Shown piece by piece: positions 1-39,623 of a DNA stretch of 39,623 nt. The notes below the pieces were generated by a model, which ran no database searches, was not told where the DNA came from, and worked only from the letters and a program-made list of their open reading frames with translations. Each line of letters opens with the position of its first letter. Positions within the stretch are counted from its first letter, which is position 1. The DNA is from a virus, in IMG/VR virus record IMGVR_UViG_3300036715_001020, positions 1 through 39,623 of that record; one strand, written 5' to 3'. A program made the translations under genes and the position numbers.

Positions 1-176
1 CATACGCCTACGAAATCGGTCCGACCGGCAACATCCGCTACTCGGCTCCAGAGGGTATGCACGACGACTGCGTCATCTCACTCGCGCTCGCCGACTGGGC
101 CAACCGTCACCCAGTGTGGAACCAGAACGCTATCCTTTCCGTCAGCGATGACGATTGGTCAATCTCCCCGATTTGA
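1..176 (+). CDS. terL: Terminase large subunit, C-terminal end (partial)
   Basis: The gene enters from the left edge; only the last 57 codons are present (frame begins at base 3, TGA at 174-176). The readable end contains YSAPEGMHDDCVISLALA. A histidine-aspartate pair followed by a short hydrophobic helix is the usual last block of the RNase H-like nuclease domain of phage large terminases, which cut and package concatemeric DNA into the prohead. The portal gene directly downstream supports this, since TerL-portal is the standard order. The ATPase domain and the small terminase would lie outside the window. Confidence 0.85.
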   Translation, partial: YAYEIGPTGNIRYSAPEGMHDDCVISLALADWANRHPVWNQNAILSVSDDDWSISPI

Positions 177-244
177 CCGTCGTTATTACTTTATTAGGCA
201 ATCTGCGGCAGCGATGCTCCGCACACCTGTCACCCTGATGTATC
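177..244. other. terL-portal intergenic spacer
   Basis: A 68-base spacer that is locally AT-rich (TTATTACTTTATTA near 183-196). An ATG at 238 is out of frame with the portal gene and stops quickly. I see no convincing promoter, and no ribosome binding site just before the GTG taken as the portal start. Confidence 0.4.
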
Positions 245-2038
245 GTGGGGATTCTCTCAACAATCACGGGTGCCGATAACAAGGCTCTGGTTGAAGCCGT
301 CCGCATCTCGCAGGCACAAGTCGAGTCTCTTATCAAGGAGGCCGTCGCTGCATCCGCGAATGAGGAGATTCTGACCGAGCGCATCGCAGAGCTTGAGCTT
401 GCCCTAGAGGACAATCTTTGGACGCGAATGCAGGGCGCTGGCGATGAGTTTCAGTTCAGCCGCGATGGGTTGGACAAGATCATCCGCAACTCCCGCCTCT
501 ACTACCTCAAGAACCCCGTTATTCGCAGGCCGGTTGACCTCCAGACGTACTATGTCTGGGGGCAGGGCATCTCGATTCGCGCCGAGTCCGGCGTTGACGA
601 TGTGGTCCGCGCTTTCCTCGCTGACCCCGCCAACGAACGCTCATTCAACAGTCACGACGCGCGCACCAATCTCGACAAGCGGCTAACCGTTGAAGGAAAC
701 CTCTTTCTGCGGTTCTTCATCGACTCTCTGTCCGGTCGGGTTCGCGTGCGCACTTTGAACGTTGACGAGATGCGCTCCGTCATCCGCAACCCGCAGGACT
801 CTGACGAGATCTGGTTCTATCTTCGCAAGTGGACTACCAATGATGGTGGACAGCAGGTACAGCAGCAGAGGCTTTATCCAGACCTAATCTACTGGCGCGA
901 GCTGCGCGCCTCTCGGTCTGCCGATGTGCAAATGGAATCCTATCCCGTTGGCGGCGACCAGGTTGCCATCGACTGGGATACGCCCGTCAAGCACGTCAAA
1001 ACTGGGACCATCGGCGACATGGACTTTGGCATCCCCGAGACGTACGCCGCGCTCGACTGGGCGAGGGCATACAAAGAGGCGCTAGAGGACTATAAGAAGG
1101 TCATCCGATCGCTTGCCAAATGGGCATGGAGCCTGAAGACGCAGGGGAATCAGGCGTCGGTTGACGCAGCCGTGGCAAAACTCCAGTCAACGATTGGCGC
1201 TAGCTTCGGCCTAGATGAGACTAACCCAGCTCCAACTGGTGGCTCAACGTTCGTGTCCGGGGCGGGCGTCGATCTGGCGGCCGTGGACGTGTCGAAGGCC
1301 GCCGTAGACCCCGAGGGATTCCGCCGCCTGCTCCTCATGGCCGCGTCTTCAATGGGCCTACCCGAGACGTTCTATGGCGACGCAAATGTCGGGAACCTCG
1401 CTACTGCCACTAGTATGGACCGCCCGACAGAACTCAAGTTTCTCGACCGGCAGAAGCTTTGGGCGGACATCCTCACTGACGTGTTTTCGGTCGTCATCGA
1501 TTCCGCCGCACGCGCCGCGAACAACCCGTCGGTAAGGGGCGCTGGCATCGACGATGTCACCCAGATGCTCAGAATCAAGGACAAGAGCGGCAAGGATGTC
1601 AGCCGAGAGGTAATCGTAGACTTCCCGCCAATCCTCCAGCGCGATGTGCAGAAGCAGGTACAGGCCATCGTCACGGCTGCCACCATGAACGGCCAGCCGA
1701 TTCAGGTGATGAACGATGGTCCGACCCTCATGCGGATCATCCTCACGGCGCTCGGCATCGACAATGGCGAGGAGATCATAGAGAGGTTCTACCCATCCGA
1801 CGGCAGTGCACCACAACTGCAGCCAATCGAGACATTCTCGGTCAAGGATGTCCAGCCAGGACCCGACGACACGACCGACCCGAACCAGCGCCCCACAGCG
1901 CGTCCGTCGCCCGACCCGGCAGGGAACAAGCCACCCGCTCAGGTTGGCGACACGGCGCAGCAGCGCGCTCAGGAAGGACTCGCCGCCGTGGTAGCCGGTC
2001 TGCAAGAGGCAATCAGCGAGCTTCGAGAGAGGCCGTGA
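245..2038 (+). CDS. Phage portal protein
   Basis: A 597-residue protein, the right size and place (between TerL and a MuF-like gene) for the dodecameric ring at the unique capsid vertex through which DNA enters and leaves. Portal-like segments include the early YYLKNPVIRRPVDLQTYYV stretch and a mid-protein block with SSMGLPETFYGDANVGNLA followed by TSMDRPTELKFLDRQKLW, a pattern common in portals of actinobacterial and related phages. The C-terminal 60 residues are proline-, aspartate- and glutamine-rich and probably disordered. The GTG start has no clear Shine-Dalgarno, so the true start could be slightly downstream. The stop overlaps the next gene. Confidence 0.88.
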   Translation: MGILSTITGADNKALVEAVRISQAQVESLIKEAVAASANEEILTERIAELELALEDNLWTRMQGAGDEFQFSRDGLDKIIRNSRLYYLKNPVIRRPVDLQTYYVWGQGISIRAESGVDDVVRAFLADPANERSFNSHDARTNLDKRLTVEGNLFLRFFIDSLSGRVRVRTLNVDEMRSVIRNPQDSDEIWFYLRKWTTNDGGQQVQQQRLYPDLIYWRELRASRSADVQMESYPVGGDQVAIDWDTPVKHVKTGTIGDMDFGIPETYAALDWARAYKEALEDYKKVIRSLAKWAWSLKTQGNQASVDAAVAKLQSTIGASFGLDETNPAPTGGSTFVSGAGVDLAAVDVSKAAVDPEGFRRLLLMAASSMGLPETFYGDANVGNLATATSMDRPTELKFLDRQKLWADILTDVFSVVIDSAARAANNPSVRGAGIDDVTQMLRIKDKSGKDVSREVIVDFPPILQRDVQKQVQAIVTAATMNGQPIQVMNDGPTLMRIILTALGIDNGEEIIERFYPSDGSAPQLQPIETFSVKDVQPGPDDTTDPNQRPTARPSPDPAGNKPPAQVGDTAQQRAQEGLAAVVAGLQEAISELRERP

Positions 2039-2907
2039 TGGACACCCAGGTGCTCGAGGCACTGGACGCTACCGCGCGCGGCGCTCTTTATCTCTCTAAG
2101 ACTATTGCGCTGACTAAGTCCCGTAACGAGATGCAGAACGCCGCAGCCGCCATGTTCAACCGCCAGGCGTGGGACATACTACAGGCTATGGACAGCTTTC
2201 ACATGAGCGAGGCACAGGGCGACGATACCGAGCGCCAGGTTGCTGCAATCACTGCGGCGATCATGCTGGCGCTCAAGCGCCGCCTCAATGAGGACGCTAA
2301 GCTCTTCACCGACGCCTACCTTGGGGCCATTTCTGCATCACTCACTGAGGGTTGGCTATCACGGCATGGCATTCAGGTACGTCCTGACGACGTAAAGGCG
2401 AGCGAGTGGGTATCGGAGCACGGAGCCGAGATGGTCACCGGCGTAAACGAGTGGACGCGGACGCAGCTACGCTCTCTGCTACTCGACGGGCTACAGAGCG
2501 GTAAGTCAATCAGCGAGATTACCGAGAGCATCATGTCGAGGTTCGCTGACATGACTGGATACCGCGCTGAAACTATTGCTCTCACCGAGACGAGCAAGGC
2601 TATGAGCTACGGAACCCTAGAACAGGGCCGTATCATGGAGCGCGCCGGGCTAGATGTGGTGAAAGAGTGGCTGCTACATCCGCTGCATCCGCACGTAGAT
2701 GAGTGTGACGAAAACGCCCAGATGGGGCCGGTCGCCCTAGATACTGTCTACACACCGGACGTAATGGCTCCGCCAGCACATCCGCGCTGCATGTGTTTCC
2801 TGGAGGTCTATCCAGACGGCGAAGTACCGGACAATCTTCAGATTCTAGGCCAGATTATGGTCATCCCTCCCGCAGACCGCACCCGACGAGGTAACGACAA
2901 TGCCTGA
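2038..2907 (+). CDS. Head morphogenesis protein, MuF-like minor capsid protein
   Basis: About 289 residues from ATG 2038; an in-frame GTG at 2035 is an alternative, and both overlap the portal stop. A purine-rich GAGAGAGG about 8 bases upstream favours the ATG. The second half has the Mu gpF / SPP1 gp7 pattern: helix YRAETIALTETSKAMSYG, then a cysteine-bearing loop (HVDECDENAQMGP) and a closing APPAHPRCMCFLEVYP motif. Such proteins sit inside the head at the portal and assist assembly or travel with the DNA. The N-terminal 120 residues are helical. The gene ends eight bases into the protease gene, suggesting coupled translation. Confidence 0.85.
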   Translation: MDTQVLEALDATARGALYLSKTIALTKSRNEMQNAAAAMFNRQAWDILQAMDSFHMSEAQGDDTERQVAAITAAIMLALKRRLNEDAKLFTDAYLGAISASLTEGWLSRHGIQVRPDDVKASEWVSEHGAEMVTGVNEWTRTQLRSLLLDGLQSGKSISEITESIMSRFADMTGYRAETIALTETSKAMSYGTLEQGRIMERAGLDVVKEWLLHPLHPHVDECDENAQMGPVALDTVYTPDVMAPPAHPRCMCFLEVYPDGEVPDNLQILGQIMVIPPADRTRRGNDNA

Positions 2908-3994
2908 CGAAATCCGCGAAGTCGAAGATCTCTACCTCGGCAGCGAAGTCGTTGCCCTGAAAGAGCGCGCTATCCGCGACGATGGCACCATTCCCGTGAA
3001 AATCATCCAGCCCGGCTGGGGGTCGAGCGGATACTACAGCCCGCAGTTGTTGGAGCAGTATGCCAGCAAATGGAAGCCGGGAACCCAGATGTACCTAGAT
3101 CACCCGACGGAGTCTGAGGGACGCGAGCGCCCCGAGCGCAGCGTCCGCGACTTGGCGGGAGTCCTCACCAGCCCGGCCGAGTACCGCGCCGACGGGCCGG
3201 ACGGCCCCGGACTGTACGCTGAGGCTCAAGTCATCGACATCTACAAGCCGATGATTGAGGCGCTTGCTCCTCACATCGGGGTTAGCATCCGCGCGCACGG
3301 CGTGTTCGAGCCCGGCGAGGCAGAGGGCAGGAAGGGCCGCATCATCACGCGCATCGATTCGGTGGAATCGGTTGACTTCGTCACCCGGCCTGGTGCCGGA
3401 GGCAAGGTGTTGGCCCTCATGGAGTCCATGCGGCAATCGAGCGGCAGCGAGAGCGACTATGACGTTCAAACTCCCACAAGCACCGTCGAAGAGGCGGACG
3501 AGAGCAAGGAGAACGATCAGATGGAACTGACAGAAGCGCAGGCTCGCATCACCGAGCTTGAGGGCAAGCTGTCGGAGGCAGAGACGATGGTGTCTGAAGC
3601 CAACGACCGCGCCAATCAGGCTACTGAGCGCGCTGACCGCGCCGAGATGGCTCTCGCCGTCCTGGAGGCGCAGCGCGAGGCCGGTAGAGCCCTAGCCGAC
3701 ATCGACCTTCCCGCGCCTAGTAAGCAGCGCATCTCGGAGTCGGTGGCGAAGAACCCGCCCATCGTAGATGGCCAGGTTGACCTTGACGCGCTGAAGGCGT
3801 CGGTTGAGGAAGCCGCCAAGGCTGAGGCCGAGTACCTAGCCAAGATTCTCGGGACTGGCGAGGTCAAGGAGCAGGGCAAGTACACGCACGATGCCAAGGA
3901 CGACACCAAGATTCAGGAGGCCGCCGTCGCGCGCTTTATGCGTGTCTTCGGCATGTCCGAGGATCAGGCAAAGCTGGCGGTCAAGGGCCGCTGA
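2900..3994 (+). CDS. Capsid maturation protease fused to scaffold domain
   Basis: 364 residues in two parts. Residues about 30-175 resemble phage prohead serine proteases: YLDHPTE with candidate catalytic His68, then IGVSIRAHG with candidate Ser129, and the characteristic closing block ESVDFVTRPGAGG (about 156-168). From about residue 205 to 275 there is a strongly charged, alanine- and glutamate-rich predicted coiled coil, followed by a helical tail to about 350, as expected of scaffolding proteins. The position before the decoration and capsid genes fits. A fusion implies the scaffold is made with its own protease and removed on maturation. An internal ATG at codon 208 (ENDQMEL) could yield scaffold alone, but this is not shown. 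Confidence 0.8.
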   Translation: MPDEIREVEDLYLGSEVVALKERAIRDDGTIPVKIIQPGWGSSGYYSPQLLEQYASKWKPGTQMYLDHPTESEGRERPERSVRDLAGVLTSPAEYRADGPDGPGLYAEAQVIDIYKPMIEALAPHIGVSIRAHGVFEPGEAEGRKGRIITRIDSVESVDFVTRPGAGGKVLALMESMRQSSGSESDYDVQTPTSTVEEADESKENDQMELTEAQARITELEGKLSEAETMVSEANDRANQATERADRAEMALAVLEAQREAGRALADIDLPAPSKQRISESVAKNPPIVDGQVDLDALKASVEEAAKAEAEYLAKILGTGEVKEQGKYTHDAKDDTKIQEAAVARFMRVFGMSEDQAKLAVKGR

Positions 3995-4013
3995 CCAACG
4001 GAGGTAGGCCGGA

Positions 4014-4373
4014 ATGGCTGCAAATGAAGTGTACAACCAGGGAGACTTTCTCCCTCTGACCGTCGGCGCGAGTGTCGCCGCTGGTTCCCCCGTCTGCGTG
4101 GGCCAGCTTCCGGGCGTGACCGTCACTGCCACGGGGTCCAGCGGCACGCAGAATGCCACGGTGTGCGTCAAGAACGGCGCGGTGTTCAACCTGTCGGTGA
4201 AAGCCGTCGATGGCGGCGGCAACAGCGCCGTGTCCGTGGGCGACATTATCTACTGGGTCGTGGGCGACACGCCCAAGCTCTCTAAGAAGAATACGGGCGT
4301 GAAGTTCGGCATCGCCCTCCAGGCAATCACTAGCGGCTCGACCGCGACGATCCCCGTTCGTCTCTCGACCTGA
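4014..4373 (+). CDS. Capsid decoration (cement) protein, DUF2190-like
   Basis: 119 residues, beta-rich and glycine/valine-rich, with the DUF2190-type opening (NEVYNQGDFLPLTVGASVAAGSPVCVGQLPGVTVTA) that places two short strands before a conserved glycine turn. Proteins of this family bind the outer surface of the capsid, and the gene usually sits just before the major capsid gene, as here. GGAGGT lies about 9 bases before the ATG, a near-perfect ribosome binding site in keeping with high expression. Function is inferred from family resemblance and position. Confidence 0.75.
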   Translation: MAANEVYNQGDFLPLTVGASVAAGSPVCVGQLPGVTVTATGSSGTQNATVCVKNGAVFNLSVKAVDGGGNSAVSVGDIIYWVVGDTPKLSKKNTGVKFGIALQAITSGSTATIPVRLST

Positions 4374-4380
4374 CAAAAGC

Positions 4381-4417
4381 GAAGCAGCGGCTCATCGGAA
4401 AGAGACGCCGCCGCTTC
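4381..4417 (+). terminator. Stem-loop between decoration and major capsid genes
   Basis: GAAGCAGCGGC (4381-4391) pairs with GCCGCCGCTTC (4407-4417) with one mismatch, leaving a 15-nt loop. No U-tract follows, so it may be an RNA processing or stabilising hairpin for the capsid message rather than a terminator. It lies just before the capsid ribosome binding site (GGAGGT, about 4430). Confidence 0.45.
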
Positions 4418-4444
4418 TGAGTCCCCACCGGAGGTAGGGCACAG

Positions 4445-5638
4445 ATGGACCATACCGAGTTCAAGACGCTCACGGAAGAGGCACAGGCTTCTGCCGATCG
4501 CGTCCACGAGCTTCTCGGAGGCGAGAAGCAGGAGGGCTTTGCCCGCCGCAGCAATCACTCCATCGAGGCCATCGACGCCACGGTGGACATCTTCGAGCGC
4601 GCCGTCGCGGGCGAGAACAAGGGCCTGTACGAGTTCCGCGAGGCAAGTATGCTCTCCGACTTCCCCTATCTCTTTGGGGATGTCCTCGACCGTAGCATGA
4701 TGAGCTACTACCAGGCGTGGATTCCTGACTGGACGAGCTACATCAAGTTCGGTCGTCCGCTCCGCGACTTCCGCCAGGCCAAGCGCCTTGGGATGATTGG
4801 CCTTACCGATGTGCTCCCGGCCGTTGGTGAGCGCGAGGAGTATGCCGAGCGGCATCCGTCTGAGGATACGCCGATCACGCTCCAGGTTGGTAAGTTCGGC
4901 ACCAAGTGGGGCGTGAACTTCGAAACTCTTATCAACGACGATCTCGGCGCTCTTGCCGACATGCCGCAGAGTCTCGCCATCGCCGCTCGGCGCACCGAGG
5001 CCCTCAAGGTCGCCCAGTTGTTCGTGGACGCAAACGGCCCCAACGCTAATGTCTTCAAGGCGTCATCCAAGAACCAGATCAACACGACCAACGGTGCGGC
5101 GAGCAACAACCCGCCTCTGACCATCGACGCGCTGGGTGACGCTATGCTCGTCATGGGCAAGCAGGTCGATGCTTATGGTCATCCGATTGTCATCGAGGCC
5201 GCCACGCTGGTCGTGCCTCCTGCGCTGGAGATCAAGGCACGCAACATTCTGATGAACGCCTATCAGATTCAGGTGGCGCAGGGCGGCGGAGCGTACACCG
5301 CTCAGAACCAGCTTGTCACGACCAACTGGATGGCCGGTCGTCTGTCGGTGCAGGTAAACCCGTACATCCCTTACGTCGCCTCAACCGCTAACGGCAACTC
5401 TTCGTGGTTCGTCATCGCCAACGCGCTGGGCAATCGCCCGTTTGCGGAGTTCAGCCCGCTCTCCGGGCACATCGGCCCTGAGCTGTTTGTGAAGACTCCC
5501 AACAGTCAGAGGCTTGGCGGCGGCACGGTCCCTGAGGACTTCGATCAGGAGGCCGTCTGGTACAAGGTCCGCGACATCTTCGGCGTCGCCATCGTGGACC
5601 CGAAGCTCGCCGTTGCAAGCAACGGCTCCGGCTCCTGA
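4445..5638 (+). CDS. Major capsid protein
   Basis: 397 residues, the typical length for an HK97-fold capsid protein, directly after the decoration gene and before the connector genes. It has a mixed helical N-terminal region (about 1-60), then sequence with no catalytic motifs, and a C-terminal part rich in short strands (VNPYIPYVASTANGNSSWFV, GPELFVKTPNSQRLGGG). A strong GGAGGT lies about 9 bases before the ATG, after a dedicated stem-loop, consistent with a highly translated message. Assignment rests on position, length and general resemblance to Mu gpT/HK97-class capsid proteins. Confidence 0.85.
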   Translation: MDHTEFKTLTEEAQASADRVHELLGGEKQEGFARRSNHSIEAIDATVDIFERAVAGENKGLYEFREASMLSDFPYLFGDVLDRSMMSYYQAWIPDWTSYIKFGRPLRDFRQAKRLGMIGLTDVLPAVGEREEYAERHPSEDTPITLQVGKFGTKWGVNFETLINDDLGALADMPQSLAIAARRTEALKVAQLFVDANGPNANVFKASSKNQINTTNGAASNNPPLTIDALGDAMLVMGKQVDAYGHPIVIEAATLVVPPALEIKARNILMNAYQIQVAQGGGAYTAQNQLVTTNWMAGRLSVQVNPYIPYVASTANGNSSWFVIANALGNRPFAEFSPLSGHIGPELFVKTPNSQRLGGGTVPEDFDQEAVWYKVRDIFGVAIVDPKLAVASNGSGS

Positions 5639-5690
5639 TTAGAGCCGTGAGCTAGCCGGGGCGTCGGCATGGCCGATAGTCCCGTTGTCA

Positions 5691-5737
5691 GGGGCCGCGC
5701 GGAGGAGCGACTTCGAATCGCTGCACCGCGCGGCCCC
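5691..5737 (+). terminator. Strong GC-rich hairpin after the major capsid gene
   Basis: GGGGCCGCGCGG (5691-5702) and CCGCGCGGCCCC (5726-5737) form a perfect 12-bp stem. Inside it, AGCGA (5706-5710) pairs with TCGCT (5718-5722). There is no U-tract. It may attenuate transcription or protect the capsid message so that capsid is made in excess over the connector proteins. The TTCGAAT in the apical loop looks like a tRNA T-loop, but no cloverleaf can be drawn. Confidence 0.6.
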
Positions 5738-5751
5738 GTCCGCTAGGGGGC

Positions 5752-6144
5752 ATGATGACGTTCACGTACGACACTAGCACCGACGCAGGCCGGGTGCGGC
5801 TGCTCATCTCCGACACAGACGAGAATCGCCAAATCTTTCAGGATGAGGAGATTGCGGCCTTTCTTTCCATGGTGGGCGGGTCAGTGATGCTCGCCGCTGC
5901 GATGGCTCTCGACACCATCGCGTCGGACGCAGCCCTCACGCAACAGGCGGTCACGATTCTCGGCCTAGCTACCGACGGACCAGCCGTTGCCAAGGAGCTA
6001 CGCGCCCGTGCCGCGCAACTGCGGCAGGATGCCGATTCCATGAGCACTGACGCACCCGCGTTCGGAAGCGCCTCGTTCGCCGACGATGCCTTGCAGGCCG
6101 ATGAGACGTACTGGAAGACGCTCATGCGGGAGGGCCTGTTGTGA
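5752..6144 (+). CDS. Head-tail connector / DNA packaging adaptor (gp6/gp15-like)
   Basis: 130 residues, largely helical, beginning YDTSTDAGRVRLLISDTDE. The pattern of a short N-terminal strand, RxLIgDtd and a following acidic helix is typical of the HK97 gp6/SPP1 gp15 adaptor family that docks under the portal. The second helix pair is alanine-rich (AAAMALDTIASDA, ELRARAAQLRQDAD). Two tandem ATG codons (5752, 5755) could start it. It overlaps the next gene at GTGA. Confidence 0.72.
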   Translation: MMTFTYDTSTDAGRVRLLISDTDENRQIFQDEEIAAFLSMVGGSVMLAAAMALDTIASDAALTQQAVTILGLATDGPAVAKELRARAAQLRQDADSMSTDAPAFGSASFADDALQADETYWKTLMREGLL

Positions 6145-6536
6145 ACTCGGTGCCCATTGGTGGTAACCGGCTGAACATGGCGCTCGACCACCTATTTGGT
6201 GATGAGGTGACAATCATGCGTTCGACTGTCACTACGAGCGACATTGGCGAGATCCAGGAGTCATGGGCAGTCCTGCCCGGACACGACAACCTGCGCGCTA
6301 ACGTCGGACCCGTTGACGTGGGCCTCAGAATCCGTCCGCAGGAGACACGACTTGACCAGGTGACGCAAATCCGCACGCAGCGCCGCGTCGTCCTGAACGG
6401 CCAGTACAACGAGATTCAGCACGGCGACCGGATGATGTGGGACGGCTTCCCGTGGAGCGTTGCCAGCATTATCCAGGACCCAACCGGCACGTTCACGCAG
6501 TTGCTAATCGAGAAGGTCATCCCCGGCAATGTATGA
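6141..6536 (+). CDS. Head closure / stopper protein
   Basis: 131 residues from a GTG that overlaps the previous stop (GTGA), so translation is probably coupled. Content is mostly beta strand (DEVTIMRSTVTTSDIGEIQESW, RRVVLNGQYNEIQHGDRMMWDG), matching small beta-barrel head-closure proteins (SPP1 gp16, HK97 gp7 type) in size and gene position between adaptor and gp10-like genes. No catalytic motif is visible, and the assignment depends mainly on synteny. Confidence 0.62.
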   Translation: MNSVPIGGNRLNMALDHLFGDEVTIMRSTVTTSDIGEIQESWAVLPGHDNLRANVGPVDVGLRIRPQETRLDQVTQIRTQRRVVLNGQYNEIQHGDRMMWDGFPWSVASIIQDPTGTFTQLLIEKVIPGNV

Positions 6537-6999
6537 GGTCTACGTCAAGGGCGTTACGGAAGTGAACCGCAAGCTTGCCGCCTGTCTGGCGATTCTAGAG
6601 AATCCAGCATCGCTCCGCGAGGAGCTTCTTCCAAGCGGGAAGATGGTAGAGGCCGTCGCCCGGCAGATTGCCCCGCACGACTACGCCTACCCGTCTCCGC
6701 CGTGGGATGAGTACGGCAAGGGGTACTTGGCGAGCCATATTGTCACGCTCCCCGGCGCTGACGCATCGGTCAAGATTGCCGCAGAGGCTCCTTACGCCAG
6801 AAAGCTTGAGTACGGCGGCGTCAGTCGCGGCAATATGCACTTCATCGGCATGGAAGGTGATGAGGTCAGCAACGTCAGCCTCGTGACTAACGCGCCCCAC
6901 CCATTCATGCTCCCCGCCTATGAGGAGACGCGTGCCGAGGTAGTCATGGACTTCGCTGTCAACCTCGCGGCGCGATTTGCGGCGGTGTTCGGCGCATGA
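6529..6999 (+). CDS. HK97 gp10-like neck / tail-joining protein
   Basis: 156 residues with the HK97 gp10 signature: an N-terminal VKGVTEVNRKLAACLAIL helix, central APYARKLEYGGVSRG, and APHPFMLPAYEETRAEV near the C terminus. The YAr-lEyG and HPFmlPA blocks are the most conserved part of that family, whose members join the head and tail. It overlaps the previous gene by 8 bases and the next by ATGA. Confidence 0.8.
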   Translation: MYEVYVKGVTEVNRKLAACLAILENPASLREELLPSGKMVEAVARQIAPHDYAYPSPPWDEYGKGYLASHIVTLPGADASVKIAAEAPYARKLEYGGVSRGNMHFIGMEGDEVSNVSLVTNAPHPFMLPAYEETRAEVVMDFAVNLAARFAAVFGA

Positions 7000-7370
7000 G
7001 CTTTGAATCGACACTCGTGACAGCCCTGAAGAGCCACAGCGCCCTCGCGTCGCTTGTCGGCCCACGTGTCTATCATCACCGGATGCCAGAGGAGCCGACG
7101 CTGCCGTGCGTCGTCATCAATCGCGTCGGCGGGGCACGGCTGCACGCACTTGGCGGAAGTATCAAAGCATCAACGCCGCGCTTTTACATCGACCTCTGGG
7201 ACGAAGACATGACTAGCGTTATCGGTAGCTCCGACGCCCTAGAGGACGCAATCCTGACGATGTGGGGCACGGCCGAAGTAAACATCATTGACGTAGCGGA
7301 CTCCGAGGAGCCGCGCGGACGCATGTGCCGTCGGCGCTTCGATGTGAGGTTTACCCATGCAGGACGCTGA
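6996..7370 (+). CDS. Tail terminator / completion protein (DUF3168-like)
   Basis: 124 residues. The N-terminal LVTALKSHSALASLVGPRVYHHRMPEEPTLPCVVINRVGG follows the DUF3168 plan: a helix, LvG.RvY...P....lPyvv, then strands ending in a C-terminal FDVRFTHAG strand. These proteins cap the tail tube at its head-proximal end. The start overlaps the gp10-like stop (ATGA). Confidence 0.75.
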   Translation: MSFESTLVTALKSHSALASLVGPRVYHHRMPEEPTLPCVVINRVGGARLHALGGSIKASTPRFYIDLWDEDMTSVIGSSDALEDAILTMWGTAEVNIIDVADSEEPRGRMCRRRFDVRFTHAGR

Positions 7371-7590
7371 GATCGTCGGGCAGTTGCGTGTCATCCGCGA
7401 CACGCTCTTCAGCCTATCTATGTCTCTTGACGCAACCCTAAAGCGCTATGAGGGCAACGAATCGTCTGAACTGCGTGAGCCTGCGGCAGCGGAGTGTTCA
7501 CATCCCCGCAAAGTAACGAGACAGACCGCAGGCAGCACCAAGATACTCTGGTTCTGCCCCGATTGCGGCGCACAAGGAGAGCAAGCATGA
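7357..7590 (+). CDS. Small zinc-ribbon-like protein
   Basis: 77 residues. The first half is a helix (EIVGQLRVIRDTLFSLSMSLDATLKRYE); the second holds Cys47-x-His49 and Cys67-x2-Cys70 (FCPDCGAQG), a possible single zinc site. It overlaps the tail terminator gene by 14 bases and the next gene by ATGA, so it belongs to the structural operon, but I do not recognise a function. Confidence 0.6.
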   Translation: MQDAEIVGQLRVIRDTLFSLSMSLDATLKRYEGNESSELREPAAAECSHPRKVTRQTAGSTKILWFCPDCGAQGEQA

Positions 7591-8564
7591 CAGTGTACAA
7601 GAGTTCCGATGTTGCCTTTTTTCTGGCCGATGGCCTCAGCCTGCTCCCCTACGTGCTGACCATCGACGCTAAGGCTACGGCAACGGTGATGGACACCACG
7701 CCCTTAGGCGCTACGGCAGAGCGAAAGCAGTTCGGCGGTGTCAGATCGGCCACCATTGAGCAGACTGTAGTCTACGACGATTCCGCGCAGGCTACCAACG
7801 CATTTATCCGCGACGCGAGCTTCGGCAATCTGGCATCCAGTTGTCCGGTTGCGTGGGCGTTGGCAGGGAACGCTCTGGGCCAGCCATTCTTCGGGTACCC
7901 GTCGATGCTGGTATCCGCAGAGAGGCGCGGCGTCAACAAGGGCGAGGTCGTTGTCCAGGACATCAGCTATGAGTCAGCAGGGTCATATGGCCGCGAGGAA
8001 GGTGTCATCCTAGCGCCCGCTGGTACCGTCGTAACGAGCGCAAGCAACCAGGCCGGAGCCGACTGCGGCGGGGCACCGGTTGCCATCTCTTCGTCTAGCG
8101 TCGCTAACCCAACAGTCATCACCACGTCATCCGCCCACGGGCTCGCCAGCGGCGACACCGTCATCATCGCCAGCCACACCGGATCTACGCCGTCAATCAA
8201 CGGCACGTACGTTGTGACCGTCACGGATGCGACGCACTTCACCATTCCGGTGAACGTGACCGTCGGCGGCACGGGCGGCACCGTGCAGCGCGCCAACGGA
8301 GGCAGCCTCCACGTCCACGTCCCGGCGATTACGCTGGGCGGCTACACCAACTGGATTGTGAAGCTCCAGTCGGCTACCACACTCGGCGGCACCTACACCG
8401 ACGTTTCAGGTGCATCCGCGACGATCACCACTGCGCCCGCTGCGGCAGCCATCGCCATCCCAGCCGGAACGCCCATCAGCCAATACTGCCGAGTCGCCTA
8501 TGTGTTGACCGGCAGCGGAAGCAGCCCGTCCCTCTCGTTCTTCGCGGGGTTTGCGAGGCACTGA
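7587..8564 (+). CDS. Tail tube-like protein with C-terminal beta domains (paralogue 1)
   Basis: 325 residues if started at ATG 7587, which has AAGGAG about 8 bases upstream and overlaps the previous stop; a longer upstream reading into the zinc-ribbon gene is not supported. The N-terminal part (about 1-160) shares with the downstream gene a TPLG..A....FGG....I......YDD block (MDTTPLGATAERKQFGGV, TVVYDDSAQATNAFIRD), so the two are paralogues. Residues about 168-235 form a domain with NPTVITTSSAHGLASGDTV..., resembling FCCH-like beta modules found in phage tail proteins, and a further beta region follows. It may be the tail tube protein or a decorated minor form. Confidence 0.68.
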   Translation: MTVYKSSDVAFFLADGLSLLPYVLTIDAKATATVMDTTPLGATAERKQFGGVRSATIEQTVVYDDSAQATNAFIRDASFGNLASSCPVAWALAGNALGQPFFGYPSMLVSAERRGVNKGEVVVQDISYESAGSYGREEGVILAPAGTVVTSASNQAGADCGGAPVAISSSSVANPTVITTSSAHGLASGDTVIIASHTGSTPSINGTYVVTVTDATHFTIPVNVTVGGTGGTVQRANGGSLHVHVPAITLGGYTNWIVKLQSATTLGGTYTDVSGASATITTAPAAAAIAIPAGTPISQYCRVAYVLTGSGSSPSLSFFAGFARH

Positions 8565-8576
8565 CACAAGAACAAC

Positions 8577-8603
8577 GGCCGCTCCCCGGCGAGAGACGCG
8601 GCC
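8577..8603 (+). other. Hairpin in the leader of the second tail-tube gene
   Basis: GGCCGC (8577-8582) pairs with GCGGCC (8598-8603). Like the capsid leader, it is followed after a few bases by CACC/TACCGGAGGT and the start codon, so the two most heavily needed structural genes share a hairpin-plus-strong-RBS leader. Confidence 0.4.
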
Positions 8604-8623
8604 ACACCTACCGGAGGTAAGAA

Positions 8624-9055
8624 GTGGCTCAGTACAACTGGTCAAACATCAAGGTGGAGTTCGACAACTCCAGCGGCACGCTTGTCGATATGTCGCAGTA
8701 CATCACGTCAATCAACGGCCTGAAAATCAACGCCCCGACTGTGGACGTGACGCCTCTTGGCTCAAGCGCTGGCGGCTGGCAGAAGAACCTCTTTGGCGGC
8801 CTGCTCCAGATGGACGAGATCACCATCGAGGGCTTCTACGATGACACCGCCGCAACCGGTCCGGATGCGATTTTCAAGGACCTCGGCTGTGTCTCTACTA
8901 GCGGAGGCACCCGCACCCTCAAGGTCACCTGGGGCGGTACCAAGTCCACTCAGGTTGAGACGATCATCACCGGTTATGACCGCAACCCGAGCAAGGGCCA
9001 GCCGACCATGTTCACGGTCACGCTGACCGCAACCGGCGCAGTCACGGAGGCCTAA
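8624..9055 (+). CDS. Major tail tube protein (paralogue 2)
   Basis: 143 residues from GTG 8624, preceded by GGAGGT at a good distance. A compact beta-rich protein with VDVTPLGSSAGGWQKNLFGGL, then ITIEGFYDDTAATGPDAIFKDLG and a C-terminal MFTVTLTATGAVTEA strand. These match tail-tube proteins that polymerise into the inner tail of siphoviruses. The location directly before the G/GT chaperones is canonical. It shares its core with the gene upstream. Confidence 0.78.
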   Translation: MAQYNWSNIKVEFDNSSGTLVDMSQYITSINGLKINAPTVDVTPLGSSAGGWQKNLFGGLLQMDEITIEGFYDDTAATGPDAIFKDLGCVSTSGGTRTLKVTWGGTKSTQVETIITGYDRNPSKGQPTMFTVTLTATGAVTEA

Positions 9056-9057
9056 TC

Positions 9058-9468
9058 GTGGGCCTGTTAGTCACGCAGTACACCACGAGGGTCAACGTTC
9101 CTGACTCCGATGAGTGGATGGACATCCGGCCGCTCTCGTGGGCGGAGCTTGAGGGCGCTGAGATGGTCGCCGCCGTTGATGCCGTCAAGGCAGCGAAAGC
9201 ACTGGACATCGAGAATGTGCTGGGCGGCGCATCCGAGGACGACATCAAGGCCGTCATCGAGCGCCAGTCTGCCGATCCTCTGGCGCAGCTTGACATCTTC
9301 TCTGTTCTGCGTGCAGGAATCGTTGCGTGGAGCATTGACGCCGAGGTGTCGCCCGAGAACATCAAGCTCCTTGAGCCTAGCGTTGCGCGATGGGCGGCGC
9401 TCCAGATTGTAGGACTCCGCAGTCGGGAAGACTTGGGAAACTCCTCCTCGCCCTCGACTCCTTCCTGA
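9058..9468 (+). CDS. Tail assembly chaperone (G-type product)
   Basis: 136 residues, GTG start with GGAGG upstream. An acidic helical protein (WMDIRPLSWAELEGAEMVA, FSVLRAGIVAWSIDAEVS) that lies between the tail tube and tape measure genes, the invariant place of lambda-G-like chaperones. Its last codons contain the slip sequence GGGAAAC; without slippage the protein ends NSSSPSTPS. Confidence 0.78.
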   Translation: MGLLVTQYTTRVNVPDSDEWMDIRPLSWAELEGAEMVAAVDAVKAAKALDIENVLGGASEDDIKAVIERQSADPLAQLDIFSVLRAGIVAWSIDAEVSPENIKLLEPSVARWAALQIVGLRSREDLGNSSSPSTPS

Positions 9469-9734
9469 ACGGAGACGAGGGCGCAGAGGAGCCACCACAG
9501 TGGCGACTCAGCCGCATGTGCGAGGAGGGGCTGGCCTCATCGCTCCTCGATGCCATGCAGCAGCCGCTCCTTCTCGCTGGCGACGTGATGTGGATGCGCG
9601 CGTACGCACAAGCCCGCAGAAACCTGTTCGACAAGGACCTAGACAAGAGCAAGCTGCCGAACGATGCACCTCACCAAATGGCAAAGGCAGTACAACTGAA
9701 ACAGCGTACCGGCAGATGGCCGTGGGAGATGTGA
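9058..9734 (+). CDS. Tail assembly chaperone, -1 frameshift fusion (GT-type)
   Basis: Slipping back one base at GGGAAAC (9435-9441) fuses the first 128 codons of the G-type protein to 97 codons of the overlapping frame (open from about 9390 to TGA at 9732-9734), giving about 225 residues. After the junction the reading is GKLLLALDSFLNGDEGAEEP. The T part has a helix-rich sequence with a tryptophan at the end (GRWPWEM). In lambda the G and GT proteins coat the tape measure protein during tail assembly at a fixed ratio set by slippage. The downstream frame has no ribosome binding site of its own, which favours frameshifting. Confidence 0.8.
9435..9441 (+). other. Programmed -1 ribosomal frameshift site GGGAAAC
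   Basis: The heptamer is in the zero frame as G GGA AAC, exactly the X XXY YYZ pattern, and is one base different from lambda's GGGAAAG. It sits 27 bases before the stop of the G-type frame, inside the overlap with the T-type frame. Confidence 0.85.
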
Positions 9735-9735
9735 G

Positions 9736-12495
9736 ATGACCGACGTAGCACAGTTGGACATCGTCATCCGCGCAATCAACGCGGCTGGTCCGGGCATTCG
9801 CTCAGCGCAGCGCGACATCGCTTCTTTGGAGGGCGCCAGCACCAAGACCGGCGCCTCGATGGAGCAGACCACCAAGAGTGTCGGCCGCAACTGGGAGCGC
9901 ATCGGCCTCGGCATGACCAATGTTGGGCGCGCGTTGACCAACTATGTTGGAATCCCGACGCTCGCCGTGGGAGCCGCCACCAGCGTTCTGGCCTACAAAT
10001 ACAACAAAGCCATGACGCGGATCGGAGCGCTCACTGGTGCGTCGCAGAAGCAGACCGAGCAGTGGCGACAGCAGGTGTTGGCCCTGGCCAAGACTATCGG
10101 AAGGGCTCCCCAGGACTTGGCAGAGGGCCTCTACTTCGTGGCATCTTCGGGATTCAAGGGAGCACGGGCGTTCGGCATCCTCAAGGCGGCCGCCACGGCC
10201 GCTGCGGCTGGCCTTGGTAACACTCTCGACGTGGCCGACGCGATCACCTCGGTGATGTCTGCCTACGGCCCCAAGGTCATCAGCGCGGCCAAGGCTACTA
10301 ATGTTCTTGTCGCGGCTGTCCGCGAGGGGAAGGCCGAGCCGCAAGAGTTCTCTGAATCTCTCGGACGCATTATCCCCGTTGCCGCAAAGGCGCACGTCTC
10401 CTTCGGTCAGGTAGCTGGAGTGCTTTCCGCTATGACCGTGACCGGCCTCTCTACCTACGAGGCAGTCACCGCTCTGCGCGCTGGTATCAACGCTATCCAG
10501 GCCCCAACGAAGCAGGGCATGACCGCTCTCAAGGAATACGGCCTCTCCTACGTCAAGCTCCGTGACGACATGAAGCATAAGGGCCTAATCCAGACCTTTG
10601 AGGAGATGGACAAGGCATTCAAGGGAGATCCGCTTGCGTGGCGCAAGGCCATCGGCAACATCCGCGCCGTCACTGGTGTCCAGAGCCTCCTCAGCGCCCG
10701 CTACGAGAAGAACATAGCTCTGGTCAAGCGCGTCCAGGGAGCAAGCGGTGACCTAGCCAAGGCGATGGACCGCGTCAAGCAATCATCTTCGTGGAAGTGG
10801 GACAAGGCACTGTCGGATGCGAAGGTCGCAGCCATCGACTTCGGCAGTGAAGCCCTGCCGGTCTTCACCAGCCTCTTGGGCGTGTTGACCAGAATCATGA
10901 ATCTTGTAAACAGGCTCCCCAGCGGACTCAAGAAAGCCGCTCTTGTCGGCGGACTAGCGGTAGGGGCCGGCGGTCTGCTACTCCAGGGAATCGGCGGCTC
11001 TATCCGTGGCGCGCAGCTTCTAGGCGGCGTGCTCGGCATGGGGAGCGGAGCAGCGTCGGCTGCGGCCGGTAGTGCTGGCACCGCCGCTGCGGCCGGGAGC
11101 GGTGCGGCATCCAGCATCCTCGAAGGCGCGGGCGGTGCGGCCGCTGGCGGGGGATTGCTCGCTGGTGGACTCGTCGCCGCCCTCGCGGCAGCAGTGGCTA
11201 CGGCGCTTGCCGTCGCAATCCCAAAGGCGATGGCCCAATACAGCGCCAGCCGTAACGAGGGGGAGAGTAAGGGACGAAGTATCTGGGACAGCCTAAAAGC
11301 TGGCATCAAGGCCCCTGGTGACTGGCTGTACAAGGTTATGGGCGGCGATCAGGCCGACATGCGCAATCGCATCATCGGGAACGCCGAGAGCGCCCTAAGA
11401 GCACGGCATCTCGGCTCCGGGATTAGCGGAACGCCTGGGAGCTTCATGGCCCAGCAGAAGTACCTGCGTGAAGATCTCGACAAGCTCTGGGCAAAGCCCG
11501 TCATACTCGGAAAGATTGATTCGGCCAAGACCAAGGCCGACATGATAGCCGTCCGAAACTCGATCATGAGCGAGCTTCGCATCACCAAGAACGAGGCCAA
11601 CACCCTGACAGGCCTCCTCTTCAAGGGGTGGAATCCTGCGGCGCAGATTGACCCCGGCGTCAAGAGGGTCCAGGACTTGCGCCAGCTAATCGCTACCCTC
11701 CGCACTGAGGCCAAGCGGAGCTTCACGTTCGGAGATCTCGCTGGCGCAGATAGGCTCAAGAGACAGGCCGAGCAGCTACAGCGCCAAATCAACCGCATTC
11801 TGAATCCCAGGGGAACCGTGAAGGTAGCCATCCCCGGCTTGCCCGACTGGACCAAGCAAGGCAAGGGCGGCGCTTTCGGCACCATCCCGATCAAGGTCAA
11901 CGTAGCGGAATCGCAGGCAAAGGTCGCCTCGCTCAAGCAACAGATCAAGTCTCTCAGCAGTGTCAAGGGTGACCCAAAACTGGACGCCCGCGACGCGGCG
12001 CTGCGCGCTAAGCTTACTGCGGCGCAGTCTGACCTGACGTCGCTGAACCGAGTTACCGCGCGCCCGACTATCGAAGCGACCAACCACGCCTCTAGTGTCA
12101 TCAGCACTGTCAAGTCGCAGCTAGAAAGCATCCCGCACTTCATCCAGGTTTCAATCCATGCGGTTGGCAGGCTGCTCGGGATGGCGGCACATGCTTCTGG
12201 GGCCGTCGTCCGTAGTCCAGAAATCGCTCTCATCGGCGAGAAGGGACCAGAGGCAGTCGTACCGCTGAACGACATCAGTAGGCAGACTGCGGTTTTGCGC
12301 GAGGCAGGCATCCTTGCACGTGGCGGCAGCGCGGCCGTCACTCAGGAGATTCACTACCACAACCATCAGTATTTCCCGCAGGGAGTTGTCGTGAGCGACA
12401 TTGAGCGGTTCGGGCGTCAAGTCGAGCCGTACACCACGCGGGGTATGGACATAGCCGATCGTCGTCGTCAGCGCGGACTCGCGGGGATGGCCTAA
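9736..12495 (+). CDS. Tail tape measure protein
   Basis: 919 residues, the longest product in the tail assembly block, directly after the chaperones. The first 370 residues resemble TP901-1-type tape measure proteins (AYKYNKAMTRIGALTGAS, ALAKTIGRAPQDLAEGLYFVASSGFKG), with recurring alanine-rich helices. Residues about 390-500 are a very Ala/Gly-rich hydrophobic stretch likely to insert in the host membrane during ejection. The rest is coiled-coil-like, ending with a conserved tip-like block (SGAVVRSPEIALIGEKGPEAVVPL). The protein sets tail length. It ends with TAATG, overlapping the next start. Confidence 0.93.
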   Translation: MTDVAQLDIVIRAINAAGPGIRSAQRDIASLEGASTKTGASMEQTTKSVGRNWERIGLGMTNVGRALTNYVGIPTLAVGAATSVLAYKYNKAMTRIGALTGASQKQTEQWRQQVLALAKTIGRAPQDLAEGLYFVASSGFKGARAFGILKAAATAAAAGLGNTLDVADAITSVMSAYGPKVISAAKATNVLVAAVREGKAEPQEFSESLGRIIPVAAKAHVSFGQVAGVLSAMTVTGLSTYEAVTALRAGINAIQAPTKQGMTALKEYGLSYVKLRDDMKHKGLIQTFEEMDKAFKGDPLAWRKAIGNIRAVTGVQSLLSARYEKNIALVKRVQGASGDLAKAMDRVKQSSSWKWDKALSDAKVAAIDFGSEALPVFTSLLGVLTRIMNLVNRLPSGLKKAALVGGLAVGAGGLLLQGIGGSIRGAQLLGGVLGMGSGAASAAAGSAGTAAAAGSGAASSILEGAGGAAAGGGLLAGGLVAALAAAVATALAVAIPKAMAQYSASRNEGESKGRSIWDSLKAGIKAPGDWLYKVMGGDQADMRNRIIGNAESALRARHLGSGISGTPGSFMAQQKYLREDLDKLWAKPVILGKIDSAKTKADMIAVRNSIMSELRITKNEANTLTGLLFKGWNPAAQIDPGVKRVQDLRQLIATLRTEAKRSFTFGDLAGADRLKRQAEQLQRQINRILNPRGTVKVAIPGLPDWTKQGKGGAFGTIPIKVNVAESQAKVASLKQQIKSLSSVKGDPKLDARDAALRAKLTAAQSDLTSLNRVTARPTIEATNHASSVISTVKSQLESIPHFIQVSIHAVGRLLGMAAHASGAVVRSPEIALIGEKGPEAVVPLNDISRQTAVLREAGILARGGSAAVTQEIHYHNHQYFPQGVVVSDIERFGRQVEPYTTRGMDIADRRRQRGLAGMA

Positions 12496-12884
12496 TGGCA
12501 GCACCTACTTACCAGCTAGGTTCAATCAACCTCAATAACCAAACTACGTATTCGGTGGACAAGCAGGGGGTGAACCTCGGCGCGAAGCAGCGGTACTACG
12601 AAGACGCTCCGAGCTATTCGGGCGGCGTCGTTCAGGTGAATGTCCGCGACAACGGCTATTCCCCGATGACTATCCCACTGTGGGTGCAGGGAGCCTCGGT
12701 AGCCGACCTAGAGTCGTTGATTGACGCGATTCGCACCGAGACGGCGAAGTCCACCAACACCCTGACCGTCGAAGGGGTCACCTTCGGCGTCGGGGTATGC
12801 AACGACCCCGACTACGAGCGCGATCAGCAATACTACCAGCAGTTTCGCGCCTACGTGACCCTGACTCTCTCTAGGACTAGCTGA
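12495..12884 (+). CDS. Minor tail protein, distal-tail-like
   Basis: 129 residues, ATG overlapping the tape measure stop. Predicted mostly beta with a TIPLWVQGASVADLESLIDAIRTE helix in the middle, a pattern seen in N-terminal domains of distal tail proteins. Position immediately after the tape measure supports a tail-tip ring component. No enzymatic motif was seen. Confidence 0.6.
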   Translation: MAAPTYQLGSINLNNQTTYSVDKQGVNLGAKQRYYEDAPSYSGGVVQVNVRDNGYSPMTIPLWVQGASVADLESLIDAIRTETAKSTNTLTVEGVTFGVGVCNDPDYERDQQYYQQFRAYVTLTLSRTS

Positions 12885-15766
12885 TGGCCGTCACCGTATC
12901 GAGCGTCTCCCCGGCCCAAGGGCCGTCAGGCACCCTCGTCATCATCACCGGCACCGGCTTCTCCCCCGACACAGTCCGCAGGGTGCAGTTCGGCACCGTC
13001 GATGCTGGCTCCAACTTTCAGGTCGTCGATGACACCGCCATCGCCTGTCTAGTGCCCTACAGCGCTTCCGGCGGCACCGTCAGCATCACGGTCTACGACG
13101 ACTCCGGGAGCGGGTCTGGTGGCACCTTCTTGTATGACGCGAACGTTGGCGATCCAGGCAGTGCGAGCGGATCTGCTCCGACCGTCACCGGCGTCTCTCC
13201 TTCGACCGCTACCACAAGCGATGGCGGAGATGCTGTGACCATCACCGGAACGGGATTCACTACCGCCCTGGCTGTCTACTTTGGCAGCGTCCAGGCATCA
13301 TTCGTCGTCAACAGCGACACATCAATCACGGCTACCGCCCCACCGGGCAGCGGCACGGTCGATGTCAGCGTGACGAACCCGTATGGAACGAGCGCAATCA
13401 CGACCGCTGACCAGTACACCTACCCAACGGTGCCGATTCCGACTGTGTCGAGCATCTTCCCAACCAGCGGCGGCGGCGGCGAAGAGGTTACCGTAACCGG
13501 AACGAACTTCGACTACGCCGAGTCGGTCACCTTCGGCAGCGAGTTCGCACAGTTCGTCATCGAGTCATCCACAACCATTACGGCCATCGCTCCGTCCGGA
13601 ACCCCCGGTTCTACTGTCGATGTCCTAGTGACGAGCATCGGGGGCACGAGCGCCGACCCCGGCAACGCGAACAACTTTACCTACTCGACCACGACCGTGA
13701 CCAGCATTACGGCGACGCCGGGCACCGGCTTCATCGCCTACTCGTGGGTGCCAATCAACATACGCGGAGTCCGCTACGAGGCTTACTGTAGTACGGCCAC
13801 TGACCCGGCCTACGCTGCTACCGTGACGACGCCCTTCTACTTGCAGAAGACGGCGTCTCCTACGACGAGCTACTACTTCAAGGTCCGCGCCATCGGGCCG
13901 AACGGGGAGGTCTATGCGTTCTCGGCCACCATCGGTCCGTACACCAGCAAGCAAGACGCAGCCGACCTTGCTGACGCCGCTATTGCCAATGCGAAGCTCG
14001 CTCCCGGCCTGCGCCCACCGCCGCTGCTCGCGACCGCGCCGACCGACTTCAGCGCGTACCCATCCGGCGCCTACTACTACAACACCACTAACAAGACGCT
14101 GTACGTCTCGAACGGCTCGTCGTGGAGCGTGGCGACGCTGTCCAACGCCGTCCTGGGCAAGGTCGTAAGTGGCACCATCGAGGCTGGGGCTATCGGCGCT
14201 ACAGAGCTGGCAGCTAACAGCGTCTACGCTAAGAACTTGGTAGTGGCCGACTACGAGAACCTCGTCCAGAACTCCAACAGCGAGGCTGACCCAACCGGCA
14301 AGGATACATCCTATAACAGCGCCGACATCGAGTTTCGAGGCGTTGACTCGACCTACTCCTACGCCGGGTCGCGGGCGCGGCGGCGAGTCGGCGGCGGAAC
14401 GGGAGTCAAGAACACCATCGAGCTTTGCAACCCAGTGCCATGCAAGGTCGGTGATGCGTTCAGCCTTACAGCTAAGGCGCGCATGGACATCGCGGAGGCG
14501 AGTTACGGCTGCCGGGTCGAGATCTATGGCCTCAAGTCGAACGGCACTGAGGTAACGCTATACCAGCCAGGAACGTCCAACCCGTCCATCTCGGGATACA
14601 CCGGCACAACTTCGTTCGCCGACCTCTCCGTCAAGGCGGTCGTCGCTGCCGGAGGCACCGCCGCCGATACGCCTGTCTCCGTTGGCGCGCGGCTATGCGT
14701 CAACGCCACGTCCGGCCACTACGGCTACTTCGACCAGATTCTCTTCCGCAAGAACCTCTCTGGCAGCCTCATCGTTGACGGTGAGATCACCGGCACCATC
14801 TTCACGGGCGGCAAGTTCAGGACCGCTCCCAGCGGGCGTCGCATCGAGACTGATTCTACAACCTACGAGAAGCTGTCGCTTTACTCTGGCGCGGATGCCG
14901 AGACTACACCGGCGTACATCACAGCGCTTGATGCTGGTGGTGGAGCGGTGTTCTTCCAGATGTCTGGGCCGAACGTCAACGGCAAGCAGTCGTCCTTCTT
15001 TGCGTGGGCGTCCAGCGCTCAGAGCTACTGCGAGCTGGACTCAGACATCATCGTGCTGGACGGCTACACGTCCATCACCCGCCACGACCGACTCGCCCGC
15101 AAGGCGAGCATCATCGAGGAGGATTTCACCAAGCCGAGCACCAACTACGCGAACGGGGTCGCAGTGGGCGAGTTCGTGAATGCCGCCATCGGCGGTGGAC
15201 TGGCTTCATCAGAGAACAGCAGGCCAACCATTGTCGCCTCGACCGTCGACCACCCTGGAGCGGTGAAGCACTACTCGGCCAGCTCGGCGGCCAACTCTGG
15301 CTGGGGCTTCCGCACCGCCACTTCGTCCGGCTACGGCCTCAAGACCTACGACGTATTCGAGTGTTCGTTCCTGTTCCCATCGGTTGCCAGCACAGTGCGG
15401 GCGCGCGTCGGTGTGATGAACGCATGGACCGAGTCGGACCCGACTGGCGGGGCGTGGTGTTCGTTCGTGGGCAATGGCAGCAACGTCATCGCAACCGGCT
15501 ACGTGAACGGGACGGCGACTGGCGGCAGCTGCACCCTGGCAGTGAACACGTACTACACGCTAGTCGTCGATGGCACATCCGATGGCTTTGAGTTCAACAT
15601 CTACGACGAGTCCGGTGTCCAGCAGACATGGTTGAGTAACGCCGTGCCAGATACCAGCCCAGCCATCTCGGCATTCGGCTACGTCTGCTACAACACGTCA
15701 GCCGCGAACGTTTGGCTCTTCCAAATCGACTACCTCGGGCTGAGCATCAGCGAGCGCAATCGCTAG
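12884..15766 (+). CDS. Tail tip protein with three IPT/TIG domains
   Basis: 960 residues. Three IPT/TIG immunoglobulin-like modules lie at about 1-85, 95-180 and 184-265, each with VS.VSP..G..........ITGTGF and a following V.FG strand. Next is a fibronectin III-like module (about 267-352), then a region with KVVSGTIEAGAIGATELAANS, a trimeric tail-tip style linker also found in J-like proteins. A jelly-roll-like segment follows (about 460-640), and a C-terminal concanavalin-like region (about 740-960) starts near EEDFTKPSTNYANG. These modules suggest surface or carbohydrate adhesion at the tail tip. Codon use does not look different from neighbours by eye. Confidence 0.78.
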   Translation: MAVTVSSVSPAQGPSGTLVIITGTGFSPDTVRRVQFGTVDAGSNFQVVDDTAIACLVPYSASGGTVSITVYDDSGSGSGGTFLYDANVGDPGSASGSAPTVTGVSPSTATTSDGGDAVTITGTGFTTALAVYFGSVQASFVVNSDTSITATAPPGSGTVDVSVTNPYGTSAITTADQYTYPTVPIPTVSSIFPTSGGGGEEVTVTGTNFDYAESVTFGSEFAQFVIESSTTITAIAPSGTPGSTVDVLVTSIGGTSADPGNANNFTYSTTTVTSITATPGTGFIAYSWVPINIRGVRYEAYCSTATDPAYAATVTTPFYLQKTASPTTSYYFKVRAIGPNGEVYAFSATIGPYTSKQDAADLADAAIANAKLAPGLRPPPLLATAPTDFSAYPSGAYYYNTTNKTLYVSNGSSWSVATLSNAVLGKVVSGTIEAGAIGATELAANSVYAKNLVVADYENLVQNSNSEADPTGKDTSYNSADIEFRGVDSTYSYAGSRARRRVGGGTGVKNTIELCNPVPCKVGDAFSLTAKARMDIAEASYGCRVEIYGLKSNGTEVTLYQPGTSNPSISGYTGTTSFADLSVKAVVAAGGTAADTPVSVGARLCVNATSGHYGYFDQILFRKNLSGSLIVDGEITGTIFTGGKFRTAPSGRRIETDSTTYEKLSLYSGADAETTPAYITALDAGGGAVFFQMSGPNVNGKQSSFFAWASSAQSYCELDSDIIVLDGYTSITRHDRLARKASIIEEDFTKPSTNYANGVAVGEFVNAAIGGGLASSENSRPTIVASTVDHPGAVKHYSASSAANSGWGFRTATSSGYGLKTYDVFECSFLFPSVASTVRARVGVMNAWTESDPTGGAWCSFVGNGSNVIATGYVNGTATGGSCTLAVNTYYTLVVDGTSDGFEFNIYDESGVQQTWLSNAVPDTSPAISAFGYVCYNTSAANVWLFQIDYLGLSISERNR

Positions 15767-15774
15767 GAGACAAC

Positions 15775-16047
15775 ATGGCGAACTACTACCTCAAGAACGC
15801 CGACGCCACGCGGATTCACCGCGTCGTCTACGAGAGTGACAACGGCAACATCACCATCGCCGGGGCCTACGCCTGCGCTACTGGAGCCAGCGCCAAGCTC
15901 CCCAACGGCAACCTCGTCGAGTCAATTGACCAGCCGGTTGACGTTGGCCAGGTGCTGATTGATGTCGTCCTCAACAGCCTAGTGCCGGGAACGGTTACCG
16001 AGTACCGCGAGCTGGCGAAGGTCATGACTGACGCGAAGTGGTCGTAA
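15775..16047 (+). CDS. Small tail-associated protein, unknown
   Basis: 90 residues from ATG 15775, chosen because AGGAGA lies just upstream and the longer reading would overlap the preceding gene deeply. The sequence MANYYLKNADATRIHRVVYESDNGNITIAGAYACATG looks like a small beta protein. It is not recognised; its placement between two tail-tip genes suggests a virion or assembly role. Confidence 0.6.
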   Translation: MANYYLKNADATRIHRVVYESDNGNITIAGAYACATGASAKLPNGNLVESIDQPVDVGQVLIDVVLNSLVPGTVTEYRELAKVMTDAKWS

Positions 16048-16050
16048 CGG

Positions 16051-17808
16051 ATGCCGTTCACCAGCCTCTTTGATGGCGGGCTATCGGTTAAGATCGGTGG
16101 CACCACCTGGTCAAACGGGACCGAGCGCAGGGGAGACGTGCATGGACTCGTCTGGGACTCGACACTGAACGGCAGCGGGGCCGCTTCGTTCTGGCTTGAC
16201 GTTGCTGACCCGTTCGACCCGCAAGGCGCATACCGTCCGGACCCGAACAACCCAGGACCCGGCTACTACAAAGAGCTTCGGCGCGGCGCTCGGGTAAGCA
16301 TCAGCCACACTGTTGATTCCGCCACCACGTACCTCTATAAGGGGTGGGTAGTGAGCGACCCACGCGCTGGGTCGGCTGGCGAGAAGTCAATCGTTCAGGT
16401 CGAGTGCGGCGGCGTAGCTGAGATGGCGAAGTACCGCAGCGATCTAGCTTTCACCTGGACCGACTGCGACACCGGGTCATGCTGGCTCATCAATAAGCGC
16501 AACAATCGTATCTTCTCAGTGGCGGCGGACGACTGCCTAGAGATCCAGGTTGAGGACGGCGAGAAGGTGCCTAACAATAAGCTTGGAATCGTCGGCTACG
16601 TACCCTACCTCGGCGCTCCCTACATGATGCCGACACGCAACGGCGTGAAGCGCATGGAGGGCGATATCTCGACCAACCTCGGCGACGACATGCGCGCCGT
16701 ACTCATCTACCCGAAGAGCGGACAGTACACCGACAGCCGCCTCCTGAGCGACTACACCGTCATCAAGACTTGGGGCGACGCCGCCAGCGAGCAGCGCTTG
16801 GGGAACGCCCACTTCGACACGTCTAGCTTTTGGACGCCGCCGAGCGATGGTGTGAAGTACCTCGCACTGGGCATGTACTGCACCAACGCCCAGGGCGCGA
16901 CGATGACCAAGGACCGCTACGTGCGTATCGACAACGTTCGCGTCTACACCGGCCTCAACACTCGGCGCGTGGACGAGGCGATGCTTGAGGTAGCCAACTT
17001 GCTCGGATTCCACGATACGGCCGACACCGCCACCATCGGCAGCGTCATCCCAAACCTGCTCGTTCGCCCCTACACTGACGGTGTCAGCGCAATCAACCAG
17101 TTGGCAACGCAGAGCGACACGCTGGTGACATGGGGATGGTGGCCGAACTCTTCTGGCGGCATTGTCTTTAGGGCGCGTCCTATGAGAACCGAGTGGAGCG
17201 ACATCCGCAGCCAGTCCAACTGCTACAAGATCAACCCTACCCTTCCGGGAATCGACTGGGACGTGGCTAACCACCCAGAGGATGGCCTTGGCAGCCCGAG
17301 CGCAGTGCGCCTAGTTTACGGTCGCGTCGGGCGCACGAGCGACTTCCCTGGTGGTACGCCCGCGACGCAGATAGGCCCGACTAACCTCGGACTAGCATCC
17401 GGTAGGCCGTTCCGTGGTGCCGCAGCACCGGTTATGACGGTTGACTTCTCACGGAGAAACTTCACCGACCGCCACGCCGCACTTCTGGCAAACAAGCTCG
17501 CGCGGAGTCTTGCCCTAGGGTCCGCGACCGGCGTTGTGACCCTGCGTGTGCCGACCATCACCGTGTACGCGAGCGGAGCCGCCAAGCCGTGCGCCTACAT
17601 CCAGGGCGGCGACTGGGTTGACACTGACTATGCAAGGACCGGACCGCTGGTCGTCACCCGCTCAACGGTGGACGTAGACGGCGGCACGGTTGAGCTTGAG
17701 GTTGGCCTGCCAGCAGACATCCTCATCGAGCAGCTCGAAGCGGCAGGCGGAATCACGCGCGTCAAGCTGCACCAGCGGCACAGGTACCGCAGGCATCACC
17801 CAACCTGA
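16051..17808 (+). CDS. Minor tail / baseplate hub-like protein
   Basis: 585 residues, ATG three bases after the previous stop. Beta-rich throughout, beginning FTSLFDGGLSVKIGG and containing WDSTLNGSGAASFWLDVADPFD and a long middle region with aromatic residues (YGYFDQ-like turns, WGWWPNSSGGIVFRARP). The C-terminal third (YARTGPLVVTRSTVDVDGGTVELEVGLP) resembles the closing strand of phage tail hub proteins. I infer a structural role in the tail tip. A distinct receptor-binding activity is possible but not shown. Confidence 0.6.
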   Translation: MPFTSLFDGGLSVKIGGTTWSNGTERRGDVHGLVWDSTLNGSGAASFWLDVADPFDPQGAYRPDPNNPGPGYYKELRRGARVSISHTVDSATTYLYKGWVVSDPRAGSAGEKSIVQVECGGVAEMAKYRSDLAFTWTDCDTGSCWLINKRNNRIFSVAADDCLEIQVEDGEKVPNNKLGIVGYVPYLGAPYMMPTRNGVKRMEGDISTNLGDDMRAVLIYPKSGQYTDSRLLSDYTVIKTWGDAASEQRLGNAHFDTSSFWTPPSDGVKYLALGMYCTNAQGATMTKDRYVRIDNVRVYTGLNTRRVDEAMLEVANLLGFHDTADTATIGSVIPNLLVRPYTDGVSAINQLATQSDTLVTWGWWPNSSGGIVFRARPMRTEWSDIRSQSNCYKINPTLPGIDWDVANHPEDGLGSPSAVRLVYGRVGRTSDFPGGTPATQIGPTNLGLASGRPFRGAAAPVMTVDFSRRNFTDRHAALLANKLARSLALGSATGVVTLRVPTITVYASGAAKPCAYIQGGDWVDTDYARTGPLVVTRSTVDVDGGTVELEVGLPADILIEQLEAAGGITRVKLHQRHRYRRHHPT

Positions 17809-17827
17809 CGGCTACCGGAGCGTGTCT

Positions 17828-18289
17828 ATGACGAGAGAAGAAGCCAACCGCATCGACCAACTGCTCGCGTCCTACGCTATGTTGGACGAGAAGATCGACG
17901 CAGCCAGAAAAGACATCAAGGAGATTGCCGCCAGCACCCACCACATAGCGGGACGCTTTGACGAGCACGTTCGCACCGAAGAGGATTGGCAGCAGCGCGT
18001 AGAGGGCCACATAGCGGATTCAGACGATCGCATTCGGCAGGAGGTTGAGCGGCAACTGAAGTCGGTAAATGAGGTCGTCAGCGAAATCACCGCCGACAAG
18101 CAGAATCGGCGTGCCGTGCAGTCATGGCTTACCGACCGAGCCAAGCGCACCGCCATCTTGGCAGTTTCTCTGTCACTGCTCGCCGCCACTCTCCTGTTGG
18201 TCGTGAACCACGACCACGAGTCGGCGGATGTGACTGCCCTTCTCGCTGTCGCCACTCCATTCCTGCTACTGCTCTTCCGGCGCTCGTGA
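17828..18289 (+). CDS. Coiled-coil membrane protein, XhlA/holin-like
   Basis: 153 residues from ATG 17828 (CCGGAG about 9 bases upstream); a GTG at 17822 is also in frame. Residues 1-105 form a charged coiled coil (EEANRIDQLLASYAMLDEKIDAARKDIKEIAASTHH; EEDWQQRVEGHIADSDDRIRQEVERQLKSVNEV). Two hydrophobic segments follow, about 112-127 (RTAILAVSLSLLAATLLLVV) and 135-150 (VTALLAVATPFLLLLF), ending in basic residues. This arrangement is seen in XhlA-type accessory lysis proteins. A membrane anchor for a tail or ejection component is the alternative. Confidence 0.6.
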   Translation: MTREEANRIDQLLASYAMLDEKIDAARKDIKEIAASTHHIAGRFDEHVRTEEDWQQRVEGHIADSDDRIRQEVERQLKSVNEVVSEITADKQNRRAVQSWLTDRAKRTAILAVSLSLLAATLLLVVNHDHESADVTALLAVATPFLLLLFRRS

Positions 18290-18475
18290 CGAGCGGCAGT
18301 AGGCTTACGGCTGCGGCGCACACTGCATAGAGCCTGGCGGCGACCCAGAAAGCCGCGCTTACCGCCAATCACCGGAAGGGGCATGGCTGGAGCATTCACC
18401 TTTGCCGATAGATGCGGCTCAACGCAAAGATACTTCACTACCTTGCGCATGATGCACCTACAAAGGAGTTGACCA
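18290..18475. other. Spacer before the fibre genes
   Basis: A 186-base gap with no strong hairpin or promoter that I can defend. It holds a possible 29-codon frame (listed separately) and ends with AAAGGAG, the ribosome binding site of the fibre gene. Confidence 0.4.
18383..18472 (+). CDS. Possible 29-residue ORF
   Basis: ATG preceded by GGAAGGGG at a close spacing, reading MAGAFTFADRCGSTQRYFTT then a short basic tail, stopping four bases before the fibre start. It could be a leader or chance. No similarity recognised. Confidence 0.2.
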   Translation: MAGAFTFADRCGSTQRYFTTLRMMHLQRS

Positions 18476-19369
18476 ATGTCAGGAATGTCTAACTACACAG
18501 AGCAGCAGTTGCTCGACTGGTACTACCGCAGGGTAACGTGGACTGGGGCCGACCCCTACATCCGCCTCTACTCCACTAACCCGACCGATTTTGAATCTAA
18601 CCCTCCGGTCGGCGGTACCGAGATGGTCGGCACTGGCTATACACAGTACGGCCAGCTTGCCGCACGAGGCTCGACAAACTGGGCGGTCGTCGCGTCCGGC
18701 AACGGAATGGTCGGCCAGAACCAGCAGACCAGCGCGTTCTCATGGTCGAACGGCTCGGACTGGCCCGCCATCAACGGCGCAGCGCTTTTCGACGGGAACC
18801 TCGCCGGTTCTAATCTCATCTGGGGAGGCGCGCTCACCACGCCGCGTGACCCCTCGGCGGGAGACACAGCGCGCTTCGCGGCCGGAGCCATGCAGTTCAA
18901 GCTCGATGTGACCACGCTGGCGGGCATCAGCACAGAGGCCAAGACGGCCATGCTCCAACACCTGTTCATTGGCGACCAGTCGGCAAACCGCGTCCCGGCT
19001 ACGGCCTACCTGGCAGTCTATACGTCGGCCACGGCCATCAACCTGATGACAGGCGCGAATGGGACTGAGGTATCCACTTCCGGAACCGGCTACTCCCGCG
19101 CAGCCATCACGTCATCGACGTTCTGGACCGCCGCTGCCCCGAGCGGAACCGGCTACAGGATCAGCAACGCCGCCGCCGTGAACTCGTGGAGCGCCGCACT
19201 GACGGCATGGGGCGTCTGCCGCTACGTTGCTCTCGTGGACACTGCCTCTGGAGCAATCGGCCACTACTACGCTATCAAGCAGCTTACGTCCGACATCCAG
19301 ATCGACGCCGGTGACACCTTCTCTATCGCTGCGGGCGACATCTACATCAGCCTTGACGAGGCCAACTAA
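18476..19369 (+). CDS. Tail fibre protein with duplicated domain
   Basis: 297 residues, start set by AAAGGAG 7 bases upstream. Two copies of one fold are visible: residues about 20-142 (YIRLYSTNPTDFES... GTEMVGTGYTQYGQLA ... GAALFDGNLAGSNLIWGGAL ... SAGDTARFAAGAMQFKLD) and about 176-297 (YLAVYTSATAINLMTG ... GTEVSTSGTGYSRAAI ... YVALVDTASGAIGHYYAIK ... DAGDTFSIAAGDIYISLD). The GTEV.G.GY.R ... GD...f.aG.l.i.ld pattern is known from phage fibre proteins of many host groups. The duplication likely gives two stacked receptor-proximal domains. Confidence 0.75.
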   Translation: MSGMSNYTEQQLLDWYYRRVTWTGADPYIRLYSTNPTDFESNPPVGGTEMVGTGYTQYGQLAARGSTNWAVVASGNGMVGQNQQTSAFSWSNGSDWPAINGAALFDGNLAGSNLIWGGALTTPRDPSAGDTARFAAGAMQFKLDVTTLAGISTEAKTAMLQHLFIGDQSANRVPATAYLAVYTSATAINLMTGANGTEVSTSGTGYSRAAITSSTFWTAAAPSGTGYRISNAAAVNSWSAALTAWGVCRYVALVDTASGAIGHYYAIKQLTSDIQIDAGDTFSIAAGDIYISLDEAN

Positions 19370-19394
19370 CTCTCTTTTGACGAGAGGCTAGTCG

Positions 19395-22300
19395 ATGTCG
19401 GCCAACCTCATCCAGAATATCCCGCTGCTCAGTCGTACTGCGCTCAGTATGACGACGGCGACGACCTGGCTGAGTCCTCAGGTCGGCATCACCGACACAG
19501 ACTTCGACGGCGTTACGTCAATCAACCTGGAGGTCGTGGCGACCAACGCCAACTCCACCGCCGTCGATCTGGTACTCGTCTATTGGAACGGGTCCGCGTG
19601 GGCTGATGTAGATACCACGAACGCGAAGGTTACGGTTCCCGGCTCGGTTGCGAACGCGACACGCATTCGCTCAGGTACGAGCTTCAACCTCATCAGCGGA
19701 AACCACCAGTACACCTTCCGCAACGCGGCGGCATCGAGCGCCGTAGTCGCCTACGAGTTCCGCATCATCATCACACAGGTGAATGCCACCAAGACGGCAT
19801 TCTACGTGCCGCTGGGCGGGGCAGTTACGAGTTCCACCAACACCTCGGATACCGCCTACGGAGCCGCCATAGACGCGGTATACAACGGGTCTGTTACAAC
19901 GTTCACATTCCAGAACTCCGTCCGCAGCAGTCTCTTCTACTTCGACGCGAACGCCTACGGGAACACCCTCGGGACAGCCAGCCTGCAAGTAGTCCGCTCG
20001 GTGCAGAATGCCAGCTACGCCGGAAACGACCGCCTCTACAACGTTACTGACGGTCAAGCCGTCGTCACACTCGGCTCCAATACGCAGACCGCAATCACGT
20101 TCTCTGAGACAACGCTGACCGGACAGACCTATTGGGCGAGTGGCAAACAATACCGGATCGAGCATTCCTGCGCCGGAGCTACAACCGCGCGCACCAACAA
20201 CCTGTGGCAGGCGCTCATCGTCATCCGCGTCACCAACCTGACCAAGGGCGAGGTCTACTGGAGGGTCGCAAAGTCCGACTCCACGACATCCGCTTACTAC
20301 CGCGAACACCTACGGGTAAAGCTCGATCACGCATCCTACTCAAACCCAGTCCTCTACCATGAGGTCACCGGAGCTTGTAACGAAAATACCGCTCTAGAGT
20401 GTGCTGTCTACGACCATGGCACCAATGACGCGGGTACGACCAACCCGACACTGCTTGACGCAGTGGTGTGGAACTCTGCGACCAAGACTCGGTATCGGTC
20501 GGCGTCTCTGCCGTTGCCAACGTCTGGTGACCGCTTCATCCACTACAACGCGGCAACCACCAACGCCGACACGTACGCCTCACAGTTTCTCGTAGTAGCG
20601 TTCACGAGCGCGGTAACGCGAGAACTGGCGCTGGCTGGTGAGGCGGTTTCTGGAGTTTCCGTCGCTGCGTCCAAGACCGATGCGACGTGGGAACTTGCCC
20701 TCACAGGCGAGGCCGTCAGCACGGTCGCCGCCAGTGGTACTAAGACGGCCGCAGCAGTCACCCACGAACTCGCGCTGGCAGGCGAGTCCCGGTCCGCAGC
20801 TTCCGCCACAGGGTCCGTCACCCACGCAACGTGGGAACTCTCTCTCGCAAGCGAGTCCGGCAGCGCCGTTTCTGCAACCGGCTCCGTTACCCACGCAATG
20901 TGGGATCTCGCACTAGCCAGCGAGGCCGCATCTCGCGCTTCGGTAACTGGCTCCGTCGTCCATGCGACGTGGGATCTCGCACTAGCAAGTGAGGCCGTCA
21001 GCGCGGTTGTGGCAACCGGCACCATGACCGGTGCAGCCGTCACACATGAGCTGGCCCTGTCTAGCGAGTCCGTCAGCGCGGTAGTGGTAACCGGCACCGA
21101 GACGATCACTTGGCCCACTGGCGGATGGCTCATTACAACCGACACACACATGGTGTCCAGCGACTCCGAGGAGGGAGTCGCTGGCGAGACTCACCCGACC
21201 GAGGGCGGGAACTGGGCGTCCTATATCGCAGCGAACGTGAAGCCAGTAGGTTGGGTTGACTTCGGCGATGAACGCAACACGCAAGGGGTCTACAACGCCG
21301 ATGGCTGTCAGGACGAATGGACAAACTACGTAAGCTCCATTCAGAACCATCTGCCGCACAGCACGGTAGGCGGTCACGGCACGGTCAACGCGACTTGGGC
21401 GCGACTTCCCGGCAACCACGATGAGGACTACCCTAGCTCGGCTGCGCCGCCGTCCGACTTCTCTGCATTCGAGACGACATTCTGGTCCGCTCCGTTCCAC
21501 TGGACGGCCGACTGGACCGAAGCGAAGATACGCTTCATCGGCTTCCACACGCACATCCGCCACAACGGCAGTGTGGACGGCATTGTCGAGACGGATGAGA
21601 TCGACTGGCTAGAATACGAACTCCAGAATCTTCCCTCTGGCTGGTCCGCCGTCCCGTGCTCGCACATCGGCTATGACTCCACGTTCACTCGCACCATCCC
21701 AGGGGGTGCATCTGAGTCTGAGTGTCATGGCGATGCACTGCGCACGATGCTTGCCAAGTACACAGACCGCATCGCCTGGTGCGCGTCGGGTCACGACCAC
21801 ACCGACAACGTGCATCACGTTGAGAACGGCCTCGTGCACATCTCACACGCCGCTCTTGCATATACCGCTGCCGAACCCGAGAACGGCGGCTGGACGCTCG
21901 CCACCTATGACAGCGCCTCAGATTCCGTCACGCTGCACCTCTACGACGGCCCTCCCGGACCTTACGAACCGTCCAGCGTCAACCCGGCGATCACCGTCTA
22001 CATATCGCGCGTTGGCAAGCCGGAGCCAAAGATTGTCGTTGACGGGTTGGTGGCTGAGTTTGCCGGGTCGCTTGCAAATGGCGGAACCGCTCCGGGTAGT
22101 GGCAGCCTCGCTACATGGACAGACACCGCGTTTGGGGCAGTACATGATGACCTGACGGTTACCAGTCCTGCATGGGTTGGTAATGGTAGCTCCGGCAATC
22201 CCTACGCGCTCCAGTTCAATGGCACGAGCACTTCCGGGGTCGGGCCGAGTTCGGTGGACATTTCTCCGCTCATGGCCAATGACCATCCGGGAACACTGGA

Positions 22301-23894
22301 AGCTTGGGTCTACTTCCCTACCGCGCCCACCACCACGACCAACATCCTCGGCTTCCCGCTGGACTATCGGCGGGGCCTAGGCATGTATTGCCGGTCTACC
22401 AGCGGCAACCTTGGCTACTTCCGCAGCACAGATAGCACCAGCGCATACAACTATGGTGGCGACGTACAGCCGACTGCCGGATGGCGACATTGTGTTGTCA
22501 GCTATGAGGGGTCCGGCGTCTGCAACATCTACATTGATGGTGTAGGAGACAGTGCAACTCTCCTCACGTCGTCGCAGCCAGCGGCAGGGACTACCCCTCA
22601 AGTCGTCATTGGTAACCGTGGTGCGAGTACCTATCTCCAATCGGGATACAAAATCGCTACGGCCCGTGTCTACGATCGGGCACTAACACCCGCTGAGGTA
22701 GCTCAGAACTACAACGCCGGAATCCTCGCCACCAGCAAGAACAGAATCCTTGAGATGGCCTTGTCGTCTGAGGCCCAGTCTGCTATGGCGGCCAGCGGGA
22801 CTCGAACGAGTGCTGTTACCACGCATGAACTGGTGCTGACGAGCGAAGCGAATAGTGCTGTCAGTGTCAACGGCTCCGTCACGCACGCTACTTGGGAACT
22901 TGCCCTCGCAAATGAAACCGTCAGCACGGTAACCGTCACCGGAGGCGTCACGCACGCCACTTGGGCACTTGCCCTCGCAAGTGAGTCCGTCAGCTCCGTG
23001 GCCGCGACCGGATCTATCACCCATGCGACGTGGGAACTCTCGCTATCAAGCGAAGCCGTCAGCACTGCAACCGCAACTGGCAGCGTCACGCACGCTACTT
23101 GGGCGCTCGCGCTCGCGTCCGAGTCTGTATCTGCGGTCAGCGCCTCGGGGCAGAAGCAGGGCGCGCAGACGCGTGAACTAGCGGTTATGAGCGAGGCCAA
23201 GAGCGCCGTGACGGCTACTGGCTCCGTAGTCCATGCAACGTGGGATCTGGCGCTTGCCAGCGAAGCCACGTCCGCCGCATCAGTCAGCGGCTCTGTCGTT
23301 CACGCAACGTGGGAACTCTCCCTCGCGTCCGAGTCGAAGAGCGCCGTAGCTATCAATGGCTCCGTCACCCATGCGACATGGGACATGGGGCTCGCCAGCG
23401 AGTCAAGATCGTCAGTGTCCGCGTCCGGCAAAGTCGCTCACGCTACATGGGATCTGGCCCTTTCCTCAGAATCGGCATCTAGAGTTTCCGCCACGGGCGC
23501 GGTGATTCATGCCGTATGGAACCTCGCGCTCGCTGGTGAGGCAGTCAGCGCGGTATCCGCAACCGGCCGCAGGACCTTGGCACCAGTCACCCACGAACTG
23601 GCACTTGCAAACGAGACTTTCTCGGCAGTCGGAGCGGCGGCAACGATCACACATGCCACATGGGAGCTTGTCCTTTCGAGTGAGGCGGTGTCGAGCGTAT
23701 CCGTCGCCGTCAGCGTTACCGGAGGCCACCTGCACCAATGGCACATCGTCTTCGGCGATCCCGAGATTCTGTGGTCTGCCGGGAATCCTAATGCCTCTTG
23801 GACGATGCAGTTGGCCGAACCGCACTTTGCGGCAGGCGATGCGGAGATACCGCTCAAGCTTGGAGCACCAGAGACAACCTGGAGGATTGAATGA
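19395..23894 (+). CDS. Giant tail fibre with embedded metallophosphoesterase and LamG-like domain
   Basis: 1499 residues. About 1-408: beta-rich N-terminal domain. About 409-568: seven repeats of about 23 residues of the type THATWELALASEAVSAVSATGSV. About 575-870: calcineurin-type phosphoesterase with all five metal motifs: TDTH (Asp583, His585), FGD (Asp625), GNHD (673-676), CSH (His757) and GHDH (799-802). About 879-1109: concanavalin/LamG-like domain (FNGTSTSGVGPSSVDIS, GTLEAWVYFPT, VYDRALTPAEVAQNYNAG). About 1116-1446: fourteen more repeats. A 53-residue tail with tryptophans follows. I infer a long repeat shaft carrying an enzyme and a sugar-binding lectin-like head to the cell surface; the phosphoester substrate is unknown. 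Location after the first fibre gene supports virion placement. Confidence 0.85.
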   Translation: MSANLIQNIPLLSRTALSMTTATTWLSPQVGITDTDFDGVTSINLEVVATNANSTAVDLVLVYWNGSAWADVDTTNAKVTVPGSVANATRIRSGTSFNLISGNHQYTFRNAAASSAVVAYEFRIIITQVNATKTAFYVPLGGAVTSSTNTSDTAYGAAIDAVYNGSVTTFTFQNSVRSSLFYFDANAYGNTLGTASLQVVRSVQNASYAGNDRLYNVTDGQAVVTLGSNTQTAITFSETTLTGQTYWASGKQYRIEHSCAGATTARTNNLWQALIVIRVTNLTKGEVYWRVAKSDSTTSAYYREHLRVKLDHASYSNPVLYHEVTGACNENTALECAVYDHGTNDAGTTNPTLLDAVVWNSATKTRYRSASLPLPTSGDRFIHYNAATTNADTYASQFLVVAFTSAVTRELALAGEAVSGVSVAASKTDATWELALTGEAVSTVAASGTKTAAAVTHELALAGESRSAASATGSVTHATWELSLASESGSAVSATGSVTHAMWDLALASEAASRASVTGSVVHATWDLALASEAVSAVVATGTMTGAAVTHELALSSESVSAVVVTGTETITWPTGGWLITTDTHMVSSDSEEGVAGETHPTEGGNWASYIAANVKPVGWVDFGDERNTQGVYNADGCQDEWTNYVSSIQNHLPHSTVGGHGTVNATWARLPGNHDEDYPSSAAPPSDFSAFETTFWSAPFHWTADWTEAKIRFIGFHTHIRHNGSVDGIVETDEIDWLEYELQNLPSGWSAVPCSHIGYDSTFTRTIPGGASESECHGDALRTMLAKYTDRIAWCASGHDHTDNVHHVENGLVHISHAALAYTAAEPENGGWTLATYDSASDSVTLHLYDGPPGPYEPSSVNPAITVYISRVGKPEPKIVVDGLVAEFAGSLANGGTAPGSGSLATWTDTAFGAVHDDLTVTSPAWVGNGSSGNPYALQFNGTSTSGVGPSSVDISPLMANDHPGTLEAWVYFPTAPTTTTNILGFPLDYRRGLGMYCRSTSGNLGYFRSTDSTSAYNYGGDVQPTAGWRHCVVSYEGSGVCNIYIDGVGDSATLLTSSQPAAGTTPQVVIGNRGASTYLQSGYKIATARVYDRALTPAEVAQNYNAGILATSKNRILEMALSSEAQSAMAASGTRTSAVTTHELVLTSEANSAVSVNGSVTHATWELALANETVSTVTVTGGVTHATWALALASESVSSVAATGSITHATWELSLSSEAVSTATATGSVTHATWALALASESVSAVSASGQKQGAQTRELAVMSEAKSAVTATGSVVHATWDLALASEATSAASVSGSVVHATWELSLASESKSAVAINGSVTHATWDMGLASESRSSVSASGKVAHATWDLALSSESASRVSATGAVIHAVWNLALAGEAVSAVSATGRRTLAPVTHELALANETFSAVGAAATITHATWELVLSSEAVSSVSVAVSVTGGHLHQWHIVFGDPEILWSAGNPNASWTMQLAEPHFAAGDAEIPLKLGAPETTWRIE
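20618..21099 (+). repeat. 69-bp imperfect repeats, block 1 (seven units)
   Basis: Coding repeats in the fibre gene, each about 23 codons: ATG/ACG-TGG-GA(A/T)-CT(T/C) followed by a [SLA]-S-E-[AS] block. Units diverge in third positions and several are 25 codons long, so this is an aged coding array, not a recent perfect expansion. Confidence 0.8.
22739..23732 (+). repeat. 69-bp imperfect repeats, block 2 (fourteen units)
   Basis: The second array of the same module, after the LamG-like domain. Typical unit: W-[ED]-L-[AS]-L-[AS]-S-E-[AS]-x-S-x-V-x-A-T-G-S-V-T-H-A-T. Two units carry a different linker (QKQGAQT and RRTLAPVT), as in block 1, suggesting the two blocks arose from one ancestral array into which enzyme and lectin domains were inserted. 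Confidence 0.8.
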
Positions 23895-24190
23895 TAAACC
23901 TCGCCATCCCCGCATCGTCTAGAGAGTACATCAGGGTGCGGGTCACCGCCAAGAAGGACGGCGCAGCCTACGATCCGACTAGCGACCCTGTGGACTTCGC
24001 GTTCACGTCATCCGAAGATGATGACCATGCCGTCTGGTCATCTGGCTCGTGGGAGACTGAGAGCGGTTCCTACTACGCCCGCTACCTCATGCCCGGAACG
24101 ATGAGCGAGGGCGGCTACATTGTTTGGGTGCGGATTACTGACGCGCCAGAGGTTCCGGTCCGCAAAATCGGCCGCATCACGCTCTTCTAA
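23891..24190 (+). CDS. Small protein following the fibre gene, unknown
   Basis: 99 residues, ATGA overlap with the fibre stop. Beta-rich (REYIRVRVTAKKDGAAYDPTSDPVDFAFTS; SYYARYLMPGTMSEGGYIVWVRITDAPE). Genes of this size after a fibre gene often encode attachment or chaperone-like proteins, but I have no recognisable motif. Confidence 0.55.
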   Translation: MINLAIPASSREYIRVRVTAKKDGAAYDPTSDPVDFAFTSSEDDDHAVWSSGSWETESGSYYARYLMPGTMSEGGYIVWVRITDAPEVPVRKIGRITLF

Positions 24191-24220
24191 AATCTTCCCG
24201 CACCGGCCATCCCTCATTGC

Positions 24221-24239
24221 GGTATACTGTAGGTATACC
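24221..24239. promoter_or_regulatory. Perfect inverted repeat before the endolysin
   Basis: GGTATAC-TGTAG-GTATACC, a 7-bp perfect palindrome with a 5-nt spacer. It could be a repressor operator or a small hairpin. The left arm includes TATACT, a good -10-like hexamer, but no matching -35 was found at the right spacing. Confidence 0.5.
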
Positions 24240-24269
24240 GATTGGCTACTGCAAACAGGAGGAATATCC

Positions 24270-25010
24270 TTGGACTTTCGCGTCGTCAAAGAAGCTATGG
24301 CTGCATACGCAACCAAGCACAAGATTGACATCCCATCTGGGTTCGACCCGAAACGCGACTCATTCGGTGACTTCGCAAAGGAGCTGCTCAAAGGAATCCA
24401 GGCGCACGCTAAGCTGCGTCCGAGTGGCATCCCTACCTCTAACACGATGCAGGCGCTCGGCTTGCTGCCGAGCTACCACATCGAGCACGACTACCACGCA
24501 ATCCACCACTCTGGAACCCGTCCGCTGTCGGCAGTCAACTTCCTTGTTCTGCATGACATGGAGGACACCGCCTATAAAACCGCCGCTGAGGATGTCGGCC
24601 GATACTTCGAGATGGAGGCGTCTGGCGGTTCGTCGCACTACGGCGTTGACAACAACTCAATCCAGCAGTATCTCGGTCTGAACGTCGTTGCTTGGGGCGC
24701 TCCAAGCGCCAACTATGACGGCATCCACATCGAGCAAATGGGTTCCGCCTCGTGGTCACGCAGCGAGTGGCATAAAAAGGCCGGAGACACCATCGACCGC
24801 ACCGCTTGGCTGTTGGCCTACCTGCACAACATCACCAACATTCCGCTGCGCCTGCTATCGGTCCAGGAGACAAAGGCACGCACGAGAGGCGTCATCACCC
24901 ACAAGCTCGCCACGGCAGCGTTCGGCGGCACGCATACCGACCCCGGAAGCGGCTATCCGCTTGATGACGTGATTGACCGCGCCAACGAGTACGCGAGGTA
25001 CATCGGCTGA
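24270..25010 (+). CDS. Endolysin, N-acetylmuramoyl-L-alanine amidase (Amidase_2-like)
   Basis: 246 residues from TTG 24270, chosen because AGGAGG lies about 6 bases upstream; a longer frame would run back into the previous gene. After an N-terminal helical segment, a domain of the amidase_2/PGRP family reads VNFLVLHDMEDTAYKTAAEDV (candidate zinc ligand His95). Next come SGGSSHYGVDNNSIQQYL, HIEQMGSASWS and GVITHKLATAAFGGTHTDPG (His211, His222 and the conserved DPG). Such enzymes cut the bond between muramic acid and the stem peptide at the end of infection. I see no separate cell-wall-binding module after it. Confidence 0.85.
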   Translation: MDFRVVKEAMAAYATKHKIDIPSGFDPKRDSFGDFAKELLKGIQAHAKLRPSGIPTSNTMQALGLLPSYHIEHDYHAIHHSGTRPLSAVNFLVLHDMEDTAYKTAAEDVGRYFEMEASGGSSHYGVDNNSIQQYLGLNVVAWGAPSANYDGIHIEQMGSASWSRSEWHKKAGDTIDRTAWLLAYLHNITNIPLRLLSVQETKARTRGVITHKLATAAFGGTHTDPGSGYPLDDVIDRANEYARYIG

Positions 25011-26305
25011 TGGCCGCCCCGCGCTGGGAGCCGGGTCCCGGCGAGTTCGAGAAAGCAGCCGCTAAGGCCACGAGCGTTTCCGACCTCGCGTCGCGGCTCG
25101 GCGTGGCGAAGGATACCCTGCGGCGATGGGCGCGCGAATCCGGCGTTGACCTATCGCCCTATCAGGCAGTCACCGGTCGCGGGCGCAGGATTGTCTACGA
25201 CAACCCATCAGCGCAGGTGGAGCACGACCGCGAAGTCAAGCGCCTCACCGATCGCATCAAGGAGCTTGAGAAGCTCTACGATGCGGCAAACGCCGAGGCC
25301 AACCTGCATGAGGAAGTGCTGCGCGTTGCGCGCCACACGATGGAGCCATTACCGGCAGTCGCTATCGAATCTCCGCATATCGGGAAGAGCGACATTGACG
25401 AGGACGCAATCCTCGCGTGGGCCGACTGGCACTTCGGCGAGGTCATAGACTTCGACGTGATGCGCGGGTTCAACGTCTATGACCCGGTTATCGCCTGCCG
25501 TCGGGCACAATACACTGTGGACACGACGCTCGACATCCTCTTCGCCTGCCACGTCGGCACTACGTTCAAGAGGCTGTTTGTTTTCGACCTGGGAGATTCA
25601 ATCAACGGCGACCACCTGCCAGAGCAAATGGCTACCAACGCGGCAGGAGTCTTTCGATCTATGAGGATGGCTGCACTCGTAAAGGCGGCTGCGCTCTCAG
25701 AGCTGTCGGCGCACATCCCGGTGACGTATGTTTCGGTGCCCGGCAACCACGGCAGACGGTCGCAGAAGATGCAGTGGAAGGACCCTACCGAGACGGCCGA
25801 TTGGCTCATCGCCGAGATGGTGCGCGATCTCGTGAGTCAACAGGAGCGCGTCGAAGTCATCGTGCCGCGCGCGTGGACAGTGGGCATCGACATCCGTGGC
25901 TGGAGCCACTCGCTCAACCACGGCTACTCGGCGGCGCGCGGAGGATACGGCGGCATCCCGTTCTACGCATTTCAGCGCACCGACGGTAAGATGACCGCTC
26001 TGGAGTCAAGTCATGGGCGACAGGCGCATCACCGCTGGTACGGGCACATCCACACCCATGCCGAGCTTCCCAAGCTGGACGGCGTTGGCGAGCAGCACAT
26101 CGTCGGCAGCCTCAAGGGCGGAGACGAATACGCTCTTGAGGAGCTGCACTCATACAGCGAACCTACTCAGAAGCTCGTAGGATGCCACGAGAAGTTCGGC
26201 GTAAGCTGGCGCTATCCGTTGCAGGTCAAGTGGGGAGATGAGTCTGCGAGTCGCTACGAAAAGCTCCTCGACCAATACATGGCGAGCGCCACGCTCGCGA
26301 CCTGA
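25010..26305 (+). CDS. Metallophosphoesterase with N-terminal HTH
   Basis: 431 residues, TGATG overlap with the endolysin. Residues 21-45 form a helix-turn-helix (TSVSDLASRLGVAKDTLRRW), 70-110 a predicted coiled coil, and 125-430 a calcineurin-type phosphoesterase: WADWH (Asp139, His141), LGD (Asp196), GNHG (245-248), NHG (His304) and GHIHTH (345-350). Related proteins occur in many phages next to lysis or replication genes and are annotated as nucleases or phosphatases; the substrate is not visible here. The HTH suggests DNA or terminase binding. It is distinct in motif spacing from the fibre phosphoesterase. Confidence 0.8.
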   Translation: MAAPRWEPGPGEFEKAAAKATSVSDLASRLGVAKDTLRRWARESGVDLSPYQAVTGRGRRIVYDNPSAQVEHDREVKRLTDRIKELEKLYDAANAEANLHEEVLRVARHTMEPLPAVAIESPHIGKSDIDEDAILAWADWHFGEVIDFDVMRGFNVYDPVIACRRAQYTVDTTLDILFACHVGTTFKRLFVFDLGDSINGDHLPEQMATNAAGVFRSMRMAALVKAAALSELSAHIPVTYVSVPGNHGRRSQKMQWKDPTETADWLIAEMVRDLVSQQERVEVIVPRAWTVGIDIRGWSHSLNHGYSAARGGYGGIPFYAFQRTDGKMTALESSHGRQAHHRWYGHIHTHAELPKLDGVGEQHIVGSLKGGDEYALEELHSYSEPTQKLVGCHEKFGVSWRYPLQVKWGDESASRYEKLLDQYMASATLAT

Positions 26306-26321
26306 GGGAGTGAGAGTAGAG

Positions 26322-26882
26322 ATGGCAGGGACGTCTCAGCAGCGATGGGAATGGAGGGATGAGAAGTACGTGTTGCTCACAGAGGACGGTGCGACGCCCG
26401 TGCCTGATGCAGGGACACAGGATCGTCCGCACGCAGACTCCGTTGCCACCTATGAGGATGTGCTTGACGCTGCCAGCGATTGCGGATGCCCGGCCATAGA
26501 GTATGCCGTCTGGAGGGAGTGGGGCGACATGGTGAACGCCGAAGACAAGGGCCGCTACTTCGCCAGCGGAGCGTACCGCGACAGCGACGACGGTAAGTTG
26601 GACTTCGAGGGCTTCTACCATCCGCTCGTGATGGAGCGGTTTGCCCGCTACATGGACAAGAATCGCCGCCAGAGCGATGGGCGGTTGCGCGGTTCTGACA
26701 ACTGGCAGGCAGGGATTCCGAAGGACGAGTACATGAAGTCAGGGATGCGTCACTTTATGGACTGGTGGGCCTGTCACCGTGGCACCCCGATTCGTGAAGA
26801 TGACATCGAGGACGCGATCTGCGGCCTGTTGTTCAACGCGCAGGGCTACCTCTTCGAGATTCTCAAGGAGCAGCAGCCATGA
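26322..26882 (+). CDS. DUF5664-like (dATP/dGTP diphosphohydrolase N-terminal-like) protein
   Basis: 186 residues from ATG 26322 (in-frame GTG at 26310 is an alternative). The C-terminal third reads RGSDNWQAGIPKDEYMKSGMRHFMDWWACHRG followed by an acidic helix and LLFNAQGYLFEILKE. This matches the DUF5664 block NW..Gip...Y..S..RH..dWw, found in phage proteins of MazG/MazZ-like nucleotide-sanitation type. The acidic residues expected for metal binding are partly visible (EDDIED). Function is inferred only from this block. The gene overlaps the next by ATGA. Confidence 0.6.
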   Translation: MAGTSQQRWEWRDEKYVLLTEDGATPVPDAGTQDRPHADSVATYEDVLDAASDCGCPAIEYAVWREWGDMVNAEDKGRYFASGAYRDSDDGKLDFEGFYHPLVMERFARYMDKNRRQSDGRLRGSDNWQAGIPKDEYMKSGMRHFMDWWACHRGTPIREDDIEDAICGLLFNAQGYLFEILKEQQP

Positions 26883-27364
26883 CTCGGCGCAGGGAGTGCG
26901 CCGCACATGCGTGTGACGACTGCTCCATTTGGGACTTGTGCCCCGACTACGAGGGCTCCGCTGTGCGGCCTGTTGCCCAATCGCGGAACACTCGCCTTGT
27001 AGTGTACATCGCCGGGCCAATCAGCGACCCAGACTTCGTCACTGGACTTCAGAACCTAGCGCGCTTCTTCCACGCCGAAACAACGCTCGTCAAGCACGGA
27101 TTCTCGCCCATCAATCCCGCCGCCGACCTGATTGCGGCACTACATGCTGGCGACTTCACCTACCGTGATTACCTGGGCAAAGACGAGCCCCTGGTGAAGC
27201 GCAGCGATGCGCTCCTGTTGCTCCCCGGATGGTCGGAGTCAATGGGCGCTACCGCTGAGGTGTCGTGGGCACTACAGGCGGACGTGCCGTGCTTCACCAG
27301 CATGTCCGATCTTGAGGAGTATCGCGAGAGTCTTACCATAGCTGGTGATGTGAGCACATCCTAG
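26879..27364 (+). CDS. DUF4406 / nucleoside 2-deoxyribosyltransferase-like protein
   Basis: 161 residues. After a cysteine-rich N-terminal 25 residues (ECAAHACDDCSIWDLC), it has a Rossmann-like core typical of DUF4406: LVVYIAGPISDPDF, GFSPINPAADL, SDALLLLPGWSESMGATAEV. The YIAGP and SDAlllLpGW.eS.G...E pattern is shared with nucleoside 2-deoxyribosyltransferases, enzymes that swap bases on deoxyribose. Some phage versions are hydrolases or have unknown roles. Together with the preceding gene it suggests a nucleotide-pool or modified-base pathway. Confidence 0.7.
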   Translation: MTRRRECAAHACDDCSIWDLCPDYEGSAVRPVAQSRNTRLVVYIAGPISDPDFVTGLQNLARFFHAETTLVKHGFSPINPAADLIAALHAGDFTYRDYLGKDEPLVKRSDALLLLPGWSESMGATAEVSWALQADVPCFTSMSDLEEYRESLTIAGDVSTS

Positions 27365-27373
27365 CCTAAAGTT

Positions 27374-27420
27374 GCCGGTGACGCGGCCTCCCTTCCGTCG
27401 CGCTCCCCCGCGTCACCGGC
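27374..27420 (+). terminator. Strong hairpin after the DUF4406 gene
   Basis: GCCGGTGACGCGG (27374-27386) and CCGCGTCACCGGC (27408-27420) form a perfect 13-bp stem with a 21-nt loop, followed by TTCAAGTTTC. A plausible terminator although the U-tract is broken. Confidence 0.6.
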
Positions 27421-27538
27421 TTCAAGTTTCAGTGTGTCGGTAGCTAACGCCCGACGCGGGGTCCGACCAAGAGTGGGTGGTTGGAGTAGGCCAGAGGTGG
27501 GTCTGGTCGTTTCACATCATCGCAGGCAAGGAGAGAGA
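27421..27538. other. Spacer before the holin-like gene
   Basis: 118 bases with no gene that I can support. GGAGAG sits just before the ATG of the next gene. Confidence 0.35.
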
Positions 27539-27739
27539 ATGGACCGTAATCGCGTCATCGCCAGCATCATCCGTGGATTCTGGGCGTTCGTGTTCCCGCT
27601 GCTCGGGGCGTTCGTAGCCTATCTGGCTGTTCCGAAAAACGTCGAATCTATCGGGCTCACGAACGCCGTGTTGATTGCCGCCGTGTCGGGCTTCGCATAC
27701 GCGCTCAAGAAGCTCTTGTTCCCCGACACGCGCTTCTGA
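27539..27739 (+). CDS. Holin-like two-TM membrane protein
   Basis: 66 residues from ATG 27539, with GGCAAGGAGAG upstream; a longer reading has no support. Two hydrophobic segments: about 11-28 (GFWAFVFPLLGAFVAYLA) and 35-53 (IGLTNAVLIAAVSGFAYAL), with basic residues at both ends (DRNR..., KKLLFPDTRF). Size, topology and position three genes after the endolysin fit a class II-like holin. Confidence 0.65.
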   Translation: MDRNRVIASIIRGFWAFVFPLLGAFVAYLAVPKNVESIGLTNAVLIAAVSGFAYALKKLLFPDTRF

Positions 27740-27753
27740 GGCGCACCGCCCAC

Positions 27754-27798
27754 AGGGACCGCGCCGCTCGCCACCTTCGGCGAGAGGCTGCGGTCCCT
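27754..27798 (+). terminator. Two-part terminator after the holin-like gene
   Basis: AGGGACCGC (27754-27762) pairs with GCGGTCCCT (27790-27798), with an inner CTCGCC (27767-27772)/GGCGAG (27779-27784) stem, followed by TATTGCT. It separates the late and early blocks. Confidence 0.7.
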
Positions 27799-27821
27799 TA
27801 TTGCTCTCGTGATATTTGCGC

Positions 27822-27850
27822 TTGACGGATGGCGAATGGGCATATACAGT
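27822..27850 (+). promoter_or_regulatory. Promoter candidate for the early operon
   Basis: TTGACG (27822-27827), 17-bp spacer, TACAGT (27845-27850): a sigma-70-like pair, five of six and four of six matches. It follows the terminator directly and precedes the recombination genes. Confidence 0.65.
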
Positions 27851-28068
27851 GTCGGCGGCGATAGGAAGGGAGGCGCTATTCGACTTGTATGAACGCGGCG
27901 GCGACTAACCGCCACCCACGCTAAGAGGCCCCTAGCAGTGCAACGCCTGGGGCCGAGTCACCAACCGGGAGCGCAACCAAGCATCATGGCACCTGCATCC
28001 GCATATCACGGTAGTGATCTGTGCGATAGCGCTGTCCGTCGTTGCCTCCCAGACGAAGCGGAGGCAAC
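27851..28068. other. Early-operon leader region
   Basis: About 218 bases downstream of the promoter candidate. It contains a 6-bp GGCCCC/GGGGCC hairpin near 27928-27953 and a possible 29-codon ORF (27986-28075). No clear longer gene is visible. Confidence 0.4.
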
Positions 28069-28075
28069 ATGGTAA
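27986..28075 (+). CDS. Possible 29-residue leader ORF
   Basis: ATG 27986 reading MAPASAYHGSDLCDSAVRRC and nine more residues; its stop overlaps the start of the 46-residue membrane protein. GGGAG upstream is rather far (about 14 bases). Could be coupled translation or chance. Confidence 0.25.
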   Translation: MAPASAYHGSDLCDSAVRRCLPDEAEATW

Positions 28076-28209
28076 GGAAAGCACTTCTCTGGTCTGCCAC
28101 GGCACTCGGAATCTTCGCCGTCGTGGCGATTCACGACCGTCCCGACCTGGCCGCGCTCTCGGCCATCGGCGCATTCTCTCTATACCTCGTCAGCGAGGTG
28201 GCAGCATGA
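28069..28209 (+). CDS. Small membrane protein (46 residues)
   Basis: ATG 28069 with CGGAGG at proper spacing, ending ATGA into the exonuclease gene. Sequence: basic start MVRKALLW, hydrophobic SATALGIFAVVAIHD, polar turn RPDLA, then hydrophobic LSAIGAFSLYLVSEVAA. Two short membrane segments are likely. Small membrane proteins are common at the head of phage early operons; function unknown. Confidence 0.65.
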   Translation: MVRKALLWSATALGIFAVVAIHDRPDLAALSAIGAFSLYLVSEVAA

Positions 28210-29243
28210 CCGCACTTGATCGGTCCGTCAGTATCGACGAATGGCCCAAGGGCGCTATGCGCAATCTGCACACGGGGCGCGTCAACGCAATCGAGCAGCT
28301 CCATAAGTCCTACGTCAGCGCTACGATGGCCTCTATCATCCTCGGCGTGAACCCGTGGGACTCCCCTTACTCGCTCTACCAGCGAATCAAGGGCGAGGCC
28401 CCGCCCAAGGAGCAGACGCTGGCGATGCGCCTCGGCTCTCACATGGAGCGATTCATCGTCGATGAGTTTACCCGAGAAACCGGCAAGAAAGTGCGCACAC
28501 CCGACCGACGTAAGAAGTTCGACCCCAACTTCTGGTTCACGACTGAAGAGTACGGGTACCCGATGGGAGCCCTGCTCGACGGCATCACCCAATACGCTGA
28601 CCCGGATGACCCTCGTATCTCACTCACTGCCGTGGTCGAGTGTAAGAACGTCTCCGCCTTTCTGGGCGACGAATGGGAGAACGAGCCGCCGATCTACTAC
28701 TACGCGCAGATGCAGCACCAGATGGCCGTGACTGGCTGGGGCCGCGTCTACGCCGTCGCCCTCATCGGTAACCAGCTTCGCGTCATGGATGTCGAGCGCG
28801 ACGACAATGTCATCGCCGCAATCACCGACGCGGAGCGCAACTTCTGGCTCAACCACGTAGTCCCTGGCATCCCGCCGTCACTTGACAGCCACAAGGCAAC
28901 GGCAGAGGCCGTGAAGCGGCGCTATGCCAAGAGTACGCCCGGCGCGACCATCCTCATCGAGGACCCCGAGGTTGAGCGCCTCGCTCAGGTTTACGTCGCT
29001 ACCGGGCAGGCCATCGACAGGCTCAAGGACGAGCGCGAAGCATACGGCTCGCAAATCCGCAATCTCATCGAGGACGCCGAGAGCGTTGAGGTCGGCAGAT
29101 TCCGCATCACATGCAAGAGCAAGGCCGGTGCGAAGCGCATCGACACCCAGAGGCTCCGCGCCGATTACCCCGAGATTGCAGCCAAGTACACCACAGAGGG
29201 CGAGCCGTCTCGTCCTCTGCTCATCAAGGAGGTGGCGAAGTGA
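28206..29243 (+). CDS. YqaJ-family recombination exonuclease
   Basis: 345 residues from ATG 28206, which overlaps the previous stop. PD-(D/E)xK nuclease motifs of lambda exo/YqaJ type: GSHMERFIVDEF (Glu81), GYPMGALLDGI (Asp125), VVECKNV (Glu145, Lys147), then a helix with YYAQMQHQMAVTGW (the Q-hQ motif). N-terminal ATMASIILGVNPWDSPYSLYQRI is the usual YqaJ substrate-recognition segment. It resects double-stranded DNA 5' to 3' to make single strands for the annealing protein encoded next. Confidence 0.88.
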   Translation: MTALDRSVSIDEWPKGAMRNLHTGRVNAIEQLHKSYVSATMASIILGVNPWDSPYSLYQRIKGEAPPKEQTLAMRLGSHMERFIVDEFTRETGKKVRTPDRRKKFDPNFWFTTEEYGYPMGALLDGITQYADPDDPRISLTAVVECKNVSAFLGDEWENEPPIYYYAQMQHQMAVTGWGRVYAVALIGNQLRVMDVERDDNVIAAITDAERNFWLNHVVPGIPPSLDSHKATAEAVKRRYAKSTPGATILIEDPEVERLAQVYVATGQAIDRLKDEREAYGSQIRNLIEDAESVEVGRFRITCKSKAGAKRIDTQRLRADYPEIAAKYTTEGEPSRPLLIKEVAK

Positions 29244-30049
29244 CCCGCGCCAAGAAGAACACCGCTGCTACTAGCACCGCCGTTGCCGTGACCGAGCCGA
29301 CGGCGAAGCCAAGCCTGCTCACCACTTTCGGCCAGCGATACAACATCGAGCCGAGCAAGGTGCTCGTCACCTTGCAAAAGACGGCATTCCCGGACGCTAA
29401 GTCGGCTGAAGAGTTCATGTCGCTCCTCGTGGTCGCTAACGAGTACGGCCTAAACCCGTTCATCCGGCAGATCTACGCTTTCAGCCAGAATGGCAGGGTT
29501 GTCCCGGTCGTGTCCATCGACGGCTGGCTCCACGTCATCAACAACCACCCGCAGTTCGACGGCATGGAGTTTCGCTACTCGGACAAGCGCATCAAGATTG
29601 GCAACTCCAAGCCATGCCCCGAGTGGGTTGAGGTGACCATCTACCGGAAGGACCGCGCTCACCCGACTACGGTGAGAGAGGAGTTTGACGAGTGCTACCG
29701 CAACACCGCCCCATGGAACACGACGCCGAAGCGTATGCTGCGCCATCGGGCCATCATTCAGGCCGGTCGCGTGGCCTTTGGCCTGTCGTTCGTCGATCCT
29801 GAGGACGTGGCTCGCATCGCGTCCTACGATGACCCTGTCGTCGCGGCCCCTGCCGAATCGAAAAACGCCGCCAGAATCATCGCAGCGGCCGAGGCGGCTC
29901 AGGAGTCGCCTGACGCCTCAACCGCGCCAGAAACGGCCTCTGTGGACGATTACGAGGCCGAAGACGCGGTGGTCGTGGATGATGAGACGGGGGAAGTGAC
30001 TGACGACACCGGTGACGACCCCGACGACGACCAGGACATCCTTCTGTGA
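29240..30049 (+). CDS. bet: Bet/RecT-family single-strand annealing protein
   Basis: 269 residues from GTG 29240, overlapping the exonuclease stop with AAGGAGG about 8 bases upstream. The core has the Bet family block ANEYGLNPFIRQIYAFSQNG, VVPVVSIDGWLHVINNHPQF, ending with LRHRAIIQAGRVAFGLSFVD. The last 50 residues are extremely acidic (VVVDDETGEVTDDTGDDPDD), resembling SSB acidic tails and possibly recruiting partners. With the YqaJ exonuclease it forms a two-component homologous recombination system. Confidence 0.88.
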   Translation: MTRAKKNTAATSTAVAVTEPTAKPSLLTTFGQRYNIEPSKVLVTLQKTAFPDAKSAEEFMSLLVVANEYGLNPFIRQIYAFSQNGRVVPVVSIDGWLHVINNHPQFDGMEFRYSDKRIKIGNSKPCPEWVEVTIYRKDRAHPTTVREEFDECYRNTAPWNTTPKRMLRHRAIIQAGRVAFGLSFVDPEDVARIASYDDPVVAAPAESKNAARIIAAAEAAQESPDASTAPETASVDDYEAEDAVVVDDETGEVTDDTGDDPDDDQDILL

Positions 30050-30639
30050 GCGCGCGGCCTTGGTCAGACGGAGCGTCGCCAGATATCTGCGACGCCGCCA
30101 TGACCTTCCTCGCTGGTCGCGTCTGCGCGCATGAGGGCTGCAACACCGTCCTCTCGCGCTACAACCCAGACGACTACTGCGCCCTGCACTGCGTGCCAGA
30201 AGAGGACGAGCCTATCGAGCCGGTGCGTCGTCGCGCGCGGCCCATTCTCTACACCTACGATGGCCGCCGCATATGCACCTCATGCGGACAGGCATATCCT
30301 CCCACGACGGAGTATTTCCACCGCTCAAAATCTCACACGAGCGGACTCAACCCGGAGTGCAAAGCCTGCGCCAATGAGCGCAATCGCAGGGATAGGGCGA
30401 AGTTCCGCAAGGGAGAGGTCAAGGGAGTGAAGCGCAAGCAGTGCCGCGTGTGCGGTCGGCGGCTTCCACTCGACCAGTTCGAGCCATCATCTCGCGCGAA
30501 AAGCGGGCTCTCGAATAGGTGCCGAGAGTGTGCCGACCAGGCGGCTCAGATCGCCGCCGCCGAGAAAGCGAAGGTCGCGCGGGAGAAAGGTCTAGTGCGC
30601 GTGCTTAGCCCCCGTGGCGAGCGGTACGTGGCTGTCTGA
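30046..30639 (+). CDS. Three-zinc-knuckle protein (treble-clef type)
   Basis: 197 residues, GTG overlapping the Bet stop. Three putative zinc sites: Cys27, Cys32, Cys45, His48 (VCAHEGCNTVLSRYN ... YCALH); Cys77, Cys80, Cys105, Cys108 (RICTSCGQAYPPTTEYFHRS ... CKACANERNR); Cys133, Cys136, Cys159, Cys162 (KQCRVCGRRLPLDQFEP ... CRECA). The second and third are near-duplicates. Such domains are found in phage endonuclease VII-like and HNH-associated proteins; the catalytic HNH is not seen here. Possibly DNA-binding. Confidence 0.7.
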   Translation: MSARPWSDGASPDICDAAMTFLAGRVCAHEGCNTVLSRYNPDDYCALHCVPEEDEPIEPVRRRARPILYTYDGRRICTSCGQAYPPTTEYFHRSKSHTSGLNPECKACANERNRRDRAKFRKGEVKGVKRKQCRVCGRRLPLDQFEPSSRAKSGLSNRCRECADQAAQIAAAEKAKVAREKGLVRVLSPRGERYVAV

Positions 30640-30675
30640 TGGAGCAGCGCTCCATGGTCGGAATGAGGGACTGAC

Positions 30676-32304
30676 GTGGCGGCGATTGACTCTATCGTCG
30701 CGCGTCTCAGCGGCGTCAAGCGCCAGAGCGGCGGAGGATTCATCGCCCGCTGCCCGGCGCATGACGACCAGCGGCAGTCGCTCTCCGTCAATGAGGGCGA
30801 CGATGGCCGCGTGCTGGTCAAATGCCACGCAGGGTGCAGTGTCGAGCGCATCGTCGGCGCACTTGGCCTGACGACCGCTGACCTGTTCGCCCCAAGCGAC
30901 CGTCCGCAGGGCAGGGAGATGGTCGCTCAGTACCCCTACGAGGACGAACAAGGCAACCTGCTCTTTGAGGTTGTCCGCTATTCCCCCAAGGACTTCCGCC
31001 AGCGCAAGCCGAACGGATCGGGCGGATGGGATTGGAAGACGAGCGATGTGCGCAAGGTGCTCTATCGCCTGCCGCAGGTGCGTGCTGCCATCGAGGCTAA
31101 TCGTGTCATCCTCGTGGTAGAGGGCGAGAAGGACGTTCACAATCTCGCACGCTCCAACATTGTCGCCACCACGTCGCCGGGAGGTGCCGGTAAGTGGCGC
31201 GACGAATACGCTGACTCGCTTGCCGGGGCGCGCGTCGTCATCATCCCCGACAACGACGAAGTGGGCCGCGAGCACGCACAGGCCGTTCTCGACAGTCTGA
31301 CGGGCAAGGCGGCGCAGGCGGCAATCCTGAACCTGCCAGGATTGCCGCCGAAGGGAGATGTCTCCGACTGGCTGGGGCGCAGCGGCAACGATGCGCGCCG
31401 CCTCGCCGATCTCGTGATGGAGGCACTCGCTGCCGCTGCCCCGCAGTCGCGCTCAACGACGGTAGAAGTTGCATTCTTCGAGACACTGGAGGACATTCAG
31501 CGTCGCCGCAGTGGCACGATTACCGGCCTGTCATGGCCGCACGAGTGGACACAGCTTGCCGAGACTGTCGGCCCGCTTGAGCCGGGAAGCTTCACAGTAG
31601 TTGCTGCTCGTCCGTCGGTCGGTAAGACGATGTTCGGGATGCAGCTCCAAAAGCACTTGTGCAATAGTGGGCACAGCGTCCTGTACGTGAGCCGCGAGCT
31701 TTCCAAGGTGCGTATGATTCGTCGCCACATGGTGTCATTTGGTGCCAACATCTACCATTTGCGCACCGGCCAGATCGACAGCCGCGACCAGCAGGCGATT
31801 GATGCCTTTCAGGACGCATCGAAGGGATGGAGGCTATGGATAGACGATGCGTCGCGAACCACAGAGGACATCGCCAGCGAGATATCAATCCTGAAGCCAG
31901 ACGCCGTGATTATTGACTACCTACAGCGGCTTGCATACGACACCGAGTCCGAGTATGCAGCCATTACGCGCATCGTCAACGATCTACAGGACATTACGCT
32001 GGACTACAAGGTGCCGGTTGTGTGTCTGTCGCAGTTGGCGCGTCCGCTGAAGGGGCAGGAACACAAGCCTCCGCGCATGAGCGATACGCGCGGCTCCGGT
32101 GCCGTTGAAGAGCGCGCCACGAACCTCATCATGCTTCATCGGCGCTGGTCAACGACAAAGGATGGGCACGGACAGGACATTACAAAGAGCGAGGAGAGTG
32201 GCTTGTTTCTTGTCGAGAAGTGCGCCGACGGCGAAGCAGGCACCCTCATCGACGTGGTATACCAGGGCGCAAAGATGCGCATCCTTGAGGAGGTTCCCAG
32301 ATGA
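30676..32304 (+). CDS. Bifunctional primase-helicase
   Basis: 542 residues from GTG 30676, preceded by GAGGGA. N-terminal zinc site C26PAH29 and C50HAGC54 (CHC2-type primase). TOPRIM: VILVVEGEKDVHNL (EGEKD at 149-153) and VVIIPDNDEVGREHA (191-201). C-terminal DnaB/RepA-like ATPase: Walker A ARPSVGKT (311-318), Walker B-like AVIIDYLQRL (410-419), and SQLARPLKG. It synthesises primers and unwinds DNA at phage forks. Compared with T7 gp4 it has the same order but a different middle. The gene overlaps the next by ATGA. Confidence 0.88.
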   Translation: MAAIDSIVARLSGVKRQSGGGFIARCPAHDDQRQSLSVNEGDDGRVLVKCHAGCSVERIVGALGLTTADLFAPSDRPQGREMVAQYPYEDEQGNLLFEVVRYSPKDFRQRKPNGSGGWDWKTSDVRKVLYRLPQVRAAIEANRVILVVEGEKDVHNLARSNIVATTSPGGAGKWRDEYADSLAGARVVIIPDNDEVGREHAQAVLDSLTGKAAQAAILNLPGLPPKGDVSDWLGRSGNDARRLADLVMEALAAAAPQSRSTTVEVAFFETLEDIQRRRSGTITGLSWPHEWTQLAETVGPLEPGSFTVVAARPSVGKTMFGMQLQKHLCNSGHSVLYVSRELSKVRMIRRHMVSFGANIYHLRTGQIDSRDQQAIDAFQDASKGWRLWIDDASRTTEDIASEISILKPDAVIIDYLQRLAYDTESEYAAITRIVNDLQDITLDYKVPVVCLSQLARPLKGQEHKPPRMSDTRGSGAVEERATNLIMLHRRWSTTKDGHGQDITKSEESGLFLVEKCADGEAGTLIDVVYQGAKMRILEEVPR

Positions 32305-32612
32305 GCAAGGCAACAATCAACGACAAGGCCAGCGGAGTCTGGCGGGCGAACGTGGGCGTAGAGGTCGATGTTCAAGAGCTTGCCCCGAACGGCCGAGCGG
32401 CGTGCTGCTCCATCCCCCACACTGCCCCGCACGCGCAAGGACACAAGCGCGCGTGGATTCCTACATCATGGCTCGATGGCGCTCCGCAGCCGAAAGGCCG
32501 CCAGCGCAAGCGCATGACGCGCAAGCAAGCCATCGCCCACCTTAGGATGCTGTCGCTCACCGACGCAGGTATCTTGGAGTGCATGGAAGCCCTCGGACTG
32601 GATGATGAATGA
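32301..32612 (+). CDS. Small protein after the primase-helicase, unknown
   Basis: 103 residues, ATGA overlap. Begins MSKATINDKASGVWRANVGVEVDV. It has a mid basic stretch (PKGRQRKRMTRKQAIAHLRM) and a leucine-rich C-terminal helix. No recognisable domain. Confidence 0.5.
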   Translation: MSKATINDKASGVWRANVGVEVDVQELAPNGRAACCSIPHTAPHAQGHKRAWIPTSWLDGAPQPKGRQRKRMTRKQAIAHLRMLSLTDAGILECMEALGLDDE

Positions 32613-32779
32613 TGGGTTGGAGTCTTGACTACAACGGACGCGAGCTGGGGCCAGATCTCGACCGCTGGATAACCGGCAACTGGGGAGACGACGCGGTGAG
32701 TGATGACGAGTGCGAGCCGCTGACCCTAGAGGACCGCGCAGACGTAGCCTACGAACGCTCAAAGGAGGACGACGACTGA
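32609..32779 (+). CDS. 56-residue acidic protein
   Basis: ATG 32609 overlaps the previous stop; stops into the next start (TGATG). Highly acidic (MMGWSLDYNGRELGPDLDRW ... DDAVSDDECEP ... SKEDDD). Existence is supported by overlapping stops and starts on both sides. Unknown function. Confidence 0.5.
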   Translation: MMGWSLDYNGRELGPDLDRWITGNWGDDAVSDDECEPLTLEDRADVAYERSKEDDD

Positions 32780-32880
32780 TGGCCTACTTGCTCATGTTCC
32801 TGATTGGTGTCGTCTTCGGCGGGATGCTCGGTCTACTAGCAGCGGCGTTGGCGGTAGCCGGGAGGGACGACCGTCGATGA
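32779..32880 (+). CDS. 33-residue single-TM peptide
   Basis: MAYLLMFLIGVVFGGMLGLL then AAALAVAGRDDRR: one strongly hydrophobic helix with a basic/acidic tail. TGATG at the start and ATGA at the end, so it fits the operon exactly. Short membrane peptides of this type are common in phage early regions. Confidence 0.5.
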   Translation: MAYLLMFLIGVVFGGMLGLLAAALAVAGRDDRR

Positions 32881-33293
32881 AGCTGCACCTGACCCTGCCA
32901 CTGCCTCCCAGCGTCAACCACTGCTATCGCCGATACACTACCAAGAACGGTCGCCGGATGAACGTCATGACCAAGGTAGCGACCGACTGGGTAGAGGTTG
33001 CGCAGGACATCGCAAAGGCCGAGATGCGGCGCACCGGATGGGTGCCGCCGCAGGGCGAAAAGGTCGTCATTGAGTACACCGTGATGTGGCCAGATCGTCG
33101 CAGGAGGGACCCTAGCAACCTAGAAAAACTGCTCCTAGACGGGATCTGTGCCCGTCACCGCGACAAGAAGACTGGAGCCGTCACGCCGGGCATCATCATG
33201 GACGACGACCAGTGGGCGCTCCCGCGTTGTATTGACTTCGGGTACGACAAGGACAACCCGCGCATCGAGGTGGACGCGTGGCGGAAGGAATAG
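32877..33293 (+). CDS. rusA: RusA-family Holliday junction resolvase
   Basis: 138 residues, ATGA overlap. The family pattern is present: LPLPPSVNHCYRRY at the N terminus, the MWPDRRRRDPSNLEKLLLDG block (Asp78, Asp88) and IIMDDDQW (acidic cluster about 109-111). RusA proteins are dimeric, metal-dependent and cut four-way junctions symmetrically. Here the gene follows the replication and recombination set (YqaJ, Bet, primase-helicase), consistent with junction resolution before packaging. Confidence 0.85.
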   Translation: MKLHLTLPLPPSVNHCYRRYTTKNGRRMNVMTKVATDWVEVAQDIAKAEMRRTGWVPPQGEKVVIEYTVMWPDRRRRDPSNLEKLLLDGICARHRDKKTGAVTPGIIMDDDQWALPRCIDFGYDKDNPRIEVDAWRKE

Positions 33294-33329
33294 GCGTGTC
33301 ATACTGGAATGCTGTGGTGAGGGATAGTA

Positions 33330-33488
33330 ATGCCAGCAGGACTACCGCACGCATCTAAGCGCAAGAGAAAGTATCACCCCGTATGGACACCTCGTTACGA
33401 CTACGGCCATTGGAATGAGCGGTGGGGCAAGAAGCTACCGCCGTTGCCCCGCAGGCGGACTGACAACAGACAGGGAGTGATAGTATGA
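33330..33488 (+). CDS. 52-residue basic protein
   Basis: ATG 33330, ending ATGA into the next gene. Very basic and aromatic: MPAGLPHASKRKRKYHPVW, YDYGHWNERWGKKLPPLPRRR. The ribosome binding site is weak (AGGGATAG). Could bind nucleic acid; unknown. Confidence 0.4.
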   Translation: MPAGLPHASKRKRKYHPVWTPRYDYGHWNERWGKKLPPLPRRRTDNRQGVIV

Positions 33489-34303
33489 GCGCGCCAGTAA
33501 CGCCCAAGTATGAACTGACAAACGAGACGATAGAGGTTGATGGACACACGCTGCACCGAATCCGAGCATTGAGGGACTTCTCTTTCATTCAGGCTGGCGA
33601 CCTCGGCGGATATATCGAGAGTGAGCACAACCTGTCGCATAAAGGATGGTGCTGGGTGCATGACTCTGCCGTCGTGTTCGGCTCGGCCAGGGTATTCGAA
33701 TCGGCTCGCGTGCGCGACGTGGCCTGTGTGTACGGCTCTGCCCGCGTATACGGCTCGGCTACGGTGTCTGGTTTGGCCTACGTATACGAATCGGCCAGGT
33801 TGTACGGCGGGACCCACGTGTACGGCTCGGCCAGCGTATACGGCTCCGCTAGGGTGTACGGCTATTCCCGCGTGCACGATTCCGCTTGCGTATTCGGTTC
33901 GGCCCGCGTGCACGGCCCAGCAGATGTGTCCGGCTATGAGCACATCCGGTTCTCTCTTTCTACGAGCGATCCGGTGGACAAGATTGCTGCGTCACTCGAC
34001 GTTCGCCCAATCAACGGTTGGTACTACCTCTACAAGCGCGTCAACCGCACCGATGACCCCGACGTTTGGTCCTCGTGCTACGACCCAACATTCCTCTATC
34101 ACAGGGGCAAGCGGGCGGTAGTGGAAGATGCTGACCCTGATCCCGGCATTGGCTGCGGACCTGGTATACACGTATCTACCGCTTCGTACTGGGACGAAGG
34201 GGATACGCTCATCGGAGTAAAGGTGCGAGAGTCAGACGTGCTGGCCTGCCAGTCGGGGAAGCTGCGCTGCCGCGCGGTCACGGTGCTTGGGGAAGCGAAA
34301 TGA
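33485..34303 (+). CDS. Hexapeptide beta-helix protein with DUF7666-like C-terminus
   Basis: 272 residues. After an N-terminal region (LHRIRALRDFSFIQAGDLGGYIES), 16 tandem hexapeptides of the form V-[YFH]-[GED]-S-A-[RS] run from about residue 58 to 153, predicted to coil into a left-handed beta helix as in acyltransferase and polymer-forming proteins such as YdcK. The C-terminal 115 residues (VDKIAASLDVRPINGWYYLYKR ... GIGCGPGIHVSTASYWDEGD ... VLACQSGKLRCRAVTVLG) resemble DUF7666, a common phage domain. Catalytic residues of the acyltransferases are not visible, so a structural or binding role is more likely. Confidence 0.7.
   Translation: MSAPVTPKYELTNETIEVDGHTLHRIRALRDFSFIQAGDLGGYIESEHNLSHKGWCWVHDSAVVFGSARVFESARVRDVACVYGSARVYGSATVSGLAYVYESARLYGGTHVYGSASVYGSARVYGYSRVHDSACVFGSARVHGPADVSGYEHIRFSLSTSDPVDKIAASLDVRPINGWYYLYKRVNRTDDPDVWSSCYDPTFLYHRGKRAVVEDADPDPGIGCGPGIHVSTASYWDEGDTLIGVKVRESDVLACQSGKLRCRAVTVLGEAK
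33655..33945 (+). repeat. 18-bp imperfect coding repeats
   Basis: About 16 units of 18 bases (GTNTACGGCTCGGCNNNN type), encoding V-Y-G-S-A-R hexapeptides of the beta-helix gene. Tandem expansion or contraction would change helix length. Confidence 0.75.
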
Positions 34304-34614
34304 GCGCGCTAGAGGAGTACCGGCAGTACCAGAGCCGCGACCCGCTCGTCACATCACGAATCCTTGCCGACGCCGCAATCGCCGAGCTTGAGGGCGAACT
34401 TGCTGACGCCGCAAAGATTTGTGGCGGCATGGAGTGGCGGCTGAAGCGGGCAAAGGCGGAGGTGAAGCGGCTGCGGTCCAGACTGTGTGAGACATGCGCG
34501 TCGTTGGAAACATGCTACATCGGCTGCGAAGCATCGGCGCTGGACTCGTGGCCTTATGACGAGGTAGGCTGCAAGCGCTGGTCAGCGCGAGCAGATGTGG
34601 GGAGCGAGCGATGA
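34300..34614 (+). CDS. Small Cys-containing protein (paralogue A)
   Basis: 104 residues, ATGA overlap. Begins MSALEEYRQYQSRD and continues with an alanine-rich helix (LADAAIAELEGELADAAKI). The C-terminal half has CETCASLETCYIGCEASALD and a further Cys, likely a zinc or disulfide site. The next gene shares its N-terminal MxALEEYRxW and LADAAxAxLE pattern. Confidence 0.55.
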   Translation: MSALEEYRQYQSRDPLVTSRILADAAIAELEGELADAAKICGGMEWRLKRAKAEVKRLRSRLCETCASLETCYIGCEASALDSWPYDEVGCKRWSARADVGSER

Positions 34615-34856
34615 ACGCACTAGAGGAGTACCGGGCGTGGATGCCTCCAGAACCCGGACTTACCGGAGTGGTGCCGAAGCACCTTGCCGATGCTGCCGTT
34701 GCAGCGCTGGAGGCCGCAGTTGACCGGATGAAATGCTGCGGGAACTGTGCGGAATACGACGACTTCTGGTGTGATCTTGACGACGGACCTGCCGACAACC
34801 ACTCGTGGGACTCCTGCCACTTCACGCCGTCACACTGGAGGGAGCGTGAGCCATGA
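34611..34856 (+). CDS. Small Cys-containing protein (paralogue B)
   Basis: 81 residues, ATGA overlap. MNALEEYRAWMPPEPGLTG, then KHLADAAVAALEAAVDRM, and a Cys-rich end (CCGNCAEYDDFWCD ... SCHFTPSHW). A tandem paralogue of the preceding gene in its first half; both end with cysteine patterns. Unknown function. Confidence 0.55.
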   Translation: MNALEEYRAWMPPEPGLTGVVPKHLADAAVAALEAAVDRMKCCGNCAEYDDFWCDLDDGPADNHSWDSCHFTPSHWREREP

Positions 34857-35182
34857 CGCACTCGGCGACCGAGCGCTACAACCCGAGGCACGACCCTGAT
34901 TTTCCGAGCATCGTGGTCAATCACCTAATCAGGAACCAGGGCGAGTGGTGTCACCCACAAGACCTGTTCACCGATACGTCCGCGTCAACGCGCCGCATGG
35001 TGAGCGGCAGCGTGCACGAGGCCGTTGATATGGCCCGCCACTGCGGCCTGCGCATCGAAAGCGACAAGGTGCTTGGCTACCGCTTTGTGGAGTGGGTACG
35101 AGCGGACGCGCGCTACATGCACACGAAGACGACGATGCGATGGCCACGAGCACGTCCGGACGGTCCATCGGATGGTCAATAG
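34853..35182 (+). CDS. Winged-helix-like small protein, unknown
   Basis: 109 residues, ATGA overlap. MTHSATERYNPRHDPDFPS, then VVNHLIRNQGEWCHPQDLF, TRRMVSGSVHEAVDMARHCG and GLRIESDKVLGYRFVEW. The helix-helix-strand-wing pattern resembles winged helix regulators, but I cannot place it in a family. The end of the gene carries the first units of a 12-bp repeat array. Confidence 0.5.
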   Translation: MTHSATERYNPRHDPDFPSIVVNHLIRNQGEWCHPQDLFTDTSASTRRMVSGSVHEAVDMARHCGLRIESDKVLGYRFVEWVRADARYMHTKTTMRWPRARPDGPSDGQ

Positions 35183-35231
35183 GATGGCCAATAGGGTGGG
35201 CAATAGGGTGGTCAGCAGGTTGATCGACAGC
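35160..35231 (+). repeat. 12-bp direct repeat array C (about six units)
   Basis: Units such as ATGGTCAATAGG, ATGGCCAATAGG, GTGGGCAATAGG, GTGGTCAGCAGG, with a degenerate first unit ACGGTCCATCGG and a degenerate last. Consensus [AG]TGG[TCG]CAATAGG. It overlaps the end of one gene and the start of the next. The same GTCAATAGG core recurs at 38725-38837. Confidence 0.6.
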
Positions 35232-35345
35232 GCAGTCAGTGACGCAACCACGTCACACGGCCAACGGAGCAACATCGCGCGCGCAGTGGTATCACCCGTG
35301 TTGCCAGCAGTCTGTCACAAAGCGACGGGAGGGAGCGCGTCATGA
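35172..35345 (+). CDS. 57-residue repeat-led protein, possible
   Basis: ATG 35172 reading MVNRMANRVGNRVVSRLIDS, formed from 12-bp units (V-N-R tetrapeptides), then SHGQRSNIARAVVSPVLPAV. It ends ATGA into the zinc-ribbon membrane gene. Operon-style overlap supports it, but the low-complexity start may instead be a repeat array. Confidence 0.35.
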   Translation: MVNRMANRVGNRVVSRLIDSAVSDATTSHGQRSNIARAVVSPVLPAVCHKATGGSAS

Positions 35346-35548
35346 AGAACTGCCCTACTTGCGGAACGCCGATGATGAACGGTTGGTGCCCGAGGTGCCA
35401 TCCGAACCCGGCGAGGGCCAGGGACTACAAGGTATGGTCAATCGGCGTTGCCCTACAGCGTATCGGCTGCCTGATGATGATGATCCCGGCCATCCTGCTC
35501 CTAGCGCTCCTGATCTACGGTTGCGCGGGAGCTGTTCTGCATAGCTAG
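35342..35548 (+). CDS. Zinc-ribbon membrane protein
   Basis: 68 residues, ATGA overlap with the preceding frame and GGGAGGGA upstream. CPTCGTPMMNGWCPRC at residues 4-19 is a CxxC...CxxC ribbon. Then one long hydrophobic helix (about 37-60: LQRIGCLMMMIPAILLLALL) and a short end. It is the last + strand gene before the terminator. Confidence 0.65.
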   Translation: MKNCPTCGTPMMNGWCPRCHPNPARARDYKVWSIGVALQRIGCLMMMIPAILLLALLIYGCAGAVLHS

Positions 35549-35580
35549 GCCGTCTGCGCATACGACACGCGGCCCATAAG

Positions 35581-35640
35581 GAGGGCGCGCGACTGGCTGG
35601 ATTTCGTCCGGCCGGACGCGCGCCCTCATTTTTGATTTTT
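35581..35640 (+). terminator. Rho-independent terminator of the early operon
   Basis: GAGGGCGCGCG (35581-35591) and CGCGCGCCCTC (35617-35627) form a perfect 11-bp stem, followed by ATTTTTGATTTTT. The best terminator in the window. Confidence 0.9.
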
Positions 35641-35689
35641 GATTCCATCCCGAATCCCGAATGATGGGACAGGGCTCTTCCGCTGTTCC

Positions 35690-35827
35690 AATGGCAACCC
35701 TAAAGTGTAACCTTAGGCAACCCTCAAGTGTCGCTTGAGGGTTGCCTCCAGTGTTACCCTAGGCTGCCCTACGATGTAGCGTTAGGCTGCCCTAAGGCTG
35801 CGCCTGCGACTTCAGCGACTTCACGGC
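35690..35827. repeat. 23-bp direct repeat array A
   Basis: Six units with an exact 23-bp period at 35690, 35713, 35736, 35759, 35782 and 35805. The best match TTAGGC(T/A)(G/A)CCCT at their starts; the first, third and last are more degenerate. It sits between convergent operons, overlapping the last codons of the integrase. The same core recurs in array B near the right edge. Confidence 0.7.
35716..35746. terminator. Bidirectional hairpin inside array A
   Basis: GGCAACCCTCAAG (35716-35728) and CTTGAGGGTTGCC (35734-35746) form a 13-bp perfect stem with a TGTCG loop. Between convergent operons it may be a bidirectional terminator, or part of an attachment or protein-binding site. Confidence 0.6.
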
Positions 35828-36747
35828 ATCCCTCCCCTAGGATGTGCTGTTGCGTGCGCAGCGCGTAGGTACTGGGGCGAGACGGCCGTATACCCCTGAG
35901 TGGTGCTGATACTCGCGTGGCCTAGCATCTCCTGTATCGCGCGAATATCAGCGCCACCTTCGAGCATGTGCGTGGCGCAACAGTGGCGCAGCGTGTGCGG
36001 ATGGACGCCGTGGAGGCCGGCCGCCCTTGCCAGCCGGTAGATGGTGCGGCGCACTGCCGATGTATCAAGTGGACGGCCGCTGTGAGACAACAGGAGCGCG
36101 TCAGACGCGCTCTCGGGGCGGTGGGCGAGGTAGTTGTCCACCGCGCGCTGCACAGTGACGACAAGCGGCAGAACGCGCGTCCTGCCGCCCTTGCCGTGGA
36201 CGCGCAGCCAGCCGTCTGACGTGATATCGCCGACGCGCAGGCCGACCGCTTCTGCGCTCCGCAGGCCGCAGGTGTAGAGCAGCTCCAGGATCAGGCTGTC
36301 GCGGCCCATAGACCTGTTGTCTGCGTCGCGCGCGGCGGCGAACAGTCGCTCAACGTCGGCCTGGGGCAGCGCCTCAGGCACGCGCGGCGATCGGCGCGGA
36401 CCGCGTAGAAGCTCCGCAGCGCCGGGCGCGATGATGTCGCGCTCGCTCAACCAGAGAAGAAAGGCCCTGAGCGATGCGAGCTTGCGTGCCACGGTCGCCG
36501 GCGCCAATCCCTGCCCCGTCTCGTCAGCGTAGCGTGCGACAACCCGGCGATCTAGGTTGGCCACGCCGAGATGCTCGCGGCGCAACCAGTCGATCAGCCG
36601 CGTCAGGTCACTGCGGTACGCGCGGATGGTCGCGCCGCTTGCCGAGCGCGCCGCAAGGCTGGTAAGGAAGTCCTCTAGCGTCTGGCGGTCGCTTGCTGGC
36701 GCGCGCGCAGAGGACCGTTGTTTTCGCTTCCGTCCAGATTCCGTCAC
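35821..36747 (-). CDS. int: Tyrosine recombinase integrase (XerC/D-like)
   Basis: 308 residues on the minus strand. N-terminal SAM-like core-binding domain (ASGATIRAYRSDLTRLIDWL ... PATVARKLASLRAFLLWL) and C-terminal catalytic domain with all active-site residues: Arg163 (TCGLRSAEAVGLRVGD), Lys186 (HGKGGRTRVLPL), His251/Arg254 (HPHTLRHCCATHML), His277 (LGHASISTT) and nucleophile Tyr286 (QGYT). It belongs to the XerC/D-like group. It shares an ATGA overlap with the excisionase-like gene upstream. It catalyses integration at an attachment site that should lie nearby. Confidence 0.88.
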   Translation of the reverse strand: MTESGRKRKQRSSARAPASDRQTLEDFLTSLAARSASGATIRAYRSDLTRLIDWLRREHLGVANLDRRVVARYADETGQGLAPATVARKLASLRAFLLWLSERDIIAPGAAELLRGPRRSPRVPEALPQADVERLFAAARDADNRSMGRDSLILELLYTCGLRSAEAVGLRVGDITSDGWLRVHGKGGRTRVLPLVVTVQRAVDNYLAHRPESASDALLLSHSGRPLDTSAVRRTIYRLARAAGLHGVHPHTLRHCCATHMLEGGADIRAIQEMLGHASISTTQGYTAVSPQYLRAAHATAHPRGGMP

Positions 36748-37064
36748 AGCCCTGCCTCCTCACCGCTCGAGCAAATGCGCTCAAGCTCCTCACGCGGGAC
36801 GCGCCAGGACCTTCCGTATCTGGTGCAGGCGATCTTGCCCGCTTGGCACCAACGGCGCACTGTGAACGGATGTACGTCCATAATCTTGGCGACTTCGCCC
36901 GCAGACAGCGAACCATCGGTCGGCGCAGCTTGGTCCTCTGGGATGCGCCAGTGGCCGCCGGGAGTTTTCCACGCGCGGATGCGGCCGCGCCTAACCCAGT
37001 TGCGCACTGTCTGCGCGTGGACGCCGCGCGCGTCCGCAAAGCCGTTGATGGACAGGCTGTTCAT
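36744..37064 (-). CDS. xis: Excisionase-like protein with two HTH domains
   Basis: 106 residues, ATG at 37064 with AGGAGG upstream. Two successive MerR/excisionase-type winged HTH domains: SINGFADARGVHAQTVRNWV ... WKTPGGHWRIP (about 4-42) and SAGEVAKIMDVHPFTVRRWC ... RYGRSWRVPREEL (about 53-95). Most excisionase proteins have one. The gene overlaps integrase by ATGA, so the two are made together. It may bend attachment DNA or repress transcription. Confidence 0.75.
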   Translation of the reverse strand: MNSLSINGFADARGVHAQTVRNWVRRGRIRAWKTPGGHWRIPEDQAAPTDGSLSAGEVAKIMDVHPFTVRRWCQAGKIACTRYGRSWRVPREELERICSSGEEAGL

Positions 37065-37104
37065 ACCTTTCCTCCTGTGCTATGCCACGTATTTGGCACA
37101 TAAA

Positions 37105-37119
37105 CGCCCCTCTGGGGCG
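37105..37119 (-). terminator. Possible attenuator hairpin before the excisionase gene
   Basis: On the minus strand CGCCCC-AGA-GGGGCG followed by TTTAT. The 10-nt CGCCCCAGAG (37110-37119 on the minus strand) can instead pair with CTCTGGGGCG at 37164-37173, so the structure has an alternative form. Short stem and weak U-tract. Confidence 0.45.
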
Positions 37120-37148
37120 ATTTGGTGCCATGTGGCTATTCCGATACC

Positions 37149-37193
37149 TCAAATGGTGGACACCGCCCCAGAGAGGAAACTCTGAGGCTGCAT
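37149..37193 (-). CDS. Possible 14-residue leader peptide
   Basis: ATG 37193 reading MQPQSFLSGAVSTI and stop. The GGAGGAG of the RNA element copy 1 lies about 10 bases upstream. The antiterminator strand (37164-37173) is inside this ORF, so translation could alter folding. Confidence 0.35.
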   Translation of the reverse strand: MQPQSFLSGAVSTI

Positions 37194-37206
37194 CCGGTTT
37201 ACGCTC

Positions 37207-37298
37207 CTCCTTCCGTCGGTTTCCTGCGACCATGCGCGGTCCGAGACGTACGGCGCATGGTTTCGGCCTGGTACCGGCAGGCACTCGTCAGGCAGGCT
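37207..37298 (-). ncRNA. Structured RNA element, copy 1
   Basis: 92 nt, minus-strand sense. The same flanks as copy 2: 24 of 24 and 37 of 38 positions are identical, while the 30-nt centre differs. Folding: P1 (37223-37227 with 37292-37296), P2 (37266-37270 with 37278-37282), and a variable 9-bp stem (37229-37237 with 37253-37261). A loop-to-flank pairing ACCG/CGGT (37217-37220 with 37273-37276) could make a pseudoknot. It ends in a Shine-Dalgarno (GGAAGGAGGAG), nine nucleotides after the 98-residue gene. Confidence 0.6.
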
Positions 37299-37307
37299 AG
37301 GCTCCAT

Positions 37308-37604
37308 CTATAGACAGTCAACGCCGAGCGCGCTCAGAATGGCCACCAAGTCCACAATCTCACAATGCTCAAGAACAGCCGCGTCTAGCGGGTACGCGAG
37401 GAGCCATTTCCGCGCTGCCTCGTGTACATCGTCGGCAGTGTACCCGTCGCCCAGTGTCGCAAGGATCTCACGCCCGACGGTGCCGACTTCAGGCAAAGCC
37501 TCTACGTTGCCACAACGCATGAGTGCCGAAAAGTCTGACAAGTCGGCCAGCCTCATATCAAGGGTTCTGTCGGCGCGCTGCTCACAATCCTGGTAGGTTC
37601 CCAT
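37308..37604 (-). CDS. 98-residue protein between two RNA element copies, unknown
   Basis: ATG 37604; the GGAAGGAG end of RNA element copy 2 lies 5 bases upstream. Sequence MGTYQDCEQRADRTLDMRLA, LMRCGNVEALPEVGTVGREI, YTADDVHEAARKWLLAYPLD and a leucine-rich end. Acidic, helical, four cysteines, no known domain. Its context (own structured leader, next to xis-int) suggests regulated expression in the lysogenic or early state. Confidence 0.6.
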   Translation of the reverse strand: MGTYQDCEQRADRTLDMRLADLSDFSALMRCGNVEALPEVGTVGREILATLGDGYTADDVHEAARKWLLAYPLDAAVLEHCEIVDLVAILSALGVDCL

Positions 37605-37609
37605 GGGTG

Positions 37610-37701
37610 CTCCTTCCGTCGGTTTCCTGCGACACTGAGCACGCCTAGCTAATGTGCTCAGCGTTTCGGCCTGGTACCGTCAGGCACTCGTCAGGCAGGC
37701 T
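37610..37701 (-). ncRNA. Structured RNA element, copy 2
   Basis: 92 nt, minus-strand sense. P1 (37626-37630 with 37695-37699), P2 (37669-37673 with 37681-37685), variable stem (37635-37642 with 37654-37661, extended by 37632-37633/37663-37664 and a G-U wobble on the minus strand at 37634/37662). Pseudoknot candidate 37620-37623 with 37676-37679. The 3' end is the Shine-Dalgarno (37610-37617) of the 98-residue gene, 5 bases from its start. I recognise no known riboswitch family. Confidence 0.65.
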
Positions 37702-37728
37702 CAGTCATCAAGTCGGCAAGGTGGAGTA

Positions 37729-38703
37729 TCAGCTAGAGTAGGCGACAAGCCGTCCGCCGCACAGCGGGCAATGCGGCTGATTGTCTTCATCTATAAAGAC
37801 ACACCGATCTCTGGCGGCCGTCTCTGCCGTATAGGCGTTTCCGTCCACGTCGGTATCCTCTGCGGAAACGAAAGCGTAAGACTCCAGTTGCGCCCCAGCA
37901 CCCAAGCCAACGCAGCCCTGGTAGTACCAATGAGCCGAATCATCCGTTGACCAATAGTGCTGTTCCTCGGGCATATCGAACAGTTGTTCGCGCTGGTGTT
38001 CGGAACCTTCACACTCCAGCACAGCCGATGCGTTATCGAAAAGCGAATAATCATCGTACACGCGGAACACCTCGGCCGAAGTGTACCCGCCACGCACATC
38101 ACATCCCTGGTGGATTTGTAGTGCGATGTACTCGCCGGAACACACGTCCACGGTCTTACCGCTTGCAGTCGGCAGCGTAATGTCGTCTAGGATCGAGAAG
38201 TAGACGTATTGCAGGACTTGCGAAAGCATATCCTCGCCGTTGTAGGTGTTTACGGTAAAGGGTTTATCGTCGTAAGCGATTCCCGAGGCCACCTTGTCGC
38301 TGTGGGCGGCGTTCAAGCGCTCTAGCCAGTCCTCTACGTCCATTGCCGACACATAGACGTTGCGCGTGTTGTAGGGCTCTGAGACAAACTTCCCGCCTTT
38401 GTACTGCTCATTGAGATCGCCGAGATCGGTCTTGAGCGTGCAGACGCCGTGCAGCATGGCGCGGGTAAGTGCGGGATCGTACTCTACGCGCTCCTCAAGC
38501 CAGTGGAACGCGTCCAGCGTGACTTGTAGCTCCGGGTAGTCACCGGCACTCGCGTAAATCGTGGCCGCTGGTTCCGCGTCCAAGTCTCGCGCTTGGTTCC
38601 GTTCCCAGTTTCGACCATAGGCACCGCCGCTGTCTAGGATGTGCGAGCCCGTGGAAGTCTTGAACAGTCTGGTAAGTGCGGTGTGTGTAGTAGATTTGGC
38701 CAT
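37729..38703 (-). CDS. Conserved phage protein of unknown function
   Basis: 324 residues, ATG 38703 with GGGAG upstream. The N-terminal LFKTSTGSHILDSGGAYGRN is a block found in many phage hypothetical proteins. The middle is mixed and aromatic (YNTRNVYVSAMDVEDWL, YVYFSILDDITLPTASG), and the last 20 residues contain HCPLCGGRL, half of a zinc site. No enzyme motif is convincing. It lies in the minus-strand operon upstream of RNA element copy 2. Confidence 0.65.
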   Translation of the reverse strand: MAKSTTHTALTRLFKTSTGSHILDSGGAYGRNWERNQARDLDAEPAATIYASAGDYPELQVTLDAFHWLEERVEYDPALTRAMLHGVCTLKTDLGDLNEQYKGGKFVSEPYNTRNVYVSAMDVEDWLERLNAAHSDKVASGIAYDDKPFTVNTYNGEDMLSQVLQYVYFSILDDITLPTASGKTVDVCSGEYIALQIHQGCDVRGGYTSAEVFRVYDDYSLFDNASAVLECEGSEHQREQLFDMPEEQHYWSTDDSAHWYYQGCVGLGAGAQLESYAFVSAEDTDVDGNAYTAETAARDRCVFIDEDNQPHCPLCGGRLVAYSS

Positions 38704-38724
38704 GGTGTGCGCTCCCGGTGTTGA

Positions 38725-38837
38725 ATGGTCAATATGATGGTCAGGATGGTGGCCAGTAGGGTGGTTGTAATGGATGTTCTCGTATTTGTCAATAGGATTG
38801 TCAGAGTATTTGTCAATCGGTTAGTCAGATCAGGGCG
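38725..38837. repeat. GTCAATAGG-core repeats, array D
   Basis: Irregular units related to array C: ATGGTCAATATG, ATGGTCAGG, GTGGCCAGTAGG and two GTATTTGTCAAT copies 24 bases apart (38782-38793 and 38806-38817). They overlap the promoter region and the 3' end of the 86-residue gene. Confidence 0.5.
38764..38792 (-). promoter_or_regulatory. Promoter candidate for the minus-strand operon
   Basis: On the minus strand TTGACA (38787-38792), 17-bp spacer, TACAAC (38764-38769). The -35 is a perfect consensus. A second TTGACA at 38811-38816 lies 24 bases further upstream. It would drive the 324-residue gene and perhaps the rest toward int. Confidence 0.6.
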
Positions 38838-39085
38838 AGGAACGTGGCAAGGACAACGGTTTCACCCGCGAAGAACCGATTATTGGCGTGCTGATCCCAC
38901 GAGACTACAACACGAGGGATGCTGTCTTCTCCCCAGAACGGGGCCGTGTCGACGATGGTGCCGACGGCGCGCCAGCTTGCTGCAATATGTTCTGGATCTT
39001 CATCCGTGCTGGAGATCATGTCGATGTACTCCTGGCTAAAGCAAACGCGGTCGTTTAGGCGGAAGGTGTGAGTGTCGCTCTGCAT
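38825..39085 (-). CDS. 86-residue protein, unknown
   Basis: ATG 39085 with AGAGGAG upstream; shares the GGAGCGCACxATG leader form with the 324-residue gene. MQSDTHTFRLNDRVCFSQEY opens it and DSIPRVVVSWDQHANN with a hydrophobic end (VVLATFLALI) close it; an SH3-like small beta fold is possible. No recognised domain. Confidence 0.55.
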   Translation of the reverse strand: MQSDTHTFRLNDRVCFSQEYIDMISSTDEDPEHIAASWRAVGTIVDTAPFWGEDSIPRVVVSWDQHANNRFFAGETVVLATFLALI

Positions 39086-39237
39086 GGTGCGCTCCTCTGG
39101 TTTGGTGTTGTACGTTGCCGGTAGCGTGTCGCGTGTTGTGTTGTGTTGTGTGTTGAGTGTGCTTTACCCGTATTCCGTTTGCGTGGCGGGCTCGGAGTGC
39201 TTACATTTGTAATCCCGCGCCCAATCCCGAAGGAGTA
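39086..39237. other. Low-complexity leader before the 86-residue gene
   Basis: GTTGTGTTGTGTTGTG (about 39137-39152, CA-rich on the minus strand), then TTACA-TT-TGTAA (39201-39212, perfect 5-bp palindrome) and AATCCCGAA at 39223-39231. AATCCCGAA also occurs at 35653-35661, 37 bases before array A. No gene is visible. Confidence 0.4.
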
Positions 39238-39421
39238 CCGGAATGCAATCTGACTGCACCTTAGGCTGACCTCCGGACTTCCCTTAGGCTTACCTACAGA
39301 CTTCCCTTAGGCTTACCTCAGTCTTTCTCTTAGGCCCACCTCCGGCCGACACCTAGACGTCCATCCGTCTGCGCCTTGGCCTTCCCTGCGCGTCCCTGCG
39401 GCTTCCCGATCGTCTGCCCTG
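39238..39421. repeat. 23-bp direct repeat array B
   Basis: Exact 23-bp spacing: TTAGG occurs at 39261, 39284, 39307 and 39330, then CTAGA at 39353 and TTGGC at 39376. Unit consensus TTAGGCTTACCTNCAGNCTTCCC. It grades into the next array. Confidence 0.75.
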
Positions 39422-39623
39422 CGCGTCCCTGCGGCTGCCCGATCGTCTGCCCTGCGCGTCCCTGCGGCTGCCCGATCGTCTGCCCTGCGCGCGTCCCTGC
39501 TGCCCGCCCTGTGGCCTTCTCTGCGCGTCCCTGTGTGCGTCCCTGTGTGCGTCCCTGTGTGCGTCCCTGCGGTCTTCCCTGTGGGCCGCCCGTGGGCTGC
39601 CCGATCGTCTGCCCTGCGGCTGC
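39330..39623 (-). CDS. Partial low-complexity ORF entering from the right edge
   Basis: On the minus strand an open frame of 97 codons ends in TAA at 39330-39332 and begins outside the window. It reads AAGQTIGQPTGGPQGRPQGR, then TQGR repeats, and three 11-residue GQTIGQPQGRA units, ending TDGRLGVGRRWA. Very rich in Gly, Gln, Arg; disordered and possibly nucleic-acid binding if real. The plus strand is also open here, because the repeats lack stops, so coding is not proven. Confidence 0.35.
   Translation of the reverse strand, partial: AAAGQTIGQPTGGPQGRPQGRTQGRTQGRTQGRAEKATGRAAGTRAGQTIGQPQGRAGQTIGQPQGRAGQTIGKPQGRAGKAKAQTDGRLGVGRRWA
39385..39623. repeat. GC-rich nested tandem repeat (33-bp units and 12-bp sub-units)
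   Basis: Three near-identical 33-bp units made of CTGCCCGATCGT, CTGCCCTGCGC and GTCCCTGCGG. Then GTCCCTGTGTGC three times in tandem and mixed sub-units, with a last CTGCCCGATCGT near 39598-39609. Period 33 keeps any reading frame. It continues past the window end. Confidence 0.7.

Follow-up and report, generated by a model that had tools for sequence, protein, structure and literature searches.

Predicted type-I hammerhead ribozymes bracket a small phage gene and have relatives linked to Shine-Dalgarno sequences

A viral sequence of 39,623 nucleotides (IMG/VR record IMGVR_UViG_3300036715_001020; hereafter the window) carries on its minus strand two copies of a 92-nt repeat that, judged by core and predicted pairing, are almost certainly type-I hammerhead ribozymes. 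The copies bracket an open reading frame (ORF) of 98 residues, and our confidence in the reading as a whole, roughly 0.85, lies between that in hammerhead identity and the lower one in a role in making a single-gene mRNA.

Results

Both repeat copies have the anatomy of a type-I hammerhead

The copies lie at 37207–37298 (copy 1) and 37610–37701 (copy 2), in minus-strand sense. An earlier note had described them as having flanks alike at 61 of 62 positions around a centre that is divergent yet paired, and both statements hold: the 24-nt flank is identical (24/24), the 38-nt flank agrees at 37/38, and the central 30 nt agree at 13/30 while forming a helix of 9 bp (copy 1) or of 11 bp with a G-U among them (copy 2). 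The shared minus-strand consensus reads CCUGC-CUGACGA-[GUGCCUG NCGGUAC CAGGCC]-GAA-[A...U]-C^GCAGG-AAACCGACGGAAGGAG. What the note had overlooked was the hammerhead catalytic core, made up of the 5' half (CCUGC CUGACGAG) and the GAA and GUC segments. The hairpin that the note saw diverge corresponds to stem III and the note's small stem to stem II; its CGGU/ACCG pseudoknot candidate, which is real in both copies and covaries in relatives, is the contact between loop II and the tail.

The core (C3 U4 G5 A6 N7 G8 A9 / G12 A13 A14 / A15.1-U16.1 / C17) is complete in both copies, as are the three core-adjacent pairs (2.1-1.1 C-G, 10.1-11.1 G-C and 15.1-16.1 A-U). Stem I has 5 bp, stem II has 6 bp and one bulge, and stem III has 9 bp (copy 1) or 11 bp (copy 2); the bulged U of stem II sits next to G10.1-C11.1, where many relatives have a bulge too. 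Both copies are of type I in that the end of stem I is open, and in both loop II pairs with the strand 3' of stem I. Hammerheads as a class self-cleave rapidly 3' of C17 and need a contact between stems I and II for speed at low Mg2+ (PMC3088659; PMC11300833). The features are as follows:

37626–37699, minus: copy 2 hammerhead, type I, complete by scans, folding and covariance model
37699–37695 (CCUGC) with 37630–37626 (GCAGG), minus: copy 2 stem I
37694–37688 (CUGACGA), 37667–37665 (GAA) and 37631 (C17), minus: copy 2 core
37687–37668, minus: copy 2 stem II and loop, with one bulged U
37664–37632, minus: copy 2 stem III, 11 bp, first pair A15.1-U16.1
between 37631 and 37630, minus: copy 2 predicted cleavage site GUC^G, by the hammerhead rule (3' of H17)
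37620–37679, minus: copy 2 pseudoknot, loop II CGGU (37679–37676) with ACCG (37623–37620), from sequence and covariation in relatives
37223–37296, minus: copy 1 hammerhead, type I, complete by scans, folding and covariance model
37296–37292 with 37227–37223, minus: copy 1 stem I
37291–37285, 37264–37262 (GAA) and 37228 (C17), minus: copy 1 core
37284–37265, minus: copy 1 stem II and loop
37261–37229, minus: copy 1 stem III, 9 bp
between 37228 and 37227, minus: copy 1 predicted cleavage site GUC^G, by the hammerhead rule
37217–37276, minus: copy 1 pseudoknot, loop II CGGU (37276–37273) with ACCG (37220–37217), from sequence and covariation

A scan for type-I hammerheads (core plus three stems) found both copies in the window and none in 300 dinucleotide shuffles, and a loose core pattern matched these two copies alone. 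A covariance model (R2) that drew on 19 hammerheads from other viral loci, with the window sequences excluded, returned the two copies as the only significant places in the window, at 62.6 and 61.4 bits (E ~1e-15). An earlier model gave 73 bits, a score that proves little by itself because the window copies were part of that model. Against the assignment, thermodynamic folding that allows no pseudoknot favours other folds by 5 and 12 kcal/mol.

None of the hammerhead models of Rfam 15 matched either copy at E up to 1, including RF00163 (Hammerhead_1) and RF00008 (Hammerhead_3), whose catalytic core is the same as that of the window copies; weak Rfam matches to mir-218 and sR36 were dismissed as chance. 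This failure is a matter of library threshold, not of biological definition, and it likely reflects the long stem III, the short stem I and a pseudoknot that the models do not represent. At gathering scores, Rfam likewise called no hammerhead in 13 loci that hold many of the relatives described below. At its curated thresholds it thus misses a large set of phage hammerheads, so annotations undercount them.

Relatives covary in every helix

Relatives were gathered by pattern scans of IMG/VR and genome contigs followed by a structural filter. The pattern prescribed the core as well as some of the 3' side of stem I and of the tail, the filter demanded the stems, and loop II was left free; because the pattern imposed the fixed letters, we count them as no evidence. 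Filtering left 123 distinct type-I hammerheads at 93 loci, some of which share a contig. Among 113 distinct pattern matches 96 passed, and most of the others were hammerhead-like with one mismatch or an added arm. Some hammerheads (L081:151-223, L122:5604-5681, L140:5483-5557 and L150:3876-3948) carry an extra hairpin-like insert (e.g. GCGCGAAAGCGCCTTTGGG) at the start of stem II, beyond which stem II and its loop are otherwise normal.

The earlier note had proposed a covariance-model search for covarying homologues, and these proved plentiful. All helices covary: 15 of 22 pairs changed on both sides in an alignment that includes the window copies (A1), and 11 of 21 did so in one that excludes them (A2). 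Paired cells made up 93.8% and 94.9% of the alignments, as against 25–45% when the partner was slid by 1–3 columns. Loop II and tail combined as GGU-ACC 38 times, GGC-GCC 35 times, GGU-GCC once and GGC-ACC never, counts that strongly support the pseudoknot, with related sequences counted more than once. The covariation supports a selected structure in the minus-strand RNA that includes the pseudoknot and is linked to the Shine-Dalgarno sequence. Outside the hammerhead core, neither alignment contains a conserved unpaired region fit to bind a ligand or protein.

The pair encloses a small coding unit

The surroundings of the two copies, all on the same strand, are these:

37729–38703, minus: upstream ORF of 324 residues (phrog_11344), with relatives in Mycobacterium and Gordonia phages
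37610–37617, minus: Shine-Dalgarno GGAAGGAG, 5 nt before the ATG at 37604 and retained on the predicted 3' cleavage product
37308–37604, minus: ORF of 98 residues with no assigned function, bracketed by both ribozymes
37149–37193, minus: mini-ORF of 14 codons (MQPQSFLSGAVSTI) after copy 1 and its Shine-Dalgarno, read by eye, which may not be a gene
37105–37119, minus: terminator-like hairpin CGCCCCAGAGGGGCG with a short T tract, 104 nt past the copy 1 ribozyme
37228–37630, minus: predicted monocistronic RNA of 403 nt, as delimited by the two cleavage sites

Copy 2 lies between the 324-residue and 98-residue ORFs, and copy 1 begins ~12 nt past the latter with no clear gene behind it. Two coding-strand hammerheads thus bracket ORF 37308–37604 with phage genes nearby, and both copies are close to integrase and excisionase genes. 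The Shine-Dalgarno reported 5 nt before the ATG is real, and the pseudoknot strand ACCG of copy 2 stands just upstream of it, 2 nt away. Terminator-like matches arise by chance at the rate seen for the hairpin at 37105–37119.

Relatives of the 98-residue protein were found neither in IMG/VR by pattern search nor in phage records by tblastn, and its single-sequence fold reached a pLDDT of 52, too low for a fold search. The relatives of the 324-residue ORF in Mycobacterium and Gordonia phages are ~33% identical; in Mycobacterium phage Danforth one directly precedes an ArdA-like anti-restriction gene, a kind of gene that also occurs beside hammerheads (Perreault et al. 2011, PMC3088659). We saw no ribozyme beside homologues of this ORF in Mycobacterium, Gordonia and Erythrobacter phages (L043–L045). 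Elsewhere in the window, the right contig end (39259–39623) consists of degenerate C-rich tandem repeats with units of ~23, 33 and 12 nt and has no listed ORF of at least 60 codons, and 19395–23894 encodes a 1499-residue ORF in which, read by eye, many copies of a repeat like THATWELALASESVSAV surround a metallophosphatase-like stretch.

Viral hammerheads share the strand of a following gene

Of the 112 surveyed ribozymes with enough flanking sequence, 93 have a Shine-Dalgarno, a start codon and an ORF of at least 40 codons in the next 130 nt downstream; the opposite strand offers this combination for 10 of 112, and random same-strand positions offer it in 24% of cases. From cleavage site to start, the median distance is 40 nt. 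We found no quantified Shine-Dalgarno link of phage hammerheads in the openly licensed papers searched. A scan of 77 downstream proteins revealed no common family; similarity to anti-repressors, a sliding clamp or an AAA protein was seen for a few. Because the downstream genes are unrelated, RNA processing fits better than a ligand-specific switch.

In two contigs, five type-I hammerheads and a probable type III alternate with small ORFs (L014:332-2892 and L017:3492-6052). Each type-I ribozyme starts no more than ~12 nt from a stop codon and is followed by a Shine-Dalgarno and ATG; the probable type III member of the L014 series scores 44 bits against RF00008, whose cut-off is 48.5. Two small ORFs of that series (405-647 and 1988-2236) look paralogous. 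Tandem series of ribozyme, Shine-Dalgarno and ORF recur in L034, L097 and L108.

These results bear on the reading in the earlier note, which saw in the repeats a translational switch or a small-protein-binding leader. We consider it unlikely that the copies are a leader responsive to a ligand or protein, perhaps in the form of a hammerhead that cleaves under the control of a ligand or of the ribosome. Regulated natural hammerheads are allowed for by Perreault et al. (PMC3088659), and with ACCG 2 nt from the Shine-Dalgarno, binding of the 30S subunit should compete with ribozyme folding. However, the hammerhead core is complete, nothing points to a ligand or protein, no conserved unpaired candidate for ligand binding exists outside that core, the relatives' downstream genes have no common family, unlike those of riboswitches, and Shine-Dalgarno accessibility is predicted to be similar before and after cleavage.

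Hammerheads directly precede tRNA-Tyr in large tRNA arrays

A variant of stem II led us to large tRNA arrays on five viral contigs, which represent four distinct sequences. On each, a type-I hammerhead directly precedes tRNA-Tyr(GTA), at the following sites:

L004:8394-8525, hammerhead and tRNA-Tyr
L015:1981-2120, hammerhead and tRNA-Tyr
L160:6872-7007, hammerhead and tRNA-Tyr
L161:7073-7208, hammerhead and tRNA-Tyr
L162:4240-4377, hammerhead and tRNA-Tyr

In all five, the nucleotide after the predicted cleavage site is exactly the tRNA-Tyr 5' end called by ARAGORN, and the 3' strand of stem I is the 5' strand of the acceptor stem. This coincidence suggests that in these contigs the ribozyme could stand in for RNase P on this tRNA. 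The survey scan showed no ribozyme upstream of the tRNA-Tyr of Racecar (L159). Among the openly licensed papers searched, we found none on a hammerhead directly before tRNA-Tyr.

Discussion

The window pair is a further example of the known gene-flanking prophage hammerheads, one undetected by Rfam. In prophages, hammerheads are common on either side of single genes or short gene blocks, and their processing of transcripts into single-gene mRNAs has been proposed; three tandem sets cleaved in vitro and one set in E. coli, and a pseudoknot of the loop II type is possible in ~40% of hammerheads (Perreault et al. 2011, PMC3088659). The window pair resembles these in core, helix layout and the pseudoknot between loop II and the stem I side, as well as in having multiple coding-strand copies that flank single genes in a phage context near an integrase. 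We found no difference in kind; in the window, the pseudoknot strand of copy 2 lies directly against the Shine-Dalgarno of the next gene. A crystallised pseudoknot hammerhead (PMC11300833; described with the pistol ribozyme) shares the core and a stem II-loop pseudoknot, but it has an extra helix IV and a 6-bp pseudoknot, whereas the window copies have a 6-bp stem II with one bulge and a 4-bp pseudoknot. HHphage of haloviruses HF1 and HF2 (PMC3088659) also sits just 5' of a phage start codon, at 13 nt compared with 26 nt from cleavage site to ATG for copy 2, but shows core variations where the window copies have the full consensus.

By analogy with that family, we think it rather probable, though well short of assured, that the paired ribozymes process a polycistronic phage transcript into a single-gene mRNA; what the analysis shows for the window pair is its sequence, structure, covariation and placement relative to genes, whereas its catalytic activity, the processing and any influence on RNA stability or on translation are what we infer from hammerheads in general. 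In a leftward transcript, each copy would fold soon after synthesis and cut itself at GUC^GCAGG. The cut in copy 2 would remove the upstream 324-residue ORF; the 98-residue ORF would be left with a leader of 26 nt that starts with a 5'-OH and keeps the Shine-Dalgarno intact. The cut in copy 1 would set a 3' end capped by the hairpins of stems II and III, with a 2',3'-cyclic phosphate. Together, the cuts (37631/37630 and 37228/37227) would yield a 403-nt mRNA for the 98-residue protein with no need for host nucleases. Decay that depends on pyrophosphohydrolase and a 5' monophosphate does not act directly on a 5'-OH end, and 3' exonucleases are slowed by terminal hairpins; stabilisation of the released RNA is therefore plausible. 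Folding predicts hardly any change in Shine-Dalgarno accessibility on cleavage (0.39 vs 0.48, secondary structure), so a translational gain is not supported, and we rejected the notion that cleavage frees the Shine-Dalgarno. Also rejected was stem III as an address code against cross-pairing between copies, as several contigs carry identical stem III sequences.

It is quite improbable that the copies are degenerate or inactive hammerheads carried along as passengers of a duplicated gene cassette. The near-identical flanks are consistent with recent duplication and no clear gene follows copy 1, but despite 17 differences over 30 positions stem III is fully paired in both copies, and the cores are intact; decay would break both. 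We give very little credence to the idea that the pair yields a circular or ligated RNA in place of a linear mRNA. Hammerhead pairs do form such RNA in viroid-like RNAs and retrozymes, and both cleavages would give ligatable ends (5'-OH and 2',3'-cyclic phosphate), but the enclosed RNA is a coding unit led by a Shine-Dalgarno, and Perreault et al. (PMC3088659) sought spliced or circular products and found none. A DNA-level element, such as a repeated protein-binding site or transposon end, might be suggested by two copies with conserved flanks near integrase and excisionase genes, but is scarcely credible, being already contradicted by the compensatory changes and by the strand bias of the relatives (93/112 on the strand of the next gene vs 10/112), and the G-U pair, pseudoknot and ribozyme core make sense on one strand only, as the earlier note had said of the G-U.

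The hammerhead reading puts a well-defined and testable ribozyme, with exact predicted cleavage sites, in the place of a presumed switch of unknown kind. Because the pseudoknot strand lies 2 nt from the Shine-Dalgarno, a bound ribosome and a folded ribozyme are probably mutually exclusive, which we put forward purely as an idea. Tentatively, cassettes of hammerhead, Shine-Dalgarno and ORF might form a widespread, gene-independent phage system that gives each small ORF a separate 5'-OH mRNA; with the pseudoknot strand abutting the Shine-Dalgarno, competition between ribosome loading and self-cleavage is possible and may couple maturation and 5'-end-dependent decay to translation. Through the strong link to strand and Shine-Dalgarno seen in the survey, the old question of the purpose of phage hammerheads becomes open to direct testing.
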